Part shown: in pieces, positions 1-64,000 of the stretch | How the letters are laid out: each line of letters starts with the position of its first letter | Numbering within the stretch: position 1 is the stretch's first letter | From: Natrialba hulunbeirensis JCM 10989 | GTDB taxonomy: Archaea; Halobacteriota; Halobacteria; Halobacteriales; Natrialbaceae | Direction: 5' to 3' | NCBI RefSeq assembly: GCF_000337575.1 | Contig: NZ_AOIM01000037.1 | Coordinates: 62,001-126,000, forward strand | DNA: 64,000 nt | Translations under genes and position numbers: made by a program | Notes under the pieces: generated by a model | Databases searched by the model: none | Told to the model about the DNA's origin: nothing | What the model saw: only the letters and a program-made list of their open reading frames with translations

Positions 1-690
1 AACGGGCGCATCCTCGCCGAAGAGTTCCTCGGGCGGCGTGTAGTAGAAGTTGTGGCACGCTGCGCCGTCGTAGATGAGGTGTGGGTGGGTTCGGATGACG
101 TTCTGGATAACCGTCGGCTCGAACAGGTCGCGGTCGTACTGACAGATGGCGAGAACGTCCTCGTGGTCGAACAGGTCGTTGATCTTCGACTCGTACTCCA
201 TCACCTGTTCGATCGTCGTTCCGTCTTTCTTGATCCACGACATTTCGGCGACGAGACGGAGTGCTTCGAACTCCGCGGTGGCTTCCGCGGTCGCGTCGGC
301 GTAGAACTGGATCATCTCGTTTGGGTCGAACGACCCGTTTCGGAGATAGGTTTCATCGACGGTGTAGAACAACAACGCACCCGAATCGATCGCGGCGTCG
401 ACATCGATCCCGGCAGTTTGGAGCCGTCTCCGGACCTCGACTTCGCTGCTTTGGTCAACGACGTAGGCGATACGCTCGCCCCGCTCGAGTCCGTGACGGA
501 CGAACGGAACGGCGGCCTCGAACTTCCCGTCACGCGTCTCGTAGATGTGTGCGAAGTGGTCGTTACAGTCGTTCCCATCGAGCTCTTCGACCGGTCCGCT
601 GAATTCCGGGCTCGACTGGAACGCCTCGAGTCCGGTCTCGAGGGTCACCGGTTCACTGGCGACCTCGTTCGTGGTCACGTTCTTACTCAC
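1..690 (-). CDS. MEDS-domain sensory protein, N-terminal part
   Basis: Reading the minus strand from a GTG at 690 gives 230 codons that stay open to the window edge, so the C-terminus is missing. After about 40 acidic residues, the sequence follows the MEDS (methanogen/methylotroph DcmR sensory) domain pattern: DHFAHIYE, VPFVRHGLERGERIAYV, GALLFYTVDETYLR, then the late signature LAICQYDRDLF and THPHLIYDG. In this family the domain is linked to signalling and is often followed by a kinase or HTH output module, which cannot be seen here. GTG 690 is chosen because an in-frame TGA lies shortly upstream with no ATG between. Family call is firm; the signal sensed is unknown. Confidence 0.8.
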   Translation of the reverse strand, partial: MSKNVTTNEVASEPVTLETGLEAFQSSPEFSGPVEELDGNDCNDHFAHIYETRDGKFEAAVPFVRHGLERGERIAYVVDQSSEVEVRRRLQTAGIDVDAAIDSGALLFYTVDETYLRNGSFDPNEMIQFYADATAEATAEFEALRLVAEMSWIKKDGTTIEQVMEYESKINDLFDHEDVLAICQYDRDLFEPTVIQNVIRTHPHLIYDGAACHNFYYTPPEELFGEDAPV

Positions 691-1174
691 GTGCCACCTC
701 AGGCCGCTCGAAAACAGGGCACCGATCCGTTGTCACACTATCTGCAGGTCGTCGATGGTCGCGAGGAGTGACGAACACTCCCGTCTCGTTCGAATCGACT
801 GGCTCGATTGACAGTGATGGAGGGCCAATCATGTACTGAGTCAGCGGAGCGAAAGGGAAAAAGCCGTCGGGAAAGAGAATTCAACTCTTCCCTTCGGCAC
901 CCTCAGTATCTAAGACGGGGGATAAGGCCATCTCAGCGTTCCCGGTGAGCGGATCTCCTAAACGGAATCTGACTCGGGACCCGAGTCGTCGGACAGCGTG
1001 GGTCAGCGCACGTTTCTCGGCAGGGAGTATACGTGTCGATTGCCCTGCAGTCCCGCTCTCGACCGTCCTAAACACGTATTATCCACAAGCACCAGTCCGG
1101 AGTACAGAATGTAGAGTGCAGAACGCAGAGTACAGAACCTGTGTATCCCACACCAGTTCTGTACCCTCCACCAG
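691..1174. other. intergenic region between MEDS gene and pus10
   Basis: About 480 bases without a convincing gene. It must hold the promoter of the leftward MEDS gene on its left side and the 3' end of leftward pus10 on its right. The only clear structure is the three-unit 14-bp tandem repeat at 1100-1141. Short ORFs here have no recognisable domain or haloarchaeal composition. Confidence 0.5.
1100..1141. repeat. 14-bp tandem repeat, three degenerate copies
   Basis: Three head-to-tail units GAGTACAGAATGTA, GAGTGCAGAACGCA and GAGTACAGAACCTG. The block lies 34 bases beyond the stop codon of the leftward pus10 gene. Similar short tandem blocks lie at or just after the stops of other genes in this window (3750, 4859, 45767). 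Confidence 0.8.
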
Positions 1175-2536
1175 TTACTCGTCAGACCGCGGCTCGTCTC
1201 GGAAGTACGCCTCCACCTCGAACGGCTCGCTTTCCCCTTCGACACCCGTCACGTCGAGCGCCGTCACGACCGCATCCGTCTCGAGTAGCCCCGCAAGACT
1301 CGGCACCGTGCGCCCCTCGTCGCTGCTGATGAGTTCCTTGATATAGAGGCCGCCTTCACCGTGAATCCGGACCTCCGCCTGTGTCGGCTCGCGGAGTTCT
1401 CCCTCGGCGTCGTACACTGTCCGCTCGCGGGTGAGCGCCGCCCGGCGGTGGTCGACGCGCTGGGGCGTCTCCTGCTCGACTGTCGTTCCGCGGAGTTCCT
1501 CGAGTGCCGCCTCGAAATCGCCCTCCTCGACTGGCTCGCCGAACTCGACATCCGCGCGGTAGTGCTTGCTCGCGTCGTGTTCCTTGACGCGCTCGACCAT
1601 CTCGTAGGTCGCGAGACGTAGCCCCTCGACTTCGACTGCGCCCGCAGCGGCCTCGTTGATCTCGGACTCGAGTGCGGCCACGTCGGGCGTGCGCTCGCGC
1701 GGTCGTTTCACCTCGAGAACGAACGGACGGCCCTCTTCGAGCATCCGCGCGTCGACGTCCTCGCGGCCCGCACCGTGGAAGGTCCCCTCGTCGCCGTCCA
1801 TCGCCTCGACGACGTGCGGGCGAACGACCTGCTCGACGCTGGTGTCGTACATGTAGCCAGAGCCGCCACAGTAGTCACACGGCTCCTCGCCATCGTCGCC
1901 GAGCTGGACGCCGCTGCCGCCACACTCCCGGCACGGCCACTCCGTCTGGGGAATATCGCGCTCGAGCTTGCGGTACCGGCCGTAGACGAACGCCGGGTTG
2001 ATCTGGACGTCCACCGCGTGGCTCGTGACGGAGTCGGACTCGAGTGCCTCGAACGAATCGAAGCCGTCGAGGTCGATGACGGCGAGTACGTCCGGGCGGT
2101 CGAAGTCGACCTCTGCGCCGCTTTTCGCGCCGACGCGGCGGCCGACCTCGCGGTTCATTTCGCGTTTGAGCGATTCGCCGACCTCGGGGTCGAGTCCGGC
2201 GTCCTCGCGGAGCAGTCGGTCGTTTTCCTCAACCAGTGGAGAGACCTGCGTGCCAACCTGGTAGGTCTCGAAGTGGACATTTCCGAGGGCGTCGACGATG
2301 GTGTCGGCGATGGCGTCGAAGGTGCCACAGTACCCCTCACAGACCCAGCACGTCTCCGGGTCGTCGGGTTCGTAGTCCGTATCGTCTGCCAGTGCGATGG
2401 TCGTCCGGAGTGCACGGCCACGTTCGGCGTTCGTCAGCCCGAAACTCCGGTCGGCGAAGGGCCGACCGAGACAGGAGTTACAGAGTGGACCCGTCGCGAG
2501 CAGCGCACGGGCGTTCTCGAGCGTCGTCATGCCCAT
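1175..2536 (-). CDS. pus10: tRNA pseudouridine synthase Pus10 (positions 54/55)
   Basis: Converts U54 and U55 in the T-loop of tRNAs to pseudouridine in archaea. The N-terminus has a cysteine cluster (CNSC near residue 20, later CWVCEGYC) typical of the Pus10 zinc-binding region. A THUMP-like middle follows, then a second CxxC pair (CRECGG and CDYCGG), then the catalytic segment GREDVDARMLEEGRPFVLE, with Asp in the DVDAR core. Length of about 453 residues fits the family. ATG 2536 (MGMTTLEN) and ATG 2530 (MTTLEN) are both possible starts; the longer frame from 2560 is not needed. It shares its upstream region with the divergent HtrA-like gene. TrmY, which methylates the pseudouridine made at position 54, is encoded at 6117. 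Confidence 0.93.
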   Translation of the reverse strand: MGMTTLENARALLATGPLCNSCLGRPFADRSFGLTNAERGRALRTTIALADDTDYEPDDPETCWVCEGYCGTFDAIADTIVDALGNVHFETYQVGTQVSPLVEENDRLLREDAGLDPEVGESLKREMNREVGRRVGAKSGAEVDFDRPDVLAVIDLDGFDSFEALESDSVTSHAVDVQINPAFVYGRYRKLERDIPQTEWPCRECGGSGVQLGDDGEEPCDYCGGSGYMYDTSVEQVVRPHVVEAMDGDEGTFHGAGREDVDARMLEEGRPFVLEVKRPRERTPDVAALESEINEAAAGAVEVEGLRLATYEMVERVKEHDASKHYRADVEFGEPVEEGDFEAALEELRGTTVEQETPQRVDHRRAALTRERTVYDAEGELREPTQAEVRIHGEGGLYIKELISSDEGRTVPSLAGLLETDAVVTALDVTGVEGESEPFEVEAYFRDEPRSDE

Positions 2537-2653
2537 TCGTCGGGGGGCCGCGGGTAACACGTTTTCCCTTCGGTGATTTGCGGTCGTCTGACCCGTCGGC
2601 TCGTGGCGACAGTCCTCGGTACTACAAAATAGGTCGAGTCCTAGCCCCCTCGT

Positions 2654-3754
2654 ATGAACGATTCCCGACTGGGTCGACGACAGCTTCTGGCGGCAGCAGG
2701 GGCCGGGCTTGCTGGCGTCGTCGCCGGTTGTTCTGCGCCCGATACTGCGAGTTCGATTGAGGGCAACTCATCGCACGAAATCGACCGTGATAATCTCGCG
2801 GACGGTTCGACGTACACTGACATCTACGAGTCGGTTATCGATTCTGTCACACAGGTTCGTGTCTTCGGCGTCGAGAGCCCACTGTCCGACGGTCAGGGAC
2901 GCGGCCAGGGGTCGGGCTTTCTCGTCGACGACAGCCACGTCGTCACGAACGAACACGTCGTCGCCGGTGGGCAGGAGGTTGACCTCCAGTACATCAACGG
3001 CGACTGGACGACGACCCGCGTCGTTGGGACTGACACGTACAGCGATCTGGCGGTCCTCGAAGTAGATCACGTCCCCGATACCGCAACGCCGCTTGCCCTC
3101 GCGGACCAGCGCCCCATCGTCGGCCAGCAGGTGCTCGCCATCGGCAACCCCTACGGTCTCGAGGGGTCAATGTCACAGGGAATCGTTAGCGGTGTCGATC
3201 GGACGGTCGACGCACCGGGACGCGAGTTTTCGTTCCCGAACGTCGTCCAGACCGATGCCGGTGTCAACCCGGGTAACAGCGGTGGGCCACTCGTCGACAT
3301 GAACGGCAACGTCGTCGGCGTCGTCAACGCGGCCGGCGGCGACAACATCGGCTTCGCTATTTCGGCGGCCCTGACCCAGCGCGTCGTACCCACACTCATC
3401 GAAGATGGCGAGTACGACCACTCGTTCATGGGAATCACGCTCATGACCGTCGATCGCTTCGTCGCCGAAGAGAACGACCTGCCGGAGGCAACCGGCGTCA
3501 TCATCGACGAAGTCCGTCCGCGCCAACCAGCACACGGGTCGCTTCAGGGGTCACACACGCGGACGCGACGCGGCGGGGAACCGATCCCCGTCGGTGGCGA
3601 CGTGATACTCGAGATGGACGGCGAACCGATCCCCGACCGTCACGCACTTTCGACCCACCTCGCACTCGAAACCAGCCCCGGTGATACACTCGAACTCACG
3701 CTCTGGCGTGATCGTGCGGAGACGACCGAGGAGATGGTGCTTGGCGCACGATAG
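2654..3754 (+). CDS. HtrA/DegP-like trypsin-type serine protease, Tat lipoprotein
   Basis: A 366-residue protease likely exported and lipid-anchored on the outer face of the membrane. The start has a twin-arginine signal (R8-R9) and a lipobox ending at Cys26 (VVAGC). The protease domain shows the trypsin-like triad: His101 in TNEHVV, Asp131 in YSDLAVL and Ser209 in GNSGGPLVD. A C-terminal PDZ-like segment (GVIIDEV, then GDVILEMDGEPI) would bind exposed C-termini. HtrA proteins remove or refold damaged exported proteins. It stands alone and diverges from pus10. The stop codon lies inside a degenerate tandem repeat (3750-3790). Confidence 0.92.
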   Translation: MNDSRLGRRQLLAAAGAGLAGVVAGCSAPDTASSIEGNSSHEIDRDNLADGSTYTDIYESVIDSVTQVRVFGVESPLSDGQGRGQGSGFLVDDSHVVTNEHVVAGGQEVDLQYINGDWTTTRVVGTDTYSDLAVLEVDHVPDTATPLALADQRPIVGQQVLAIGNPYGLEGSMSQGIVSGVDRTVDAPGREFSFPNVVQTDAGVNPGNSGGPLVDMNGNVVGVVNAAGGDNIGFAISAALTQRVVPTLIEDGEYDHSFMGITLMTVDRFVAEENDLPEATGVIIDEVRPRQPAHGSLQGSHTRTRRGGEPIPVGGDVILEMDGEPIPDRHALSTHLALETSPGDTLELTLWRDRAETTEEMVLGAR

Positions 3755-3790
3755 TGGATGGCGGATAGTGAATAGCGATAGCAGATTGCC
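3750..3790. repeat. 13-14-bp degenerate tandem repeat spanning the HtrA stop codon
   Basis: Three adjacent units: GATAGTGGATGGCG, GATAGTGAATAGC and GATAGCAGATTGCC. The first unit contains the TAG stop of the protease gene. The units differ in length (14, 13, 14), so copy-number change would move the reading frame only downstream of the stop. Confidence 0.7.
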
Positions 3791-4239
3791 GAAAGTCGAT
3801 CGTAAAAGTAGGGGTTGTGACTTGTACACCTCTCTGAAATCGGAAACCACGGCTCTGACAGCACACTCTGTTCTGGTTCCGACGAACTGACGATCGTTCC
3901 GCGTTCATAATTGTTTTCTCGGTGTCCTGCAGGCGACTCAGTACCGGAACCAGTCGGACACTGTTCGAGAGGGTGTGAGCGGACCGACGCCGACACCGGA
4001 TTTGCAGGCGACTATTAGTACAACTCGTCCGTTCAATCGGCTATTGCCTATCACCACCCTCACCGATATGCCCAGCCTAGTGCGGTACGTCACCCTAATA
4101 ACGGATTCGTACAGATCAGCCGCTGTTTCGTTCTTTTTCGCGGCATTGAATCGTCCGAATCGGGGAAAAGTGGCGGTCAGGATTCCGTTTGCGGCGTTTA
4201 GAGTCCCGATAACAATAGGTGGTCGCTGTCTCCACACCG
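3791..4239. other. intergenic region, no gene recognised
   Basis: About 450 bases between the protease gene and the DUF7511 gene. ORFs in all frames are short and lack domains or acidic haloarchaeal composition. An A/T-rich stretch near 4195-4218 could contain the promoter of the downstream gene. Confidence 0.45.
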
Positions 4240-4269
4240 ATGGCGCGAACACTCGCCGCCTGCATTCCC

Positions 4270-4635
4270 ATGACATACGACGCTGACAGTTGGTCGTCCG
4301 AGACCGAGTTCGGTGATGCACAGTCGACCGAGAGCGAGGACGAAGCCGAGGTCGAACGCGAGCGCTCGTCAGTCGAACCAACGGACTCCGTTGGAGCGAC
4401 GGACCCTGCAGAATCCGCAGCGCCAACGGGATCCAGCGAATCCACAGCCCCATCAACACACCCCGATCGAGACGGCCCCTCCCCCACAATCGAACTCGAT
4501 CACGTCACGATCGAGAACGGATCCCAGGCGGACGAGTGTGCGATATTCCCCGCAGACGCACCCGAAGAAGAGCTTATGACAAACTGGGTTGCGGCGCTCG
4601 AAGGCTCGTTCGTCGACCTCGACTCAGTACGGTAG
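4270..4635 (+). CDS. DUF7511-type small acidic haloarchaeal protein
   Basis: A small soluble protein of unknown function. The first two thirds are an acidic, Ser/Thr/Pro-rich low-complexity tail. The last 45 residues form the conserved part: IELDHVTIENG, then DECAIFPADAPEEELMTNW and EGSFVDLD, which I recognise as the haloarchaeal DUF7511 pattern. ATG 4270 (MTYDADSW) gives a typical acidic N-terminus. An in-frame ATG at 4240 (MARTLAAC) is possible and sits at a leaderless distance from an A/T-rich stretch near 4210. The next gene starts three bases after the stop, so the two are probably co-transcribed. Confidence 0.7.
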   Translation: MTYDADSWSSETEFGDAQSTESEDEAEVERERSSVEPTDSVGATDPAESAAPTGSSESTAPSTHPDRDGPSPTIELDHVTIENGSQADECAIFPADAPEEELMTNWVAALEGSFVDLDSVR

Positions 4636-4638
4636 CCA

Positions 4639-4830
4639 ATGCACCTCGGGAGCACCGTCACGATGATCAGTTTTTGGCTCGGCACACTCCTGCCAGTCGT
4701 CTACCTGCCGGTCTTTCTCACCGGTATCGACTCGATGAGCCGCTTCTCACTCTTTCTGGCCCTGATTGCGATCAACGTCGTTGCCCTTGTCGCCGGGCAT
4801 AACTACCGAAATTCGCCGCCGCAGAGATAA
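4639..4830 (+). CDS. small two-helix membrane protein
   Basis: A 63-residue hydrophobic protein with two predicted membrane helices, around residues 10-30 (ISFWLGTLLPVVYLPVFL) and 35-53 (FSLFLALIAINVVALVAG). The short tail ends in polar residues. It begins only three bases after the DUF7511 stop, which suggests an operon and possible joint function. An internal Met at residue 9 could be the true start. No domain was recognised. Confidence 0.6.
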   Translation: MHLGSTVTMISFWLGTLLPVVYLPVFLTGIDSMSRFSLFLALIAINVVALVAGHNYRNSPPQR

Positions 4831-4858
4831 CAGTCCGATACGGCACGGCACTGCACAA

Positions 4859-4898
4859 CACTGGACAATACTGGACGGCACTGGACGACACTGGACGA
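4859..4898. repeat. 10-bp tandem repeat, four copies
   Basis: Units CACTGGACAA, TACTGGACGG, CACTGGACGA and CACTGGACGA, followed by a fading fifth unit. It starts 28 bases after the stop of the small membrane protein gene. The surrounding sequence (GCACGGCACTG) looks like an older, more degenerate extension of the same unit. Confidence 0.8.
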
Positions 4899-5012
4899 CA
4901 TTACAGACAGACACAACTGCACCCAACACTCGCAGTCTCTCAGCAACCACTGTCACTCGAGTCCTCGCGAAAAATTTCGGTCGTCCCTACGAGTGTCTCA
5001 CGCGATGTGCTG

Positions 5013-5264
5013 TCACGATGACCAGAGCTGTGCCTGGGGCGTCCCGCAGCTATCACAGACGGCTGCCAGGTTGTCTTTGTACTCCTGGGACTCGAGTTCG
5101 CCCGCTGAACAGGCGGGACAGGGGCGTCCCTCAAGCAGCGAGAGCAGTTGTGGGTTGTCCTGGGTTTGCTTTTGGTCCTGATCCTGACCTTGACTCTGAC
5201 CCTGGCTGTGACCTCGCCCCTGACGCTCGCCCGAATCGTGCTGTCCAGGTTGTGATTTCGCCAT
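5013..5264 (-). CDS. small zinc-finger protein (HVO_A0556-like)
   Basis: An 83-residue protein read from ATG 5264 (MAKSQPGQHDSG). The N-terminal half is a Gln/Gly/Asp low-complexity stretch. The C-terminal half carries two CxxC knuckles (RPCPAC and VCDSCGTPQAQLW) that would hold one zinc ion; the arrangement RPCP-C, EYK, VCDxCGTP matches the HVO_A0556 family of small haloarchaeal zinc fingers as I know it. Function in these organisms is unknown; nucleic-acid or protein binding is plausible. It diverges from the hydrolase-like gene at 5434. The frame is open further upstream to 5435, but composition there is not protein-like. Confidence 0.72.
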   Translation of the reverse strand: MAKSQPGQHDSGERQGRGHSQGQSQGQDQDQKQTQDNPQLLSLLEGRPCPACSAGELESQEYKDNLAAVCDSCGTPQAQLWSS

Positions 5265-5433
5265 ATAGAGACTCCAGTCCGGAGATACTGGAAACGGTTC
5301 GCCCTGTCTATGCAATGTCTGCCCATCGCCGGCCAGGGGTTTTTCGGGCGGCATCCAGACTTTTCCGGCGGGACGGACGGGCGGGTTTCGGTGAGTACTA
5401 GACGCTGGGTCGAGAAGCGACGACTGAATCCAC

Positions 5434-5991
5434 ATGTGGCCCTGGGGACACCTCGCCGTCGCGTACCTGCTCTACACTGCGTACACGCACACCCAGTTTG
5501 ACCGCTCGCCACGGGGGCTCCCACTCCTCGCACTCGCGATTGGGTCACAGTTTCCCGATCTGATAGATAAGCCGCTTGCGTGGTCAGTAGACGTTCTTCC
5601 TGGCGGCCGAACGCTTGGCCACTCACTGCTGGTTGCGGCGCTTTTGATTCCGGCCGTTCTGCTCGTTGCTGACCGACTTGATCGACGAGATGTCGGCATT
5701 GCGTTCCTCATCGGGCACGTCTCGCATCTCGTTGCAGATATCCCACCGTCGGTGCTTCGCGGCGACCTCTCGGGAACCGAGTACCTTCTCTGGCCGGTCG
5801 TCGAACAGCCACCCGAAGATCCGGTCGACGGGCTGTTCGACGCCATCCTCAACTACTACGCACTCGGTCCCTACGAATGGGTCCAGTTCGGCCTGTTCGC
5901 CGCCGCCATCCTCGTCTGGTACCGCGACGGCGCGCCCGGACTGGCGACCGTTCGCACGTCGATTCGTCGTCGTGTCGGAAGCGACTCCTGA
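5434..5991 (+). CDS. YdjM/DUF457-type membrane-bound metal-dependent hydrolase
   Basis: A 185-residue integral membrane protein with about four helices. The start MWPWGHLAVAYLLY, then AIGSQFPDLIDKPLAW, GGRTLGHSLL and GHVSHLVADIP place His and Asp residues as in the YdjM/DUF457 family of putative metal-dependent membrane hydrolases. The substrate is unknown, and in archaea such proteins are often stand-alone. An ATG is the first codon and a GC-rich short leader precedes it. Downstream by 126 bases is trmY on the same strand. Confidence 0.8.
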   Translation: MWPWGHLAVAYLLYTAYTHTQFDRSPRGLPLLALAIGSQFPDLIDKPLAWSVDVLPGGRTLGHSLLVAALLIPAVLLVADRLDRRDVGIAFLIGHVSHLVADIPPSVLRGDLSGTEYLLWPVVEQPPEDPVDGLFDAILNYYALGPYEWVQFGLFAAAILVWYRDGAPGLATVRTSIRRRVGSDS

Positions 5992-6116
5992 CCTGTCACT
6001 CACTGTCGCTCCCCCCGAGCAGTAGCCAGCGTAGTCGGCGATACCCCACCCAGCGCGACTGCAACCGCCACTCACAAACCGTGGCTGCTATCCCGCTCCC
6101 CAGCATCCACACCACC

Positions 6117-6719
6117 ATGCGCCAGTTCGTCTTCGTCGCTCACGACGTTCCACTCGATGCCGACTTCTCACTCGACGACCTCGCCGGTGGCGCCGGCCGA
6201 CTCGACGCTCTTTGCCGGTCGATCACCGCCTCGTTCGTCACCTCCCACGGCATCCGCGAGGACGTCCGCGTCCACGTCGTCGTACAGAATACCGTCACCA
6301 TCACCTTCACCGGCTCCGAACTCCGCCGACTCAACCCCGACGAGCGAAGCACCGCCGCCCTCGTCCGCAGCGCCCTCGAACACCGCGAGGAAGCGATCGG
6401 TGCACTTCCCGCCGAACCCAACCCCGGCATCGAGGTCTACCGTCGCGGCTTCGAGGCGACACTCGAGACAGTCGATGCCGACGGCCCCCTCGTTCAACTC
6501 CACGACGATGGGACACCGATCACCGACTGTGAGCCGGGGGTACTCGAGTCCGGCGTGTTCGTTCTCTCGGATCACCATGATTTCACGAGCGAAGAGGAAG
6601 CGCTGCTCGAAGACCGGGTTGACAAGCGGCTTCGGGTTGGGCCGACAGTGTTGCATGCGGATCAGGCGGTGACGGTGGTGCACCACTATCTGGATACGGT
6701 GGGCTACGAGACGTTCTGA
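6117..6719 (+). CDS. trmY: tRNA (pseudouridine(54)-N1)-methyltransferase TrmY
   Basis: A 200-residue SPOUT-class methyltransferase that uses S-adenosylmethionine to methylate N1 of pseudouridine 54, giving m1-psi54, which takes the place of ribothymidine in many archaeal tRNAs. The start MRQFVFVAHDVPLDADFSL, the middle VHVVVQNTVTITFTG, and the knot region with LHDDGTPI and GVFVLSDHHDFTSEEE match the family. The frame is open upstream of ATG 6117 but the extra residues are not protein-like. It depends on Pus10, encoded at 1175-2536, and a tRNA gene follows 130 bases downstream. Confidence 0.92.
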   Translation: MRQFVFVAHDVPLDADFSLDDLAGGAGRLDALCRSITASFVTSHGIREDVRVHVVVQNTVTITFTGSELRRLNPDERSTAALVRSALEHREEAIGALPAEPNPGIEVYRRGFEATLETVDADGPLVQLHDDGTPITDCEPGVLESGVFVLSDHHDFTSEEEALLEDRVDKRLRVGPTVLHADQAVTVVHHYLDTVGYETF

Positions 6720-6849
6720 GTTTTTGAGTGCTGGACCTATACCTATACTCGACGTAGCGGGGCTGTGTGTGCTGTATGCGAGCGATACTCGTCTGTCTGG
6801 GGTCGATTTTCGGAAGGGTTAAACAATCTGCTGTGCTCATTTCTCCTGC

Positions 6850-6922
6850 GGGCCGGTGGGGTAGCCTGGTATCCTTCGGCCTTCGGGTGGCCGTAACCGC
6901 AGTTCGAATCTGCGCCGGCCCA
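6850..6922 (+). tRNA. tRNA-Pro (anticodon CGG)
   Basis: A full cloverleaf of 73 bases can be drawn. The acceptor stem is GGGCCGG with CCGGCCC and discriminator A at 6922. The anticodon stem is CGGCC with GGCCG around loop TTCGGGT, so the anticodon is CGG. The T-arm is CGCAG-TTCGAAT-CTGCG. The CCA end is not encoded and no intron is seen. A T-rich run near 6937-6942 follows and could end transcription. The prolyl-tRNA synthetase gene is at 22580. Confidence 0.95.
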
Positions 6923-6986
6923 CTGGATATAAACCCCTTTTCCCGCATCTCTTGACAGTTAGCGGCCGCTTTTCGGGGTGGTCTGC

Positions 6987-7241
6987 ATGACGGTCGCACC
7001 GTGGCCGTCGGTCGACCATTCGACCTGCGAACACTGCGGTGCCCATGTCACCGATCGGTTCCGGCGTGTCTTCGGTGACGATCGCAACCGAGCCCACCGC
7101 TGCGGAGAGTGTGATTCGTACGCTCGACTGAGCCGCGGCTCCGCTGCTGGCGTCGACGTGCCGGTGCCAGATCCAGAAAGGGTATCGACGAGAGCAGTGA
7201 CGTTCGAGGTCGACACCGAAGTTACTGCCAACCGGGAGTAG
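6987..7241 (+). CDS. DUF7563-type small zinc-finger protein
   Basis: An 84-residue protein starting MTVAPWPSVDHS. The core CEHCGAHVTDRFRRVFGDD, then HRCGECDSYARL, has two CxxC pairs that would bind zinc and matches the haloarchaeal DUF7563 pattern. The last 30 residues are an unstructured-looking acidic tail. Function is unknown. It converges with the leftward gene ending at 7248, leaving only six bases between stops. Confidence 0.75.
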   Translation: MTVAPWPSVDHSTCEHCGAHVTDRFRRVFGDDRNRAHRCGECDSYARLSRGSAAGVDVPVPDPERVSTRAVTFEVDTEVTANRE

Positions 7242-7247
7242 ATACTG

Positions 7248-8054
7248 CTATTCGTTCTGTACGTCGCTTGCCCAGTCGGGCGTCTCCAAGTTGACATCGT
7301 CTGTCTCGAATTCGTACGTGATTTCCATCGTTGTCGATTCCTCATTGCTTGCCGTCGTCAACAGGTAGTTGAGATACGTAAGACGGTGTAATTCCGTTTG
7401 CTCCCACGAGACATCTACCGATCTGACTGCTTGGGTCTCTGGATCAGCTTCAATACTTCCTGACGTATCTGTGATTCTAGAACTAGTCTGTTCTACCCAC
7501 ACGTCTTGAAGGCCATACGTGTCGCTATCTCCATCTTGGTCAGTCTGTTCATAGGGGATGAATCTCAGATTCCCGAGTATGAATTCCGTACTACTTTCGA
7601 GATCGTTTGATTCGCTATGGGTACTGCCCGTGAGAACGATACCCGCATTCTCATCTCCTTCTTGCGCTGTCTGCAGTATTTCTACGTCATCATCGTCTCT
7701 ATGCGTCTCTAGCCAGTTGTCTACTTCAGTTTCGTCATCGAACGCTCTTCGAATGTATACTTCTCCGTCTGAGCTCGGTTGATACTGTTCTACTGTCGTC
7801 CAGCCCCAGTCAGCCACTTTGTACCGCTCATTGTTGTCCGTCACTACACCGTCGATGTCGTACTCGGTTCGACCGTCAGCGATAATGCTACTAGTAACAC
7901 GATACTCATCGGCTTCTTCGAACGAAAATTGTTGTGCCGGAGACTCCTCAGAGTAGGGGTCGTACGTTGAGAACGGATAGACGACAGACAAGACGAGAAC
8001 CAAGCAAAGCGCCGCCAAAATCCCGATAACGATGCTAGCAGAGCGCCAATTCAT
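7248..8054 (-). CDS. membrane-anchored extracellular protein of unknown function
   Basis: A 268-residue protein with one N-terminal membrane helix (residues about 6-28, IVIGILAALCLVLVLSVVYPF) and an acidic, Thr/Ser-rich remainder that should lie outside the cell. Repeated beta-strand-like segments (YRVTSSIIADGRTEYDIDG, RYKVADWGWTTVEQY, TMEITYEFET) resemble the general look of halophilic LolA-like or beta-sheet surface proteins, but I do not recognise a defined family. Codon use is visibly less GC-rich than in neighbours, as in the pilin genes just upstream, which suggests one accessory patch. There is no lipobox cysteine after the helix. Confidence 0.7.
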   Translation of the reverse strand: MNWRSASIVIGILAALCLVLVLSVVYPFSTYDPYSEESPAQQFSFEEADEYRVTSSIIADGRTEYDIDGVVTDNNERYKVADWGWTTVEQYQPSSDGEVYIRRAFDDETEVDNWLETHRDDDDVEILQTAQEGDENAGIVLTGSTHSESNDLESSTEFILGNLRFIPYEQTDQDGDSDTYGLQDVWVEQTSSRITDTSGSIEADPETQAVRSVDVSWEQTELHRLTYLNYLLTTASNEESTTMEITYEFETDDVNLETPDWASDVQNE

Positions 8055-8106
8055 ATATCACTGTTATCTAATCCTATGAAAAATCTATCGCAGTTAGCGT
8101 GAGATA

Positions 8107-8439
8107 TTAGATTCTATCACCTATTGGGATTTTTGCCTGCTGGGTTCCGCGACGATCGCCACCACCGTGCCACCGTAGTAGCGGGAGATTGCATGACCGA
8201 ACCATCTTGTCCTGGAGGATCGTCAGCCCCGGTCGCCCGTGTGGTCGGTAGACGACGAAACAGTACCAGCCGTCGTGCCGGCGTAGTTTCTCGTGGTACT
8301 CGCGGTAGACCTTCCAGTTTCGGGCTGCCCGTTCGAATGCTCGTGCATCGTCGATTTGATCTCGACTGGCGTGCCGTTGCCGAACCTGGCGTCGTGCCAC
8401 GAGCTGCGCTCGAGTTCGAACCGTCGCTTTTGTCGCCAT
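8107..8439 (-). pseudogene. frameshifted haloarchaeal conserved gene (EIKST/YREYHEKLRR family)
   Basis: Fragments of one protein lie in different minus-strand frames. The middle frame gives RFELERSSWHDARFGNGT, then PVEIKSTMHEHSNGQP; the next frame gives NWKVYREYHEKLRRHDGWYC, VVYRPHGRPGLTILQDKMV and LLRWHGGGDRRGTQQAKIP. I remember these segments as contiguous in an uncharacterised small haloarchaeal family. The join falls at about 8320-8322, where CCC-G-AAAC reads as if one G had been lost from a Gly codon. The start MATKAT at 8439 is in yet another frame relative to the middle part, so a second shift is likely. The intact protein would be about 110 residues with a possible nuclease-like EIK motif. 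Confidence 0.7.
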
Positions 8440-8461
8440 GCGTTTCTCGACTGGCGTGCCG
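8360..8461. repeat. 17-bp direct repeat in and before the pseudogene
   Basis: TCTCGACTGGCGTGCCG occurs at 8360-8376 inside the pseudogene and again at 8445-8461 just upstream of its start, 85 bases apart on the same strand. On the coding strand each copy begins the same peptide phase (GTPVE), so the upstream copy looks like a duplicated gene piece. Confidence 0.85.
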
Positions 8462-8791
8462 AAGTGGTTCGCTCGCTTCGAGCGATTCACGCACACCACG
8501 TGTCGCGCGCCGATGTATACAACACACCTCCGATGTTGGGGAGTCGTGGGCGCACATATGCCCTGTCGACGGCACTCTTCCATCGTCTAGGCGGCGACGC
8601 GTTTTCACATCTTCCTCAGGATTGTGTCGTCGTCCTTGCTATCTCCCTCGGGTGTCTCCCCAACTAGTTGGCTTTATCTTACGTGTGGAAGTTCTAGTCG
8701 TCGGCGGGATGCCCTCGAGTGGTCGCGGACGGACGCCGACGATTTGCATCCGAAACGCGGTCGGCGAGGACCGCGGATTCAACGATCTTAA
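8440..8791. other. intergenic region with a perfect palindrome
   Basis: About 350 bases with no recognisable intact gene. At 8469-8485 lies a perfect hairpin, TCGCTCG, spacer CTT, then CGAGCGA. The right part (8700-8791) is GC-rich and could be decayed coding sequence, but I could not assign it to any family. Confidence 0.4.
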
Positions 8792-9262
8792 TTAGGAATA
8801 GTTAAAGTCGAAATCTTCGCTGCCAACTTGTGTTCGAGTAGCGTCTTCCTCAAGCTCAGCAACTGCAGTTACCGTTCCATCGATAGCATTGTCAGTTTCT
8901 GCTGCTTCAAGATGAACATCAGCACCATCATCCTCATCACCAATTCGGACTGTATCACCCACACTGAGACCGGTCAATTCACTTTCACCACTATTGATTT
9001 CACCTGATTCCAGACCCTGGATATCAACATGATCTGCATTGCCGAGCGATGTCACTTCGACCTGAATATGTTGATCACTTTCGTCAACATCAATCGTTAC
9101 GCCTGCTTGTGCTTCTTGGCCCACACTACCACCGAGATCTAAGACGAATGCTGCAATAACTGCTGCAAGAATGACAGTAATTGTAACCATTAGAATAACT
9201 CCTATAACAGGAGAAACAGCACGCTCGTCCTTGTTGCCGACTAGTTTCTTGGTAAACACCAT
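8792..9262 (-). CDS. type IV pilin, archaeal Pilin_N type (second of pair)
   Basis: A 156-residue archaeal type IV pilin precursor. A short basic leader ends in [11 protein letters not shown]; the prepilin peptidase (PibD) site is expected at the R14-A15-V16 region, and residues 16-42 form the hydrophobic H-domain that packs the pilus core. The mature head is acidic, with the phrase [16 protein letters not shown] shared with its neighbour. It begins three bases after the stop of the upstream pilin gene, so they are one operon. GC content is lower than the window average. No pilus assembly ATPase or membrane component is in the window. Confidence 0.9.
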
Positions 9263-9265
9263 TGT

Positions 9266-9709
9266 TTAGAAGTCCCAGTCCTCGCTGCTAACCTGTGTCT
9301 CTGTACCATCCGCGTCAATCACAGCAACGGCGGAGATCGTCCCTGCCGAATTCAGGTCATCCGGGCTACTTTCGGATAGGGTAACAGTGTCTCCAACAGT
9401 CATCCCGCTAATGTCTGAGTCGCCTTCAGACGTGTCACTCCCGAAGTCACTGGATTTGAGGTCGACATGATCTGCATTCCCTAGAGACATTACCTCTATT
9501 TGCACTTCGTTATTTTCTTCATCTACTTCAATTGTCACACCCGCCTGGGCTTCCTGACCAACGCTGTCACCAAGGTCCAGAACGAACGCAGCGATCACAG
9601 CCGCAAGAATGACTGTAATTGCAACCATTAGGATGACGCCAATAACGGGCGATACTGCACGCTCTTCTTCGTTGCCTAGTAGTTTGGCTCTGTATTTTGT
9701 AAGATCCAT
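9266..9709 (-). CDS. type IV pilin, archaeal Pilin_N type (first of pair)
   Basis: A 147-residue pilin precursor with leader ending at E16-R17-A18-V19 and the same H-domain core ([20 protein letters not shown]) as the next gene. After the H-domain both share [10 protein letters not shown] and a later LGNADHVD phrase, then diverge into different acidic heads, so the pair arose by tandem duplication. The pair ends differently but both close with a SEDWDF or SEDFDF motif. It is the promoter-proximal gene; a clear TATA box lies at 9866-9876, leaving a leader of roughly 135 bases, unusually long for this genome. Confidence 0.9.
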   Translation of the reverse strand: MDLTKYRAKLLGNEEERAVSPVIGVILMVAITVILAAVIAAFVLDLGDSVGQEAQAGVTIEVDEENNEVQIEVMSLGNADHVDLKSSDFGSDTSEGDSDISGMTVGDTVTLSESSPDDLNSAGTISAVAVIDADGTETQVSSEDWDF

Positions 9710-10049
9710 TGTTGGATTCGTTTTCGTTCAGCACCCCAAACGGTGAGAAGACGTATTCCGGGGTCCGTGGAAGGACCGAGTGACGCTCGAGGGGGATTAG
9801 GCATCGAATCCTCGGCGTCGTCTTCTCGTCGCGTTTCGGTGCTTGTCGCAAGCACTGGAAGATCAGTATATATAACCAATAGATAGTGAACCATTTCGGG
9901 TACACATCAAGGAGCACATGGTTTTCAGATCTGATAATCAAGGGAGTGCAGAGCACCTACAGCACCCCCTTGAACCGACGCCATCTTGCATTCTCAGATT
10001 TGAGAGTGACAACGGCAAGAATTTTGCCAGTCTCGTGTGACCCGCACCT
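9710..10049. other. divergent promoter region of pilins and the 10050 gene
   Basis: About 340 bases of lower GC. It contains the pilin TATA box and the long pilin leader. A short out-of-frame ORF overlaps the pilin start but has no supporting features. Nothing else was recognised. Confidence 0.45.
9866..9876 (-). promoter_or_regulatory. TATA box of the pilin operon
   Basis: On the minus strand the sequence GGTTATATATACT is the strongest TATA match nearby. Transcription would start near 9845, giving an untranslated leader of about 135 bases before the first pilin ATG at 9709. Confidence 0.6.
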
Positions 10050-10442
10050 ATGGACTGGGATGACCCAGTGATCGACGAGCGCGACCTTGCGCGCACCTAC
10101 GATGGCGGTGCGTATGCAGATCCGTGGTCCGGCGTGCTCGACTACCGGGCTGTCATGCGCTACGCGAGTCAGCACCCGGACAAGGGCTCGTACGTGATCT
10201 CGAACGCGCAAGAGATTCCACGTGGGCGCGTTCGCGGATGGGTCGACGATAGTGGAATGCCAGACACCGCTCGCGGAATCGAAACCGCTCGCGAGCTGGG
10301 CTGGCTTGATGCAACCTACCGCGACGATGCCTTTCTCGCGCTGAACACACTCGTCGCGAACGTCTTTTCTGGCGGTTCGATTGCAACCGAGACGTCCGCA
10401 CCATCGTCGCACTGCTACATCGCGACCACCGGTCCCGCGTAA
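10050..10442 (+). pseudogene. probable truncated haloarchaeal protein, N-terminal fragment
   Basis: Reads 130 residues from MDWDDPVIDERDLARTYDG. The segment YADPWSGVLDYRAVMRY, then HPDKGSYVISNAQEIPRGRV and GWLDATYRDDAFLALNTLV, looks like an N-terminal helix-turn-helix unit that I remember from much longer haloarchaeal proteins, where it precedes a large C-terminal part. Here the frame runs into an uncharacteristic tail (SSHCYIATTGPA) and stops, so the gene is probably cut short by a deletion or frameshift near 10400. It may still give a short DNA-binding protein. The function is not known. Confidence 0.5.
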
Positions 10443-10540
10443 TCGACGCGTTGAGATAGCCGTCCTCGGGTACGAGCTCCACACCGCCAGTAGTTTCTGA
10501 AGGTAATTGTTAACACGCACGATCATGTTTGTGATTGTGT

Positions 10541-12469
10541 ATGTCAGCAACACGTGATGGAAACGGTGACGAAGAATCGCAGACGCGAGGGCGGGGAACG
10601 ACGCGACGACGAGTACTTCAGACAGCTGTTGCGACCGGAGCGATAGCGGGGGCAACAATACCAGCCGCTGCCGACGCCGACTCGATCGATGCCGAACCGA
10701 CGTTCGAGGACGGTCGCGCACAGCCGGTCTTCGCCGACGATGACGTGATCCGCGAGAGCTACTGGGTCGAAACGTCGCTCGACACCGACGGAACCGGTGA
10801 GCCGGACCGCGTGCACGTCGAAATCGCGCGGCCAGCCTCGACGGTGACTACTGATCTCCAGCTGCCGGTCGTCATCCAACCGAGTCCGTACTACGGGCCG
10901 GACCAGCCGGCCTGGGGATACTCTCCGAACGAGGAACTATACGAGCCCGACAAACCGGGGCGTGACCTCGATGGCGGCCCAGAAGATCGGTCACGGGAGG
11001 TGTACGACGACTATTCGGATCTCGCCGAGTTCACCGGCGGTGAGACGCCCCAGATCGGTCCGTCGGCCTTCGAAGACGAACTGCTCCAGTGTGGCTTCAT
11101 CTGGGCCTATCCAGCCTCGATCGGCACGGAACAGTCGACTGGCTGTCCCGACGTCGGCGGTGAGACCGAAATCGAGGGGATCAGAACCGTCGTCGACTGG
11201 CTCAACGGGCGAGCAGATGCCTACGACGCACGAGAGGGTGGCCAGGCGGTCGAGGCGGACTGGACGACCGGTAGCGCCGGGATGATGGGCATCTCGTACA
11301 ACGGCACGCTCGCAAACGGCGTCGCCGCGACCGGCGTCGATGGTCTGGAGGCGATCGTCCCCATCGTCGCGATTTCAAACTGGTACGATTACTATCGCGC
11401 GAACGGCCACGTCGCGTCGAGTCTGGACATGGGTGGCCTGTTCGACTACATCATGAGCCGTGAGAATGGCGATCTCTGTGAGCCCGCCAGAGATCTCGTC
11501 GAGAACGGGCAAGATCGGACAACAGGCAACTACAACGATTGGTGGCACGAGCGTAACTACCTCCCGGATGTTGAGAACATCGATTGCGGCGTGCTCATCT
11601 GTCACGGGCTCTATGACTTCAACGTCGAAACCTCGAACGCCTCGAAACTGGTCGAACAGCTCAGAGAGCACGACAAGCCCTACCGGATGTGGCTTCACCA
11701 GGGTGGCCACTCCGACCCACTCAGCCGCGGTGTCGACGAAGATGCCTGGGTCGACCTCCTCAACCGCTGGTACACCTACTGGCTGTTCGACGTCGAAAAC
11801 GACGTGATGGACGAGCCGCCGATCACGGTCGAACGAGAGGACGGCTCGCTGGCCGCCGAAGCCGACTGGCCACACCCCGATACCGAGCACGTCGACCTTT
11901 CGTTCGCACCCGGCGGCCAGACGAAAGGCGGATTGACACTCGAGTCCCCTACCGGGCCGCCGGTGACGGAGTCGCTGGTCGACGACCCCGATATCTTCAT
12001 CCAGACGCACGCGAATGCCGACGAGTCCGACAATCGGCTCGTCTACACGACCGAACCGCTATCTGAAGACGTGCGACTCAGCGGGACTGTGATTCCGGAC
12101 CTGACGCTGTCGTTCGACGAACCGGCCGCGAACGTGACGGCGTTGCTGGTTGAGTACGACGAAGATGGCGAGGCTGAGATCGTCAATCGGGGTTGGATGA
12201 ACCCGCAGAATCGGAAGTCGGTGAGCGAGACGTTCGCGTTGCACCCGCCGGGACGGCCGTACCACGTCGAATTCAACCTGCAGGCGGCCGATCGGGTCTT
12301 CGATGCGGGCTCCCGGCTCGGGATCGTGTTGTTGTCGACCGATCCCGGTCACGGAATGCTCCAGCCGCCGGAGACGCGCGTCGAAATCTCGCTCGATCTC
12401 TCGAAGAGTACGGTCCGTCTGCCGATCGTTGGTGGCGAGGACGCGGTGTCGGCGGCGCTCTCGGAGTGA
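10541..12469 (+). CDS. Tat-exported CocE/PepX-family (S15) hydrolase
   Basis: A 642-residue alpha/beta hydrolase of the X-prolyl dipeptidyl peptidase/CocE family. It starts at ATG 10541 with a Tat signal (T-R-R-R-V-L-Q near residue 23) and an AAADA-type cleavage region. Catalytic residues are visible: Ser252 in GMMGISYNG, Asp359 in CHGLYDFNV and His390 in HQGGHSDP. The last 230 residues form the jelly-roll domain usual in this family (VRLSGTVIPDLTLS, PYHVEFNL, RLGIVLLSTDPGH). It probably cleaves peptides or esters outside the cell. The real substrate cannot be told; members include peptidases and cocaine-esterase-like enzymes. Confidence 0.9.
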   Translation: MSATRDGNGDEESQTRGRGTTRRRVLQTAVATGAIAGATIPAAADADSIDAEPTFEDGRAQPVFADDDVIRESYWVETSLDTDGTGEPDRVHVEIARPASTVTTDLQLPVVIQPSPYYGPDQPAWGYSPNEELYEPDKPGRDLDGGPEDRSREVYDDYSDLAEFTGGETPQIGPSAFEDELLQCGFIWAYPASIGTEQSTGCPDVGGETEIEGIRTVVDWLNGRADAYDAREGGQAVEADWTTGSAGMMGISYNGTLANGVAATGVDGLEAIVPIVAISNWYDYYRANGHVASSLDMGGLFDYIMSRENGDLCEPARDLVENGQDRTTGNYNDWWHERNYLPDVENIDCGVLICHGLYDFNVETSNASKLVEQLREHDKPYRMWLHQGGHSDPLSRGVDEDAWVDLLNRWYTYWLFDVENDVMDEPPITVEREDGSLAAEADWPHPDTEHVDLSFAPGGQTKGGLTLESPTGPPVTESLVDDPDIFIQTHANADESDNRLVYTTEPLSEDVRLSGTVIPDLTLSFDEPAANVTALLVEYDEDGEAEIVNRGWMNPQNRKSVSETFALHPPGRPYHVEFNLQAADRVFDAGSRLGIVLLSTDPGHGMLQPPETRVEISLDLSKSTVRLPIVGGEDAVSAALSE

Positions 12470-12545
12470 CCGGCCTGGTCGTCATTTCGATCACCTCGAC
12501 GACTCGTCACGTGGGTTTTCCACGCGGGATGTGGTGTCTGGGTGT

Positions 12546-13715
12546 ATGGATGATCGACGGGCGGATTCCGATCGTGGTCGTGGTCATGACGGTAACGGTG
12601 ATCGTGACCGTGGCCATGACCGTGACGATAACCGAGATCAGGAACCGGAGGGCGAAAGCGAAGCCAACGACAATCGCGATGCAGGATCCGACGCCGAGGG
12701 AGACCGAACACCGACACACACACGAACAGCCTTTGATGTCGACGCCGAGACCGAACTCACCTACGAAACGGTTGCGGAGTCGCCACTCAAACGCTGGCTC
12801 TTACTCGATGGCAACCGACTCCTGATTGCCGGTCTGCTCGCGGCTGGGCTCTACGCCGCCGTGATCGTGCTGCAGGTGGGTGGGCTCATCGATATCACAA
12901 ACGCGGATACGGTCGTTTCCCTCTACAGCGCTCTCGTCGGCGGGACACTCCCATTCATCACGATCGTCCTGGCGATCAACCAGCTCGTCCTCTCACAGGA
13001 ACTGGGCTGGCCGAACGAACTCACTGAACGCTTCGAGAAGATGACCGACTTCCAGCACCGCGTGGAGGCTGTGACTGGTATCTCTGTTAGCCCCTCCTCT
13101 CCGGCAGCGTTCCTCCGACTCGTCGTCGACGCCACGGTCGAGCGCGGCCGGCGACTTCCCGACTCGCTCTCCGACGACGCGACGGCCCACCAGCGCGAGG
13201 AAATCGCTCGCTTCGTCGAGACACTCGAGTCCGATGGCGAAACAGTCTCAGATGCATTGGCCGATGCGGAGTTTGGGACCTTCGAAGCGCTCTCCGCCGT
13301 GCTCGGCCACCATCAGGGAAACTACTACCACGCGGCGCGGTTGTTTCACGAGGAGTGGGATGAGTCCTTCACAGAAACGGCGCCACTCGAGGAACTGATC
13401 GAGCTACTCGAGTTGCTCGCGATTGCGCGCCAAACGTTCAAGACGCTGTATGTCCAGCACGAACTGGCGATTCTGTCGCGGCTGTTGCTGTACGTTGGGT
13501 TTCCGACGCTGGTTGGTGGAGGACTGTTGCTCGTCTCGTATCCGACGTTGGTGACACTGATCTCGACGCCGGCAGTCTTGCTCGCGGTTGCTGCGGGTGG
13601 TGTGGTGCTCGTCTTCCTGCCGTTCGTGGTCCTGTTGAGCTATGCGCTGCGGATTGCGACTATTGCGGCACGTACTGCGGACTTCGGTCCGTTCGTGCCG
13701 CAGTCGTCGCCGTAG
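12546..13715 (+). CDS. integral membrane protein with charged N-terminal tail
   Basis: A 389-residue protein with a hydrophilic tail of about 55 residues in which DRGHDGNGDRDRGHDRDD is an obvious repeat. Two membrane helices follow (near RLLIAGLLAAGLYAAVIVLQ and YSALVGGTLPFITIVLAINQ), then a soluble helical domain of about 150 residues, then two or three C-terminal helices. No catalytic motif was found and I do not recognise the family; the layout resembles unassigned haloarchaeal membrane proteins. ATG 12546 follows a GTG-rich stretch; an upstream-open frame overlaps the hydrolase gene and is not protein-like. Confidence 0.75.
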   Translation: MDDRRADSDRGRGHDGNGDRDRGHDRDDNRDQEPEGESEANDNRDAGSDAEGDRTPTHTRTAFDVDAETELTYETVAESPLKRWLLLDGNRLLIAGLLAAGLYAAVIVLQVGGLIDITNADTVVSLYSALVGGTLPFITIVLAINQLVLSQELGWPNELTERFEKMTDFQHRVEAVTGISVSPSSPAAFLRLVVDATVERGRRLPDSLSDDATAHQREEIARFVETLESDGETVSDALADAEFGTFEALSAVLGHHQGNYYHAARLFHEEWDESFTETAPLEELIELLELLAIARQTFKTLYVQHELAILSRLLLYVGFPTLVGGGLLLVSYPTLVTLISTPAVLLAVAAGGVVLVFLPFVVLLSYALRIATIAARTADFGPFVPQSSP

Positions 13716-13743
13716 GCGACTGCCGTGATCGCATCAGACAGTA

Positions 13744-13753
13744 GTTATATTAG
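13744..13753 (+). promoter_or_regulatory. TATA box of the APC permease gene
   Basis: GTTATATTAG is 30-39 bases before the permease ATG at 13783, so the transcript is leaderless or nearly so. Confidence 0.55.
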
Positions 13754-13782
13754 AGGGCGAGTCGATTGTGGGGTGTTGGCAT

Positions 13783-15303
13783 ATGTCAGAAGGAGAGTTC
13801 AAGCTGATTAGCGAACAGATCGGGCCGCTTTCGGCGATTGCGTTGCTAATCGGGACGGCGCTGGGGATGAGCATTTTTATCGTGCCGACGCAAATGGCGG
13901 CGGTGGCTGGGCCGAGTATCTCGATTGCGATCGTGCTCTCGATCGTCCCGATGGTGCTGGGCGTCCTCTTGTTGTTGCAGTTGGGAGGGGCGATTCCAGT
14001 CGCGGGCGGGATCTACGTCTACGGCTCGCGGCTGGTCGGGCCTTACTGGGGATTTTTGAGCATCGTTGTGCCGGTGCTTGCCGTGTGGGCATATCTGCTG
14101 TTCGCTGCACTCGGATTTGCACAGTATCTCCCGGTCATCACCGGGGCGTTGCCGGTCGGCGACGTGCCGACACTGCCTGCGGTCTGGCTCTTGCTCGCAG
14201 CGTTTCTGGTGCTCAACTACGTCGGGATTCAGTTCGCCGCACGGGTCCAGATCGGTCTCGTTGCGGTGCTCATCACGGGAATGCTCGTCTTCATCGTCGG
14301 CGGGGCGATGGCGTTCGATCCTGGGAACCTGACGCCGATATTCCCGACCGGATCCGGTGAACCGCTGGCGGACAGCTACGCACCGTTCTTCCTTGCGATC
14401 GTGCTTCTGTACATCCCGTTCCAGGGGTTCGCGATGATTATCGAAATCGGGGAGGAGTTGCGCGAGCCAGTCAAGAACATTCCGCGCGTGCTTGCGGTCG
14501 GCATGTCGCTCGTCGCGTTGCTCTCGGTCGGAGTCGTCGTAGCGCTGGTCGGGGCTGCCTCGTGGGAGAGCGCGATCGATCCAGCGACGGGTGAGGCAGT
14601 TGACGGCGGAATCGCCGCCGTCGGGACGGCGTTCCTGCCCGACTGGGCTGTCCTCGTCATCGGGATCGCAGCGCTGGTTGCGGCCGCGACGACGGTGAAC
14701 ACGCTGTTTACGTCCTACTCTCGAACCGTGATGCGAGCGGCTCGTGATGAGGTCGTTCCTTCGTTTTTCTCCGCCGTCCACGACCGATTCGAGACGCCTT
14801 ACCGGGCGGTCGTCCTGCTCGGGATTCCACCGCTACTTGCAGCCCCGTTCATGGGCTGGTTCGACGCGGTCATCGCTGTCGACGTACTCGACTGGCTCGT
14901 TGTCGTCACCGTAACGGGTATCTTCATCTCGTTCATGGTCGGCGGCGTCGCGCTGTGGAACCTGCCACAGGAGTTCCCCAAACGGTACGAGTACTCGATC
15001 TACACGCTGCCGCTGCCGGTGCTCAAGGTCGTCGCAGTGGGGAACGTCGTCGTCTCGTTCGTGTTCATGCTGCTCGTCGCCGCCAGCGCCCCCTCGGCGC
15101 TCGCGTTCGTCCTCGTCTGGATCGTCCTCACCTCGGCCGCCTACGTCTACAGAATTCGCTCCTCGGCGCGGCGAGACGTCGACCTTCGCGCACGGATGTC
15201 GCTGTTGCATAAGCACGAATCGATCGGCGGTAGCGGTGGCAGTGGCAGTAGCAGTGGTGATAGCGATGCGAACACCGACGGCGGAACCAACACCGACGCT
15301 TGA
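13783..15303 (+). CDS. APC-superfamily amino-acid/amine permease
   Basis: A 506-residue protein with about twelve membrane helices. The first helix has the GTALGMSIFIVP phrase that corresponds to the substrate-binding break of APC transporters, followed by GPSISIAIV. An in-line motif EIGEELREPVKNIPR in the loop after helix 6 is typical of amino-acid permeases of this superfamily. The C-terminus is a flexible Gly/Ser/Asp tail. It likely takes up an amino acid or organic amine with an ion gradient. Start MSEGEFKL at 13783 fits the TATA box at 13744; the longer frame from 13768 is not needed. Confidence 0.88.
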   Translation: MSEGEFKLISEQIGPLSAIALLIGTALGMSIFIVPTQMAAVAGPSISIAIVLSIVPMVLGVLLLLQLGGAIPVAGGIYVYGSRLVGPYWGFLSIVVPVLAVWAYLLFAALGFAQYLPVITGALPVGDVPTLPAVWLLLAAFLVLNYVGIQFAARVQIGLVAVLITGMLVFIVGGAMAFDPGNLTPIFPTGSGEPLADSYAPFFLAIVLLYIPFQGFAMIIEIGEELREPVKNIPRVLAVGMSLVALLSVGVVVALVGAASWESAIDPATGEAVDGGIAAVGTAFLPDWAVLVIGIAALVAAATTVNTLFTSYSRTVMRAARDEVVPSFFSAVHDRFETPYRAVVLLGIPPLLAAPFMGWFDAVIAVDVLDWLVVVTVTGIFISFMVGGVALWNLPQEFPKRYEYSIYTLPLPVLKVVAVGNVVVSFVFMLLVAASAPSALAFVLVWIVLTSAAYVYRIRSSARRDVDLRARMSLLHKHESIGGSGGSGSSSGDSDANTDGGTNTDA

Positions 15304-15433
15304 GCGGACTGGCGTCCCCGTTTCGTAGTGGACCCAAGCGGTTCGCGTCTCTTCTCAAATTGAGAAACAACACCCTGTCTGAGCGAGGGTAACTCGAGTA
15401 CGACTCCGAAAAGATGGCGTTCCAGCCGCGTCC

Positions 15434-15865
15434 CTATCGACACTCCGCCGTACCGATTGTCGGACCGCTGTGTGGCGTCCGGCCGCGCGAGAGGTAGGAT
15501 GCGAGGTCGGTCGTCGTCACGATCCCGATGACGCCTTCGTCCTCGTCGACCACTGGGAGGTGGTGACAGCCGTGTTCGAGCATGGTGGCTGCAGCGTCGC
15601 GGATACTGTCCTGTGCGGAGGTGGTGACAACGTCTTCGGTCATGTAGCGTTCGACGGTCGTTTCGGCCTTCGGCTGGCTCTGGGCGACGATATCGACGAA
15701 GTCAGTCGTCGTCAGAATGCCGGCGAGGTGGTTGTTCGAATCGACGACGATCACCGATCCGATATCGTTCTCGCGCATGACCTGGCCGGCGGTTTCGACC
15801 AACGTGTCCCGTCGAACGGTGTGAAGTGACGTGGACATGATGCGGCCGACAAAGATGTCTTCCAT
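15434..15865 (-). CDS. two-CBS-domain protein
   Basis: A 143-residue protein made of two CBS domains (about residues 5-60 and 68-132), each ending in the family phrase GILTTTDF or GIVTTTDL. CBS pairs bind adenosine-containing ligands and act as energy sensors, usually as regulatory modules. Here it is free-standing, so its partner is unknown. Upstream on the minus strand are a TATA-like AAGTATTATG and a purine-rich GGAGAAGG before the ATG at 15865. A perfect 10-bp palindrome TCCTATAGGA (15878-15887) overlaps this region and could be an operator. Confidence 0.9.
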   Translation of the reverse strand: MEDIFVGRIMSTSLHTVRRDTLVETAGQVMRENDIGSVIVVDSNNHLAGILTTTDFVDIVAQSQPKAETTVERYMTEDVVTTSAQDSIRDAAATMLEHGCHHLPVVDEDEGVIGIVTTTDLASYLSRGRTPHSGPTIGTAECR

Positions 15866-16030
15866 AGTACTGCCTTCTCCTATAGGAACATAATACTTTG
15901 CTATGAGTTACCTACTAGCATGCAGTGTTGGTATGCGTATCAATTATCAGCCACCTCCAGCCTACAATTCACGCCCAGACCTATGATCCAGTGGTGAACC
16001 TTTACGCTCCCGTGAGTCACACCCATCGGT

Positions 16031-17674
16031 ATGCGAATTAACGAGGCCGTCATCGACCGACTGGTTGCGAACGGGGTCGACACCCTGTTTGGCATTCCCG
16101 GCAAACAGACGCTACCGCTGAACGAAGCGATCAGCGAGCGCACGGACATCAACTTCGTCATGGCTCGCCACGAGACCGCCGTCTCCCACCAGGCGTGGGG
16201 GTACGCCGAAACGAGCGGCGGCCTGGCCGCGACCGTCGTCATCCCCGGTCCCGGAGACATGAACGCCATGAACGGGCTGAAGAACGCGCTCAACGACTGC
16301 ACGCCGCTCGTCCACATGGCCGTCGAGACCGAACCCGAGATCCGCGGCGGCGACGGCATCCACGAAACGCCGCCGGACACCTACGACAACGTCGTCAAGG
16401 AGAACGTCACCGTTGAAACGCCCGAGAGCACGATCGCCGAACTCCAGCGCGCGATCGACATCGCGCTCACCGCGCCGATGGGACCCGTCCGCGTCGGCAT
16501 TCCCAAGAACTTCCTCCCGATGGACGTGCCGCTCGCCGAACCCGGCGAAACCGAAACCCGCACCGTCGGTACTCCTGCAGAGGAGCGAATCGCCGAGGCC
16601 GCCGATCTCCTCGCCGGCGCCGAACACCCAATTATCATCGCCGGCGGCGGCGTCCGCGCCTCCGACGCGAGCGACGAACTCGCAGCTCTGGCCGAAACGC
16701 TCGACGCACCGGTGTTCCCGACCTACAAGGGCAAGGCCGTCCTCCCCGACGATCACGACCTCTTTGCGGGCGTGCTCTGTGGCGGCACCGGCAGCGCGGT
16801 CAAAGACCAGATCGCCGCCGCAGACGCGGCTCTCGGCGTCGGCACCGACCTCGACGCCGTCACGATGAAACACTGGGAGATCGACGTCCCGGACGACCTC
16901 GTCCACGTCACCCTGGACGCCAACGACATCGGCGTCGGCTACGACCCCGCGGTCGGCATCGTCGCAGACGCCGGCCGAACGATGGGTGCACTCGAGTCCG
17001 CCCTCGAAACTCGCTCGCTCGCCTCGGCGGATGGACACGAGCGCGCGCGGGAAACGCGCCAGGCCGTCGAAGACCGACTCGCGGAACTGGTCGCGGTCGA
17101 CGAATCGCCGCTGCCGTCCCCGAGCGCGCTGTCGGCGATTCGGGATGCAGTGCCTCGAGAGGCAGTCGTCGCGGCCGACGCGGGCGGGTTCCGCCTCTGG
17201 TCGCTCGTGATGTTCGAGGCGTACGAGCCCCGGGATTACGTCAATCCGGGCTCGTGGGCGACGATGGGGTCGGGCGTACCCTCGGCTATCGGCGCGAAGG
17301 CGGCGAATCCGGACCAGGAGGTCGTCGCGCTCACCGGTGACGGCGGACTGATGATGTGCGTCCACGAGCTGCACACGCTGGCCGACGAGGACATAGATGT
17401 AACCGTGATCGTGCTCAACAACAGCGATTACGCGATCATCAGCGAGGAGGCCGAACGCAGCTACCGGATGGAGGCGAGCGAGTACGGCTGGCAGGAGGTC
17501 CCGCTCGACTTCGAGGCCATCGCGTCCGGGATGGGTCTCGAGACGATGCGTGCTGGCACGCCGGACGAGATTCGCGAGACGGTTGCTGCGGCGATCGAGA
17601 GCGAGGGGCCGACGCTAGTCGAGATTCCGACGGATCCACACGAACCGCAGGCAAGCGTCTGGATGTCGGACTGA
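16031..17674 (+). CDS. thiamine diphosphate-dependent enzyme, acetolactate synthase-like
   Basis: A 547-residue ThDP enzyme of the acetolactate synthase/decarboxylase superfamily. The pyrimidine domain has the activating Glu48 (ARHETAVSHQ), the central domain spans about 185-330, and the pyrophosphate domain has the cofactor motif with GDG at 436-438 and NN at 463-464. No regulatory subunit gene is next to it, so a biosynthetic acetolactate synthase role is less likely. An MFS transporter and a class III aminotransferase follow on the same strand. The enzyme could act on a 2-oxo acid or aldehyde produced by the aminotransferase; sulfoacetaldehyde- or sulfopyruvate-type chemistry is possible but not shown. 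Confidence 0.85.
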   Translation: MRINEAVIDRLVANGVDTLFGIPGKQTLPLNEAISERTDINFVMARHETAVSHQAWGYAETSGGLAATVVIPGPGDMNAMNGLKNALNDCTPLVHMAVETEPEIRGGDGIHETPPDTYDNVVKENVTVETPESTIAELQRAIDIALTAPMGPVRVGIPKNFLPMDVPLAEPGETETRTVGTPAEERIAEAADLLAGAEHPIIIAGGGVRASDASDELAALAETLDAPVFPTYKGKAVLPDDHDLFAGVLCGGTGSAVKDQIAAADAALGVGTDLDAVTMKHWEIDVPDDLVHVTLDANDIGVGYDPAVGIVADAGRTMGALESALETRSLASADGHERARETRQAVEDRLAELVAVDESPLPSPSALSAIRDAVPREAVVAADAGGFRLWSLVMFEAYEPRDYVNPGSWATMGSGVPSAIGAKAANPDQEVVALTGDGGLMMCVHELHTLADEDIDVTVIVLNNSDYAIISEEAERSYRMEASEYGWQEVPLDFEAIASGMGLETMRAGTPDEIRETVAAAIESEGPTLVEIPTDPHEPQASVWMSD

Positions 17675-17675
17675 A

Positions 17676-17711
17676 CGACCGGCGTCTTGCCGGTCGGCCA
17701 GTTTCTCTGGC
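17676..17711 (+). terminator. two hairpins after the ThDP enzyme gene
   Basis: Directly after the TGA at 17672-17674 lies a perfect 8-bp hairpin (CGACCGGC, loop 17684-17688, GCCGGTCG), followed at once by a 5-bp hairpin (GCCAG, TTTCT, CTGGC). A short T-rich loop and CTTGC follow. It may end the transcript or protect its 3' end. Confidence 0.5.
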
Positions 17712-17720
17712 TTGCTAACC

Positions 17721-17744
17721 GTTATACCACGGGCAGACCGTGGT
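17721..17744 (+). promoter_or_regulatory. MFS gene TATA box overlapped by a perfect inverted repeat
   Basis: GTTATACC (17721-17728) is a likely TATA box 27-34 bases before the MFS start at 17755. Overlapping its end is a perfect 7-bp inverted repeat, ACCACGG (17726-17732), spacer GCAGA, CCGTGGT (17738-17744). A dimeric regulator bound here would block the core promoter. Confidence 0.55.
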
Positions 17745-17754
17745 GTGTCTAGAG

Positions 17755-19089
17755 ATGAGTACTGCGCAGACGGATCGGATGAGCGACAACGACCGCTCGA
17801 TCACGGGCTTTGTAATGATCTCCCACGCGGTCGTCCACACGTACGAGCTCTCGATCCCGATTCTGATGGTAATCTGGCTCACTGAATTTAGCGTGAGCAC
17901 GGCGATTCTCGGCACTGCGGTCGCGGTCGGCTACGGCCTGTTCGGCGTCGGTGCGCTGCCGGCCGGCATTCTGGTCGACCGGTTCGGCTCGCGCGAACTC
18001 GTGTTGGTCTGTCTGGCCGGGATGGGTGGCTCGTTCCTGCTCTTGAGCGCCGCACAGGGCATCGTGTCGATCACGCTGGCACTCTGTGTCTGGGGAATCG
18101 CGGCGAGTATCTACCACCCGGCGGGGCTCTCGTTGATCTCGACCGGCGTCGAACAGCGCGGCACCGGCTTCGCCTATCACGGGATGGCCGGCAACTTCGG
18201 CATCGCCTTCGGGCCGTTGCTGACGGCGATTCTGCTGTTGTTCTTCGACTGGCGTCTCGTCACTGCAATTCTCGTCGTCCCGGCCGGCCTCGCGATTCTC
18301 TACGCGGTGACGGCGAGTTTCGACGAGAAGGCCGCCGTCGAGACACAGCCTGATGGCGGTCGAGAGCCGGCAGACGAGGACACCGACACCGACACTGACA
18401 CCGGCGGACCGACCGACGAGCAGGCCGACGGGCAGATGTCGCTCTCGCGATTCCTCTCGGACAGCCGCGCGCTGTTCACCCTCGGTTTCACCGTCGCGAT
18501 GGTCGTCGTCATGATGAACGGGCTGTTCTACCGCGGCACGCTGACGTTCCTGCCGGACGTACTGAGCGACTTCATGCCCGACGTCGCCGAGCAGCTCCAG
18601 TTGTTCGACCCCGATAGCCCGATGGCCGAGGAGTTCGATCCGGCCTCCTACCTCTACGCCGGGCTCTTGATGGTCGGTATGGCCGGCCAGTATGTCGGCG
18701 GAAAGCTCACCGACCGCATCCGGACCGAGACCGGACTCACGATAATCTTCGGCTCGCTCGCCGTCGTTGCGGTCCTGTTCGTCCCCGTCGCCGAAGCCGG
18801 CCCGATTCCGCTGCTCATCATCGGATCGATACTCGGCTTCCTGCTGTTCTCGCTCCAGCCGATGTATCAGGCGACCATCGCGGAGTACAGTCCGCCCGGT
18901 GAACGCGGCCTCTCCTACGGCTACACCTACCTCGGTGTCTTCGGCGTCGGTGCCGCCGGCGCGGCGATTGCCGGCTTCCTTCTCTCGGTCGGTTCCGTCT
19001 GGCAGACGTTCACGGCGCTCGCCGTCTTCCCTCTCACGGGCGCACTCCTCGCGATCGTGCTCCGCAGAACCGGCGATCGACGCGACTGA
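17755..19089 (+). CDS. MFS transporter
   Basis: A 444-residue major facilitator superfamily protein with about twelve membrane helices in two halves. The loop 2-3 motif GILVDRFGSRELVL is the usual MFS signature. The central cytoplasmic loop is enlarged and carries an acidic low-complexity stretch (DTDTDTDTGG). The second half has GGKLTDRIRTETG, a repeat of the loop signature. It is likely to carry the substrate or a product of the flanking ThDP enzyme and aminotransferase. Start MSTAQTDRM at 17755 fits the TATA box; the longer frame from 17740 overlaps the operator. Confidence 0.88.
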   Translation: MSTAQTDRMSDNDRSITGFVMISHAVVHTYELSIPILMVIWLTEFSVSTAILGTAVAVGYGLFGVGALPAGILVDRFGSRELVLVCLAGMGGSFLLLSAAQGIVSITLALCVWGIAASIYHPAGLSLISTGVEQRGTGFAYHGMAGNFGIAFGPLLTAILLLFFDWRLVTAILVVPAGLAILYAVTASFDEKAAVETQPDGGREPADEDTDTDTDTGGPTDEQADGQMSLSRFLSDSRALFTLGFTVAMVVVMMNGLFYRGTLTFLPDVLSDFMPDVAEQLQLFDPDSPMAEEFDPASYLYAGLLMVGMAGQYVGGKLTDRIRTETGLTIIFGSLAVVAVLFVPVAEAGPIPLLIIGSILGFLLFSLQPMYQATIAEYSPPGERGLSYGYTYLGVFGVGAAGAAIAGFLLSVGSVWQTFTALAVFPLTGALLAIVLRRTGDRRD

Positions 19090-19349
19090 CCCGTTCCGCT
19101 CTCACTTCGTCCGTTCCGTCGTTCTCGTCGGCCACAACGGCACTGTCGGTACCTCGTCTCCGCTCCGTCCCCGCCATTGGTCCTCCAGTCGACACCACGA
19201 GATGCACAGTATCCGGCACCGATCCGCACTCGAGTACGGCCCGGACCAGTTGTGTACTGTTCAACTCCACTCACTAAATTCGTCCGTCGAATCAACACAG
19301 CGTTTGTTACAGGACAACAATTAACTACCCGTGCGCCGATGGACAGTAT

Positions 19350-20681
19350 ATGCTAGAAGAACCCACTGGCAATCTGGACGAGATCCCCACGACGATCCCG
19401 CACTGGTACGACCCGGACGGGAGTCCGCTGACACTCGAGTCGGGTGACGGTGCGACGGTCGCCGACGACGACGGCGAGGAGTACCTCGACTTCGCCTCGC
19501 AGCTGTACTGCGTCAACGCTGGGCACGGCAACCAGCAGATTATCGACGCGATGACCGAGCAGCTAGAACAGATCCAGTACGTCTCTTCCTCGAAGCATTC
19601 GCCAGTCCGATCCGAACTCGGCGAGCGACTGGTCGATATCGCGCCCGGCGACCTCTCGCACGTCATGTTCTCGGTGACCGGCAGCGAGGCGAACGAACTC
19701 GCCGTCCAGCTCGCGCGCAAGCACACCGGCGGCTCGAAGATCCTGACCCGGTGGCGCTCCTATCACGGCTCGACCTACGGCGCCGGCAGCCTGACCGGCG
19801 ACCCCGAAACACGCGCCCTCGTCGAGAGCCACGCCGCGACGACCGGGTCGACGAAGTTCCTCCCCCCGATGTCCCACCCGTCGCCGTTCAACGCCGACAG
19901 TCCCGAGGAACTCGCCGAGCTGGCCGCCGACCATCTCGAGTTCGTGATCCGCAACGAAGACCCCGACTCCATCGCCGGGATCATGATGGAACCAGTCGCC
20001 GGCTCGAGCGGCGGCTACCCGGCACCGCCGGGCTACTTCGAGCGCATCCGCGAACTCTGTGACGAGTACGATATTCTGCTGATCGCAGACGAAGTCATCA
20101 CCGGCTTTGGCCGCTGTGGCGAGTGGTTCGGCATCGAAACCGAAGACGTCGAACCGGACATGATCACCTTCGCGAAGGGGGTCACGAGTTCCTACGCCCC
20201 GCTCGCTGGCGTGCTCGCCCGTCCAGAACTCGTCTCGGGCGTCCAGGAGGACGGCTTCGACCTCGGGCAGACGTTCGGCGGCCACCCCGTCGGCTGTGCG
20301 GCCGGTCTCGCCGCGATCGAGGTCTACGAAAACGGCCAGATCGACAACGTCCGCGAGAACGCCTCGCTGTTCGAGCGCGGACTGGCCGAACTCGAGTCCC
20401 AGTACGATGTCGTCGCGGACGCGAGGGGCCGTGGCTACCTCTGGGGCGTGGCCTTCGAAGATCCGACAACTGGAGAGCCGTTCTACGACCCGCGTGTAGA
20501 CGGTGACGACGTAGAGAATCCGGTTTCGGACGTCGTCTCGGGGCTCGAAGACCGCGGTGTGCTCGTTGGTACCGGCCGCCCGGCGACTCAGATCCTGCTC
20601 TCGCCGCCGCTGTGTACGACAGCCGAGGAGATCGAGACGGTTCTCGACGCACTGGACGCGGCGATCGCGGACGCGTTCTGA
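19350..20681 (+). CDS. class III PLP-dependent aminotransferase
   Basis: A 443-residue aminotransferase of the class III (omega-amino acid, 4-aminobutyrate, taurine, beta-alanine type) family. The cofactor site is clear: D247 in LLIADEVITGFGR and the Schiff-base lysine K276 in MITFAKGVTSSYAPLAG. The GSEANE phrase near residue 111 is usual for phosphate binding. The C-terminal small domain ends in LLSPPL. It moves an amino group from a primary amine to pyruvate or 2-oxoglutarate. It is 260 bases after the MFS gene on the same strand. The exact amine cannot be told from sequence alone. Confidence 0.87.
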   Translation: MLEEPTGNLDEIPTTIPHWYDPDGSPLTLESGDGATVADDDGEEYLDFASQLYCVNAGHGNQQIIDAMTEQLEQIQYVSSSKHSPVRSELGERLVDIAPGDLSHVMFSVTGSEANELAVQLARKHTGGSKILTRWRSYHGSTYGAGSLTGDPETRALVESHAATTGSTKFLPPMSHPSPFNADSPEELAELAADHLEFVIRNEDPDSIAGIMMEPVAGSSGGYPAPPGYFERIRELCDEYDILLIADEVITGFGRCGEWFGIETEDVEPDMITFAKGVTSSYAPLAGVLARPELVSGVQEDGFDLGQTFGGHPVGCAAGLAAIEVYENGQIDNVRENASLFERGLAELESQYDVVADARGRGYLWGVAFEDPTTGEPFYDPRVDGDDVENPVSDVVSGLEDRGVLVGTGRPATQILLSPPLCTTAEEIETVLDALDAAIADAF

Positions 20682-20716
20682 GGTCGCGGCCGCGATCGGA
20701 ATTCAGCGAACAGCCG

Positions 20717-20757
20717 CTTTTATTTGACGCACGACAAACGAACAACCGTCTTTATCT
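20717..20757 (+). promoter_or_regulatory. duplicated promoter-like block before the Nudix gene
   Basis: Two A/T-rich boxes, CTTTTATTTG (20717) and GTCTTTATCTC (20747), are each followed by ACGCACGAC- or ACGCGACGAACG-like sequence, so about 30 bases look tandemly duplicated. The second box sits about 30 bases before the ATG at 20786. Confidence 0.4.
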
Positions 20758-20785
20758 CACGCGACGAACGAACGGTCAGCAGCAT

Positions 20786-21394
20786 ATGATCGAGGCAACC
20801 CTCTGTTTTGTTCTTCGCGAGTCCGAGACTGACGGGACCGGCGAGGCTGGCGAGACCGACGAGACCAGCGAGACCAGCGAGACTGACTCGGACACCGATG
20901 TCCTCCTCATCGAAAAACGCCGCGGCCTCGGCGAGGGCTGGTACAACGGCCCCGGCGGCAAACTCGAACCCGGCGAAACGCCACGGGAGTGCGCCGCCCG
21001 CGAAACTCGCGAGGAGGTCGGCCTCGAGATTGCGCCAGACGTACTCGAGTACGCCGGCGAACTCACCTTCCTGCTCGACGAGGAGGTCCACACGGTCTGT
21101 CACGTCTTCCGAACGACCGAGTTCGCCGGCGAACCGCGGCCCTCGGACGAGGCGCGGCCGGAATGGACGCCAGTCGACGACGTTCCCTACGATCAGATGT
21201 GGGAGGACGACCGCCTCTGGCTGCCGGGCGTCCTCGCAGGTGACACCGTCGCTGGCGAGTTCCACTTCGCGGGCGGGCCGCCACTCGACGAAGCGGCGTT
21301 CGTGGACCACGAACTCGAGTGGGGCGTTTCGTTCGAGTCACGAGACGGCGACGGAACAGACACCAGTGGCGAAACGGAAGCGGCCGGCGAGTAG
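20786..21394 (+). CDS. Nudix hydrolase, 8-oxo-dGTP diphosphatase-like
   Basis: A 202-residue Nudix protein. The start MIEATLCFVLRES and the phrase DVLLIEKRRGLGEGWYNGP precede a complete Nudix box (GGKLEPGETPRECAARETRE, then EVGLEI) that binds the divalent metal and diphosphate. This layout resembles MTH1/MutT-type enzymes that remove oxidised nucleotides. Between the first strand and LLIEKR there is an extra acidic insert of roughly 20 residues made of Glu, Thr and Ser repeats (GETDETSETSETDSD), which looks like a low-complexity expansion. The C-terminal tail is also acidic. ATG 20786 is preferred over the longer frame from 20612, which overlaps the upstream gene. Confidence 0.88.
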   Translation: MIEATLCFVLRESETDGTGEAGETDETSETSETDSDTDVLLIEKRRGLGEGWYNGPGGKLEPGETPRECAARETREEVGLEIAPDVLEYAGELTFLLDEEVHTVCHVFRTTEFAGEPRPSDEARPEWTPVDDVPYDQMWEDDRLWLPGVLAGDTVAGEFHFAGGPPLDEAAFVDHELEWGVSFESRDGDGTDTSGETEAAGE

Positions 21395-21441
21395 ACGACC
21401 CCCCGGTAATTCAGAGTAGAACTCGCCCGTTCGCTGGCAGT

Positions 21442-22413
21442 TCAGGGCCGCAGAACGACCTTTCCTGAACTCTTTCGGTCCTCGATGTACTGGTGTGCTT
21501 CGGCCGCGTTCTCGAGTGCGAACTCCTCGCCGAGGATGACCTCGAGGTCGCCGCTGGTGAGCCCCTGTGTGAGGTCGGGGACGGCCTTCATGATCTTGCT
21601 CGGGTCGTGGTAGGAGGCCTGGCCGAGGTGGAAGCCGGAGACGGACTTATTCTCGAAGAGGAGTCGACGGTTCTCGGCTTCGGCTGGGACGCCGCTCGCG
21701 ACGCCGTAGGTGACCATGCGGCCGAAGTGGGCCATCGCGTCGAGACTGCGCTCGAAGACGTCGTCGCCGACGCTCTCGAGGACGAGGTCGACGCCCTCGC
21801 CGTCGGTTTCCTCGTCGATGACCTCACGGAAGTCCGTCTCCGTGTAGTTGATCGGGTGATCACAGCCCAGCTCACTCGCGAGGTCAAGCTTTTCCTGCGT
21901 GCTCGCGGTGCCGAAGACCTCCGCGCCCGCGTTCGAGGCTAGCTGGACGGCGGCAGTGCCGACGCCGCCGGCAGCAGCCTGGATGAGTACGGTTTCGTCC
22001 TCCTCGAGGCCGCCCCACTCGAACAGACAGGAGTGAGCGGTGAGGAACTGGACGGGGAAGCCGGCGGCTTCCGCGAAGCTCATGCCCTCTGGAATCGGGA
22101 AGAGCATCTGGGCGTTCGCGGTGGCGTACTCGGCGTAGCCGCCGGTGTTAAGCATCGCGACGACGCGGTCGCCCTCGTCCAGGCCGACCCCCTCGCCGGT
22201 GGCGTCGATCGTGCCTGCGGCCTCCATGCCGGGGACGTAGGTCGGCTCGGGGCCGCTGGGGTAGACCCCGCGGCGCTGCATGATATCCGCGAAGTTGATC
22301 CCGGCGGCCTCGACCTTGATCCGGACCTCCCCCGCGTCCGGTTCGGGGAGGTCAGTGTCGGTGACCTCGAGTTGCGAGCTGTCGCCGTACTCAGACACTT
22401 CGATAGCCTGCAT
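21442..22413 (-). CDS. NADPH:quinone oxidoreductase (zinc-free MDR family)
   Basis: A 323-residue medium-chain dehydrogenase/reductase. The N-terminal GroES-like domain has AAGINFADIMQRRG and PGMEAAGTI, and the nucleotide-binding domain has the AAAGGVGTAAVQLA fingerprint. The lack of the zinc cysteine cluster and the FADIM phrase place it with quinone oxidoreductases (QOR/zeta-crystallin). It would reduce quinones or reactive carbonyls with NADPH. It diverges from proS, with 166 bases between the starts. The stop at 21442 is 47 bases from the end of the Nudix gene, and the two genes converge. Confidence 0.9.
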   Translation of the reverse strand: MQAIEVSEYGDSSQLEVTDTDLPEPDAGEVRIKVEAAGINFADIMQRRGVYPSGPEPTYVPGMEAAGTIDATGEGVGLDEGDRVVAMLNTGGYAEYATANAQMLFPIPEGMSFAEAAGFPVQFLTAHSCLFEWGGLEEDETVLIQAAAGGVGTAAVQLASNAGAEVFGTASTQEKLDLASELGCDHPINYTETDFREVIDEETDGEGVDLVLESVGDDVFERSLDAMAHFGRMVTYGVASGVPAEAENRRLLFENKSVSGFHLGQASYHDPSKIMKAVPDLTQGLTSGDLEVILGEEFALENAAEAHQYIEDRKSSGKVVLRP

Positions 22414-22579
22414 AGCTTACCAATTGTAACATAGGTGCATAAGTGTATGAGAACTGGAAACCATCGGGGCGGTGTTTCTTCACTTGGCAGTGGCTGCTGA
22501 CTGGCCAACGGTCTGTGCGCGTACACGCGTTCGCACACCTTCGCATGGTTTAAGAGCGCGCTGACTGAGTATCGAACTA

Positions 22580-24061
22580 ATGAGCGACGAAAGTCAGGAA
22601 CTCGGTATCACCGAGTCGAAATCGCACAAACCCGGTGAGTGGTACGCCGAGGTCGTCCAGAAGGCGAACCTCGCGGACTACGCACCGATGGGCGGGTTCA
22701 TCGTCACGAAGCCCCGCGGCTACGCCCTCTGGGAGGGCATTCAGGACGCCCTCGATGGCTGGTTCAAAGAGACCGGCGTCGACAACGTCTACTTCCCGAT
22801 GTTCATCCCCGAGAGCTTCTTAGAGCGAGAAAAGGACATCGTCGAAGGCTTCGACCCCGAGGTCGCCTGGGTCACCCACGGTGGCCACGACGAACTCGAG
22901 GAGCGCCTCGCCGTGCGCCCGACCAGTGAGTCCATCATCGCGCCGTTCATGGCCGACTGGACCCGCAGCCACCGCGACCTGCCGCTGCGACTGAACCAGT
23001 GGTGTTCGGTCGTCCGCTGGGAGGCCACCGAGACGAAGCCGTTCTTCCGCACGAAGGAGTTCATGTGGCAGGAGGGCCACACCGCCCACGCGACCGACGA
23101 GAGCGCCTGGGAGGAGGTCTGGACCCGCCTCGACCAGTACGAGAAGGTGTACGAGGAGGTCCTCGCAATTCCCGTCCTGCGCGGGAAGAAACCCGAACAC
23201 GACAAGTTCCCCGGTGCGGACACCACGACCACGGTGGAAGCGTTGATGCCCGACGGCAAGTCCGTCCAGGGCGCGACCAGCCACAACCTCGGGCAGAGCT
23301 TCGCCGAGGCGTTCGACATCTCGTTCGTCGACGAGGACGAGGAAGAGCAAACCGCCTACACCACCTCGTGGGGCCTCTCCTGGCGCGCGCTCGGTGCACT
23401 CATCATGACCCACTCCGACGACCAGGGGCTCGTGCTCCCACCCACCATTGCACCCACGCAGGTCGCCATCGTCCCCATCTGGCAGGAAGACACGAAAGAC
23501 GACGTCCTCGAGTACTCCCAGAACATCGCGGACGAACTCGAGGACGCTGGTTTCAGCGTCGAACTCGACGACCGCGACGAGCGCAATCCCGGCTTCAAGT
23601 TCAACGAACACGAACTCAACGGCGTCCCGCTTCGACTCGAGATCGGTCCGCACGAGGTCGAGGACGAGGAAGTCACCCTCGTCCACCGGCCCGACAACGA
23701 GGAAGCTGTCGAGGGCCGTGACGGCATCGTCGATGCAGTCGACGACCACCTGGAAACGATCTTCGACAAGCTATACGACACGGCAGCCGAGAACCTCGAA
23801 GCGAACGTTCGCGAGGCCCATAGTCCCGAAGACATCCTCGGAACGCTCGGCAAGCACGGCGGCTACGTGAAGACGCCGTGGTGTGGCGACGAGGCCTGTG
23901 AAGAGGTCATCAAGGAGAAGATCGCCGCCGAAATCGTCATGCAGCCACTCGAGGACGAGGGCGGGACGACGGCGGGCGAGGTTCCCGAACCCGACCACGA
24001 CGAGTGTGGTGTCTGCGGTGACGCGGCTGACGAAATCGCGTACTTCGCGAAGTCGTACTGA
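22580..24061 (+). CDS. proS: prolyl-tRNA synthetase, archaeal/eukaryotic type
   Basis: A 493-residue class II synthetase that charges tRNA-Pro. The sequence has MGGFIVTKPRGYALWEGIQ, motif 2 around VVRWEATETKPFFRTKEFMW, and motif 3 in the LSWRALGALIM region. The C-terminal archaeal extension carries cysteines for a zinc site (WCGDEACEE and CGVCGDAADE) and ends in a tyrosine (AKSY), both typical of archaeal-type ProRS. There is no bacterial editing insertion. It stands alone, and a tRNA-Pro(CGG) gene lies 15.7 kb upstream in the same window. Confidence 0.96.
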   Translation: MSDESQELGITESKSHKPGEWYAEVVQKANLADYAPMGGFIVTKPRGYALWEGIQDALDGWFKETGVDNVYFPMFIPESFLEREKDIVEGFDPEVAWVTHGGHDELEERLAVRPTSESIIAPFMADWTRSHRDLPLRLNQWCSVVRWEATETKPFFRTKEFMWQEGHTAHATDESAWEEVWTRLDQYEKVYEEVLAIPVLRGKKPEHDKFPGADTTTTVEALMPDGKSVQGATSHNLGQSFAEAFDISFVDEDEEEQTAYTTSWGLSWRALGALIMTHSDDQGLVLPPTIAPTQVAIVPIWQEDTKDDVLEYSQNIADELEDAGFSVELDDRDERNPGFKFNEHELNGVPLRLEIGPHEVEDEEVTLVHRPDNEEAVEGRDGIVDAVDDHLETIFDKLYDTAAENLEANVREAHSPEDILGTLGKHGGYVKTPWCGDEACEEVIKEKIAAEIVMQPLEDEGGTTAGEVPEPDHDECGVCGDAADEIAYFAKSY

Positions 24062-24132
24062 CACGTCAGTGAGGCAGTCACCTCGCAATCACGCCGCCGG
24101 GTTCGACTGACTCCATCCGGGTTTTCTCTCAT

Positions 24133-24159
24133 CACGACACGGCAGCGGTGCGTGTCGTG
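24133..24159 (+). terminator. perfect hairpin downstream of proS
   Basis: CACGACACG, a 9-base loop, then CGTGTCGTG: a perfect 9-bp stem 72 bases after the proS stop. There is no T-run directly after it, so it may be a processing or stability element and not a true terminator. Confidence 0.4.
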
Positions 24160-24297
24160 TGCGTACTCACCTACGTGATTGGTAGTCCATCAGTCTGTCA
24201 ACAGGAATCGTCATACTGGCTGCTGACGGCGGAAGCAGCGGGATCATCACCTGTCGGCGAACGAGTCACTCAGCAACACCTAATGGTTTAACCCAAG

Positions 24298-24356
24298 AGT
24301 GCTTACCACTGGCGTCGAAACCACCGGTGTGGTGTTCACTCTGGTGGGTGAGCACT
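24298..24356. repeat. imperfect inverted repeat upstream of gltB
   Basis: The arm AGTGCTTACCAC (24298-24309) faces GTGGGTGAGCACT (24344-24356), matching except for one extra base and one mismatch. Inside is another inverted pair around ACCACCGGTGTGGTG. It could fold as a nested stem-loop or bind a regulator, about 215 bases before gltB. Confidence 0.45.
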
Positions 24357-24542
24357 ACGTGCCTCTGACACTTTCCGCTGTTGTGTTGACCACGACGGTA
24401 TCCGAGTTGCATCTCTAGCACGGCAGACAGAACTACAGTCCGAACACACAAATCGAGTCGTCCTGCTCAGATACTGTCGAAATATACACCTTATATCCAT
24501 GCATATGTGTCTAGAATACACTTAGCCATTATGGGTTATCCT

Positions 24543-24549
24543 CTTATAT
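24543..24549 (+). promoter_or_regulatory. TATA box of gltB
   Basis: CTTATAT is centred 25 bases before the gltB ATG at 24571, as expected for a leaderless haloarchaeal transcript. A second CTTATATCC lies about 55 bases further upstream (near 24490). Confidence 0.6.
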
Positions 24550-24570
24550 CCGCTTTCGGAAGCAAAGGGT

Positions 24571-27500
24571 ATGCCACAGCCACACAGAGCACCATCCACC
24601 GGCCGTTCGCAGGGGCTCGCAGACCCTACGGACGAACGGTCGAACTGCGGTGTCGGCGTCGTTATGGACCTTGATGGTGGGTCGAGCCACGACACCATCG
24701 CAGAGAGTCTCGAACTGCTCCGGAACCTCGAACACCGGGGCACCACCGGCGCTGAATCGAACACCGGCGATGGGGCCGGAATCATGCTGCAGACGCCCCA
24801 CGATTTCTTCGACCAGGAACTCGAAACCGATCTCCCCGAACCGGGCAGCTACGCCGTCGGTTCGCTCTTCTTTCCGACCGACGACACGGCTCGCGCGAAA
24901 CTCGTCTCTCTTCTCGAGGACACGGTCGCGACCTACGACCTCGACGTGCTCGCCTGGCGCGACGTTCCCACCGAGAACGACGGGCTCGGCGCGACCGCAC
25001 TCGAGTCCGAACCGGACGTCCGGCAGGTTGTCCTCACGGCGACCGACGACGTGAGCGGCGACGAGTTCGACCGGCGACTGTACGTCGCACGGCGGGCACT
25101 CGAGAACGCGGTTTCGGCGGCCGACATCGACGGAAGCGAGCGCTTCTACATCTGCTCGCTCGACTCGCAGACGATCGTTTACAAGGGGCTGCTCAAGGGC
25201 GAGCAGGTTCCGTCCTACTACCCAGATCTCACCGACGAGCGCTTGGAATCGACGTTCGCGATGGTTCACGAGCGCTTCTCGACGAACACGCTGGGGGCCT
25301 GGGAGCTGGCCCATCCTCACCGGAACGTCATCCACAACGGCGAGTTCAACACGATTCAGGGGAACATCAACTGGATGCGCGCGCGGGAGACGGACATCGA
25401 GAGCGACGTCCTCTCGGACCTCGACACCGTCACACCGATCATCGACGACCCCGAGCAGTCGGACACCGCGAGCGTCGACAACGCGCTCGAACTCCTCCTG
25501 CAGGACGGCCGCGACCTGGCCCACGCCCTGCGGATGCTCGTTCCCGAGGCCTGGCGCGGCGACGAGTCGATGCCACGAGAGCGTAGAGACTGGTACGACT
25601 TCCACGCCTCGCTGGTCGAGCCGTGGGACGGCCCTGCCCTCGTCGCGGCGACCGACGGCGAGCGCGTCGGTGCCGTGCTCGACCGCAACGGCCTCCGGCC
25701 CTGCCGGTACGATGTGACGACGGACAACCGTCTCATTATGGCGAGCGAAGCTGGCGCGCTCGACACCGACCCCGCTAAGATCGCCGAGCGCGGCCGCCTT
25801 CAGCCGGGACAGCTCTTCCTCGCCGACCCCGAGGAGGGCCGGGTCATCCCCGACGACGAAATCTTCGCGGATCTCACCGACGACCGCTACGGCGAGTGGG
25901 TCGCCCAGGAGCAGGTTCGACTCGCGGACATCCGAGCGGGCGAGGACAGCACGCCCCGTAACGCCGTCTCGAACCTTCGCGACCAGCAGGCCGCGTTCGG
26001 CTACACGCACGACGAACTCGAGAACCTCCTCGAGCCGATGACGACCAAGGGGAAGGACCCGGTCGGATCGATGGGTGACGATACGCCGCTGTCGGTGCTC
26101 ACCGAGTACAACCGGCCGCTGTTCTCGTACTTCAAGCAGCTGTTCGCACAGGTGACCAACCCGCCGCTCGACTACATCCGCGAGGAACTCGTCACGAGCC
26201 TCGAGAGCCGACTCGGCTACCAGCGCAACCTGCTCGACGAGTCGCCGGCCCACGCCCGACAACTCGTCGTCGACTCGCCCGTGCTGACCGACGCCGACCT
26301 CGCGTCGATCCGTGACTGCTCGACGAACGGGATCACGGCGGCGACGATCGACATCACGTACGACCCAGCAGACTCAGATTCCGATTCAGCCGGTACGGAA
26401 CTCCGAGACGCCATCGAACGCGTCCGCGAGGACGCCGTCGCAGCGATCGACGAGGGCCACGACGTGCTCATCCTCTCGGATCGCGCCGTCGACGACGAGC
26501 GGGTTGCGATTCCGAGCCTGCTCGCGACGGGCGGCGTCCACCACCACCTCGTGCGAAACGGGCTCCGAAACCACGTCGGTCTCGTCGTCGAGTCCGGCGA
26601 ACCGCGCACCGTCCACCAGCTCGCCACGCTCGTCGGCTACGGCGCCGGTGCAGTCAACCCGTACCTGGCCTATCAGACCATCGCCGACCTCACCGCGGGC
26701 CCCGACGGCGCGGACACCGGGGCCGCCATCGACGCCTACATCGGCGCACTCGAGGACGGCCTCCTGAAGACGATGGCCAAGATGGGGATCTCGACCGTCG
26801 AGAGCTACCAGGGAGCCCAGATTTTCGAAGCAGTGGGCCTCAACTCGGACCTCGTCGCAGAGTACTTCGGGGGGACCGAGAACCGCACCGAGGGTATCGG
26901 CCTCGCCGAGATCGAGGCAGACCTCCGCGAACGTCACGCGGCCGCCTTCGCAGCCGACGCAGACGAGCCCGACCTCGACCGCTACGGCGAGTTCGAACAC
27001 CGCTCCGACGGCCTCACCCATCAGTGGAATCCAGAAACCGTGGGGACGCTCCAGCAGGCCGTCCGCTCGAACGACTACGAGCGCTACCAGGAGTTCGCCG
27101 ACCTGATCAACGACCAGAACCAGAACCTGCAGACGCTCCGGGGGCTACTCGAGTTCGACGCCGATCGCGATTCCGTTCCGATCGAGGAGGTCGAGCCAAT
27201 CACGGCGATCGTCGAGCGGTTCTCGACGGCCGCGATGAGCCTGGGCTCGCTCTCGCCGGAGGCCCACGAGAACAACTCGATCGCGATGAACCGCATCGGC
27301 GGGAAGAGCAACTCGGGCGAGGGCGGCGAACCGCCCGAGCGCTTCGGCACGGAGAAGGAGTGCAACGTCAAGCAGGTAGCCTCCGGCCGGTTCGGCGTCA
27401 CCTCGACGTACCTCTCTTCGGCCGACGAACTCCAGATCAAGATGGCCCAGGGATCGAAGCCGGGCGAGGGTGGCCACCTGCCCGGTGAGAAGGTCAACGA

Positions 27501-29172
27501 GATGATCGCCCACGTCCGCAAGTCGACGCCAGGCGTGGGGCTCATCTCGCCGCCGCCGCTGCACGACATCTACTCCATCGAGGACCTCAAACAGCTGATC
27601 TTCGACCTGAAGGCGGCGAACGAGGACGCGGACATCAACGTCAAGCTCGTTTCCGAAGCCGGCATCGGCACGGTCGCGGCGGGTGTCGCGAAGGCCAACG
27701 CCGACGTGGTCCACATCTCGGGTCACTCCGGCGGCACGGGTGCCTCGCCGCGCACGTCGATCAAGAACGCGGGGCTGCCGTGGGAACTCGGGCTGGCAGA
27801 GGCGAACCAGATGCTCTGTGAGACGGGCCTGCGCGACCGCATCCGTGTCTCCGCCGATGGCGGCATGAAGACCGGTCGCGACGTGGCCGTCGCCGCCCTG
27901 CTGGGCGCGGAGGAGTACGTCTTCGGCACCGCCTCGCTCGTCACCTCGGGGTGTGTGATGGCTCGGCAGTGTCACAAGAACACCTGTCCGGTCGGCGTCG
28001 CCACCCAGCGCGAGGATCTGCGTAAGCGCTTCCCCGGCGAACCCGAGCACGTCATCAACTACATGACGTTCATCGCCCAGGAACTGCGCGAGATCATGGC
28101 CGAGCTCGGCTTCCGCACGGTCGACGAGATGATCGGTCAGGTCGACGTTCTCGCCCAGCGCGACGATATCGAGCATCCGAAGGCTCGCACCGTCGACCTC
28201 TCGGCTGTGCTTGCCGAGCCTGCCGGTGACGTGCGCCGAAAAATCCGCGAGCAGGATCATGGTCTGGGCAACCAGCTCGACCACGAGTTCATCGAGAGCG
28301 CGGCGGATGCGATCGACGGCGGCGAACCGGTCGTCCTCTCCGCGGACGTGGCAAACGTCGACCGCGCGGTCGGCGCGATGCTCTCGAACCGGATCACGAG
28401 CCGCTACGGCGAGGCCGGCCTTCCGGCGGACACGATCACGGCCGATCTCGAAGGCACCGCCGGCCAGAGCTTCGGCGCGTTTCTCGCGAGCGGCGTCTCG
28501 ATGCACTTGACCGGGGCCGCGAACGACTACGTCGGGAAGGGTCTCTCGGGTGGAAAAATCACCGTCCGAACACCGGAGAACGCGGCCTACGATCCGAGCC
28601 AGAACGTCGCGATCGGCAATGTTGCGCTCTACGGCGCGACGGACGGCCAGCTGTACGTCAACGGGGTCGCGGGCGAGCGCTTCGCCGTCCGCAACTCCGG
28701 CGCGAAGGCTGTCGTCGAAGGCGTCGGCGACCACGGTTGTGAGTACATGACCGGCGGCGTCGTCGCCGTCCTCGGCGAGACCGGCACGAACTTCGCAGCC
28801 GGCATGTCCGGTGGTGTCGCCTACGTCTACGACCCAGACAGCGACTTCGAGCGAAGGGCAAACACCGGAATGGTCTCGCTGCACGACGAGCTCGAGGACG
28901 AAGACGAGGAGATGCTCCGCCGTCTCGTCGAGAACCACGTCGCCTACACCGGCTCCGAGCGCGGTACCGAACTGCTCGAGAACTGGGAGCGTGCGCTCGA
29001 TGCCTTCGTGAAGGTCATGCCCGAGGCGTACCACGAAGCCATCACCGAGCAGGGATCAGACGACGTTCGGGGCGAACTACCGGGTGTGCCCGAAACGGAG
29101 GGTGAAGCCGACGCCGACGCCAACACCGACACCGACGCAGAATCCACCGGCTTCGCCGCGAGCGACGACTAG
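24571..29172 (+). CDS. gltB: glutamate synthase, large subunit (GltB type)
   Basis: A 1533-residue enzyme that makes two glutamates from glutamine and 2-oxoglutarate. Cys26 in SNCGVGVVMDL is the N-terminal nucleophile of the glutaminase domain (about 26-430) if the first 25 residues are removed. The central and FMN domains follow, with GGKSNSGEGGEPPERFG and SGHSGGTGASPRTSIKNAG. The [3Fe-4S] cysteines are C1128, C1134 and C1139 (GCVMARQCHKNTCPVG). The C-terminal domain is the GxGxG beta-helix. No small subunit gene adjoins it, so a ferredoxin-dependent form is likely. The last 25 residues are an acidic Asp/Thr/Glu-rich tail. Confidence 0.95.
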   Translation: MPQPHRAPSTGRSQGLADPTDERSNCGVGVVMDLDGGSSHDTIAESLELLRNLEHRGTTGAESNTGDGAGIMLQTPHDFFDQELETDLPEPGSYAVGSLFFPTDDTARAKLVSLLEDTVATYDLDVLAWRDVPTENDGLGATALESEPDVRQVVLTATDDVSGDEFDRRLYVARRALENAVSAADIDGSERFYICSLDSQTIVYKGLLKGEQVPSYYPDLTDERLESTFAMVHERFSTNTLGAWELAHPHRNVIHNGEFNTIQGNINWMRARETDIESDVLSDLDTVTPIIDDPEQSDTASVDNALELLLQDGRDLAHALRMLVPEAWRGDESMPRERRDWYDFHASLVEPWDGPALVAATDGERVGAVLDRNGLRPCRYDVTTDNRLIMASEAGALDTDPAKIAERGRLQPGQLFLADPEEGRVIPDDEIFADLTDDRYGEWVAQEQVRLADIRAGEDSTPRNAVSNLRDQQAAFGYTHDELENLLEPMTTKGKDPVGSMGDDTPLSVLTEYNRPLFSYFKQLFAQVTNPPLDYIREELVTSLESRLGYQRNLLDESPAHARQLVVDSPVLTDADLASIRDCSTNGITAATIDITYDPADSDSDSAGTELRDAIERVREDAVAAIDEGHDVLILSDRAVDDERVAIPSLLATGGVHHHLVRNGLRNHVGLVVESGEPRTVHQLATLVGYGAGAVNPYLAYQTIADLTAGPDGADTGAAIDAYIGALEDGLLKTMAKMGISTVESYQGAQIFEAVGLNSDLVAEYFGGTENRTEGIGLAEIEADLRERHAAAFAADADEPDLDRYGEFEHRSDGLTHQWNPETVGTLQQAVRSNDYERYQEFADLINDQNQNLQTLRGLLEFDADRDSVPIEEVEPITAIVERFSTAAMSLGSLSPEAHENNSIAMNRIGGKSNSGEGGEPPERFGTEKECNVKQVASGRFGVTSTYLSSADELQIKMAQGSKPGEGGHLPGEKVNEMIAHVRKSTPGVGLISPPPLHDIYSIEDLKQLIFDLKAANEDADINVKLVSEAGIGTVAAGVAKANADVVHISGHSGGTGASPRTSIKNAGLPWELGLAEANQMLCETGLRDRIRVSADGGMKTGRDVAVAALLGAEEYVFGTASLVTSGCVMARQCHKNTCPVGVATQREDLRKRFPGEPEHVINYMTFIAQELREIMAELGFRTVDEMIGQVDVLAQRDDIEHPKARTVDLSAVLAEPAGDVRRKIREQDHGLGNQLDHEFIESAADAIDGGEPVVLSADVANVDRAVGAMLSNRITSRYGEAGLPADTITADLEGTAGQSFGAFLASGVSMHLTGAANDYVGKGLSGGKITVRTPENAAYDPSQNVAIGNVALYGATDGQLYVNGVAGERFAVRNSGAKAVVEGVGDHGCEYMTGGVVAVLGETGTNFAAGMSGGVAYVYDPDSDFERRANTGMVSLHDELEDEDEEMLRRLVENHVAYTGSERGTELLENWERALDAFVKVMPEAYHEAITEQGSDDVRGELPGVPETEGEADADANTDTDAESTGFAASDD

Positions 29173-29377
29173 CCGAACTGCGATACCGACCCGGCTGGTC
29201 GTTCGCTGGCAGTCTGTGAGAACGTTGTACTCGAGTCGGGGTTGCTGTCGTCAGTCTGTGCCCATTATCGATCTCTGGGGCCTGAATATCACCCTGGCGA
29301 GAGCGGTATAGAACAGGGCGCAGACGCCATTGTGAACAGCTGTCACGCGAGATACGCAGAGTGGCGACTTCTCACCA

Positions 29378-30373
29378 TCAGTCTCTGTCGAGCGGTACAG
29401 ATGAATCGTCTGGCCACCAGTTTCGTCTTCGAATACCCTGATGCACCTGTGCAATGATCCCCAACAACGGGAGTTCCAGCAGTGGCCCGATGACCAGCGC
29501 CAGCGGAATCAAGGGCTCGTGTGGAAACGCGACGACGGCGATTGCAAGCGCGGTCGGAGAGTTCCGCGATAAAACCGTGTTGTTGAAACAGACGAGCTCT
29601 TCGTACGAGAACGACAATGCCTGTCCGATTCCGAATCCGACGGCGAGAGTGATGGCATAAAAGAGAACAACTGGCACCGCGAGCAGTGCGAGCAATTCCG
29701 GGTTCGCGACAACCTCCTGGCCCTGTGAGGCGAACATCGCTCCGATAGCGAGACTCAAGAAGAGAACCTGAAGTGGGCTGAGTTTCGGGAGGAACGACCG
29801 TCGAAACCACTGGTCACTTCGCCAGCGAATCAGCCCCTTTCGGGCAGCTACTGCGAGAACGAGCGGAACGATCAACACGAGAACGACGCTCTCGAGTAGT
29901 AACTCGAGTGGTAGTTCGACGAGTTCACCGGCAAACACGTACAGATAGACGGGCAGTAAGACGAGTTGCAAAACGAGGTTGTATGGAAGAATGGACGTCG
30001 CAAGCGGAACATCGCCATCAGCAATGTCGGTGAAAATCAGGTACCAGTCCGTACACGGCGTGACCATGAGCATAATTAGGCCGACCCACAGTGCAGGATG
30101 CTCACGAAGAAAAACCGCACCGAGAACGACAGCGAGCACTGGATTCCAGACGAAATTCACCAGGAGACTCGTGCCGGCGACTCGACGATTTCCGAAGGCG
30201 GACCGAAGCTTCGAGAGAGGCATCCCCGCGAACGCCCCGAACAGCATCACCATCAAAAATGGGAGGATAAGCACATCTGCGACCGATGGGACACCAGAGA
30301 CCTGTCCAAGGGCGAGACCGCCGACGATTGCCCCGAAGACAAACACAGTCTGGTACTTTTCGACGAAATCCAT
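29378..30373 (-). CDS. ACR3/bile-acid:sodium symporter-family exporter, arsenite efflux-like
   Basis: A 331-residue protein with about ten membrane helices. The phrase MVTPCTDWYLIFT contains the conserved cysteine of ACR3 arsenite permeases, and FNNTVLSRNSPTALAIA matches the second conserved region of the family. It probably exports arsenite or antimonite, though some relatives move other anions. No arsR, arsC or arsM gene is in the window. Base composition is less GC-rich than in flanking housekeeping genes, which fits transfer. The promoter holds a perfect inverted repeat over the TATA box (30399-30414). Confidence 0.85.
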   Translation of the reverse strand: MDFVEKYQTVFVFGAIVGGLALGQVSGVPSVADVLILPFLMVMLFGAFAGMPLSKLRSAFGNRRVAGTSLLVNFVWNPVLAVVLGAVFLREHPALWVGLIMLMVTPCTDWYLIFTDIADGDVPLATSILPYNLVLQLVLLPVYLYVFAGELVELPLELLLESVVLVLIVPLVLAVAARKGLIRWRSDQWFRRSFLPKLSPLQVLFLSLAIGAMFASQGQEVVANPELLALLAVPVVLFYAITLAVGFGIGQALSFSYEELVCFNNTVLSRNSPTALAIAVVAFPHEPLIPLALVIGPLLELPLLGIIAQVHQGIRRRNWWPDDSSVPLDRD

Positions 30374-30866
30374 CCTCGGTCATCCTTACAAAGGACTGGC
30401 CGTAAGTATACGGCTTCCTGCCGAGAGGCGTCCAGAACGCTGGCCGACTTTTCTCGCGTGGCCATCAGCCACTACGCGGGTCGACCGGCTGTGCGGTTCA
30501 TCAGCCGTCTGATCGAACAAAAATCGGGGGAACCCGTCGCTAACCTGTGCTCAAACAGTGATATCGACCATCGTGTCCAAAAAATCGAATCGACGAACGT
30601 AAACAGGAGCTCAGTCGTCGATTTGACGCGATCGCCGAGACTGACCACGTGATACTGGCGCCGCGTCACCGCACTATCGAGTACCGCGTCCTACCTGGCG
30701 GCTGTCGGGTGATCCTGGCACGATCTGATCCGGTCGTGGTAGTCGCGGTACGAGCCGGCCGTGTGTTTGGTCACCGAGTGCAGGTTCTCACCTCCATTAC
30801 GACCACATCATTCACTCCAACTAACTTAATCTTTAGCCCCCTCTAATTATCCGCCGTCAGTCATCG
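30374..30866. other. intergenic region between ACR3-like gene and AhpD-like gene
   Basis: About 490 bases, lower in GC, with no gene that I can support; ORFs on both strands lack motifs. It contains the promoter of the leftward ACR3-like gene on its left edge and the 3' end of the AhpD-like gene on its right. An A/T-rich run lies at 30820-30850, just beyond that gene's stop, and may help end transcription. Confidence 0.45.
30399..30414 (-). promoter_or_regulatory. perfect inverted repeat over the ACR3-like gene promoter
   Basis: GCCGTA, AGTA, TACGGC is a perfect 6-bp inverted repeat 26-41 bases before the ATG at 30373. The minus-strand sequence GTATACTTA inside it is the only TATA-like match at the right distance, so a bound repressor would cover the core promoter. 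Confidence 0.55.
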
Positions 30867-31493
30867 TCAGTTCCGGCCGAGTGTGTGGAACTCGTCGTTC
30901 GGCCGCATCTCGGCGAACATCGCCATCCGGTTACTCAGGTTGTAAAACGCCGTCACGGCAGCAATGTCCCAGAGTGCTTCCTCGCTGAATCCGGCTTCGC
31001 GGAGCCGGTCGAGATCCGATTGCTCGACCTCCATCGGTCGCTCAGTGAGCGTCACGGCAACGTCGAGCATCGTCCGATGAGCGTCGTTGATATCCGCGGT
31101 CCGGTAGTTCGACACCAGCTGATCCGCTAACTGCGGGTCCTGTGCGTAGATTCGTACGAGCGCCCCGTGTGCGACGTTACAGTAGTAACAGTGATTGACA
31201 CCGGAGACTGCAACGACGATCATCTCGATCTCTTCGCGCTCGAGTTCGGTGTCCTCGACGAGCGCGTCGTGGTACTGGAAGAACGCCCGGAAGTGTGAGG
31301 GTTTGTACGCGAACGCGGAGAACACGTTCGGCGTGAAGCCGGCGCGCTCGGTTTCCTCGGTGATCCGTTCCTGGAGGTCCTCGGGGAGTGCTTCGAACTC
31401 CGGGACTGGGAAGTTCGCCATGGCGTCGTCTGCAAGAGACGGCGTGGTGCTCGATTCTGCAGTTGTATCGTCGGCTGAGTCCGGGTCGCTCAT
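30867..31493 (-). CDS. AhpD/carboxymuconolactone decarboxylase-like peroxidase-related protein
   Basis: A 208-residue protein with the CMD/AhpD core. The redox pair C-Y-Y-C lies in the motif VNHCYYCNVAHGALVR, as in the 'uncharacterised peroxidase-related enzyme' group. Downstream come DVAVTLTERPMEVEQSDLDR and FYNLSNRMAMFAEMRPNDEF, which also match. Such proteins reduce peroxides or pass electrons from a thiol system, usually as oligomers in the cytoplasm. The first 35 residues are an acidic Ser/Thr extension. It stands alone. Confidence 0.88.
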   Translation of the reverse strand: MSDPDSADDTTAESSTTPSLADDAMANFPVPEFEALPEDLQERITEETERAGFTPNVFSAFAYKPSHFRAFFQYHDALVEDTELEREEIEMIVVAVSGVNHCYYCNVAHGALVRIYAQDPQLADQLVSNYRTADINDAHRTMLDVAVTLTERPMEVEQSDLDRLREAGFSEEALWDIAAVTAFYNLSNRMAMFAEMRPNDEFHTLGRN

Positions 31494-31843
31494 GCACGCT
31501 GGTTCACACGTCAGCGTAATAACTCACGGTCCTCGCTTGCGCGTACTGGACGAGGTCCTCCAGTGACCAAGCGCCTGCGCAGGTAACGCCGGCGAGCGCG
31601 TCAAAAAACCGAGTTTTGGTGTCCACGCCGCGAGGAGCGCTCGCGACGCGACGAACTAGTCGCCGGCTACAGTGTGTGTGTGCCCGACGGACGTGCTACA
31701 CAGATCGTTCGGATAAATCCTGAGCGTCGTAAGCGTACACCGTCCCTGAGAACCCCCATCGACGGCTGAAACCGCCGTTGCCCCATCCACCGCTGGTTCG
31801 ACGCATCCGCTACCGTTTTCCCATACGTCCGCAATGTGCCCGT
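31494..31843. other. divergent intergenic region, no gene recognised
   Basis: About 350 bases between the leftward AhpD-like gene and the rightward SDR gene. It must hold both promoters. A (TG)n-like run (CAGTGTGTGTGTG) sits near 31670. No coding frame, tRNA or clear repeat was found. Confidence 0.4.
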
Positions 31844-32833
31844 ATGGACACCGCACTCGTCATCGGCGGCACGCGATTTATCGGCCGCCACCTCGTCTCG
31901 GACCTGCTGGAGCACGACTACGACGTCACCCTCCTCAACCGCGGCACCCGCGAGAACCCGTTCGCCGACGACGACCGCGTCGACCACATCGAGGGCGACC
32001 GGACCAACGACTCCGCACTCGAGGCCGCCGCTGCAACCATCGACCCCGACGCCGTCTTCGACTGCGTCGCCTACTACCCGAAAGACGTGCAGGCAGCCAC
32101 CCGTATCTTCGCCGACTGCGAGGCCTACGTCTATATTTCGAGCGGCGCAGCCTACGGCCGCGAGGAGATTCCCAAGCGCGAGAACGAGACACCACTCGAG
32201 TCCTGCTCGCCTGAAGCGGCGACCGACGACTCGGACGCGACCTACGGCAAGCGCAAGGCGGAGGGCGACCGCGCCATCGAGGCGGCCGCCGACCGTGGCG
32301 TGAACGCCATGTCTGTCCGTCCATGTATCGTCTACGGTCCCGACGACTACACCGAACGGCTCGATTTCTGGATCGACCGGGTGAACCAGCACGACCGCGT
32401 CGTGGTGCCGGGCGACGGCACCAACGTCTGGCACCGCGCGTTCGTCGACGATGTCGCGAGCGCGCTCCGTATCGTCGCCGAGCGCGGCGAGGCCGGCGAG
32501 GCGTACAACGTCGGCGACCGGCAACTCGTCACGCTCGACGAAATGGTCGACCTGATCGCCGATGCACTTGGGACCACCGTCGACGTCGTCCACGCCGGCC
32601 CACGCGAACTCGCCGCAGGCGAGATCGACCCGACCGACTACCCGCTCTACCGCGAGTATCCGCACGTGCTGTCGACGGCGAAACTCGCCGCCCTCGGCTG
32701 GGAGTCGACGGCACTCGAGTCGGCCATGGAACAGTCGGTCGAAGACCATCTCGAGAGTGACCGTGACGGACGGGAGCAGGGGCCGGATCGGGAGGCGGAG
32801 GAGCGCGTGCTGGGGATACTCGAAACGCTCTGA
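31844..32833 (+). CDS. NAD-dependent epimerase/dehydratase (extended SDR)
   Basis: A 329-residue extended short-chain dehydrogenase. The start MDTALVIGGTRFIGRHL holds the nucleotide-binding GGTRFIG loop. The active-site region reads YISSGAAYG, then TYGKRKAEGDR with the Tyr and Lys of YxxxK. RPCIVYGPDDYTERL is the usual following strand. It probably acts on a nucleotide sugar or similar substrate, but the exact reaction is not visible. The C-terminal 40 residues are acidic. egsA follows on the same strand 160 bases later; joint transcription is possible but not shown. Confidence 0.87.
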   Translation: MDTALVIGGTRFIGRHLVSDLLEHDYDVTLLNRGTRENPFADDDRVDHIEGDRTNDSALEAAAATIDPDAVFDCVAYYPKDVQAATRIFADCEAYVYISSGAAYGREEIPKRENETPLESCSPEAATDDSDATYGKRKAEGDRAIEAAADRGVNAMSVRPCIVYGPDDYTERLDFWIDRVNQHDRVVVPGDGTNVWHRAFVDDVASALRIVAERGEAGEAYNVGDRQLVTLDEMVDLIADALGTTVDVVHAGPRELAAGEIDPTDYPLYREYPHVLSTAKLAALGWESTALESAMEQSVEDHLESDRDGREQGPDREAEERVLGILETL

Positions 32834-32993
32834 TCACCAGTTATATTCGGCTGGTTTTGACGGATTTTCGATGAAAGAGCCAGCGCAAGCTTCGCGGGTG
32901 AGCAGCCACAGTTGTGAGTACCGCCCCGTTCCCCTGACAGCGAGACAGTGTCGAGGAAAAACACGTATATCCCGGGGGTGACTCAGTCTACCT

Positions 32994-34055
32994 ATGTTCG
33001 AGAAGTCGACGTGGATTCGGCTCCCCCGAAACGTCGTCGTCGGTCACGGCGTCCGCTCGTCGGTCGTCGAGGTCGTCGACGACTTACACCTCCAGGGACG
33101 GCCGCTGCTGGTGACGAGTCCGACGCCGCGGCAGGTCGCCGCGGAACCGGTCGCCGCCGATTTCGAGGCGGCCGGCATCGATCCTGCAATCGTCACGATC
33201 GAATCCGCGACGTTCGACTCGGTCGAGACCGTCATCGAAACCGCCGAGGCGGAGGAGGTTTCCTACCTCATCGGCGTCGGCGGCGGCAAGGCCATCGACA
33301 TCGCGAAGATGGCGAGCGACCACCTCCAGATGGGCTTTCTCTCGGTGCCGACGGCGGCGAGCCACGACGGCGTCATCAGCAATCGCGGCTCCGTCCCTGA
33401 CGGTGACACCCGCCACAGCGTGGCAGCCGAGCCGCCGCTCGCGGTCGTCGCCGACACCGAGATTCTCGCCGAGGCTCCCTGGGAGCTGACGACCGCCGGC
33501 TGTGCGGACATCATCTCGAACTACACCGCCGTGATGGACTGGCGGCTCGCAAACCGGCTCAAGAACGTCGAATACTCCGAGTACGCCGCCGCGCTCTCGG
33601 AAATGACGGCCGAAATTCTCGTGGACAACGCCGACCTCATTCGACCGGGACTCGAGGAGTCCGCCTGGGTCGTCACGAAGGCGCTCATGTCCTCCGGCGT
33701 CGCAATGAGTATCGCCGACTCCTCGCGACCGGCAAGCGGCGCGGAGCACCTCTTTTCCCACCAGCTCGACCGGATCGCGCCCGGCGAGGCGCTGCACGGT
33801 CACCAGGTCGGCGTCGGCTCGATCATGACGGCCTACCTGCACGGCGGCGAGCGCGGTATCTGGCGGGACATCCGCGACGCGCTCGCGAGCATCGACGCGC
33901 CGACGACCGCGGAGGAACTCGATATCGACGACGAGACGGTTATCGAAGCACTGACGACCTGTCACGAGATTCGCGACCGCTACACGATTCTTGGCGACGG
34001 GATGGACGAGCGTGCTGCTCGCGAGGTTGCGACGAAGACGGGCGTCATCAACTGA
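32994..34055 (+). CDS. egsA: sn-glycerol-1-phosphate dehydrogenase
   Basis: A 353-residue enzyme that reduces dihydroxyacetone phosphate to sn-glycerol-1-phosphate, the backbone of archaeal ether lipids. The start MFEKSTWIRLPRNVVVG and the nucleotide-binding IGVGGGKAIDIAKM are characteristic. Zinc ligands are expected at Asp in AASHDGVIS, His in AEHLFSHQLD and His in ALHGHQVGVG. Length matches other haloarchaeal enzymes. It is a strong marker that the DNA is archaeal. Confidence 0.95.
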   Translation: MFEKSTWIRLPRNVVVGHGVRSSVVEVVDDLHLQGRPLLVTSPTPRQVAAEPVAADFEAAGIDPAIVTIESATFDSVETVIETAEAEEVSYLIGVGGGKAIDIAKMASDHLQMGFLSVPTAASHDGVISNRGSVPDGDTRHSVAAEPPLAVVADTEILAEAPWELTTAGCADIISNYTAVMDWRLANRLKNVEYSEYAAALSEMTAEILVDNADLIRPGLEESAWVVTKALMSSGVAMSIADSSRPASGAEHLFSHQLDRIAPGEALHGHQVGVGSIMTAYLHGGERGIWRDIRDALASIDAPTTAEELDIDDETVIEALTTCHEIRDRYTILGDGMDERAAREVATKTGVIN

Positions 34056-34085
34056 TTGTGACCCCTCTCGGAGTTTTAGCCCGCA

Positions 34086-35111
34086 CTAGCGCTGAAACCG
34101 CTGTGTCCCGAGCAGCGACATCGCGAGCGCGACGACGCCACCAATCGCCAGATGTGCCCAGTAGGTTGTCAGCCGGTAGAGGATCGCTCCCGCCGTCGCC
34201 ACGTCCGCCGGAACGCCAGCCGTGGCGACGAGCAAACTCGCCAGCACGACCTCGATGCCGCCGCTCCCGCCGGGCAACGGCACGACACCGCCGAACGACG
34301 CCAGCGGCGCACAGACGAACACCAGCGCGAGCGGCACGTCGACGCCCAGCGCAAGCAGCCCGAAGTACAGCGGCACCGCGTTGAACACCCAGCTCACGAC
34401 TGCGATTCCGAACGCCGCGACGAGCGTCCGCGGCGACGCCTGAATCGCTTCTAACGTCCCGAAGAAGCCGTCGATCCGACTCGTCAGCGCCCCCTCCACC
34501 TGCGTCAGCCGCGAGAACGGGAGCTTCCCCACGAGGGTTTCCGCGTGGCCGGCCAACTCGAGTGCCACCTGTCTCGCGACGCCGCGGTGGAAGACGATGA
34601 CGACGACGCTCGCGGCGAGGAGTCCACCGCCGCCGAGGACGGCGAGACTGGCACCGATCGAGTCGAGCGAGCCATCGCCGGTGAGGACGAAGATGGCTGC
34701 GCCGAGACCGGCGATGACGAGGCTGCCGATGACGTTGAATCCTTCCGCGGCGGCGACGGCGGCCAGGTTGTCCTCGAACTCGGAGTCGGAGTTGTTCGCG
34801 AGCAGGTAGGCGGTGACGGGGGTACCGGTCGAGCGCCCCCAGGGGAGCGCGCTGCGGGCGAAGTAGCCCGAGAGGTAGGCAGTTGCGAAGGCAGTGCCGC
34901 GGGCTGCGCCCTCGACCGGTGCGAGGAGTCGTTTGACGAGCAAGCCTCGGAGTGCGAGCATGCCGAGACCGGTGAGAAGTGCGGCGGTGAGCGCGGCGGG
35001 GTGGGCCGCTCGGACGTTGTCGAGGACGGCGTCCCAGCCGACGCCGTAGACGAAGAGCCCAATGACTACAACGGCGACTGTAAGCCCGCCGACCGCCCGC
35101 CGCCAGTGCAT
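34086..35111 (-). CDS. lysylphosphatidylglycerol synthase-TM/flippase-like membrane protein
   Basis: A 341-residue protein with about eight membrane helices belonging to the UPF0104 / LPG-synthase transmembrane family. Signature parts are YFARSALPWGRSTGTP, where the Arg/Pro pair is conserved, and PLPGGSGGIEVVL near the C-terminus. In bacteria the domain flips aminoacylated lipids; in archaea the cargo is unknown. It converges with egsA, with 30 bases between stops. There is no attached soluble lysyltransferase domain. Confidence 0.88.
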   Translation of the reverse strand: MHWRRAVGGLTVAVVVIGLFVYGVGWDAVLDNVRAAHPAALTAALLTGLGMLALRGLLVKRLLAPVEGAARGTAFATAYLSGYFARSALPWGRSTGTPVTAYLLANNSDSEFEDNLAAVAAAEGFNVIGSLVIAGLGAAIFVLTGDGSLDSIGASLAVLGGGGLLAASVVVIVFHRGVARQVALELAGHAETLVGKLPFSRLTQVEGALTSRIDGFFGTLEAIQASPRTLVAAFGIAVVSWVFNAVPLYFGLLALGVDVPLALVFVCAPLASFGGVVPLPGGSGGIEVVLASLLVATAGVPADVATAGAILYRLTTYWAHLAIGGVVALAMSLLGTQRFQR

Positions 35112-35245
35112 ACCTTCGCTACGCGCCTGCAGCGGGTTAACGCCAGTGAATCGGAAACGCTGGCCGTTTGTTAGCGTGCAGACGTGTTCTCAGCTGCACG
35201 GGCTGGCTACGCAGATCTGTCCGCAACTGCGAACGTCTTGACGGC

Positions 35246-37081
35246 TCAGACGTGCTCGTCGAGGAAGTCCGCAATCTCCGAGTAGGCCTCGATACGATTT
35301 TCGAGCTTCGAGAAGCCATGCCCCTCGTCGTCGAAGAGCAGTTTGCGGACCGGCACACCCTGCTCCGCGGCCTCCTCGGCGATCTGTTCGGCCTCACCGA
35401 CCGGCACGCGCGGGTCGTTCTCGCCGTGAAGGACGAACAACGGAGCCTCGATTCGCTCGACGTTGTTGATCGGGGAAATTTCTTCCAGGAACTCCCGATC
35501 CTCCGCGAGCGAGCCGTACTCCGCCTCGCGCAGTTCGCGCCGCCAGTCGCCGGTGTTCTCGAGGAAGGTGACGAAGTTGGCGATGCCGACGATATCGATG
35601 CCGGCCGCCCAGAGATCGGGGTACTCGGTCAGCGAGGCGAGCACCATGAAGCCGCCGTAGGAGCCGCCCTTCGCGACGATGCGGTCGGGATCGACGGCCG
35701 AGTGGTCCTGTAACCACTCCACACAGGCTTCGATGTCCGCGACGGAGTCCATCCGCTTTTCGACGTCGTCGAGGGCTGCGTAGTCTGCACCGTAGCCCGC
35801 CGAGCCACGGACGTTCGGTTCGAAGTAGCCGTAGCCCCGGTCGAGGAAGTACTGTTTGACGCTGGAGAAGGATGGCCGGCGCTGGCTCTCGGGACCGCCG
35901 TGGATATCGACGATGACCGGTGCGCCGTCGTCGCTGCCAGCCTCGGTTTCGCTCGCCCCGTCCGGAAGCGTGAGGAATCCGGGAATCTCCAGCCCGTCGA
36001 AGCTCTCGATGTGGACCAGTTCGGATTCGTCAAACGTCTCCCGCGGAATCCCAGCCGTCGGCGCGCTGGTCCAGCGCTCGGCCTCACCGGTCTCGATATC
36101 GACGACGAAGACGTTCGTGTTGACCGTGTCGCCGGTGGTCGACAGCGCGAAGCGCTCCGCATCGGGATCGAAGCTCACACCGCCGGAGACGCCGCCCGGC
36201 AGGTCCGGTTCAGGGAACTCCTCGAATTCTGTGGGCTCATCCGCATCGAACTCGCCGACAGTCAACTCCGTGTAGCCCTCCACGTTCTGCGAGTAGACGA
36301 ACCGCCCCGTCTCGTCGTCCAGCGCGATGCCGTCGACGTTCCACTCGTCAGCGACGACGGACTCGAGTCCCCCCGTCTCGAGATCGAGGTAGGCCAGCGC
36401 GAGCGTGTCGGTGTCGCCCTGGTCGGTGACGAGGTAGATGCCCTCGCCGTCGGGTGCCCAACTGGCGCTCTGGTAGCGAACGTCGCCCTCATGTGGCGTG
36501 AGGTGCTCGAGTGTTGGTTCGTCTGCCTCGAGGTCGAGCACGTACAGGTCCTGATCGAAGTTCGAGTAGGCCTGCGAGACGAGCAGTCGGGAGTCGTCGG
36601 GGCTCCAGCCGGACAGCGAGAGCCAGCCGTCGCCCTCGTAGACGAGTTCCGCCTCGTCGCCCGTCTCGTCGCGGTCCTGTACGTAGACGTCGAAGACGGC
36701 CTCGTCGCGGCGGTTCGAGGTGAACGCGAACCGGTCGCCGTCGTGGCTCCAGCCGCCCCAGCGGTGTTTGGCGTCGGGCATCGCCGTCACGTTCTCGATT
36801 GTCCCGGTCTCCGCGTCGAGTCGGAATAGCTGGGCGCGCTCGTTGCCGCCCTCGTCCATGCCGAAGATCAGTTCCGGACGCTCGGGCGACCACGAGGCGA
36901 ACGTCACCCGTTCGTCGGCGAACGTTCGCTGCTCGGGCCACTCGCGGGGTCCGGTGAGCGTCCAGACCTGTGGCGTCCCCGTCGTGTCCATCAGGAACGA
37001 GAGTTGGTCGCCGTCTGGGCCGAACGAGGCCCCGTAGGCGCTGCGAACGTTGAGATAGCGTTCGATTTCGTACGCTGCCAT
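35246..37081 (-). CDS. S9-family prolyl oligopeptidase/acylaminoacyl-peptidase
   Basis: A 611-residue peptidase. The first 370 residues form a WD40-like beta-propeller with repeated WSPDDSRL / WAPDGEG phrases, which gates access to the active site. The C-terminal alpha/beta hydrolase has the catalytic Ser474 in KGGSYGGFM, Asp in HGENDPRVPV and His in DEGHGFSK. No signal peptide is present, so it should be a cytoplasmic enzyme that degrades short peptides. Start ATG 37081 (MAAYEIERYLN) fits the family; the frame is open upstream to 37333 but that part is not protein-like. Confidence 0.93.
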   Translation of the reverse strand: MAAYEIERYLNVRSAYGASFGPDGDQLSFLMDTTGTPQVWTLTGPREWPEQRTFADERVTFASWSPERPELIFGMDEGGNERAQLFRLDAETGTIENVTAMPDAKHRWGGWSHDGDRFAFTSNRRDEAVFDVYVQDRDETGDEAELVYEGDGWLSLSGWSPDDSRLLVSQAYSNFDQDLYVLDLEADEPTLEHLTPHEGDVRYQSASWAPDGEGIYLVTDQGDTDTLALAYLDLETGGLESVVADEWNVDGIALDDETGRFVYSQNVEGYTELTVGEFDADEPTEFEEFPEPDLPGGVSGGVSFDPDAERFALSTTGDTVNTNVFVVDIETGEAERWTSAPTAGIPRETFDESELVHIESFDGLEIPGFLTLPDGASETEAGSDDGAPVIVDIHGGPESQRRPSFSSVKQYFLDRGYGYFEPNVRGSAGYGADYAALDDVEKRMDSVADIEACVEWLQDHSAVDPDRIVAKGGSYGGFMVLASLTEYPDLWAAGIDIVGIANFVTFLENTGDWRRELREAEYGSLAEDREFLEEISPINNVERIEAPLFVLHGENDPRVPVGEAEQIAEEAAEQGVPVRKLLFDDEGHGFSKLENRIEAYSEIADFLDEHV

Positions 37082-37409
37082 ACCAGACGCTGTGGCGTGG
37101 GGCCCGGTAGTCGTTTGGGTTGCGGCGAGCCCGCCAGTCAGTAGTCCGTGACTACGTGTTCTGTTACCGTCCTGCCGGCCGTCTCGTTTGCTGGGACCGC
37201 TGGCTGCCGATTCGAGACCGAAACAAAATTCGGCTTGATTCCACTCATACGGTCCGTTGGAGTTCGTTACCGGTGCTCGCTCCGACGGGACGGCGATCCC
37301 CGGAAAAACGACACCGATCCGTATCGGGGGCAAAACTCGGCTTGACTCTGGTCAGCGTAGCAGCAATTGCTGCGCTTAACAAAGGCCACTCGTCCCGTTC
37401 GTCTTCCCG
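37082..37409. other. divergent intergenic region with a diverged direct repeat
   Basis: About 330 bases. CAAAATTCGGCTTGATTC (near 37225) and GCAAAACTCGGCTTGACTC (near 37330) are two imperfect copies of one 18-base sequence about 105 bases apart. They could be paired regulator sites or a decayed duplication. No gene is seen. Confidence 0.45.
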
Positions 37410-38144
37410 ATGACAGCCGACGGTACGGATGACTCGGACCGCGCGGACCGCGCTGGGAGCGACACACCGATTTCACCTTCAGACTCTCCCTCCCCCTCTA
37501 CTGCCACCGCAGCCCCGAGCCCACCGGACGACCGGAACGGCGGCACCGCCATCGTCTTCGTCACGATCATCATCGTCCTCGCCGCCTTCGGCACCACCGT
37601 CGCTATCGTCGGCCCCGAACTGGTGGGCGGCGACACCGACACCGACACTGACACTGATGCTACCGGAGACACTGGCGGCGACCTCCTCGAGTCCATCGAC
37701 ACTGCCGATGGCGGTAGCACGGCGGAGGACTCGAGTGGGGCGGTCAATGAGTCGGACTCAGACTCGGACTCTGAGTCGAACTCGGAGGCAGCGTCGGACA
37801 CTGATTCGGATTCGGACTCGGATCCGGATTCGGAAACAGACACCGACTCACAAACGAGTGAGAACGAAACGGAGACTGACAGTGACGATGTGGCGGGAGA
37901 AGATGAGGAGACGGCTGAGTCGGAGGGCAACGAGAGCGAGAGCGACAGCAACGAGGACCAAACTGAGACTGCTCCGGACACGGACACTGAAACGGAGAGC
38001 GATCCGGAGGACGACCAGAGCGAGGACAACGAGACCGACGATGACGACGGCAGCATCTTCGACGGACTCGACTCGTTCTTCGAGGACCGGTTTGGCGGTA
38101 TTGGTGAGAGCGGTGACGACGAACCGAACGAACCAGACGAGTAG
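37410..38144 (+). CDS. single-helix membrane protein with acidic Ser/Asp/Glu repeat tail
   Basis: A 244-residue protein. About 45 polar residues lead into one membrane helix (residues 46-70, GTAIVFVTIIIVLAAFGTTV), followed by about 165 residues of low-complexity sequence built from Ser-Asp, Thr-Asp and Glu pairs (for example DTDTDTDTDATGD). The tail is likely disordered and negative, and its side of the membrane cannot be set from sequence alone. Other frames on both strands stay open across the repeats; these are shadows of the skewed codon use. I do not recognise a family. It is followed by another low-complexity gene with quite different composition. Confidence 0.65.
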   Translation: MTADGTDDSDRADRAGSDTPISPSDSPSPSTATAAPSPPDDRNGGTAIVFVTIIIVLAAFGTTVAIVGPELVGGDTDTDTDTDATGDTGGDLLESIDTADGGSTAEDSSGAVNESDSDSDSESNSEAASDTDSDSDSDPDSETDTDSQTSENETETDSDDVAGEDEETAESEGNESESDSNEDQTETAPDTDTETESDPEDDQSEDNETDDDDGSIFDGLDSFFEDRFGGIGESGDDEPNEPDE

Positions 38145-38520
38145 CAGGGTAACGAGCGACTGATCGCCGAACTCGCTGTTCGATCGACGCCGCTGGCGCC
38201 ACCTGGTATCGATTGAACCCGGAGTAATGATCGATAGCACCCGCAAGAGAGAGTGTCTCCGCTGTGAAACTGGGTTTGCGTTCACACGGCCGACCCCCAG
38301 TCTCGTGTTTCGTTCCCGCGAGTGGCGCTGAAACGGTTCAGCATCCACAGAGAAACGGTTGCATCGAACGAAATCACGATTTTCCCAGGCCTTTCTTTCT
38401 AACACAGAGGCGAGATTATAGTGTGCAGACAGCCCTGTGTTCCTGACGACCATTACGATCGTGTCTGGTGAGCATAACAAAGAACACCTCTGTCAAGTGC
38501 TACCGTCGAGGGCCGCGTTG
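38145..38520. other. intergenic region upstream of the Lys/Asp/Glu-rich gene
   Basis: About 375 bases. A TATA-like GAGATTATAGTG near 38412 would place a transcript start near 38440. That is about 80 bases before the chosen ATG at 38521 and close to an in-frame GTG at 38437. No other feature was recognised. Confidence 0.4.
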
Positions 38521-40269
38521 ATGAGAGACACAGACACTCAGAAAGCAGATGGACGCATAGGGCGAACAGACACGCGAAAACGCCTCCTGGCGGGATTGCT
38601 CACGATCGTCGTGGTCGTCGGCCTCACCGTTGCAAGCGTCGGTGGGGCAGCAGCAATCGGGGCACAAGACGACGAACCGGTCGATGCTGCCCCCGGTGAC
38701 GAACTCCTCGTCACAGAAGACTGTGAGGACGAACCACACATCACCGTCGAGAATCCGACGGAGAGCGACACTGAACTGACGATGACCTGGACCGCCGAGT
38801 ACGACCAGTTCCAGGTTCAGACCCAGGGACAGCTCCTGACAAACCTCCAGACTGAGAGTACCGCTACCGACGACGGTCAGGAGACCACCCACTCACTGAC
38901 CGTGACGGTGCCAGCGACCGACAACGTCACGTTCGTCGGTCTTGCTGATGGCACCTACGAGTTCGTCGCCACCGCGGATGGCGAGGATGTCGCCCTCGAT
39001 GAGGACGAAGTCGAACTCGAGTGCGACAGTGACGTGGACACGGCAGAGCTGTCACTCGATGAGCTCATGGACCGGTACGGACCGAACGTCGTGCTGGTGT
39101 CGTTCGTGATGGACGATGTTGACGAGACGCCGGTCGATGACGACCCGATCGATGAGCCGGAGAAAGACGATGATGCACCGGTTGAGGAGCCTGAAAAGGA
39201 CGAGAAGGATGACGATGCACCGGAGAAAGACGATGAGCCGGTAGATGCACCGGAAAAGGATGAGGAGCCAGTGGATGAGGAACCGGTGAAAGATGACGAC
39301 GCACCGGTTGAGGAGCCTGAAAAGGACGAGACGGATGACGACGCACCGGCGAAAGATGATGAACCGGTGAAGGATGAGGTGCCAGTTGACGAGAAGGATG
39401 ACGATGCACCGGTTGAGAAGCCTGACGAGGACGAGAAAGATGAGAAAGACGAGAAGCCAGTCATAGACGATGAGAAGCCCGTAACAGACGACGAGAAGCA
39501 GGTCGACAAGGTCGACAAACCTGAGAAAGAAGAGCCGGTGGCTGAACCGGAGAAGGTGAAGGCGGCTGAACCGGTTGAAGAGACGGACGAGAAGCCAACG
39601 GATGAGGACCGTGTTGACGAGCAGGACAAAGAGGCAGAGAAGGCGGACAAGGCAGAGAAGGACGACAGGGACGACAAGGACGACAAGAAGGACGAGAAAG
39701 CAGACAAGAAGGACACCGAACCTCTCGACGTTGAAGACGAAGACGAGAAGGACGAAAAGGCAGAGAAAGCGGATGAGAAGAAACACGACGACAAGAAAGA
39801 CGAGAGAAAAGCCGACAAGGACGAGCCTGAGGCAGCGGAGCTAGAGGAACCGGACGAGAAAGACGAGAAGGACAAGAAAGACGACAGAAAGGACGACAAG
39901 CACCACGATAAGAAAGATAAGAAAGACGAGGAGGACAAGAAAGACAAGAAAGAGGACGAAGAGGAAGCTGACGTGCTCGATGTCAAAGAGGACGAGGAGA
40001 AGGACAAGAAAGACACGAAGGACAAAAAGTACGAGAAAGACGACAAGGACGAGGGTGACGCCCTCGACGTTGAAGAAGACGACGAGAAGGACAAGAAGCA
40101 CGACGACAGGAAGGACAAGAAAGACCGAGACGAACCAACGGATGACGCCGCAGCGTTCGAAACCGACGACAAAAAGAAGGCTGACGCGGGACACCAGGCC
40201 AGCGGTCCGTCGTCGATGGTTGACCAGTTCTCAGACGAGATCGAACTCGCGAACGAACTGTTCGACTGA
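38521..40269 (+). CDS. exported lysine/aspartate/glutamate-rich polyampholyte protein
   Basis: A 582-residue protein. Residues 20-46 look like a Sec signal (RKRLLAGLLTIVVVVGLTV, then AAAIGAQ). Residues about 55-175 form a beta-rich domain with two cysteines (C68 and C168) that could pair. Residues about 200-545 are almost entirely Asp, Glu, Lys, Pro and Ala: first a region of DDAPVEEPEKDE-type repeats, then long DEKDKKDD-type runs punctuated by LDVEDEDEKDEK, LDVKEDEEKDKK and LDVEEDDEKDKK. Lysine is normally scarce in haloarchaeal proteins, so this is striking. The last 25 residues return to ordinary sequence. No anchor or sorting signal is seen. Function unknown; a surface bristle, spacer or binding tail is possible. 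Confidence 0.75.
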   Translation: MRDTDTQKADGRIGRTDTRKRLLAGLLTIVVVVGLTVASVGGAAAIGAQDDEPVDAAPGDELLVTEDCEDEPHITVENPTESDTELTMTWTAEYDQFQVQTQGQLLTNLQTESTATDDGQETTHSLTVTVPATDNVTFVGLADGTYEFVATADGEDVALDEDEVELECDSDVDTAELSLDELMDRYGPNVVLVSFVMDDVDETPVDDDPIDEPEKDDDAPVEEPEKDEKDDDAPEKDDEPVDAPEKDEEPVDEEPVKDDDAPVEEPEKDETDDDAPAKDDEPVKDEVPVDEKDDDAPVEKPDEDEKDEKDEKPVIDDEKPVTDDEKQVDKVDKPEKEEPVAEPEKVKAAEPVEETDEKPTDEDRVDEQDKEAEKADKAEKDDRDDKDDKKDEKADKKDTEPLDVEDEDEKDEKAEKADEKKHDDKKDERKADKDEPEAAELEEPDEKDEKDKKDDRKDDKHHDKKDKKDEEDKKDKKEDEEEADVLDVKEDEEKDKKDTKDKKYEKDDKDEGDALDVEEDDEKDKKHDDRKDKKDRDEPTDDAAAFETDDKKKADAGHQASGPSSMVDQFSDEIELANELFD

Positions 40270-40446
40270 CGCAATGACGACCAACTGACAGCAACCGTCC
40301 GCAACCGGTGAGCGCCAACTCGCCGGTCATTATGCGGTTCTTCTCGATGGAACCAACAGGAGACAGGTTCTACTGCGGGCAACTCACTCGGAGCTCACCG
40401 TGCAAAAGAAGTGACTTTTTATCCCATCCCTGCGTGACGATGCCAT

Positions 40447-41508
40447 ATGCGAGTCGCGTTCGTCTCTGCTGAAACGGTTTTCCACCGCGATACCGAGACG
40501 AACCGACGACTGCGGACCGTTGTCGAACTGCTCGATGACGCCGGCCACGACGTCCACGTCTACTGTACGCAGTTCTGGGACGGCGAACACGCGACGTTCG
40601 AACGCGAGGGAATTACATATCACGGCGTTTCCGTCGAACTCGAGGCCACCGCTTCGTTCCTCGTCCGACTGCCATTCGTCCTCGCCCGTGCGCGTCCCGA
40701 TATCGTCCACGTCAGCGCACAGCGACCGGGACAGGTCATCGCGGCCAGTCTCGGTGCGACGCTGGCCAGAGCGCCCGTGGTCGCCGAGTGGTACGGCATG
40801 GACGGCGTCCCAACTGATCGATGGCGCAAACTCGCCGCCCGATCCGTCGACCGAAACCTTGTCCCCTCCGAACTCGTCGCGACCTGGGTCCGCGAACTCG
40901 GCGTGAGCGAGCAGGCAGTCGACCCGATCGCGAATCCAATCGATGTCGAGCAGATCCACGAGGTCGAACCTGGCGAGCAGGCTGACGTCATCTACGCTCG
41001 CCGTCTCGACGAGGGAGCGAACCTCGAGAGCCTCCTGCTCGCGCTCGCCGAACACCGCGACCGCGACTGGCGGGCAACCGTCATCGGCGACGGCCCCGAG
41101 CGCGAGGCGTACGAACAACTCGCGAGCGATCTCCGGATCGAGGACCGCGTCACGTTCGCCGGTGACCGCTCACTCGAGGAACGAATCGCCGCCTATCGCG
41201 GCGCACACGTCTTCGCACAGACCGCCGAATACTGCGTCTTCCCGACCGAGATGCTCTGGGCGCTCGCCGCCGGCTGCGTCGGCGTCGTCGAGTACCACGC
41301 CGACTCGAGTGCCCACGAACTCGTCGAGGGCTGGGACCGGGGCTTCCGGACGACGAGCGAGGACGAACTCAGCGATACGATTATCGAGGCAGGGGGACTC
41401 GAGTACCGCGATATCGACGACGAGTTCGATGAGTACGACGGGGCGGAGATCCGGGATCGGTATCTGACGACGTATCGGGCGTTGCAGGATGCGTCGGGGC
41501 TATTGTAG
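40447..41508 (+). CDS. GT4-family glycosyltransferase
   Basis: A 353-residue GT-B fold glycosyltransferase. The start MRVAFVSAETVFHRDTETNR is the usual first strand with a glycine-poor variant. The second half has ATVIGDGPEREAYEQLA and VTFAGDRSLEERIAAYRGAHVF, which are hallmark GT4 segments, followed by TEMLWALAAGCVGVVEYH. It would transfer a sugar from a nucleotide donor, perhaps to a surface glycan. A TATA-like CTTTTTATCCC sits about 26 bases before the ATG. It follows the polyampholyte gene by 177 bases. Confidence 0.87.
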   Translation: MRVAFVSAETVFHRDTETNRRLRTVVELLDDAGHDVHVYCTQFWDGEHATFEREGITYHGVSVELEATASFLVRLPFVLARARPDIVHVSAQRPGQVIAASLGATLARAPVVAEWYGMDGVPTDRWRKLAARSVDRNLVPSELVATWVRELGVSEQAVDPIANPIDVEQIHEVEPGEQADVIYARRLDEGANLESLLLALAEHRDRDWRATVIGDGPEREAYEQLASDLRIEDRVTFAGDRSLEERIAAYRGAHVFAQTAEYCVFPTEMLWALAAGCVGVVEYHADSSAHELVEGWDRGFRTTSEDELSDTIIEAGGLEYRDIDDEFDEYDGAEIRDRYLTTYRALQDASGLL

Positions 41509-41612
41509 CGGTTTGACCGTAGTCTTTGCAGGGCAGCCCAGGACGAAGTGGCCAGCGACTGCACAGATATCCAGGCAAACAGGTATTTAATCGTTTACTG
41601 AGTGGCCTCGGT

Positions 41613-42161
41613 ATGGACGATGCTGGGAGCGCAGACGGCGGCGAGGGCGGCCAGGCGGACACCGCTGCTATCACGGACACTGAGACGGCAACTGGGACTG
41701 ATACTGATACTGATACCGATACCGACACCGACGCTGACGCGACCACCAACTCACAGCCAAACTGTGACTTCTGCCAGATAAGCACAGGTGCCGAACCCGC
41801 GGCAATCCTCTACGAAGACGACCAAACCGTCGCGTTCCTCGACCGACGACCCGCAGTCCGTGGACACACAGTAATCATACCGCGTACGCACGAAGAGGAG
41901 GTGTTACTCATGGACGAGACGGAAACCGCCGCCGTCTTCGACACCGTCCACACCGTCGCGACGGCACTCGAGTCCACCCTGGAGACGGACGGCTTCAGCG
42001 TCTTCCACACGAGCGGGCCGCTGGTCGGGACGGTCGATCACGCACACGTCCACCTGGTGCCGCGGTTCGAGGACGACAGTGTGGGCCTCTCGCTGGCTCG
42101 TCGGGAACTCGAGTCGGCGGACGCAGAAGCGATTGTAGCGGCGGTCCGCGACAAACTGTAA
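41613..42161 (+). CDS. HIT-family nucleotide hydrolase with acidic N-terminal repeat
   Basis: A 182-residue protein. The last 135 residues are a HIT domain: CDFCQIS (zinc-like pair), RRPAVRGHTVIIPRTHEEE and the histidine triad VDHAHVHLVP. HIT proteins hydrolyse nucleoside phosphoramidates or dinucleoside polyphosphates. The first 45 residues are a Thr-Asp repeat (DTDTDTDTDTDADA), matching short repeats in other genes here. The start at 41613 sits 26 bases after a TATA box (TATTTAA), so a leaderless transcript is likely. Confidence 0.88.
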   Translation: MDDAGSADGGEGGQADTAAITDTETATGTDTDTDTDTDTDADATTNSQPNCDFCQISTGAEPAAILYEDDQTVAFLDRRPAVRGHTVIIPRTHEEEVLLMDETETAAVFDTVHTVATALESTLETDGFSVFHTSGPLVGTVDHAHVHLVPRFEDDSVGLSLARRELESADAEAIVAAVRDKL

Positions 42162-42176
42162 TCGGCTGCGCAGCGT

Positions 42177-42234
42177 GGCTCTGTTGAAACCTTTAGTCAC
42201 CGATAGGTTTCAGTAGCCGTGCTGAATACAGAGC
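42177..42234 (+). mobile_element. MITE-like element, copy 1
   Basis: A 58-base sequence whose outer ends are GGCTCTGTTGAAACC and GCTGAATACAGAGC, so the terminal CTCTGT and ACAGAG are inverted. Inside, GAAACCT (42186-42192) and AGGTTTC form a second inverted pair. No open frame. The ends resemble those of IS6-family elements as I remember them. A second copy lies inverted at 42779-42831. No clear target duplication was found. Confidence 0.6.
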
Positions 42235-42329
42235 GCGAATGTTCCACAAGCCGAGTGACGGTCTGCGAGAGTAGTGGCCGGTCAGTACAGGCGGTCTAAT
42301 TTGCGAGATGAGTGTCTTGGGGCATTGTG

Positions 42330-42662
42330 CTATCGGCCTATGAGTCCCAGTATCCGTCTGCGAACGTCCTCGGCTGAGTCATATGTTTGGTCATCAGTTG
42401 AAGAGAGTACGTCCTCCAGGGGTTTCTTGCCGCCCTGCGTTTCAAGTTCATAATCACCATAGGCCTCAACCAACTCATTTGTCGTGGCTGGATAGTCGTG
42501 CGATTTGAGCTCTTCATCAAGATCACCAAGCCGCTCGCTTTCGTCATCAAACAGCGGTTCCTTTTCATCGCCGCGGGCCCGGGCCTCCTCTAGTTCTCGG
42601 TCACGCTGGCGATTCTCTTCACGGTCCGCTTGCTCATCTCGGCCCTGTTTATCATCTGCCAT
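42330..42662 (-). CDS. DUF5789-family protein
   Basis: A 110-residue, strongly charged protein read from ATG 42662 (MADDKQGRDEQ). The first 45 residues are Arg/Glu-rich and helical, then come LGDLDEELKSHDYPATTNEL, VEAYGDYELE and the closing SAEDVRRRILGLIGR, which I recognise as DUF5789. Function is unknown. A TATA box (GTTATATTC, 42686-42694 on the minus strand) is 24-32 bases before the start. The gene is flanked on both sides by inverted MITE-like elements and is less GC-rich than its neighbours, so it may have moved as a unit. Confidence 0.83.
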   Translation of the reverse strand: MADDKQGRDEQADREENRQRDRELEEARARGDEKEPLFDDESERLGDLDEELKSHDYPATTNELVEAYGDYELETQGGKKPLEDVLSSTDDQTYDSAEDVRRRILGLIGR

Positions 42663-42778
42663 ATACGACAGTAGGAGATCCAGGCGAATATAACTCTCGG
42701 CGGTTGGTTCCACGCACACTGAGTGGCTGATTCAGTGGTAATTGAGTGAAATAAACGTGGTCATTGTGCTGACTACAT

Positions 42779-42831
42779 GCTCTGTATTCAGCAGTCCGTT
42801 TGTGTTAGAAGGCAGTCGCTTTAACAGAGCC
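42779..42831 (-). mobile_element. MITE-like element, copy 2 (inverted)
   Basis: A 53-base sequence whose reverse complement begins GGCTCTGTTAAAGCG and ends CTGCTGAATACAGAGC. It shares both ends with copy 1 at 42177 but not the middle. It faces the opposite way, so the two copies bracket the DUF5789 gene. Confidence 0.58.
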
Positions 42832-42870
42832 AGCAGCTTCAAACAAGCGCAGAATCCACGAAGGACCAGC

Positions 42871-44100
42871 TCAGAGTTCGAACTTCTCCGCAGCCGTCTC
42901 CATGTCCTTGTCGCCACGGCCCGAGAGGTTCACGAGAATCGTCTCGTGTTCGCCTTCCTCCGCGAGTTGAATCGCACGGGCGATGGCGTGACTGGACTCG
43001 AGTGCCGGGATGATGCCCTCGGTCTCGCTCAGTTCGCGGAAGGCTGCGAGCGCTTCCTCGTCCGTAATGCCGGTGTACTCACAGCGGCCGACGGCGTGGA
43101 ACATGGCGTGTTCGGGGCCGACGCCGGGGTAGTCGAGCCCGGCTGAAACCGAGTGGACCTCGACGTCGTCGTCGATTACGCGCGTTTTCATGCCGTGAAT
43201 GGTGTCGTCCTGTCCCTTCGCCAGCGGCGCGGCGTGGCGACTCGACTCTGCGCCCTCGCCGCCGCCCTCTGCGCCGTAGAACTCGACGGGGTCGTCCTCA
43301 GAACGCTTCGCGTTCTGATGGGCTGCGGAAGACGTCTCCGACGTCTTCCGAACGTCGCGGAAGGCGTGGAAGAGCCCGATGGCGTTCGAGCCGCCGCCGA
43401 CGCAGGCGACTGCGGCGTCCGGGAAGTCGCCGGTTCGTTCCAGGTTCTGGAACTGCTCGCGGGCCTCCTCGCCGATGACGGACTGGAAGTCCCGAACCAT
43501 TCGCGGGAACGGGTCCGGGCCGACGACGCTGCCGACGAGGTAGTGGGTGTCGTCGACGTTTGCGGCGAAGTCCTCGAGTGCAGCGTCGACGGCGTCGGCC
43601 AGTCCCTCACCGCCGCGGGTGACCTCGTTGACCTCGGCACCCATCAGCCGCATCCGGAAGACGTTCATCGCCTGCCGCTGGGCGTCCTTCTTGCCCATGT
43701 AGATTTCCGTCTCGAGGCCGAGCAGCGCGCCGACCATCGCGGTTGCAACGCCGTGCTGGCCCGCGCCAGTCTCGGCGATGAGACGGTCGCGACCGGCGCG
43801 TTTCGCGAGCAGGGCCTGCCCGAGACAGTTGTTGATCTTGTGTGCGCCGCCGTGGAGCAGGTCCTCGCGCTTGAGGTAGATCTCAGCACCGTAGCGTTCG
43901 CTCAGGTTCTTCGCGTGATACAGCGGCGTCGGCCGTCCGGCGAACGACTCGAGATGGTCGCGGAAGTCGGCCTGGAACTCGTCGGTCGATGCGACATCGT
44001 CGTAGGCGGCTGCAAGCTGGTCAAGCGGTTCCTGCAGCGGTTCGGGGACGTAGCGTCCGCCGTAGCCCTCGAACTCGCCCGTAGACTCTCGGTCGGTCAT
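42871..44100 (-). CDS. trpB: tryptophan synthase beta chain with a palindrome-coded insert
   Basis: A 409-residue PLP enzyme that condenses indole with serine to make tryptophan. K88 in GGAHKINN is the cofactor lysine; GAGQHGVAT and the phosphate loop GGGSNAIG (near 235-242) are intact. Residues 250-269 (VRKTSETSSAAHQNAKRSED) are an insert of 20 residues in the loop between FHAFRD and DDPVEFYGAE; typical TrpB sequences lack it. At DNA level it consists of two perfect hairpins. The frame is kept, so the enzyme is probably active. It is an orphan: no trpA, trpC or trpE is nearby. ATG 44100 is chosen; upstream frame is not protein-like. Confidence 0.93.
   Translation of the reverse strand: MTDRESTGEFEGYGGRYVPEPLQEPLDQLAAAYDDVASTDEFQADFRDHLESFAGRPTPLYHAKNLSERYGAEIYLKREDLLHGGAHKINNCLGQALLAKRAGRDRLIAETGAGQHGVATAMVGALLGLETEIYMGKKDAQRQAMNVFRMRLMGAEVNEVTRGGEGLADAVDAALEDFAANVDDTHYLVGSVVGPDPFPRMVRDFQSVIGEEAREQFQNLERTGDFPDAAVACVGGGSNAIGLFHAFRDVRKTSETSSAAHQNAKRSEDDPVEFYGAEGGGEGAESSRHAAPLAKGQDDTIHGMKTRVIDDDVEVHSVSAGLDYPGVGPEHAMFHAVGRCEYTGITDEEALAAFRELSETEGIIPALESSHAIARAIQLAEEGEHETILVNLSGRGDKDMETAAEKFEL
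43294..43353 (-). mobile_element. in-frame palindromic insertion in trpB
   Basis: Sixty bases, exactly 20 codons, inserted in a conserved loop of trpB. It holds two perfect hairpins: arm GGAAGACGTC with a 3-base loop (43327-43349), and arm CAGAACGC with a 3-base loop (43299-43317). GAC occurs just before the insert and as its last codon, which could be a short duplication made on insertion. Confidence 0.6.
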
Positions 44101-44345
44101 ATATCCGGTGAGATGCCCTTCAGTGGCAAGTAAGTTCCGCGCCACAGTGGGCGACGGCAGCACAGCTACCGTCACTATCGCGTGTCGCCTGCTGGCCGGT
44201 GTATTATCCGGGCCGCTGTGGTACGATAGCCGTCTCCGATGACGGTTGCCACTGCCGCCCAGCGCTCGACAGCGCACCGACCCGAACCGAGCCGACAGGT
44301 TGCCACTCACCCCGAGATTGCTGCCTGGTCCGAGGTGAGCCGACC

Positions 44346-45797
44346 ATGTCCCTGAGGATCTCTCGCCTGCTCGCGGGCGCCGGCTCGACGCCACCGGGCC
44401 TGCCGAACTTCGACTCGACGACGGTGTTCGTCCGCGCGGCGGCGAGCGCGCTTCGTGGCGAGGAGTTCCCCGCACTGGGGATGTTCCCCTCGTGGCTGAT
44501 CCCGGTTGCGGCGCGACTCAATTCACTGCCGCGGCGCGCTCGGACCGGCATCTACACCACCGGCGGCGCGAACGAGGGCGTCTCGCCGGACGAACTGGGC
44601 AACGTCGACGTCGAACGGTTCCGACAGTGGGTCGTCGATCAGTACCCAGACCGCGGCTATCCAGCCGTCATCGTCGGCTCGAGTAACGGCGCGGCGGTCC
44701 ACCTCGCCGCGCTGCTCGGCGTCCCCTGGCTCCCACAGACATTCCTCGTTCCCGTCTCGCGCTCGCTTCCACCCGACGCGATCCACGCGGATCTCGAGTG
44801 GGGTGCCGAACACGCCGACCCGTTCCTCGCGGCCAACCCGGACGTCTCCCTCCACCAGATGCACGACCCGAATCAGGACCGCCTGATGGTCCGTAAACTG
44901 GCCTACTTCCGGACGAAATCCCGCCGTCTCGGCGACGCCTACGAGGAGTTCATCGAGACGGTGCTCGCGTCCGACGGGACGATCATCACACTCGAGTGCG
45001 AGTACGACTGGCCGGCGGTCCGGATTGACGACCGCCACACGTACCAGGTCGGCGGCCACGGCGGGCTCGACCCCGAGTCGTACTACGAGGGCGACGACGC
45101 GATTGCGGAGTTCCTCGAGCAGCAGGGGGCGAACCGCGACCGGTGGTACACGCCCGACCCGGACGAGCGTGTTCCGGAGGCGGAGTGGGGTTTCGAGCCA
45201 GCGCTGGGCGAGGATATCGACCGCCTTGCGGACGAGAACGGGTACGACGTCCGGCGACTTCGCTTCGACGAGCCACACGAACTGAGCCCCTTCGTCGCCG
45301 ACCGGTACCGCGAACGCTACGCCGAACTCGGCCGGCCGGTCGATCGGCTGTTCGTCCAGTCGTTCGCGCTGGTCGAGCCGTGGTGGACCCTCCGAACCGG
45401 CTCGGTTCCCTACTGGACGCCGTTCAACACCGCGCCCGACGCCGCCCAGGTAGACTCGTATCTGGACGGTGTCGAGCCGTACGACGAAATTTGGACGACC
45501 CTGTTCGCCCACGGCGTCGAATCCGCCGGCCTGGGATCGATCGATCGCTGGCGATCCGTCCTCAGCCGGGCACGCGACCAGTACGGCTTCGTCGGCGTCG
45601 ACGAGACCGAGTTCCCGTACGACATCGAAACGCACGTCCGGTACCACGAGGACCTGCCGGAGACGATTCGCGCCCGCTACGCCCACCCCGCGCCGATGGC
45701 GTTCGACCGGTTCGATTCGATCGCCGCCGACGCTGCGCCTGCGGCCGAACTCGAGTGGACTCAGCATGAACGATCAGCAGTGAACGATCAGCGGTGA
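44346..45797 (+). CDS. unknown protein with alpha/beta-hydrolase-like GSSNG motif
   Basis: A 483-residue soluble protein starting MSLRISRLLAGAGSTP. Near residue 105 a hydrophobic strand leads into GSSNGAAVHLAALLG, which looks like a nucleophile elbow (G-x-S-x-G with Ser113). Later segments contain many Trp, Tyr and Asp residues (EPWWTLRTGSVPYWTPF) and a GGHGGLDPESYY stretch. I do not recognise the family, and the rest of a catalytic triad cannot be assigned. It has no signal peptide or membrane helix. It diverges from trpB. The 3' end is built from a 14-bp tandem repeat that sets the stop codon. Confidence 0.7.
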   Translation: MSLRISRLLAGAGSTPPGLPNFDSTTVFVRAAASALRGEEFPALGMFPSWLIPVAARLNSLPRRARTGIYTTGGANEGVSPDELGNVDVERFRQWVVDQYPDRGYPAVIVGSSNGAAVHLAALLGVPWLPQTFLVPVSRSLPPDAIHADLEWGAEHADPFLAANPDVSLHQMHDPNQDRLMVRKLAYFRTKSRRLGDAYEEFIETVLASDGTIITLECEYDWPAVRIDDRHTYQVGGHGGLDPESYYEGDDAIAEFLEQQGANRDRWYTPDPDERVPEAEWGFEPALGEDIDRLADENGYDVRRLRFDEPHELSPFVADRYRERYAELGRPVDRLFVQSFALVEPWWTLRTGSVPYWTPFNTAPDAAQVDSYLDGVEPYDEIWTTLFAHGVESAGLGSIDRWRSVLSRARDQYGFVGVDETEFPYDIETHVRYHEDLPETIRARYAHPAPMAFDRFDSIAADAAPAAELEWTQHERSAVNDQR

Positions 45798-45808
45798 ACG
45801 ATCAGCGG
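45767..45808 (+). repeat. 14-bp tandem repeat, three copies, covering a stop codon
   Basis: TGAACGATCAGCAG at 45767, then two exact copies of TGAACGATCAGCGG. The last codons of the 44346 gene and its TGA stop (45795-45797) lie inside. Because 14 is not a multiple of 3 and each unit carries TGA, gain or loss of a unit would change the end of the protein. Confidence 0.9.
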
Positions 45809-45876
45809 GGAATGCGTTCAGAGTCGCCGACGAAGCCGCAGTGGCAGCGATCCCGACACAAAAAACAGCGGACCGG

Positions 45877-46746
45877 CTACTGTTCAACCGCAGTTGGCCT
45901 GTCCCTCGATCCGTCGACCTGCTCATCGGTTTGGGTTTCGGAATCTGACTCGTCGGACGACTTCTCGAGGTACGTCGACGCACCGTGGCCCGAGATGAAC
46001 TCCTTCGTTCGGTCGGCCTGCGGATTCTCGAAGAACGTCCGTGCGTCGTTGGCCTCGACGAGTTCACCGAGGTAGAGGAAGACGACGTCGTCCGCGAGTC
46101 GCCGCGCCTGATCCATACTGTGAGTGACCATGATGATCGTGTACTCCTCCTTGAGAGACTCGAGTGTCTCCTCGACCTGCTCGGCCGAGATAGGGTCGAG
46201 CGCGGAGGTGACCTCGTCACAGAGCAGGATTTCGGGTTCGACGGCGAGCGACCGGGCGAGACAGAGGCGCTGGATCTGGCCGGTCGAGAGCGCCGCGCCG
46301 GGGTCGTCGAGTCGGTCTTCGACCTCGTCCCAGAGGTTGACCTTCCGGAGGCAGGTCTCGACGAGGTCGTCGAGTTCCTCGCGGGAGTAGTCGCCGTGGA
46401 TCTTCGCGCCGTAGGCGACGTTGTTGTAGATCGACATCGGCAGCGGCGTCGGGGTCTGTGGGACGTAGCCGATACGGCGGCGGATCTCCGGCAGCGGGTC
46501 GTCGGTGTCGTAGACGGTCTGGTCGCCGAAGTGGACCTCGCCGGCAATCTCCGCGTTCGGCTGGATCTCGTGCAGGCGGTTCAACGACTTCAGCAGGGTC
46601 GACTTCCCACACCCCGAGGGGCCGATGATGGCCGTCAGAGCGTTCTCAGCGAAGTCGACGCTGACGCCGTCGAGTGCGGTGACTTTTCGGTTGCCGGTGT
46701 ACGTTACTTCGAGGTTTTCGGTGCGGAGTGCTGGCTGGTTACTCAT
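45877..46746 (-). CDS. pstB: phosphate ABC transporter ATP-binding protein PstB
   Basis: A 289-residue ATPase that drives phosphate import. The Walker A motif GPSGCGKST is at 42-50, Walker B is PEILLCDEVT near 171-180, and the switch is MVTHSMDQARR. The ABC signature reads LSTGQ (153-157) where most PstB proteins have LSGGQ, a mild oddity. The C-terminal 40 residues are an acidic extension. The start overlaps the end of pstA by four bases, so translation is coupled. No phoU follows: after the stop at 45877 comes the convergent 44346 gene. Confidence 0.92.
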   Translation of the reverse strand: MSNQPALRTENLEVTYTGNRKVTALDGVSVDFAENALTAIIGPSGCGKSTLLKSLNRLHEIQPNAEIAGEVHFGDQTVYDTDDPLPEIRRRIGYVPQTPTPLPMSIYNNVAYGAKIHGDYSREELDDLVETCLRKVNLWDEVEDRLDDPGAALSTGQIQRLCLARSLAVEPEILLCDEVTSALDPISAEQVEETLESLKEEYTIIMVTHSMDQARRLADDVVFLYLGELVEANDARTFFENPQADRTKEFISGHGASTYLEKSSDESDSETQTDEQVDGSRDRPTAVEQ

Positions 46747-47603
46747 GAGTGTCTCCCTCCTGGTGCGAACCGGGCGTAACGCCCGGCGAGTAGTTTCGAT
46801 GCGACGATCAGTGCGAGTACGGCAACGATGAGGACGAACGACGCCGCGTAGGCGTGCGAACGGACCTCGGCGTTGAACGACGCCGCCTGTTCGAAGATGA
46901 GGATCGGGAGCGTCGTTGCCGGATCGAACGGTCCGCCGGGCATCTGCGTGCTCCGCCCGGCGGTAAAGAGCACCGTTGCGGCATCGCCGATCCCGCGAGC
47001 GAAGCCCATGATGATGCCGGCGATAACGCCCGGCAGCGCCGCTCGGACGGTCACGCGAGCCGTCTCGAAGCGCGTCGCGCCGACCCCGTAGCTCGCCTCC
47101 TTGACCGTATCCGGTGCGGCTTTGAGCGCCTCGTCGGCGTACCGGGTCATGATCGGATACTGGAAGATCGCGATCGCGATGACGCCGAAGATCAGGCTCG
47201 TCTGTGCGCCGACAGCGATGATCACCGTCAGCACGAACACCCCGTAGACGATCGGCGGTGTCCCCCAGAGCACGTTCAGGAACATGTTGATGACCTCCGA
47301 GGTGCGCTCACTCGAGTAGTCGCTCTGGAGGTAGATCGCCGTCGAGAGCGAGAGGACCATCGCGATGACGGTCGCCGGGACGACGATGAAGAGGCTTCCC
47401 AGCACTGCGTGGAGGAAACCGCCGCCGCCATCGAGCATGTAGCGCGAGCCGGGCGGCGTGACCGCGACTGCCGGATCCGTGAGGAAGACGCGGCCGCCGC
47501 GGAAGAGCGTCACGCCGACGACGAGCGCCAGCACGCCGACGATGAGCGCGGCGCTTGCGCGAGCGAGCAGGCCGAAGAGCCGCTGTTCGGTGTAGCGGTC
47601 CAT
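46743..47603 (-). CDS. pstA: phosphate ABC transporter permease PstA
   Basis: A 286-residue permease with six membrane helices. The coupling region EASYGVGATRFETARV and the phrase WGTPPIVYGVFVL match PstA. It forms the channel with PstC in the cytoplasmic membrane. Start ATG 47603 (MDRYTEQRLFG) shares its A with the TGA stop of pstC; the alternative GTG at 47615 would overlap more. Confidence 0.92.
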   Translation of the reverse strand: MDRYTEQRLFGLLARASAALIVGVLALVVGVTLFRGGRVFLTDPAVAVTPPGSRYMLDGGGGFLHAVLGSLFIVVPATVIAMVLSLSTAIYLQSDYSSERTSEVINMFLNVLWGTPPIVYGVFVLTVIIAVGAQTSLIFGVIAIAIFQYPIMTRYADEALKAAPDTVKEASYGVGATRFETARVTVRAALPGVIAGIIMGFARGIGDAATVLFTAGRSTQMPGGPFDPATTLPILIFEQAASFNAEVRSHAYAASFVLIVAVLALIVASKLLAGRYARFAPGGRHS

Positions 47604-48580
47604 CAGTACTGCCACCTCCGTTTGAGCCGGCGGCGAACGAGCATCGCGCCGAAGTTGAACAGCCAGACGATGACGAGCAACATGAGGCCGACCAGGATGA
47701 GCGCGGACTGCGTCAGCGGCAGGCTCATCAGTTCGCCGAAGTCGTTGACGATCAGCGTCGGTAGCGTCTCACCGGCATCGAACGGGCTGTCCGGAATCGC
47801 GGTCTGGCCGCCGATGAGCATCGCCGGCACGATGGTCGCGCCGAAGACGCGCCCGAAGCCGAGCAGGATCGCCGAGAAGATTCCCGGCCCCGCGGCTCGC
47901 AGGAGGACGGAACGGATGGTTTCCCACTTCGTCGCACCCACGCCGAGCGACGACTCGCGAAGTTCGTCGGGCAGCGCCTCGAGTGACTCGACCGACAGCG
48001 AGATCATAAAGGGCGTGACGATGATCGCCATCACTAGACTCACCGTGACGATACCGAGACCGATACTGTGTGCGCCAAGCGCCGGCGCGAGGTAGTCGCC
48101 GACGAACGGGACGACGACGATCAGGCCGACGAGGCCGAAGATAACGCTCGGAATCGCCGCGAGCACGTCGATGAACGACGAGACGATCATCTTCGTCCGC
48201 CCCTCAGCGTACTCGGCGATGTAGATCGCCGCGAGGATCGCGATTGGTGTCCCCATCGCCATCGAGAGCACAGTGACGTAGATCGTGCCGACAATCGCCG
48301 GCAGGAAGCCGAACTCTTCCTGTGCGGGGTCCCAGTTCGACGAGGTCACCATCTCCAACAGGGAGTGCTCGGAGACGATCGGAATCGACTGCTGGACGAG
48401 CGTCAGGACGATGAGCCCGAACAGGGCAATCGCGAACAGGCCGGCACCGAGCAGCCAGTAGCTGCTCAGCCGTTCGATCGTCAGCCGCCACTCCAGTCGG
48501 TCCGAGCGAGCGTCGTCTGTGCTCGGTGGCGTCCCCGGGTTTCCATCCGTGCCCGCGCCGTGATCCGTTGTCGAGGACAT
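47603..48580 (-). CDS. pstC: phosphate ABC transporter permease PstC
   Basis: A 325-residue permease. After an acidic, Gly/Thr-rich N-terminal tail of about 30 residues come six membrane helices, with SSLGVGATKWETIRSVLLRA as the ATPase-contact loop and AAIPSVIFGLVGL as a conserved PstC helix. It follows pstS directly and overlaps pstA by one base, so the operon is pstS-pstC-pstA-pstB. Confidence 0.92.
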   Translation of the reverse strand: MSSTTDHGAGTDGNPGTPPSTDDARSDRLEWRLTIERLSSYWLLGAGLFAIALFGLIVLTLVQQSIPIVSEHSLLEMVTSSNWDPAQEEFGFLPAIVGTIYVTVLSMAMGTPIAILAAIYIAEYAEGRTKMIVSSFIDVLAAIPSVIFGLVGLIVVVPFVGDYLAPALGAHSIGLGIVTVSLVMAIIVTPFMISLSVESLEALPDELRESSLGVGATKWETIRSVLLRAAGPGIFSAILLGFGRVFGATIVPAMLIGGQTAIPDSPFDAGETLPTLIVNDFGELMSLPLTQSALILVGLMLLVIVWLFNFGAMLVRRRLKRRWQY

Positions 48581-49627
48581 CTAGCCCGTCACCTCGATCT
48601 CGAGTCCGTCGTGTCGGTCCGCGAGTCGCTCCCGTTCTTCTGCGAGTCGGTCGTCACTGATCGGGGCGTAGCCGTGGTCACGAACGTATTCCTGGCCGTC
48701 CGTCAGTACCCACTTTGCGAACTCGGCGGCTTCCTCCTCGAACTCCTCGTTGGCTGCGATGAACATCTCGCGGGCCGGCGGGGCGGGGTAGATTCCCTCC
48801 TCGACGGCCGTGAGGAACTCGTCGCGGTTGTCGTAGAAGTCCTCCTCGGGCGAGAGGGTACCGCTCCCGTCGAGATCGAGCGGTACCGGTCGAATGTTCA
48901 TCTCGAGATTGCCCGTGTTGAAGTCGTAGACGTAGTTCAGATTGTTCAGCGAGATGCCGTGCGAGTCGTTGTTGATCGCCTGGGCAACCTGCTGGTCGCC
49001 GTCGAAGTTGCCGTCGGCGTAGTCCTCGAGTTCGTTCTCGGTGTGGGCGTGGTCCTCGCCACCGAGGAAGTTCCCCCACTGTTTGTAGGCCGCAGAGGAG
49101 TCAGACCGGCCGTAGACGTAGATCGGCTCGTCGACGTTCGCGTCGACCAGTTCGTTCCAGTTCGCGACCTCGTCAGTGAAGACGGACTCGAGTTGCTCGC
49201 GCGTCAACCCGTCTTCGCGCAGCTCGTCGTAGACGGGGTTGTTGACGTTGATCGTGCCGACGACGGTGTCGATCAACATGGCCACGGCGAACAGGCCCTG
49301 CTCGAGTTCGGCCTCGTCGGGTTCGCGACCCATCATCGCGATGTCAACCTGCTCGTTCAACACGTCGGAGACGCCGACGCCGGTGCCGCCGCCGGAGACG
49401 TCGATGCCGACGCCGGTCTCGGACCGGTACTCGTCGGCCCAGACCTGCATCATCGGGAGCGGGCCGACGCCTCCAGAGATGCGAATCGACGTACTGCCGG
49501 AATCAGCACCGGTGAGACAGCCTGCGAGAGCGAGTGTCGAACCGGCTCCAACCGTCTTGAGTGCCGCTCGGCGGGAGATGCCGTGTCCGTCGGGCGGAAA
49601 CGGTGTCTGTCTGTCCGTCCGTTCCAT
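48581..49627 (-). CDS. pstS: phosphate-binding protein PstS, Tat lipoprotein
   Basis: A 348-residue substrate-binding protein that captures phosphate outside the cell. The leader has a twin-arginine motif (I-S-R-R-A-A-L) and a lipobox (LALAGC), as is usual for haloarchaeal binding proteins. The binding region starts SIRISGGVGPLPMMQVWADE, with IDVSGGGTGVG and DIAMMGREPDE, matching the PstS fold. It is the first gene of the pst operon. Inverted repeats lie 54-95 bases upstream. Confidence 0.9.
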   Translation of the reverse strand: MERTDRQTPFPPDGHGISRRAALKTVGAGSTLALAGCLTGADSGSTSIRISGGVGPLPMMQVWADEYRSETGVGIDVSGGGTGVGVSDVLNEQVDIAMMGREPDEAELEQGLFAVAMLIDTVVGTINVNNPVYDELREDGLTREQLESVFTDEVANWNELVDANVDEPIYVYGRSDSSAAYKQWGNFLGGEDHAHTENELEDYADGNFDGDQQVAQAINNDSHGISLNNLNYVYDFNTGNLEMNIRPVPLDLDGSGTLSPEEDFYDNRDEFLTAVEEGIYPAPPAREMFIAANEEFEEEAAEFAKWVLTDGQEYVRDHGYAPISDDRLAEERERLADRHDGLEIEVTG

Positions 49628-49680
49628 AGTACAACCCCGTAGTCAGCACGCGCTTGAATGGCTGTGTAACCCAGCAACAC

Positions 49681-49721
49681 TTCGGTGAACAACCGAACCC
49701 CTGCAATGCTTTCCGCAGCAT
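49681..49721 (-). promoter_or_regulatory. two inverted repeats upstream of pstS
   Basis: TTCGGT, GAACA, ACCGAA is a perfect 6-bp inverted repeat at 49681-49697. ATGCT, TTCCGC, AGCAT is a 5-bp inverted repeat at 49706-49721. They lie 54-94 bases before the pstS start, where a phosphate-responsive regulator could bind. No clear TATA box was found between them and the gene. Confidence 0.4.
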
Positions 49722-49922
49722 GTGGATGGTATCACCCCACATTCGAGACGAGCATCCTGAAACCGAACGGTACAGGCCAGCTATGTGCCAGTTACAGCGG
49801 TTCGTGTGTCGAAAGGTGAGTACGGACCAGGTTAGCCCCAAGTGGCCACACCGTCGACTTCTGGACCGTCTCGGCAGTGGTTACAAGATGCGGAGAGTAT
49901 TGCCACCAGTGCCGACAGCGGA

Positions 49923-50966
49923 TCAGGGACCGACAGCTGGCGTCGGTAACGCGACGCTCACCAGCAGGAGTGAGAGCGAACTCACCACGAGCAGCGCCAG
50001 CAGGACGACGATGGCGGGAGTAAGGCCGGTTCGACGGAGTTGGCGGATCCGAATCTCGGTTCCCAATCCGACGAACGCGAGCAGGAACAGCCAGTTGTAG
50101 GCGTTCTCGATCGACGCCTGCTGGCCCGCCGAGAAGACGCCAAGCGTCGAGAGCGCAGCCAGGGCGAGAAAGCCGAGAACGAACTTTGGAAATTCGGCCC
50201 AGAGTGTGCCCAGTGTCGACCGGAGTGAACCGAAGAGGGTCTCGCGTCCGTCCTCTCCCGTCGCCGACGTCTGTTCGCGAGCGTAATAACTGGCGTACGC
50301 GAGCACGACGACGCCGATCAACGCGTTGCGTGCGAGCTTGGTAATCGTCGCCCACTGGCCGGCCACCTCGGAGTGTGCGAATCCGACCGCGACGACGGGA
50401 CCCGTCGAGAACATGCTGAGACCGGCCCAGATGCCGAACACCTGCCCCGACAGCCCGAGCAGATCGCCAACCAGCGGGTAGACGACGATCGTGAGCGCGT
50501 CGAACAGGAGCACTGTTGCGGCCGCGTAGGCGACGTACTCCTCTCTGGCGCGGATCGCTCCGGCGACGGCGACGACGGCCGAGACACCACAGATGCCGCT
50601 GCCCGCCGCGAGCAGTGAACCGAGTCGGTCCGTAAGCCCGAAGACGTACCGGGAGAGCGCTTCGACGAGCACCACCGTCGTCACGACGACCAGACCGATT
50701 GCGAGCAACACGAAGCCGCCCGCCTCACGAATCGCACCGACCGAAATCGACGCACCCATGAGTACGATTCCGGCGCCGAGCCAGAGCTTGTGCGTTGCAA
50801 TACCGGGCTCGAGGCGCGACGGAACACCCACCGTGTTCGCGAGCAGAAATCCGAGCGCGATCGCGAGCAGCAGATGATTGCCACCGATCGTTCCGGAAAA
50901 GAGCCGAGCGACGAGCGCACCGAGACAGAGCGCCGCGATCCCGAGCAGTCGTGAAGAACCAGCCAT
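49923..50966 (-). CDS. YeiH/UPF0324-family membrane transporter
   Basis: A 347-residue protein with about ten membrane helices. Family phrases are GIVLMGASISVGAI, AAGSGICGVSAVVAVAGAI and VGLGTEIRIRQLR. YeiH proteins are thought to export sulfate or a related anion, but this is not proven in archaea. Start ATG 50966 (MAGSSRLLG) is chosen; the longer frame from 51152 overlaps another small gene and is not protein-like. A 50-residue gene ends eight bases before it. Confidence 0.87.
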   Translation of the reverse strand: MAGSSRLLGIAALCLGALVARLFSGTIGGNHLLLAIALGFLLANTVGVPSRLEPGIATHKLWLGAGIVLMGASISVGAIREAGGFVLLAIGLVVVTTVVLVEALSRYVFGLTDRLGSLLAAGSGICGVSAVVAVAGAIRAREEYVAYAAATVLLFDALTIVVYPLVGDLLGLSGQVFGIWAGLSMFSTGPVVAVGFAHSEVAGQWATITKLARNALIGVVVLAYASYYAREQTSATGEDGRETLFGSLRSTLGTLWAEFPKFVLGFLALAALSTLGVFSAGQQASIENAYNWLFLLAFVGLGTEIRIRQLRRTGLTPAIVVLLALLVVSSLSLLLVSVALPTPAVGP

Positions 50967-50974
50967 TTCGTCCG

Positions 50975-51127
50975 CTACCAGCTCCAGGCCCAGGGAATGT
51001 GCACGTCGAGCAGCGACACGAGCGCGACAACCGTCACGCCGACCACGACGCTCTGCCAGTCCCGCTCGAGTGCACTCCAGCGCGAGCGCACCTCGGCGAG
51101 CGATGCCAGCCGAGACTCTTCGTTCAT
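50975..51127 (-). CDS. small single-helix membrane protein upstream of YeiH
   Basis: A 50-residue protein read from ATG 51127 (MNEESRLASLAEVRSRWSAL). About 27 charged residues lead into one membrane helix (SVVVGVTVVALVSLLDV) and a tryptophan-rich end (HIPWAWSW). It ends eight bases before the YeiH start, so it is likely co-transcribed and might be a small partner subunit. Short length keeps confidence moderate. Confidence 0.5.
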   Translation of the reverse strand: MNEESRLASLAEVRSRWSALERDWQSVVVGVTVVALVSLLDVHIPWAWSW

Positions 51128-51271
51128 ACTTCGGTTCGGTTCGCTGGCACACTTAACGCTTGCCGATTCCGTCATTGATAGCGGAGATAGTTGCCACAGT
51201 CTGTGACGACGAGGCGGCGAGATGAGACGCTGCATGGACACTTCGAGGTTCATCCCTCTCTCCAGTCGAAC

Positions 51272-52351
51272 TCACAACGACTGCAACTCACGCCAGAGCG
51301 CCGCTGCAACCATGAAGTCGCCGACCGCCGCATAGCCACGTTTGACGTAGGGCTTCCCCGTCACCCGATAGAGTTCGAGAAACGTCCCGACCGGCGCGAG
51401 ACAGCGCTCGACCCGCTCGACTTCCCGCCTCGCTCGCGCGTCGAACCCGTACCGTCGCAGGCCGACCGCGTACGCGAAACTGTTCCAGGGCCAGATCTGG
51501 GTATGGTAGTCCCGATGCAGCAAGAAAAACGGATGCACCTCCCGCGGTGAGAACGACGCCCCGCGCAACCGGAGTCCGTTCGGCGTCTCGAGTACCCCCA
51601 GCGAATTCACAATCGTCTCCGCCACCGACGGCTCGACGAGGCCGAAATACAACACGGGGACGTTCGCGTCGCAGGCGAGCACCGACGAACCCCGCCGTTC
51701 GTCGAAATACGACCCGTTCCACAGCCGCCCGAGCCCCTCGCGGAGTGCCGCCGAGCGCCCGGTGAACACCGTCGGAATCTCGCGGGACTCGAGTACCCTC
51801 GCCGCTGCGAGCAACAGTGCGGTGTTGTAGGCTTCCCGGGGCGCGGCGGCCGAGTCCCACCACGAACTGCCGGCACCGGTGACGAGACCGCGGTTCGAAT
51901 CGACGAATTTCCGGTCGTGGAGGGCGGCCAGTGTGGCGATCGATTCGGCATGGTACTCGAGTCGGTCCGCTTCGGCGAGCAAGAGCACCAGTGCGGGGAA
52001 GGTGTCGACGCCTTCGGCGGGCGTCGCGGCGTTGACGCTAGCGTCGGTGTGAAAGTCGGTGTAGAAGACGTTCGAGAGCTGGGAGACGAGCCAGTCACCA
52101 GTCGTGGCGACGGTCTCTTGGTAGCCGGCGGTGACCAGCCCGCGAGCGGCGAAACAGAGGTCTCGGGGCCAGACGCCGTGAAAGTGGCCACCGGATTCGA
52201 TGCCACCGGCGGCCCGTTCTGCGAGGATCGTTTCGGCGGCCTGCTCGAGTGATCCGTGATCGGGGTAGCCGTGTCGGCGAACGCGGGCGTAGTGTGCGAG
52301 GCGACGCGAGAGCTCGCGGCTGTAGTATCGCGTCGCCGAGAGTGGGCCCAT
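51272..52351 (-). CDS. six-hairpin glycosidase-like protein
   Basis: A 359-residue protein of the alpha/alpha-six-barrel glycosidase superfamily (glycogen-debranching/GH15/GH63-like). Marks are GGHFHGVWPRDLCFAARGLV near residue 55, the phrase SSWWDSAAAPREAYNTALLL and QIWPWNSFAYAVGLRRYGF near 290. It would hydrolyse an alpha-linked oligosaccharide; the substrate is unknown. No signal peptide. It starts two bases after the stop of the upstream gene, so the two are one operon. Confidence 0.82.
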   Translation of the reverse strand: MGPLSATRYYSRELSRRLAHYARVRRHGYPDHGSLEQAAETILAERAAGGIESGGHFHGVWPRDLCFAARGLVTAGYQETVATTGDWLVSQLSNVFYTDFHTDASVNAATPAEGVDTFPALVLLLAEADRLEYHAESIATLAALHDRKFVDSNRGLVTGAGSSWWDSAAAPREAYNTALLLAAARVLESREIPTVFTGRSAALREGLGRLWNGSYFDERRGSSVLACDANVPVLYFGLVEPSVAETIVNSLGVLETPNGLRLRGASFSPREVHPFFLLHRDYHTQIWPWNSFAYAVGLRRYGFDARARREVERVERCLAPVGTFLELYRVTGKPYVKRGYAAVGDFMVAAALWRELQSL

Positions 52352-52353
52352 GT

Positions 52354-53100
52354 TCAGGGGTTCGACTCGCCGCTCTCGTCTTCGTCGTCATCCTGGCTCT
52401 CGCTTCCGTTTTCGCTCTCGCCCTCGCCCCGGCCCTCGCTTTCGCTTTCACTTGCAGCGTCGCTCTCCTCGTCCGTCCCGTAGTCGGCCCCGATTTCGCC
52501 TTCGTCACCCTCGCCAGCCTCGCCCTCGTGGTCGTCCGACAGCTCCTCGCTTGGCGTTGCCTCCGGCTCTGTCCCTTCGGTCTGGGCGGGCTCTGCCTGT
52601 GTCGGATCCGGGCCGGTCGCCTCCGAGGCTTCGCTCATCGTCGCCGATTCCGAGACATCGATTTCGATCCCGTCGTCCTCCGTCTCGGTCTGGCGCGGAT
52701 CGCCGTTCTCGCCGTCGAGACTCGGTTTCGATCGGGGTTCCGCGTCGTCGGTGACGAACTCGATCGGAGAGGATGCACCAGACATCTCGTCTGCGCTGTC
52801 CTCGTCAGCAAACGAGCCAAGGTCGGTCTGTGTCCCCGTTCCACTCTCCTGTCGTTTCGAGAGGCCGTATCTGAGCAGGCCAACGCCAGCGGCACCGATC
52901 GGAATCGACCGAAGTTGGCCGCGAAGGAGCGCGCGGACGGCAGAGAGCACCAGAATCCCGCCACCGACCAGCGGGAGTGTTCCCGGTCTGGAACCCGCGT
53001 CGGGCGTCATCGCTCCGTCGGTTCCGTGTCCGTACCCGCTCGATTCGTCGTCGTCCCGATTCTGATCCCGGCCGTGACCGGAGGGAGTGTGTGCTGTCAT
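52354..53100 (-). CDS. membrane protein with long acidic C-terminal tail
   Basis: A 248-residue protein. After about 40 polar residues there is a hydrophobic region (LPLVGGGILVLSAVRALLRG, then RSIPIGAAGVGLLRYGL) that could form one or two membrane helices. The remaining 160 residues are acidic low-complexity sequence (Glu, Asp, Ser, Gly). I do not recognise a family. Two bases separate it from the glycosidase-like gene. ATG 53100 (MTAHTPSGHG) is chosen over the codon three positions upstream. Confidence 0.68.
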   Translation of the reverse strand: MTAHTPSGHGRDQNRDDDESSGYGHGTDGAMTPDAGSRPGTLPLVGGGILVLSAVRALLRGQLRSIPIGAAGVGLLRYGLSKRQESGTGTQTDLGSFADEDSADEMSGASSPIEFVTDDAEPRSKPSLDGENGDPRQTETEDDGIEIDVSESATMSEASEATGPDPTQAEPAQTEGTEPEATPSEELSDDHEGEAGEGDEGEIGADYGTDEESDAASESESEGRGEGESENGSESQDDDEDESGESNP

Positions 53101-53402
53101 CGATATCACCGAGTGCCGGGCGTGGATGCTGGGCGCTGTACGCTGCGCGTCGACCGTCCTCCGCCACTGTTCGCACGCCCGGCCTCACCGATGGTACCCG
53201 TCCCGGACGGTTGAAGGTTGGACCGGCAGATGACTACCACTCGCGAACGTCGGCGGCAAAAACAGCAGTGTTCGAATCAGTTCGCATCAGTTCGATTTCA
53301 GGGCGACGACGGATGACGGCGGACTGGCGATGAGGCGACGATAAGGCGACGCCAGACCACCGGACCAACGACCCACCATCAGCACACCACCAACATACCT
53401 CG
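53101..53402. other. intergenic region, no gene recognised
   Basis: About 300 bases between the leftward membrane-protein gene and the 3' end of folCP. It should contain the promoter of the former. The part near 53310-53400 is rich in GACGATAAGGCGACG-like and CCACC/CACCAC motifs. Nothing else was seen. Confidence 0.4.
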
Positions 53403-55928
53403 CTACGACGACTCCCAGTCGAACCGCTCCGGATCCCGCGCTGCAAGCGCTGTCCGGACCGCTGCAACGTTCTCCGGCACGTCGTGCACTCGGATGAGAT
53501 CCGCACCGCGATCCGCCGCGAGCGCGCTCGCCGCAACCGTCGCGTCACGCCGCTCGTCCGGCCCCTGGCCGACGTGTGCGAACATCGACTTGTGCGAGTG
53601 ACCGACGAGTACTGGATAGCCAAGCGCGCGGAACTCTCCGAGTCGGTCCAGAATCTCGAACGACTCCGCCGCCGACTTCCCAAAGCCAATTCCTGGATCG
53701 ACGACGATTTTCTCTCGGTCGACACCAGCCTTCTCAGCGAGTAACAACCGCTCTGCCAACTGATCGATTACGTCCTCGACGACGTCGTCGTAGGTCACCT
53801 CGCGGTCCGGGTCGACGATCGAATCGATACTGTGCATCACGATCAGCCCCGCGTCGTGTTCGGCCGCGACGAAGCGCATTTCGGGATCCTCGAGCCCGGA
53901 TACGTCGTTGATGATGTCCGCGCCGGCCTCGAGTGCGGCCTCGGCGACGGCCGCCTTTCGCGTGTCGATCGAGATGGCGACATCGAGGTCCACGATACGC
54001 TCGATAACGGGGACGACGCGTTCGATTTCGTCCTCGACTGGAACCGGCTCTGCACCGGGACGCGTGGACTCCCCGCCGATATCGATCACGTCTACGCCGG
54101 CCGAAACCATCGCCTCCGCGCGCTCGACGGCGTCTGCGAGTGCGTCGAACTCGCCGCCGTCGTGGAAGCTGTCGGGAGTGACATTGAGGATACCCATGAC
54201 GGCGGTACGGTCGGCCCAGGGTGGTGTCTCGGCACTGGTGGATGTGGGGGTCACGGCGTCCGACTCCGGAGTCGCATTGGAAGCCGACTCGAGACCAAGC
54301 GTCTCACCAATCTCACGAGCGACCGTCTCGAGTCCGTCCTCGTGATCGACGGTCGACACCAGTTGCTCGAACTGCGCGAGCGTTCCCATCAACACCACGT
54401 CGACGCGCTCGCCGTGATCGTCGTCCGCCCCCGACACGACACACTCACCGCCGAGACGTACCAGTTCGGTCTGTAGTCGCCTCGCCTGCGGCGACTGCAG
54501 GTTCGTCTTGACGACGCGGTGGAGCGCCTCGCCGTCGAAGCGGTCGACGTCGGCGTCGGAAACCTGTGCGGACTCGAGTGCATCCCGCGCGTCCGATCGG
54601 TCGCGGATTCGTTTGGTGATTCCGGTCGTCGTCCAGCGCGAGCGGGCCTCGGCGACGGCGAACAGCGAGCCCGTGATGAGGACGCAGTCGTCGGGGCCGG
54701 CGTCGGCGAGTGCCTGCGAGAGGGCGTCCTGAACGCTCTGTGTCGTCTTCACCTGAGCTACGCCGGCGCCATCGAAGACAGTCGCGAGCACGTCGCGATC
54801 CTCAGCACGGTCGAGTCCCGGCTCCGCCGTACGTACGGAGTCGGGTGTCGGTAACGCCGCGGCCATCTCGCGGTGGTCCTTGTCGTGCATCGCGCTGAAG
54901 ACGAGGTGGAGGTCGTCGAACTCGTAGGTTCCGAGCGTGGCGGCGAGTTGCTCGCACGCACCGGGATTGTGCGCGCCGTCCAGGACGACGAGCGGTTCGG
55001 TGCCCATCACTTCGAACCGGCCCGGCCAGTGGGCGTTTCGCAGGCCGCGGGCGAGTTCCTCGGTCGACACGTCTGCGACCTGCCGTGCAAGCGCGGCGGC
55101 GATGCCGGCGTTCTCTGCCTGATGGGTGCCAGGCAGCGGGATCTGCGTCGACACGGACCAATCGTCGGCGTCAATGGAGACGGCGGCTTCAGTGTGGTTC
55201 GCACGTCCGCCGTACTCGACGCGAACGTCTGGATCAGTCGTCTCGTCATCTGCTTCTGCCCCCTTCCCCCCACCCCTCGTTCCAACTGTAACGACATCGC
55301 CTGCAACCTCGCGAACGGACTCGAGTACCGGTCCGGTGACGCCCGTGACGAGCGGGGCGTCCGCGGGTGCGACGTGTGCCTTGTCGCGGGCGATTTCGGC
55401 TTCCGTCTCGCCCAGAATGCCGGTGTGTTCGAGCGTCACGCTCGTCACTGCACTCGCGACGGGATCGACGACGCTGGTTGCGTCGTACCGGCCGCCGATG
55501 CCGACCTCGAGAACGGCCACGTCGACGTTTTCGCGGCCGAACTGCCAGATCGCCATCGCGGTCATCGCCTCGAAGAACGTCGGCGAGTTTCCGTCGGCGG
55601 CCTGCTCGGTCAGGTAGTCGTGGACCGATTTGACGTACGTACAGACGGCCGAGCGAGGAATCTTCCGGCCGTCGACCTGAACACGCTCGCGGAGGTCCTC
55701 CAGGTGGGGAGAGGTGTAGAGTCCGACCGAGAGTCCCGCCTCGCGAAGCGTCTGTTCGACCATCCGCGCCGTACTGCCTTTGCCGTTCGAGCCGGCGACC
55801 TGCACGAACGCGACGTCCTCGTGTGGATCGTCGAGGGTTGCAAGTAGCTGCGCCGTCGACGCCGTCCCCGGCTTCGGCCGAAAGCGCCGCAAGCCGAAGA
55901 GAACGTCCGCCGCCTCGTGATACTCCAT
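53403..55928 (-). CDS. folCP: FolC-FolP fusion: dihydrofolate/folylpolyglutamate synthase plus dihydropteroate synthase
   Basis: An 841-residue fusion. Residues 1 to about 430 are the FolC ligase, with the ATP loop VAGSNGKGSTARMV at 44-57 and VLDGAHNPGACEQLA. A linker domain of about 130 residues follows, part of it rich in Thr, Ser and Pro. Residues from about 570 to 841 are dihydropteroate synthase: GILNVTPDSFHDGG, VIDIGGESTRPGAEPV, DIINDVSG, DPGIGFGKSAAES and GHSHKSMF. The two parts catalyse successive steps of folate synthesis. A fused gene of this type is known from Haloferax. ATG 55928 (MEYHEAADVLF) is the start; the frame upstream is not protein-like. Confidence 0.93.
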   Translation of the reverse strand: MEYHEAADVLFGLRRFRPKPGTASTAQLLATLDDPHEDVAFVQVAGSNGKGSTARMVEQTLREAGLSVGLYTSPHLEDLRERVQVDGRKIPRSAVCTYVKSVHDYLTEQAADGNSPTFFEAMTAMAIWQFGRENVDVAVLEVGIGGRYDATSVVDPVASAVTSVTLEHTGILGETEAEIARDKAHVAPADAPLVTGVTGPVLESVREVAGDVVTVGTRGGGKGAEADDETTDPDVRVEYGGRANHTEAAVSIDADDWSVSTQIPLPGTHQAENAGIAAALARQVADVSTEELARGLRNAHWPGRFEVMGTEPLVVLDGAHNPGACEQLAATLGTYEFDDLHLVFSAMHDKDHREMAAALPTPDSVRTAEPGLDRAEDRDVLATVFDGAGVAQVKTTQSVQDALSQALADAGPDDCVLITGSLFAVAEARSRWTTTGITKRIRDRSDARDALESAQVSDADVDRFDGEALHRVVKTNLQSPQARRLQTELVRLGGECVVSGADDDHGERVDVVLMGTLAQFEQLVSTVDHEDGLETVAREIGETLGLESASNATPESDAVTPTSTSAETPPWADRTAVMGILNVTPDSFHDGGEFDALADAVERAEAMVSAGVDVIDIGGESTRPGAEPVPVEDEIERVVPVIERIVDLDVAISIDTRKAAVAEAALEAGADIINDVSGLEDPEMRFVAAEHDAGLIVMHSIDSIVDPDREVTYDDVVEDVIDQLAERLLLAEKAGVDREKIVVDPGIGFGKSAAESFEILDRLGEFRALGYPVLVGHSHKSMFAHVGQGPDERRDATVAASALAADRGADLIRVHDVPENVAAVRTALAARDPERFDWESS

Positions 55929-56001
55929 ATCCGAACCACAGAGCCAGTCCGCTTTAGGGTGTCGGAGTCGGCCGTCAGTGGCCGCTTCTGAGACGCCGTT
56001 C

Positions 56002-56838
56002 TCACGTGGACGGCTGTCCGGCGAACCGACCACCGTCCCAACCGCCGACCTTCGTGCGCAGCCAGTACTCGACCGCCGCGGCGACGAGCAGACAGACCGC
56101 GTACGGGCCGAACAGAAGGATGTGCACGGGGCTGTCTGTGGTGACGAACACCTCGACTGCGAGCGCGTACGGAACCAGCGCGAACAGGACAAGCGGGACG
56201 ACAAGCCCGCGCGAAAGCAGCGCCGCCAGCGGAACCGCGGTGACGGCAGCTGCGACGATGAAGACAACGAACACCGACGCCGACGGTTGAATCCCCGACC
56301 GGAGCACGAGTAGCGCCGTCGCGAGGCCGACGAGTCCGGCAGCGGTGGCGATGATCCGACCGAGAGCGCTCCGCGAGAGCGGAAGCGATGGCAGGTTTCG
56401 AAGTCGTCCGTCGCCGACACCGTACCCCTGTCGGAGTCCGAACTCGACGAGCCCAGCCACGACGACCAGCGAGAGCCAGACGTACCACGTGTGCGCGTAA
56501 CTCGAGACGTGCGTTGGGCCCTCGACGATCACGTAGCCACCCAGTTCGCCCCACTCGGGCAGCGGCGTCGTGAGGTCGAGGTACACTGTCCCCGCGAGAA
56601 CGCCGAGAAAGGCGATCGCAGGAGTCAACAAGCGGGTATAGGACGTGATGAACACCGCGACGAATCCCAGCGCGAACCCCGCCAGTGCGAGCACCGCGAG
56701 TTGCGTGGGAGCGTCGAGTACCGGGTAGCTCCCGCGGACGAAAAGCGCCAGCACGCAGGTGACGTTCAGGAGGCCACCGATTGCACCAGCGGCGAGCGAT
56801 GGGACGGACGGTCGCTGTAGTGAGTCGATCGCTTTCAT
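56002..56838 (-). CDS. polytopic membrane protein of unknown function
   Basis: A 278-residue protein with about seven or eight membrane helices and few charged loops. No known motif was found. It lies 73 bases upstream of folCP on the same strand and could share its transcript, but no functional link is evident. Start MKAIDSLQRPSVPSLAAG gives a short cytoplasmic N-terminus before the first helix. Confidence 0.72.
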   Translation of the reverse strand: MKAIDSLQRPSVPSLAAGAIGGLLNVTCVLALFVRGSYPVLDAPTQLAVLALAGFALGFVAVFITSYTRLLTPAIAFLGVLAGTVYLDLTTPLPEWGELGGYVIVEGPTHVSSYAHTWYVWLSLVVVAGLVEFGLRQGYGVGDGRLRNLPSLPLSRSALGRIIATAAGLVGLATALLVLRSGIQPSASVFVVFIVAAAVTAVPLAALLSRGLVVPLVLFALVPYALAVEVFVTTDSPVHILLFGPYAVCLLVAAAVEYWLRTKVGGWDGGRFAGQPST

Positions 56839-56937
56839 ACGTGAGTGACGGCGAGACCTCGGATCACAGACAGGTACTCGAATCGCAGTCAGGTGAGCCA
56901 GTACGTTCGTGGAACTCGAGTTGGTTCCGACACTCGA

Positions 56938-57756
<819 letters not shown>

Positions 57757-57892
57757 ACTGATCGTTTCGCGTGCAGGGAGTTAAATTTGTGACATACTTA
57801 TCAGGATCGTCCAGTCTCGGTTGGCGGCTCAGGCAGAACAGAGAATGACAACGCTCCAAAGTGTTTATACCGGTCATCGTCCAACGGTCAGT

Positions 57893-57964
57893 ATGGCCCT
57901 TCCACTCCTCGCTTCCGTCGGTTCTCCGGCGGGTTACATACTGTGTCCTGGTGGTTCCCGATGA
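57893..57964 (+). CDS. 23-codon leader ORF overlapping the ABC permease start
   Basis: ATG at 57893 opens MALPLLASVGSPAGYILCPG and three more residues to a TGA at 57962-57964. That stop overlaps the permease ATG at 57961 (ATGA). A TATA box (TTTATA, 57864-57869) is centred 26-27 bases before this ATG, the normal leaderless spacing, so the mRNA probably begins at the leader ORF and not at the permease ATG. Ribosomes finishing it could restart on the permease. The peptide has no known motif; conservation would be needed to prove it. Confidence 0.55.
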   Translation: MALPLLASVGSPAGYILCPGGSR

Positions 57965-59619
57965 GTTCGCCCGCAACCGTCATCGCGCGAACGCAAGTCC
58001 GACGGACGATCCGGACCGTCGTCGGTGATCGAATGAAACTGCTCATGATGGCGGGGATCGCCCTCCTCGCGCTCGGTCCCGTCACTGCGGTTGGACTGTT
58101 GATCCTGCCCGCCTTCGGTGAGGAGGTCGCGACCGGTGCGGTCGACGCACCGATTGCACTCGAGATCGTTTCGGGCGTCACCGCACTCGCCTGGCTCTTT
58201 CTTATCCTCATGGCGGGGATTCGAACGTTTACCGCCGCTGCGAATCTCGACCAGCCCGCGCTCGTGTTGCTCTCCGCACCGCTTCGGTCGACGGTGATCG
58301 GAAATATCGTTGCCGAGATTCTCCTCTTTGCAATCTGGCTCGTGCCGCCGGTCGTGGTATACTCCGCCGCGTTCGCAAGCGGGGCGGGAACGGTGTTTCC
58401 CGCGCTCGCGATTCCGTTCGTCGCCGTCCTCCTGCTCGTTACCGCCGTCCCGATCGGCTTCGTGGTCGGTACCTGGGCTCGCCACCTGTTGACGGTCTAC
58501 GAGCCGATCGCGCGGTACCGGACGCCAGTTATTATCCTCCTTGCACTCGCGTACTTCGGCTCGATCGCCACCGGCTGGTTCGATACGGTCGCCACGTTCC
58601 TGTTCGACCTCGTCGGCGACGGCCCGCTTGGCTGGTTCGGCCACGTACTCTTCCTCGGCATTCCGACGATCGACCCCGATCCCACCGCCGTCGTCGGCGC
58701 GCTGGTCGGCTCGGCCATCCTGATCCCGGTCGCCGTCGCCATCGGCGTCGTCTCCGCTCGCGTTCACTGGTACGCCGATCCGGCGCGCATTCAGGACGAC
58801 ACCGAGCCTGCCGCGACTGGGGAGGGGAGCGACCGATTGTCCGCGTTCCTCGATCAGGGTCTCTCGAAACCGGTGCGGACGATGACCGTGACGACGATCC
58901 GACGAACGAAACGCTCACCGATCCGCCTCGCGTACGCCGCGTACCCGCTGTTCGGAATGCTCTTTTTCGCACAGGAGATCATCGAAGCAGGGACGGTGCC
59001 CAGCTATATCGCCGTGCTCCTCTGTCTGTACGTCGTCTGGGGAACCGGCGTCCTGTTCGCGCTCAACCCGCTCGGCGACTTCGGTCGAGCGCTTCCTGCC
59101 GTGATGACCTCGTCGGTTGCCGGGAAGACGGCCGTCCGAAGTCGCATTATCGCAAGTGCACTCGTCGGTGTCCCACTCGCTGTCGTCGTCTCGCTCTCGG
59201 TCGGCATCATCAGCCCACTCTCACTCGAGGAGACCGCCATGCTAGCAGCGGGGACGATTCTCGGCGCACTCGTTGCACCAGCCCTCGCAGTGGGCATCGG
59301 CTCGGCGTTTCCCCGGTTTGGGTCGGTCGCAGTCACCAGCAACAAGGAGGCCGTCATGCCGAGCAAGGTGGCCTTCCTCGTCTACTCGGCTGGAATCATC
59401 CTACCCACGATAGCCGCCGTCGTGCTGTACACGGAAGCCGCACCGCTGGCAGCGCAGATCGCTACTGCACTCATCGCAGCACTCCCGGAACTCGAGTTCA
59501 CGATCACCGGCGATCAACTCACGCTGGCCGCGTGGGCGGTGTTGATCGCCGGTATCGTCGCGCCGCCGGTTGCCTACCGCTACGCGGTCGAGCAGTTCGA
59601 CTGGTATCGGATCGACTAG
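57961..59619 (+). CDS. ABC transporter permease (ABC-2-like)
   Basis: A 552-residue membrane protein with about twelve helices. It starts MSSPATVIARTQVRRTIRT, with a charged N-terminal segment before the first helix, as in haloarchaeal ABC-2-like permeases paired with a soluble ATPase. A hydrophilic loop of about 60 residues near the middle carries TIRRTKRSPIRLAYAAYPLF, which could contact the ATPase. The likely ATPase is the divergent gene at 56938. Transported substrate unknown. A 23-codon ORF overlaps its start. Confidence 0.84.
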   Translation: MSSPATVIARTQVRRTIRTVVGDRMKLLMMAGIALLALGPVTAVGLLILPAFGEEVATGAVDAPIALEIVSGVTALAWLFLILMAGIRTFTAAANLDQPALVLLSAPLRSTVIGNIVAEILLFAIWLVPPVVVYSAAFASGAGTVFPALAIPFVAVLLLVTAVPIGFVVGTWARHLLTVYEPIARYRTPVIILLALAYFGSIATGWFDTVATFLFDLVGDGPLGWFGHVLFLGIPTIDPDPTAVVGALVGSAILIPVAVAIGVVSARVHWYADPARIQDDTEPAATGEGSDRLSAFLDQGLSKPVRTMTVTTIRRTKRSPIRLAYAAYPLFGMLFFAQEIIEAGTVPSYIAVLLCLYVVWGTGVLFALNPLGDFGRALPAVMTSSVAGKTAVRSRIIASALVGVPLAVVVSLSVGIISPLSLEETAMLAAGTILGALVAPALAVGIGSAFPRFGSVAVTSNKEAVMPSKVAFLVYSAGIILPTIAAVVLYTEAAPLAAQIATALIAALPELEFTITGDQLTLAAWAVLIAGIVAPPVAYRYAVEQFDWYRID

Positions 59620-59674
59620 GGCTGGGTTTGAGGGATGAAACGCTGCTAGAATCGGCGTACTCCCGCTCGTCCGC

Positions 59675-59896
59675 TCACGACTCCTCCTCTTTCCGATCTT
59701 CGATAAACAGCCGCACGCCCATCACCGGAATAAACAGGAAGAACGCGAGCAACATCATGCCGACAAAGATGGCGTTTGCGAACGCCGGCGACAGCGCCGG
59801 CGGCATCATCCACGAAGCCAGCACAAACCCACCGACGACGGAGATCACCACGAGGGCGTAGAGGTCGGTCCGTCGAACCGGGACTTCCTCGGACAT
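59675..59896 (-). CDS. small two-helix membrane protein
   Basis: A 73-residue protein read from ATG 59896 (MSEEVPVRRTDLYALVVISV). Two membrane helices are predicted, around residues 12-30 and 38-60 (AIFVGMMLLAFFLFIPVMGV), with an acidic/basic end (EDRKEEES). A TATA box (CTCTATATGG on the minus strand, about 59919-59928) is 24-32 bases before the start, supporting a real leaderless gene. Family unknown. It converges with the permease gene. Confidence 0.65.
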   Translation of the reverse strand: MSEEVPVRRTDLYALVVISVVGGFVLASWMMPPALSPAFANAIFVGMMLLAFFLFIPVMGVRLFIEDRKEEES

Positions 59897-60165
59897 AGTC
59901 GACCGTTGCAACTGGATCCATATAGAGTGTCGTATCTCACTCCTGCGGACCTGTGACCGAGTGCTGGGTTCGTCCACCTACTCGAGTTGGCAGCGACTCG
60001 AGTGGGTTCCTGCTGCAAAAAGCCAGTATGGGCCGAACCAATCGAAAGCAGGGTGAACGATGTCGACAACGGTGTGAAGAGGAGTCCCCCAGTTCGTCTC
60101 GTTGGGGAGCGAACGAGAACGCGTCCGACTGCAAACCAAACCGACTGCTGGGAGCGGGCCGAGAC

Positions 60166-63100
60166 TCAGCCCCAGTTCTCCTCGTGGACCGGACGGCTCG
60201 TCACCGACGCAACCTCGAGTTCACCACCGAACGCGTCAAGTGCTTCAACGTACGCCTCGGCGCTGGCTTCCGTCGAGAGGTACGGAATCTCCTCTTCGAC
60301 GGCCATCTCCAGCGAGTCACGGTCACGGCTGACGACGAAGTCGACCTCGCCCTCGCGGATCGCCTGCGGCACGTCGTCGAACTCGGCGATGTCGAAGTGG
60401 TTCTCGAAGCCATCCACGTCGAAGTCGACAACTGCGGTTCCCTCGCTGACGGCGTTGTACGCTGCCTGCTGGGCCTTCCAGTAGGCCGTACCGAAGTCGC
60501 TCGCGGTGCCCATGACCTCGCCCGTGGACTTCATCTCCGGACCGAGACGCGGATCCGAGCCCGGCAGGCGGTCGAACGGCAGGACGACCTCCTTGATCGA
60601 GGTGTGGTCTGGCACCTGTTCACTCGCCTCGAGACTCGCGAGGGTCTCGCCGGCCATCACCTTCGCGGCGAGTTTGGCGATCGGGACGCCGGTCGCCTTC
60701 GAGACGAACGGAACGGTGCGCGAGGAGCGCGGGTTCGCTTCCAGCACGTACACCTCACCGTCCTGAACGGCGAGCTGGACGTTCATCAGGCCCTTCGTCT
60801 TCAGCGCCTCGGCGATGTCCTCCGTGACCTCGCGGACGCGAGCCAGCGTGTCGTCGTCCAGCGAGCGCGGCGGGATCATACACGCCGAGTCGCCAGAGTG
60901 GACGCCAGCGCTCTCGACGTGTTCCATAATGCCGCCGATGAGAACGTTGCGGCCGTCCGAGACGGCGTCCACGTCGAGTTCGACCGCGTTCTCGAGAAAG
61001 TCGTCCACCAGAATCGGCTTCTCCGGACTGACGCGAACTGCTTCCTCGATGTAGGTCTCGAGTTCCTCGTCGGTGTAGACGACATCCATCGCGCGGCCGC
61101 CGAGCACGTAGGACGGGCGGACCAGTACGGGGTAGCCGATATCGTGGGCCAACTCGAGTGCCTCCTCCTTCGAGAAGGCGGTGCCGCCCTCGGGTTGGGC
61201 GATCTCGAGTTCGTCCATGAGTGCGTTGAAGCGGTCACGGTCCTCGGCGAGGTCCATCGCCTCGACGCTCGTCCCCATAATCTCGCAGTCGAGGCCGCGA
61301 CGCTCGAGTTCGTCCGCGAGCGGTTCGCCGATGTTGACGGAGGTCTGGCCGCCGAACTGGACCATGACGCCATCTGCGCCGGTTGCTTCGGCCACGTCTG
61401 CGACCTCCTCGGCGGTGATCGGTTCGAAGAAGAGGCCGTCGGAGGTGTCGTAGTCCGTCGAGACGGTTTCGGGGTTGTTGTTCACCACGTGGGCGTCGAT
61501 GCCGAGTTCGCGGAGCGCACGAACCGCGTGGACCGAACAGTAGTCGAACTCGACCCCCTGACCGATGCGGATCGGACCGCCGCCGACGACGATCACGCTC
61601 TCGATTTCGGGGTCGACCTCGAGTTCGCCGGCAGCCGCCTGGCCCTCGAGTGGGCCGGATTCGAACTCGTTCTGACGCGCGGAGTAGTAGTACGGCGTCT
61701 CTGCCTCGAACTCGCCGGCGCAGGTGTCGACCTGCTTGTACGTGCGGCCGGGGACTTCCTGTTCGACGGAGCCGACATCGGTGCCGGCGGTGGTCGCGAT
61801 CGAGGCGTTCGTGTGGCCGGCGATCGCTGCCTCGGTGAAGTCACCCTCCTGTGCGGCGCGGACCGACTCCGCGATGCGGCTGTAGCGCTCGGTGTACCAC
61901 TCGAAGATGCCCGTCAGGGAAACGACCTCCTCGACGCTGTAGCCGCGTTCGAAGGCTTCGAACATCGCGTACGGACGGTCGGGGGATGGGCGCTCGAGAT
62001 AGTGGGACTCGAGTTCCTCGTCGCTCACGTCGGCCCAGTCGACGTCGGGTTCGTATTCACTCGATCGCAGGGCCTTGAGCAGCGATTCCTCGAAGCTACG
62101 GCCGATGGCCATCGCCTCGCCGGTCGACTTCATCGCGGTCGTGAGTTCGAAGTCGACGTCGTCGAACTTGTCCTTGGGCCAGCGCGGGACCTTCGTAACG
62201 ACGTAGTCGATCGCGGGCTCGAAAGCGGCGGTCGTCTCGCCGGTGATCTCGTTGTCGATCTCGTGGAGGCGCTTGCCCAGAGCGACCTTCGCGGTCACGC
62301 GGGCGATCGGGTAGCCAGTCGCTTTCGAGGCGAGCGCCGAGGAGCGGGAGACGCGCGGGTTGACCTCGACCACGCGGTACTCACCGCCGGGGGTGCCGTC
62401 GTCGTGCCAGGCGAACTGGATGTTACAGCCGCCCTGAATGCCGAGTTCGCGGATGACGTCGAGCGCCGCCGTACGCATCTCCTGGTGACCCTCGTCGGGA
62501 ACGATCTGGGAGGGCGTGACGACCGTCGACTCCCCGGTGTGGATCCCCATCGGGTCGATGTTCTCCATGTTGCAGATGATGATACAGGAGTCGTCGGCGT
62601 CGCGCATGACCTCGTACTCGTACTCGACCCAGCCCGCGATGGACTCCGTAATGAGGACCTCGCTGTTGCGCGAGAGGCGAAGCCCCTTGCGGACGCGTTC
62701 TAAGAGTTCGTCCATCTCCTCGACGACGCCCGACCCGGAGCCACCGAGGGTGTACGTCGTGCGCGCGATGACCGGTAGCCCGCCGACCTCCTCGACGGCG
62801 GCCTCGACGCGCTCGCGCAGGTCTTCCTCACTCAGACCCGTCGCGGATTCGCCCTCCTCGAGTGTGATCGTCGTCGAGCCGGGAACCGGCTGTCCGATCT
62901 TCTCCATGCGCTGGCGGAAGAGGTCGCGGTCTTCGGTCGCGTAGATCGTCTCGAGTGGCGTGCCCATAATCTCGACGTCGAACTCCTCGAGGATGCCCTC
63001 CTCGGCGAGTTCGGCGGTGACGTTGAGGCCGGTCTGACCGCCGAGACCGGCGATGACGCCGTCGGGGTTCTCCTTCCGAATGATTTCCGCGATAGCGTCG

Positions 63101-63327
63101 GTGGTGATCGGCTCGATGTAGACTTCGTCAGCCATCTCCGGGTCCGTCATGATGGTCGCCGGATTCGAATTGACGAGGACGACGCGAGCGCCTTCCTCCT
63201 GCAGCGCTCGGCAGGCCTGTGCCCCCGAATAGTCGAATTCAGCGGCCTGCCCGATCTGGATCGGGCCGCTCCCGATCAGCAGGATCGTACGCCCGTCCCC
63301 TGAGCTCTCGTCGTGGTCCGTACTCAT
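60166..63327 (-). CDS. carB: carbamoyl-phosphate synthase large subunit
   Basis: A 1053-residue enzyme that makes carbamoyl phosphate for arginine and pyrimidine synthesis. The start TILLIGSGPIQIGQAAEFDY begins the first ATP-grasp half; the second half starts near residue 560 with the related SVIVVGGGPIRIGQGVEFDY. Both halves keep their ATP-grasp core phrases (EVNPRVSRSSALASKATGYP and LEANPRSSRTVPFVSKATGV). The last 120 residues are the MGS-like allosteric domain. No carA adjoins it, so the glutaminase subunit is encoded elsewhere. A TATA-like CTTATTA is 29-35 bases before ATG 63327, fitting a short leader. Confidence 0.95.
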   Translation of the reverse strand: MSTDHDESSGDGRTILLIGSGPIQIGQAAEFDYSGAQACRALQEEGARVVLVNSNPATIMTDPEMADEVYIEPITTDAIAEIIRKENPDGVIAGLGGQTGLNVTAELAEEGILEEFDVEIMGTPLETIYATEDRDLFRQRMEKIGQPVPGSTTITLEEGESATGLSEEDLRERVEAAVEEVGGLPVIARTTYTLGGSGSGVVEEMDELLERVRKGLRLSRNSEVLITESIAGWVEYEYEVMRDADDSCIIICNMENIDPMGIHTGESTVVTPSQIVPDEGHQEMRTAALDVIRELGIQGGCNIQFAWHDDGTPGGEYRVVEVNPRVSRSSALASKATGYPIARVTAKVALGKRLHEIDNEITGETTAAFEPAIDYVVTKVPRWPKDKFDDVDFELTTAMKSTGEAMAIGRSFEESLLKALRSSEYEPDVDWADVSDEELESHYLERPSPDRPYAMFEAFERGYSVEEVVSLTGIFEWYTERYSRIAESVRAAQEGDFTEAAIAGHTNASIATTAGTDVGSVEQEVPGRTYKQVDTCAGEFEAETPYYYSARQNEFESGPLEGQAAAGELEVDPEIESVIVVGGGPIRIGQGVEFDYCSVHAVRALRELGIDAHVVNNNPETVSTDYDTSDGLFFEPITAEEVADVAEATGADGVMVQFGGQTSVNIGEPLADELERRGLDCEIMGTSVEAMDLAEDRDRFNALMDELEIAQPEGGTAFSKEEALELAHDIGYPVLVRPSYVLGGRAMDVVYTDEELETYIEEAVRVSPEKPILVDDFLENAVELDVDAVSDGRNVLIGGIMEHVESAGVHSGDSACMIPPRSLDDDTLARVREVTEDIAEALKTKGLMNVQLAVQDGEVYVLEANPRSSRTVPFVSKATGVPIAKLAAKVMAGETLASLEASEQVPDHTSIKEVVLPFDRLPGSDPRLGPEMKSTGEVMGTASDFGTAYWKAQQAAYNAVSEGTAVVDFDVDGFENHFDIAEFDDVPQAIREGEVDFVVSRDRDSLEMAVEEEIPYLSTEASAEAYVEALDAFGGELEVASVTSRPVHEENWG

Positions 63328-63714
63328 TGGTCTCGTCCGTTCGAAGTTCGCACATCGTAATAAGCCCCACGATACAATACGATTCTCGAAATGGTTTTTC
63401 GAAATTCGAACCGTCCGCGAAACCGAAGCGACACAGCGTGTCGAGCGGCCGTTCTGTATTGGTTCCCGGACGCTCCCTGTCGGTGACCGGACCGTCCATG
63501 TCAACCCGGGTATGAGTCGCCGCTAAATTCGAACTGCGTACTGTTCCGAACCCAACGTAGTAACACGCCCGTCAGGCGGTGGCATCGATGTCCGGGAAGT
63601 GATATATGTACTCGAGTGCCTACCAGATACTGCGATGAACTCAGCTACTGTCTGTGACTCTGTATACGTACGACACTGCAATCAGAATGGTCAAGAAATA
63701 GAGGTGAGCGCCTA
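63328..63714. other. divergent carB-doxX intergenic region
   Basis: About 390 bases with both promoters. Near 63390-63411 there are overlapping TTCGAAA/TTCGAA inverted motifs that could bind a regulator. A TATATG stretch lies near 63604, and a purine-rich GAGGTGAG precedes the DoxX ATG. No gene was found. Confidence 0.45.
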
Positions 63715-64000
63715 ATGTTCGAAGCTCCCGGTGCCGACGTGCTCTTCGTCGTTGCACGACTGCTCTTCGGCGGCGTCCTCGCGTTCACCGGTCTGAACCA
63801 CTTTCTGAACCTCGAGGAGATGGCGGGCTACGCCGAGTTCAAGGGCATTCCAGCGCCGACGGTGTCGGTCCTCCTCAGCGGTCTCCTGCTCGTCTTCGGC
63901 GGCATCTCGATCGTCCTCGGTATTTTCCCGGCAGTCGGCGCTGCTGGACTCGCTGTCTTCCTCGCCGTCTCGGCGATTACGATGCACGACTTCTGGAACG
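63715..64000 (+). CDS. DoxX-family membrane protein, 5' part
   Basis: The first 95 codons of a membrane protein that runs off the window end. MFEAPGADVLFVVARLLFGG, VLAFTGLNHFLNLEEM and LLSGLLLVFGGISIVLG match the DoxX/DoxD-like four-helix family, which is linked to thiosulfate or redox metabolism in some archaea but is broad. A good ribosome binding site (GAGGTGAG) lies about 7 bases upstream, unusual in this mostly leaderless region. Codons continue to the last base. Confidence 0.82.
   Translation, partial: MFEAPGADVLFVVARLLFGGVLAFTGLNHFLNLEEMAGYAEFKGIPAPTVSVLLSGLLLVFGGISIVLGIFPAVGAAGLAVFLAVSAITMHDFWN

Follow-up and report, generated by a model that had tools for sequence, protein, structure and literature searches.

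Among the known systems closest to the protein described here are the stalked adhesins of the Sdr/ClfB MSCRAMM type, in which a signal segment and an Ig-like domain are combined with an extended disordered part of repetitive, charged sequence, an arrangement predicted for the present protein as well. Haloarchaeal proteomes avoid lysine, usually explained by its side chain being poorly solvated when exposed on a folded surface at high salt. Among archaea, Natrialba magadii has the most low-complexity regions, 39% acidic (PMC6821194, in its available part); what is available of that survey explains halobacterial low-complexity regions by acidity and does not mention an exported lysine-rich one. 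In the accessible sources on alkaliphilic bacilli, cell-wall polymers and S-layer proteins likewise represent charged material outside the cell, which is there linked with alkaline adaptation. Literature listings on haloarchaeal proteins that are rich in lysine, disordered, polyampholytic or of low complexity contained no description of the present family.

The locus lies in a 64,000 nt stretch of the genome of Natrialba hulunbeirensis JCM 10989 (hereafter the window), and the tail of the encoded protein is a K/D/E polyampholyte, whereas the MSCRAMM adhesins carry Ser-Asp repeats. Further differences are the missing C-terminal sortase-type or transmembrane anchor (the end is amphipathic without a long hydrophobic stretch, as read by eye) and an N-terminal domain without sequence homology above cut-off in Pfam or NCBIfam. 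The material of the alkaliphilic bacilli consists, according to the same accessible sources, of polyanions or folded S-layer proteins; here, in contrast, the polyampholyte is genetically encoded, and any link with pH is tentative. On balance, we think that the protein forms a brush or tether in the cell envelope, made of a disordered polyampholyte chain that is probably exported and envelope-bound.

Gene layout and spread of the family

The open reading frame was confirmed as a genuine gene and a selected feature, not a random frame. It comprises the following parts:

38521..40269, + strand: gene of the putatively exported polyampholyte protein, 582 aa, ATG start (ORF; strong orthologs in three of the six congeners searched)
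38584..38655, + strand: hydrophobic segment of signal/anchor type, residues 22-45, preceded by an Arg/Lys-bearing N-terminus (from sequence; conserved in the family)
38698..39024, + strand: Ig-like two-Cys beta domain, residues 60-168, with Cys68 and Cys168 (alignment; all-beta in AlphaFold2)
39121..40155, + strand: polyampholyte tail, residues 201-545 (composition, charge pattern, predicted disorder)
39715..39753, + strand: sticker-like motif TEPLDVEDEDEKD, residue 399 (motif reading)
39832..39870, + strand: sticker-like motif AAELEEPDEKDEK, residue 438 (motif reading)
39967..40005, + strand: sticker-like motif ADVLDVKEDEEKD, residue 483 (motif reading)
40054..40092, + strand: sticker-like motif GDALDVEEDDEKD, residue 512 (motif reading)
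40210..40263, + strand: predicted C-terminal amphipathic helix, residues 564-581 (AlphaFold2, pLDDT <50)

ORF and composition agree with the original prediction of a signal peptide, a small two-cysteine beta domain and a tail of about 345 residues made almost wholly of D, E, K, P and A, the signal/anchor segment being read from sequence. The LDV punctuation noticed at that time was recovered as TEPLDVEDEDEKD, ADVLDVKEDEEKD and GDALDVEEDDEKD, plus AAELEEPDEKDEK. An MRD-type start is common to the homologs in the alignment, and both domain cysteines as well as the basic N-terminus with its hydrophobic segment are kept across family members. Judged from such features, the protein is probably exported.

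The AlphaFold2 model of the N-terminal domain is an all-beta sandwich (mean pLDDT 76.2). Its best Foldseek match is a carbohydrate-binding module (E 8e-4), and the best VIA-align Z of 8.4 is at the level of a common arrangement; the matches are generic Ig-like, carbohydrate-binding module, cohesin and pilin folds. Glycan binding by the tail, one of the roles first suggested, is unsupported; the weak matches of the N-terminal domain do include carbohydrate-binding modules, but they are generic. In sequence searches with the N-terminal part, the best hits reached 13.7 in Pfam (cut-off 27) and 14.9 in NCBIfam (cut-off 110), and PHROGs gave none at E ≤0.01.

When the N-terminal 200 aa were searched against 61 genomes, strong homologs were found in three of six congeners and in six other genera of the family Natrialbaceae. 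A profile matched 50 genomes at E 1e-3, of which 26 weak or partial matches were dropped as unproven; the 24 retained at E <1e-10, out of 125 Natrialbaceae genomes, fall in 13 of 29 genera. Order-wide, 392 genomes yielded 17 matches at 1e-6, namely 16 from the same family and one weak, partial match. Carriers of the gene with a name include Natrialba sp. SSL1, N. chahannaoensis, N. swarupiae, Natrarchaeobius chitinivorans, Natronorubrum texcoconense, Salinadaptatus halalkaliphilus and Halopiger djelfimassiliensis. A further carrier, N. magadii (genome G003), was recognized by an identical plasmid stretch. The 24 retained sequences come from one archaeal family, which is the Natrialbaceae going by the named members.

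Lysine in the tail and its relation to pH

The 345 residues from 201 to 545 consist of 29.0% D, 21.2% E, 20.3% K, 8.1% P, 7.0% A and 6.4% V; 243 are D, E or K, with one G, six R and neither N nor S, and the net charge is −97. As expected from the purine-rich tract reported for the coding strand, 74% of this strand is purine over the tail. The comparison of lysine fractions proposed with the original prediction set the tail at 20.3% against a pooled 1.59% (arginine 6.75%) in 339 genes sampled from the same genome, a baseline of crudely called genes covering 112,661 aa and about 404 kb. The richest stretch of 100 aa holds 32 K in this protein, and the next best among the 339 sampled genes holds 13. 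Since protein searches with the tail were insensitive and missed the tails of even two congeners, they say nothing on its uniqueness, and a DNA pattern coding for [DE]KK[DE] was used instead; 10 of its 33 matches genome-wide fall within 450 bases of this gene.

In the 18 family members with long tails, K and R stand at 847:92 over the tails, as against 39:79 over the N-terminal parts of these proteins (nominal Fisher p 1.3e-41, the residues not being independent). That lysine itself is selected, as originally supposed, and over arginine in particular, is well supported by this shift. A family using lysine over arginine at about 9:1 in its tails suggests that the lysine-avoidance rule spares disordered exported chains, and these tails offer a natural polymer for testing why haloarchaea avoid lysine. 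A lysine-rich DNA-binding protein was considered and rejected, the tail being strongly negative rather than positive over its 345 residues; DNA binding by the lysines, also suggested at first, is unlikely because of this net charge and the apparent export. A hydrophilin or LEA-like protein, defined by glycine above about 6%, was rejected as well, given the single glycine in the tail.

A possible but doubtful explanation of the lysines is alkaline adaptation: partly deprotonated near pH 10, they would buffer the surface or, in soda brines poor in Mg and Ca, provide acidic envelope polymers with built-in counter-ions. Within Natrialba, the gene is present in four genomes including that of the alkaliphile N. 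magadii, and the corresponding slot of the remaining three congeners is without it; by elimination, these three include the neutrophile N. asiatica and count as neutrophiles (pH classes of the two named species from the available part of PMC3403918). Lysine-rich tails occur in six of the seven named loci, and tails use lysine rather than arginine. Arginine would not buffer near pH 10, and we take most of the species concerned to be alkaliphiles, pH classes beyond N. magadii and N. asiatica being assumed or derived from species names. However, Natrarchaeobaculum sulfurireducens, presumably an alkaliphile, is without a tail, and lysine-rich tails are found in Natrinema zhouii (salt mine) and Halobiforma lacisalsi, both of which we take to be non-alkaliphiles. 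A clean split between alkaliphiles and neutrophiles was, therefore, given up, as it fits inside Natrialba and fails both ways beyond the genus. The available part of the N. magadii genome paper reports no genes for alkaline survival (PMC3403918), which speaks for such a role, and with this family there is a specific candidate for how the envelope of Natrialba is adapted.

The locus, its acidic partner and the upstream boxes

The neighborhood of the gene contains the following elements:

35246..37333, − strand: peptidase gene, upstream synteny anchor (synteny comparison)
37376..37384, + strand: promoter-like box TTAACAAAG, 34 nt upstream of the acidic neighbor's ATG (slot comparison)
37410..38144, + strand: partner gene for a lysine-free acidic (D/S/T/E) protein with one TM segment, 244 aa (K 0/244)
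38473..38482, + strand: promoter-like box CATAACAAAG, whose ATAACAAAG part begins 47 nt before the ATG (family comparison)
40447..41508, + strand: gene of glycosyltransferase family 4 type, downstream synteny anchor (Pfam)

In the named loci, the glycosyltransferase follows downstream in 7/7 and the peptidase precedes upstream in 6/7. We take the latter to be of S9 type from its sequence; its ORF probably starts too early, as homology covers about 615-630 aa in most relatives. The glycosyltransferase gene is present in 114 of 125 genomes, and in one (G110:C1:2057095-2058152) it is apparently split into two frames. At 41526-42161 of the window, a HIT-domain protein carries an N-terminal low-complexity extension of TDTDTD type.

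An acidic protein (K 0-0.9%) lies directly upstream of the family gene in 16 of 22 loci and was not found in the other six. ClfB and SdrC models match the partner in the window weakly and by composition, with scores far under the cut-off. The slot upstream of the glycosyltransferase was surveyed in 100 of 125 genomes, omissions including contig ends, split genes and absent glycosyltransferase matches. By a simple rule, many slots hold a lysine-free acidic membrane protein, to which the lysine-tail gene is added in some, and 31 hold neither or have an incomplete slot sequence. Three congeners lack the gene (L056, L057 and L058, i.e., genomes G004, G005 and G002), and each has in its slot a 935 aa ORF on the opposite strand; in L057, the one checked, Pfam identifies it as a subtilase that carries PA and Fn3-like domains. 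Behind the peptidase, the TTAACAAAG box is retained in all three.

The boxes CATAACAAAG and TTAACAAAG, ahead of the polyampholyte and the acidic gene, respectively, are near-identical. ATAAC(A/G)AAG was read by eye within 90 nt before the start in all 24 family rows. For (A/T)TAAC(A/G)AAG, 102 sequences (the window, the locus of N. magadii and the 100 slots) gave 41 occurrences in the forward direction and none in the reverse. All 14 ATAAC sites in the slots precede either a member of the polyampholyte family or a relative in one further genus, genome G016 (L125, oriented 2424-3875), which has the same slot, the CATAACAAAG box and a lysine-rich tail (18% K after residue 150), with an N-terminal domain barely recognizable as this family (E 8e-4). 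TTAAC sites precede the acidic protein in 22 of 23 cases, mostly at 34 nt, a position which suits the TATA element of a nearly leaderless transcript. A genome-wide regulon of the box was not found, ATAACAAAG occurring 14 times against 11 for a reversed control. The polyampholyte gene and its acidic neighbor are probably expressed jointly. A more elaborate proposal, speculative and in our view improbable, is a two-gene system of exported envelope polymers under matched promoters, of a kind not encountered in the literature searched, in which a lysine-free polyanion is paired with the lysine-selected polyampholyte, whose lysines would act as covalently held counter-ions or as a high-pH buffer replacing divalent cations in soda brines.

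Evolution and shape of the tail

Long tails, taken as those with 100 residues or more, occur in 18 of 24 distinct family members. Lysine makes up 7-27% in 17 of these long tails and 3.5% in that of L049 (Natrinema halophilum). The remaining six members, including Halopiger djelfimassiliensis and Natrarchaeobaculum sulfurireducens, have no long tail, thus it is dispensable in some lineages; on a tree of the domain, tail length has to switch between long and short four times. Repeat units vary by genus (e.g., DDDKKDGEVADK, DKVDDNVSEKDDKYDDTK, EPAEEKIEKDDKK and KHDDKND), and their best periods differ too. What the tail conserves is its make-up rather than its sequence, the repeats being genus-specific. 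In Natrialba, in-frame insertions and deletions have reshuffled the tails (protein length 531-582 aa), and the frame is held through the reshuffled repeats to a conserved C-terminus in 4/4 genomes. The last 37 residues show a dN/dS of 0.09-0.15 within the genus (five computable pairs); values for the tail were set aside due to uncertain alignment of the repeats. This conserved end includes the predicted C-terminal helix (hydrophobic moment 0.44), which is not general, as repeats form the end in most other genera. Since frame and make-up of the tail are conserved, homologs do not share the N-terminal domain alone beside a random-frame tail, the outcome named beforehand as speaking against the original prediction.

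We consider it unlikely that the tail is a functionless, neutral product of slippage in a purine tract, with the N-terminal domain alone being of importance. Tandem arrays in the DNA, the fast turnover of repeats and the existence of tail-less members would fit such an origin, as would two tail ends, in L037 (G140) and L046 (Halobiforma lacisalsi), where an apparent 3' frameshift, natural or an assembly error, turns the repeats into an Arg/Gly-rich stretch. However, codon position 2 is mostly A and position 3 mostly G+C in the 18 long tails (A 0.52-0.79 and G+C 0.54-0.81, respectively), and in the tail of the window position 2 is 67% A and 3% G, with 69% G+C at position 3. The abundance of D, E and K beside so few G, R, N and S in that tail, the frame kept up to the C-terminus in Natrialba, and the lysine-rich tail which G016 keeps beside its diverged domain also argue against slippage. 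It is very unlikely, in our opinion, that the lysines donate amines for covalent cross-links in the envelope; the near exclusion of arginine by lysine would agree with it, but in the vicinity of the gene no enzyme for such cross-linking was noticed.

Regarding the shape of the chain, opposite charges are not enriched at i+4 over residues 201-545 (z 0.6) and are depleted at i+3 (z −3.1), and the alternation of E and K with opposite charges at i/i+4 that marks a single alpha-helix (ER/K) domain is, therefore, absent. The charged single-helix rod offered earlier is very unlikely: E and K are abundant and residues 371-545 have only 2.3% proline and a mean helix propensity of 0.49 kcal/mol, but this very part lacks i+4 pairing (z 0.4) and is depleted at i+3 (z −4.7), residues 201-370 contain 14% proline, D is more frequent than E in the tail as a whole, and the full-length AlphaFold2 model, built on a four-row alignment with pLDDT nearly all <50, has no helix in residues 199-563. 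Opposite charges are mixed more evenly than in shuffled sequences in 18/18 long tails (z −1.2 or lower in 17), although tandem repeats by themselves push this score toward even mixing. Charge pattern and model favor a disordered coil over a rod, and the tail is predicted to be disordered.

For the brush or tether that we prefer, the hydrophobic N-terminal segment and the small Ig-like domain would sit at the cell side, and the chain of about 345 residues, with D/E and K evenly mixed, would reach outward or fill space under the S-layer. Because its opposite charges are well mixed, such a chain is expected to remain extended and hydrated at molar salt without having to be purely negative. In Natrialba, the C-terminal amphipathic helix and four to five short hydrophobic motifs may make contacts; hydrophobic residues amount to 9 of 175 in the part 371-545, mostly inside the LDV/LEEP motifs. 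This would make the chain a salt-proof brush, spacer or tether, which the cell probably produces along with the adjoining lysine-free acidic membrane protein. A surface location is likely on these grounds, and the surface bristle proposed originally is plausible. Hydrophobic motifs of another type, ending in (L/M)VNxP, were seen twice in each of the tails of three relatives, L021, L022 and L040.

Follow-up and report, generated by a model that had tools for sequence, protein, structure and literature searches.

An in-frame two-hairpin palindromic element in trpB of Natrialba hulunbeirensis and its family among the haloarchaea

The trpB gene of Natrialba hulunbeirensis JCM 10989 contains a 60-nt sequence composed of two hairpins, and the question raised by this locus is where such a sequence came from and how a conserved gene can carry it with its reading frame intact. 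An earlier note, made from the DNA alone, had suggested a mobile palindrome whose open frame lets it survive within an essential gene, a haloarchaeal counterpart of the palindromic elements of Rickettsia. The window analysed here is the whole stretch of 64,000 nucleotides that includes the gene.

The insert and its empty site in trpB

The features of the locus, in window coordinates and in gene order from left to right flank, are as follows.

42871..44100, minus strand: trpB (tryptophan synthase beta chain), 409 amino acids including the 20-residue insert, no internal stop; Pfam PALP
43294..43353, minus strand: the 60-nt mobile palindrome, reading GTTC...GAGGAC in gene direction; 29 relatives have the empty site
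43354..43357, minus strand: left target flank CGAC, from the flank profile of 155 copies
43326..43350, minus strand: hairpin 2 (left end on the gene strand), 11-bp stem, 3-nt loop, CGTTC in front; supported by covariation
43319..43325, minus strand: linker joining the hairpins, in gene direction CAGCCCA, near-invariant in the 20-copy alignment
43298..43318, minus strand: hairpin 1 (right end on the gene strand), stem of 9 bp, loop of 3 nt, GGACG behind
43290..43293, minus strand: right target flank GACC, its first position being G in 97-98% of copies

A DNA alignment of haloarchaeal trpB genes revealed a 60-nt gap precisely at 43294-43353 in 29 of 29 relatives, and TrpB proteins of the same genus, 96-97% identical, lack the 20 residues. 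The in-frame double palindrome adding 20 residues to trpB, as first noticed, is thereby confirmed, and the result that would have refuted it, close relatives sharing these residues, did not materialize. On the gene strand, the empty site of the relatives reads TTCCGC/GACGAYCC (slashes mark the points of insertion) and the filled site TTCCGCGAC/GTTC...GAGGAC/GACCCC, or in full TTCCGC GAC/GTTCGGAAGACGTCGGAGACGTCTTCCGCAGCCCATCAGAACGCGAAGCGTTCTGAGGAC/GACCCC. The borders are ambiguous by 3-4 nt in the alignment, with GAC(G) present at both sides. The added residues, including the preceding Asp, are read as DVRKTSETSSAAHQNAKRSED.

Both hairpins are perfect with 3-nt loops, as had been described, but their arms, previously given as 10 and 8 bp, measured 11 bp (hairpin 2, 43326-43336/43340-43350) and 9 bp (hairpin 1, 43298-43306/43310-43318), each 100% complementary. 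The minimum free energy of the insert DNA was -25.0, against -13.8 +/- 2.2 for shuffled sequences (z = -5.0), none of 200 shuffles being equally stable; the RNA fold was also structured (z = -4.4). The chance expectation in the window of the larger-hairpin pattern, even with 3 mismatches, was 0.

All catalytic TrpB motifs are retained despite the insert. Homologues in the PDB align through it and place it directly after the helix that follows GGGSNAxGxF, ahead of the next conserved stretch. That the peptide is translated and that the enzyme works remain inferences, with no expression, protein or enzyme data behind them. The insert appears to be tolerated with an open frame, as proposed; the description of its host as an essential gene requires qualification, since the genome holds a second trpB-like gene (C36:105619-106788, 53% identical), so that the insert-bearing copy need not be strictly essential, and strict essentiality is unproven.

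Separately, downstream of trpB, the stretch 42177-42832 has inverted ends (GGCTCTGTTGAAA... and ...TTTAACAGAGCC) around a 129-aa open frame (42330-42719), and resembles a MITE or the remnant of an IS.

Distribution, structure and target of the family

A BLAST search with a 64-nt query retrieved full-length copies of 80-95% identity from other haloarchaea and from named plasmids, and 20 copies were aligned. A covariance model of the family, R1, is matched by the trpB element with 84 bits (E 3.2e-20). Matches to R1 were found in 347 of the 392 genomes of the order in a bulk search, and in a second draw of order genomes in 72 of 81 at E <= 1e-6; none was obtained from about 312 genomes that belong to the phylum but not to the order. 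R1 E-values are only rough, and 13 candidates were scored per genome in the bulk searches, such that copy numbers are lower bounds; the copies studied in detail were mostly top-scoring, and fractions derived from them are therefore not unbiased.

The genome of N. hulunbeirensis itself gave 18 R1 matches at E<=1, eight with E of about 1e-7 or less, which, together with the copies throughout the order, refutes the outcome that no second copy exists. These further copies were detectable only by the structure model: a strict-E BLAST search with the insert found no second copy in this genome, and a strict hairpin-1 pattern recovered the trpB copy only. An exact-pattern scan of GTDB genomes returned Haloferax profundi alone, and no credible match to the element was found in phage records. 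Presence or absence of the element differs among sister species. A published description of this haloarchaeal family was not found, though few papers in subscription journals were covered and one elsewhere cannot be excluded; a literature search for the encoded peptides likewise gave no match.

Copies share the plan CGTYC-hairpin-GCAG-CCCA-hairpin-GGACG (CGTTC-hairpin2-GCAG-CCCA-hairpin1-GGACG in the trpB type), in which the two hairpins are inverted with their tags outward, so that both termini read inward as CGTYC-hairpin and form a terminal inverted repeat, CGTYC/GGACG, of only 5 bp. Amongst 155 distinct copies, 134 begin on the left with CGTTC or CGTCC, and 142 show CGTCC at the right when that end is read inward on the other strand. 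The stem of hairpin 1 has 9 bp and that of hairpin 2 about 8-11 bp, with loops mostly of 3 nt; the tail is TGG after hairpin 1 and GCA after hairpin 2. Copies fall into length classes of 54, 56, 57 and 60 nt, the length of the 54-, 57- and 60-nt forms being set by the hairpin 2 stem.

Linkers and ends are conserved between copies, and the stems vary by compensated Watson-Crick changes: in the 20-copy alignment, 10 of 17 pairs had changed on both sides and covariation was 0.35 vs 0.11, values reached in none of 500 shuffles. Over the 155 copies, hairpin 1 comprised 1384 Watson-Crick and 8 mismatched pairs, and only 3 of its 1395 pairs were G-T. RNA structures tolerate G-U pairs, and from the near absence of G-T pairs we infer that it is pairing of the DNA that counts. 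An RNA-level element was judged unlikely on the same ground and because no Rfam family fits; nothing in Rfam exceeded its gathering score at the element, the best being a sub-threshold match to Xoo5 (27 of 50 bits, E 0.086).

Insertion occurs at about CGRC/G, the base right of the insert being G in 97-98% of copies. The left flank varied among the 155 copies (GAC in 72, GGC in 37, CAC in 15, and others). It had been noticed that GAC both precedes and ends the trpB insert, which is correct; a target-site duplication was rejected as its explanation, as the left GRC varies and the right end of the element is nearly always GAC, and by the same token the element makes no duplication as long as 3 bp.

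Copies within genes and the frame rule

Most of the copies studied lie outside genes, and those within genes belong to the 54-, 57- and 60-nt classes. By manual count, at least 24 host sites carry in-frame copies of 54, 57 or 60 nt, and the sense-strand copies encode, in one and the same frame, a hydrophilic peptide of the DVRKTTESSSAAHQNAKRSED type of roughly 20 residues. The reading frames of the hosts were deduced from open frames and from the GC content of codon positions, without expression data. TrpB is a host in three genomes: that of N. hulunbeirensis, that of Haloferax profundi, where trpB (L167) has its own copy in the same loop, one codon off, and G028, where a different loop is occupied. 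In-frame copies also reside in NAD kinase, a DsbH-like protein, MinD/ParA, a DUF84 NTPase, DUF2797, an Rsm22-like methyltransferase, a PAS-histidine kinase, an alpha/beta hydrolase, fibrillarin, SufBD, GNAT, a copper-type ATPase, histidine-kinase ATPase domains and three TnpB groups. Two hosts had no Pfam hit, one resembling glucosyl-phosphoglycerate synthase (an identity that rests on our own reading) and a nuclease-like protein in G139/G143. One host protein carries two copies, and a DR2241 protein carries an enlarged one. Inserts also occur in proteins annotated as normal, which affects annotation; for instance, public coding sequences with the element include a fibrillarin of Natrinema thermotolerans (QCC61468.1) and, in Halomicrobium urmianum, a protein annotated merely as a cation-translocating P-type ATPase (WP_225336054.1), read here as copper-type.

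Several of these insertions have an empty counterpart. Judged by the lengths of matched stretches, same-genus sister orthologues lack the approximately 20 residues in NAD kinase, the DsbH-like protein, MinD, DUF84, the Rsm22-like protein and the PAS-kinase, and DNA alignments displayed a clean 60-nt empty site in three hosts (L117, L114 and L115). The DUF2797 insert is common to two species (G215 and G205). Recurrence in frame in many proteins, with empty sites in sister species, bears out the view of a mobile palindrome with an open frame, and the number of in-frame sites sharing one frame supports the interpretation of a haloarchaeal family of protein-inserting repeats comparable to those of Rickettsia.

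Copies within genes obey a rule of frame and length. In an automatic classification of the 155 copies, all 21 genic copies of 54 or 60 nt that lie on the strand of their host gene kept frame 1, and the frame was shifted in all seven genic copies of 56 nt. The window genes offer 544 CGRCG sites that are sense and in codon phase, 214 that are sense but in either of the other phases and 703 that are antisense, from which about 37% of insertions would be expected to be sense and in phase; the genic survivors are nearly all so. Of the two other sense frames of the 60-nt form, one is closed by a stop, the TGA in the GCGTTCTGA arm, and the second, like the antisense frames, encodes a basic or hydrophobic peptide. 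We infer purifying selection against all but the hydrophilic open frame. One TnpB group (L146, L230 and, in the genome of N. hulunbeirensis, L129) is an exception to the sense rule, its element lying antisense and in frame at the C-terminus.

Three hosts contain further sequence of note. In the trpB of G028 (L120:3001-3150) there are two palindromic elements, the second of which (GTCGTCAGAACGCG/CGCGTTCTGAC...) brings an in-frame TGA, and this gene looks interrupted, or read in two parts. The DR2241 protein of G145 (L056:1380-1540) has about 60 extra bases between the hairpins with the frame kept, a larger or nested form. In a histidine-kinase ATPase domain of G224, G239 and G275 (L140-L143), tandem peptides EHGSTSNRPQDD and EHGSTSPRSQAHEDAV stand beside the element, and their DNA contains another palindrome, GTGGAGC-ATG-GCTCCAC, which probably represents another haloarchaeal family of protein-coding palindromes.

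Relation to known elements and mobilisation

The palindromic elements of Rickettsia (RPEs) are mobile, lie in frame in conserved protein genes to which they add a short peptide, also occur outside genes, and have no known transposase (PMC2229807, PMC3767692, PMC3733652); they measure 100-150 bp, are found in Rickettsia (and Wolbachia), and RPE-4 and RPE-6 are CGTC-tagged (PMC3733652). The haloarchaeal element resembles the Rickettsia and Wolbachia elements as an in-frame palindrome in unrelated protein genes of which orthologues without the insert exist, but with 54-60 nt it does not meet the length criterion of 100-150 bp for RPEs sensu stricto, and it has two separate hairpins and is GC-rich. 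The CGTC-tagged REPs of bacteria (Di Nocera et al. 2013, PMC3733652) have 8-9 bp stems, 4-5 nt loops and a CCA tail, their intragenic dimers encode 20-30 residues, and they lack a linked or dedicated transposase; 'archaea' occurs in that paper only in the reference list. Head-to-head heterodimers of these REPs share with our element, whose hairpin 1 has 9 bp, the CGTC-type tags facing outward in an inverted pair, the intragenic frame and the absence of a dedicated transposase, so that tag and inverted pair fit, whereas loop size (3 nt here) and the CCA tail (absent here in tag-to-tail direction) do not. REPINs (PMC3116915) are likewise two inverted hairpin units moved in trans as a single mobile unit, but they are GTAG-tagged and tied to the RAYT transposase, whilst the haloarchaeal element has no linked gene of this kind. 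An archaeal precedent is provided by the protein-coding palindromic repeats of Methanocaldococcus jannaschii, open-frame repeats fused into genes (Suyama et al. 2005, as far as cited in PMC2229807).

Taken with these likenesses, the evidence supports a new haloarchaeal family of protein-coding mobile palindromes, of the kind of the RPEs and the CGTC-tagged REP dimers, with translation within host proteins and activity inferred. We hold with high confidence that the trpB insert is a copy of a haloarchaea-wide, non-autonomous mobile two-hairpin element, of which in-frame copies can be tolerated as a short peptide whose translation is inferred. Work on such palindromes has so far centred on Rickettsia and Wolbachia, where they counted as an oddity of intracellular genomes; the same habit now extends across a whole order of archaea that live freely, in which sister species have empty sites, and genetics in Haloferax volcanii could make testable both what moves CGTC-type palindromes and what cost or functional effect a peptide insert has.

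Other origins of the insert deserve consideration. An old functional loop of TrpB, or a chance indel without mobile origin, might be thought of for 20 residues situated in a loop, since loops can be expected to vary somewhat in length; their absence from same-genus TrpBs at 96-97% identity speaks against this, and the recurrence of the same DNA unit at two dozen unrelated sites already refutes it. An archaeal bulge-helix-bulge intron, spliced from the mRNA to leave a normal TrpB, would account for the precise insertion and the structured RNA (z = -4.4), but a spliced insert would not need its frame to be open or its length to be a multiple of three, and the genic copies obey both conditions. 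Moreover, no pairing of exon flanks into a bulge-helix-bulge motif is visible, the hairpins folding by themselves; the intron was rejected on the frame and length rule and retains very little plausibility.

Two explanations rooted in haloarchaeal insertion sequences are doubtful, each to a similar degree, without being dismissed. Many copies lie within or beside TnpB/TnpA elements, and those of 56 nt are intergenic, in IS6-like transposase genes (a family name assigned by eye from sequence) or in the palindrome CCCACGGCTAAAGCCGTGGG near tnpB. The element might accordingly be a terminal-only PATE, an IS605-type remnant whose left and right ends were fused by deletion of the core, its hairpins being the two termini of an IS that is dead or cross-mobilised. 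In Haloquadratum walsbyi, terminal-only PATEs are about 52 bp, bear hairpins, lack a target duplication and are seemingly mobile (PMC3119063); yet the surroundings of 30 TnpA loci yielded no full-length IS bearing both ends, and copies that touch TnpB elements interrupt the IS, in the CCCACGGCTAAAGCCGTGGG palindrome or the tnpB frame, and do not bound it. Alternatively, the element could belong to the small mobile repeats (SMR-A/SMR-B) of H. walsbyi, which are transposase-free and insert into near-terminal palindromes of IS605-type elements and PATEs. SMRs and PATEs are short, transposase-free, haloarchaeal and without target duplication (PMC3119063), and insertion of SMRs into IS605-type palindromes is matched by many copies here, which occupy TnpB-element palindromes and IS transposase genes without long duplication and end in a short terminal inverted repeat. 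However, SMRs measure about 80-110 bp, those of SMR-A about 110 bp, and have prominent inverted repeats, their families lack mutual sequence similarity, and PATEs derive from IS605 ends, compared with 54-60 nt and a 5-bp terminus for our element; the passages of PMC3119063 consulted mention no in-frame insertion of SMRs or PATEs into conserved protein genes, and mobilisation of the small mobile repeats is termed enigmatic there.

The mobile two-hairpin element that we favour is pictured as follows. Two inverted hairpins, CGTYC-tagged outward and resembling a head-to-head dimer of CGTC-tagged REP palindromes, insert at about CGRC/G without duplicating 3 bp or more. Where length is a multiple of three and orientation is sense and in codon phase, the insert would be translated as a tolerable hydrophilic peptide, and other insertions into needed genes would be purged; the trpB copy represents a recent landing in the loop between the helix and the next conserved segment. 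An HUH transposase (Y1, IS200/IS605-like) acting on single-stranded hairpin DNA would move the element in trans.

Insertion that is repeated, recent and precise, hairpins in the DNA at both ends, a fixed short target and no long duplication are all established for the family, and they are marks of single-strand Y1 transposition (IS200/IS605, RAYT-like). The family has these IS200/IS605-type features, namely subterminal hairpins at both ends, a short fixed 5' target and no target duplication, and because the precise insertion, end hairpins, short target and lack of long duplication fit Y1 transposition, an HUH enzyme in trans is thought the most likely mover, an untested guess that has an even chance of being wrong. 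A non-exhaustive census revealed no autonomous transposon bounded by the two ends of the element near 30 Y1-transposase (TnpA) loci, and copy number had no clear relation to Y1 transposase genes. The N. hulunbeirensis genome itself has three Y1 transposases (C12:127622, C41:155661 and C37:207340). Several copy-rich genomes (G215, G185, G220, G040, G054 and G152) have no PF01797 match, such that a Y1 enzyme is not required for the element to be present. It is rather improbable that the 54-, 57- and 60-nt copies form a lineage adapted to intragenic life, in which selection on the element itself keeps stem lengths in multiples of a codon and the hydrophilic frame open; if they did, a haloarchaeal mobile element would spread through proteins, repeatedly seeding new surface loops.

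Two observations concern IS elements that carry the palindrome. The antisense copies at the tnpB C-terminus (L129, on C17 of the N. hulunbeirensis genome, L146 and L230) belong to one IS605 group, and a related tnpB, L253, is without the element; the guide RNA of IS605-type elements is usually encoded near the C-terminus of tnpB, the region in which these copies sit. In G407, three copies of a tnpB element (L147-L149) share a 56-nt element at the same spot in the palindrome upstream of tnpB, from which it follows that the interrupted IS itself moved on.
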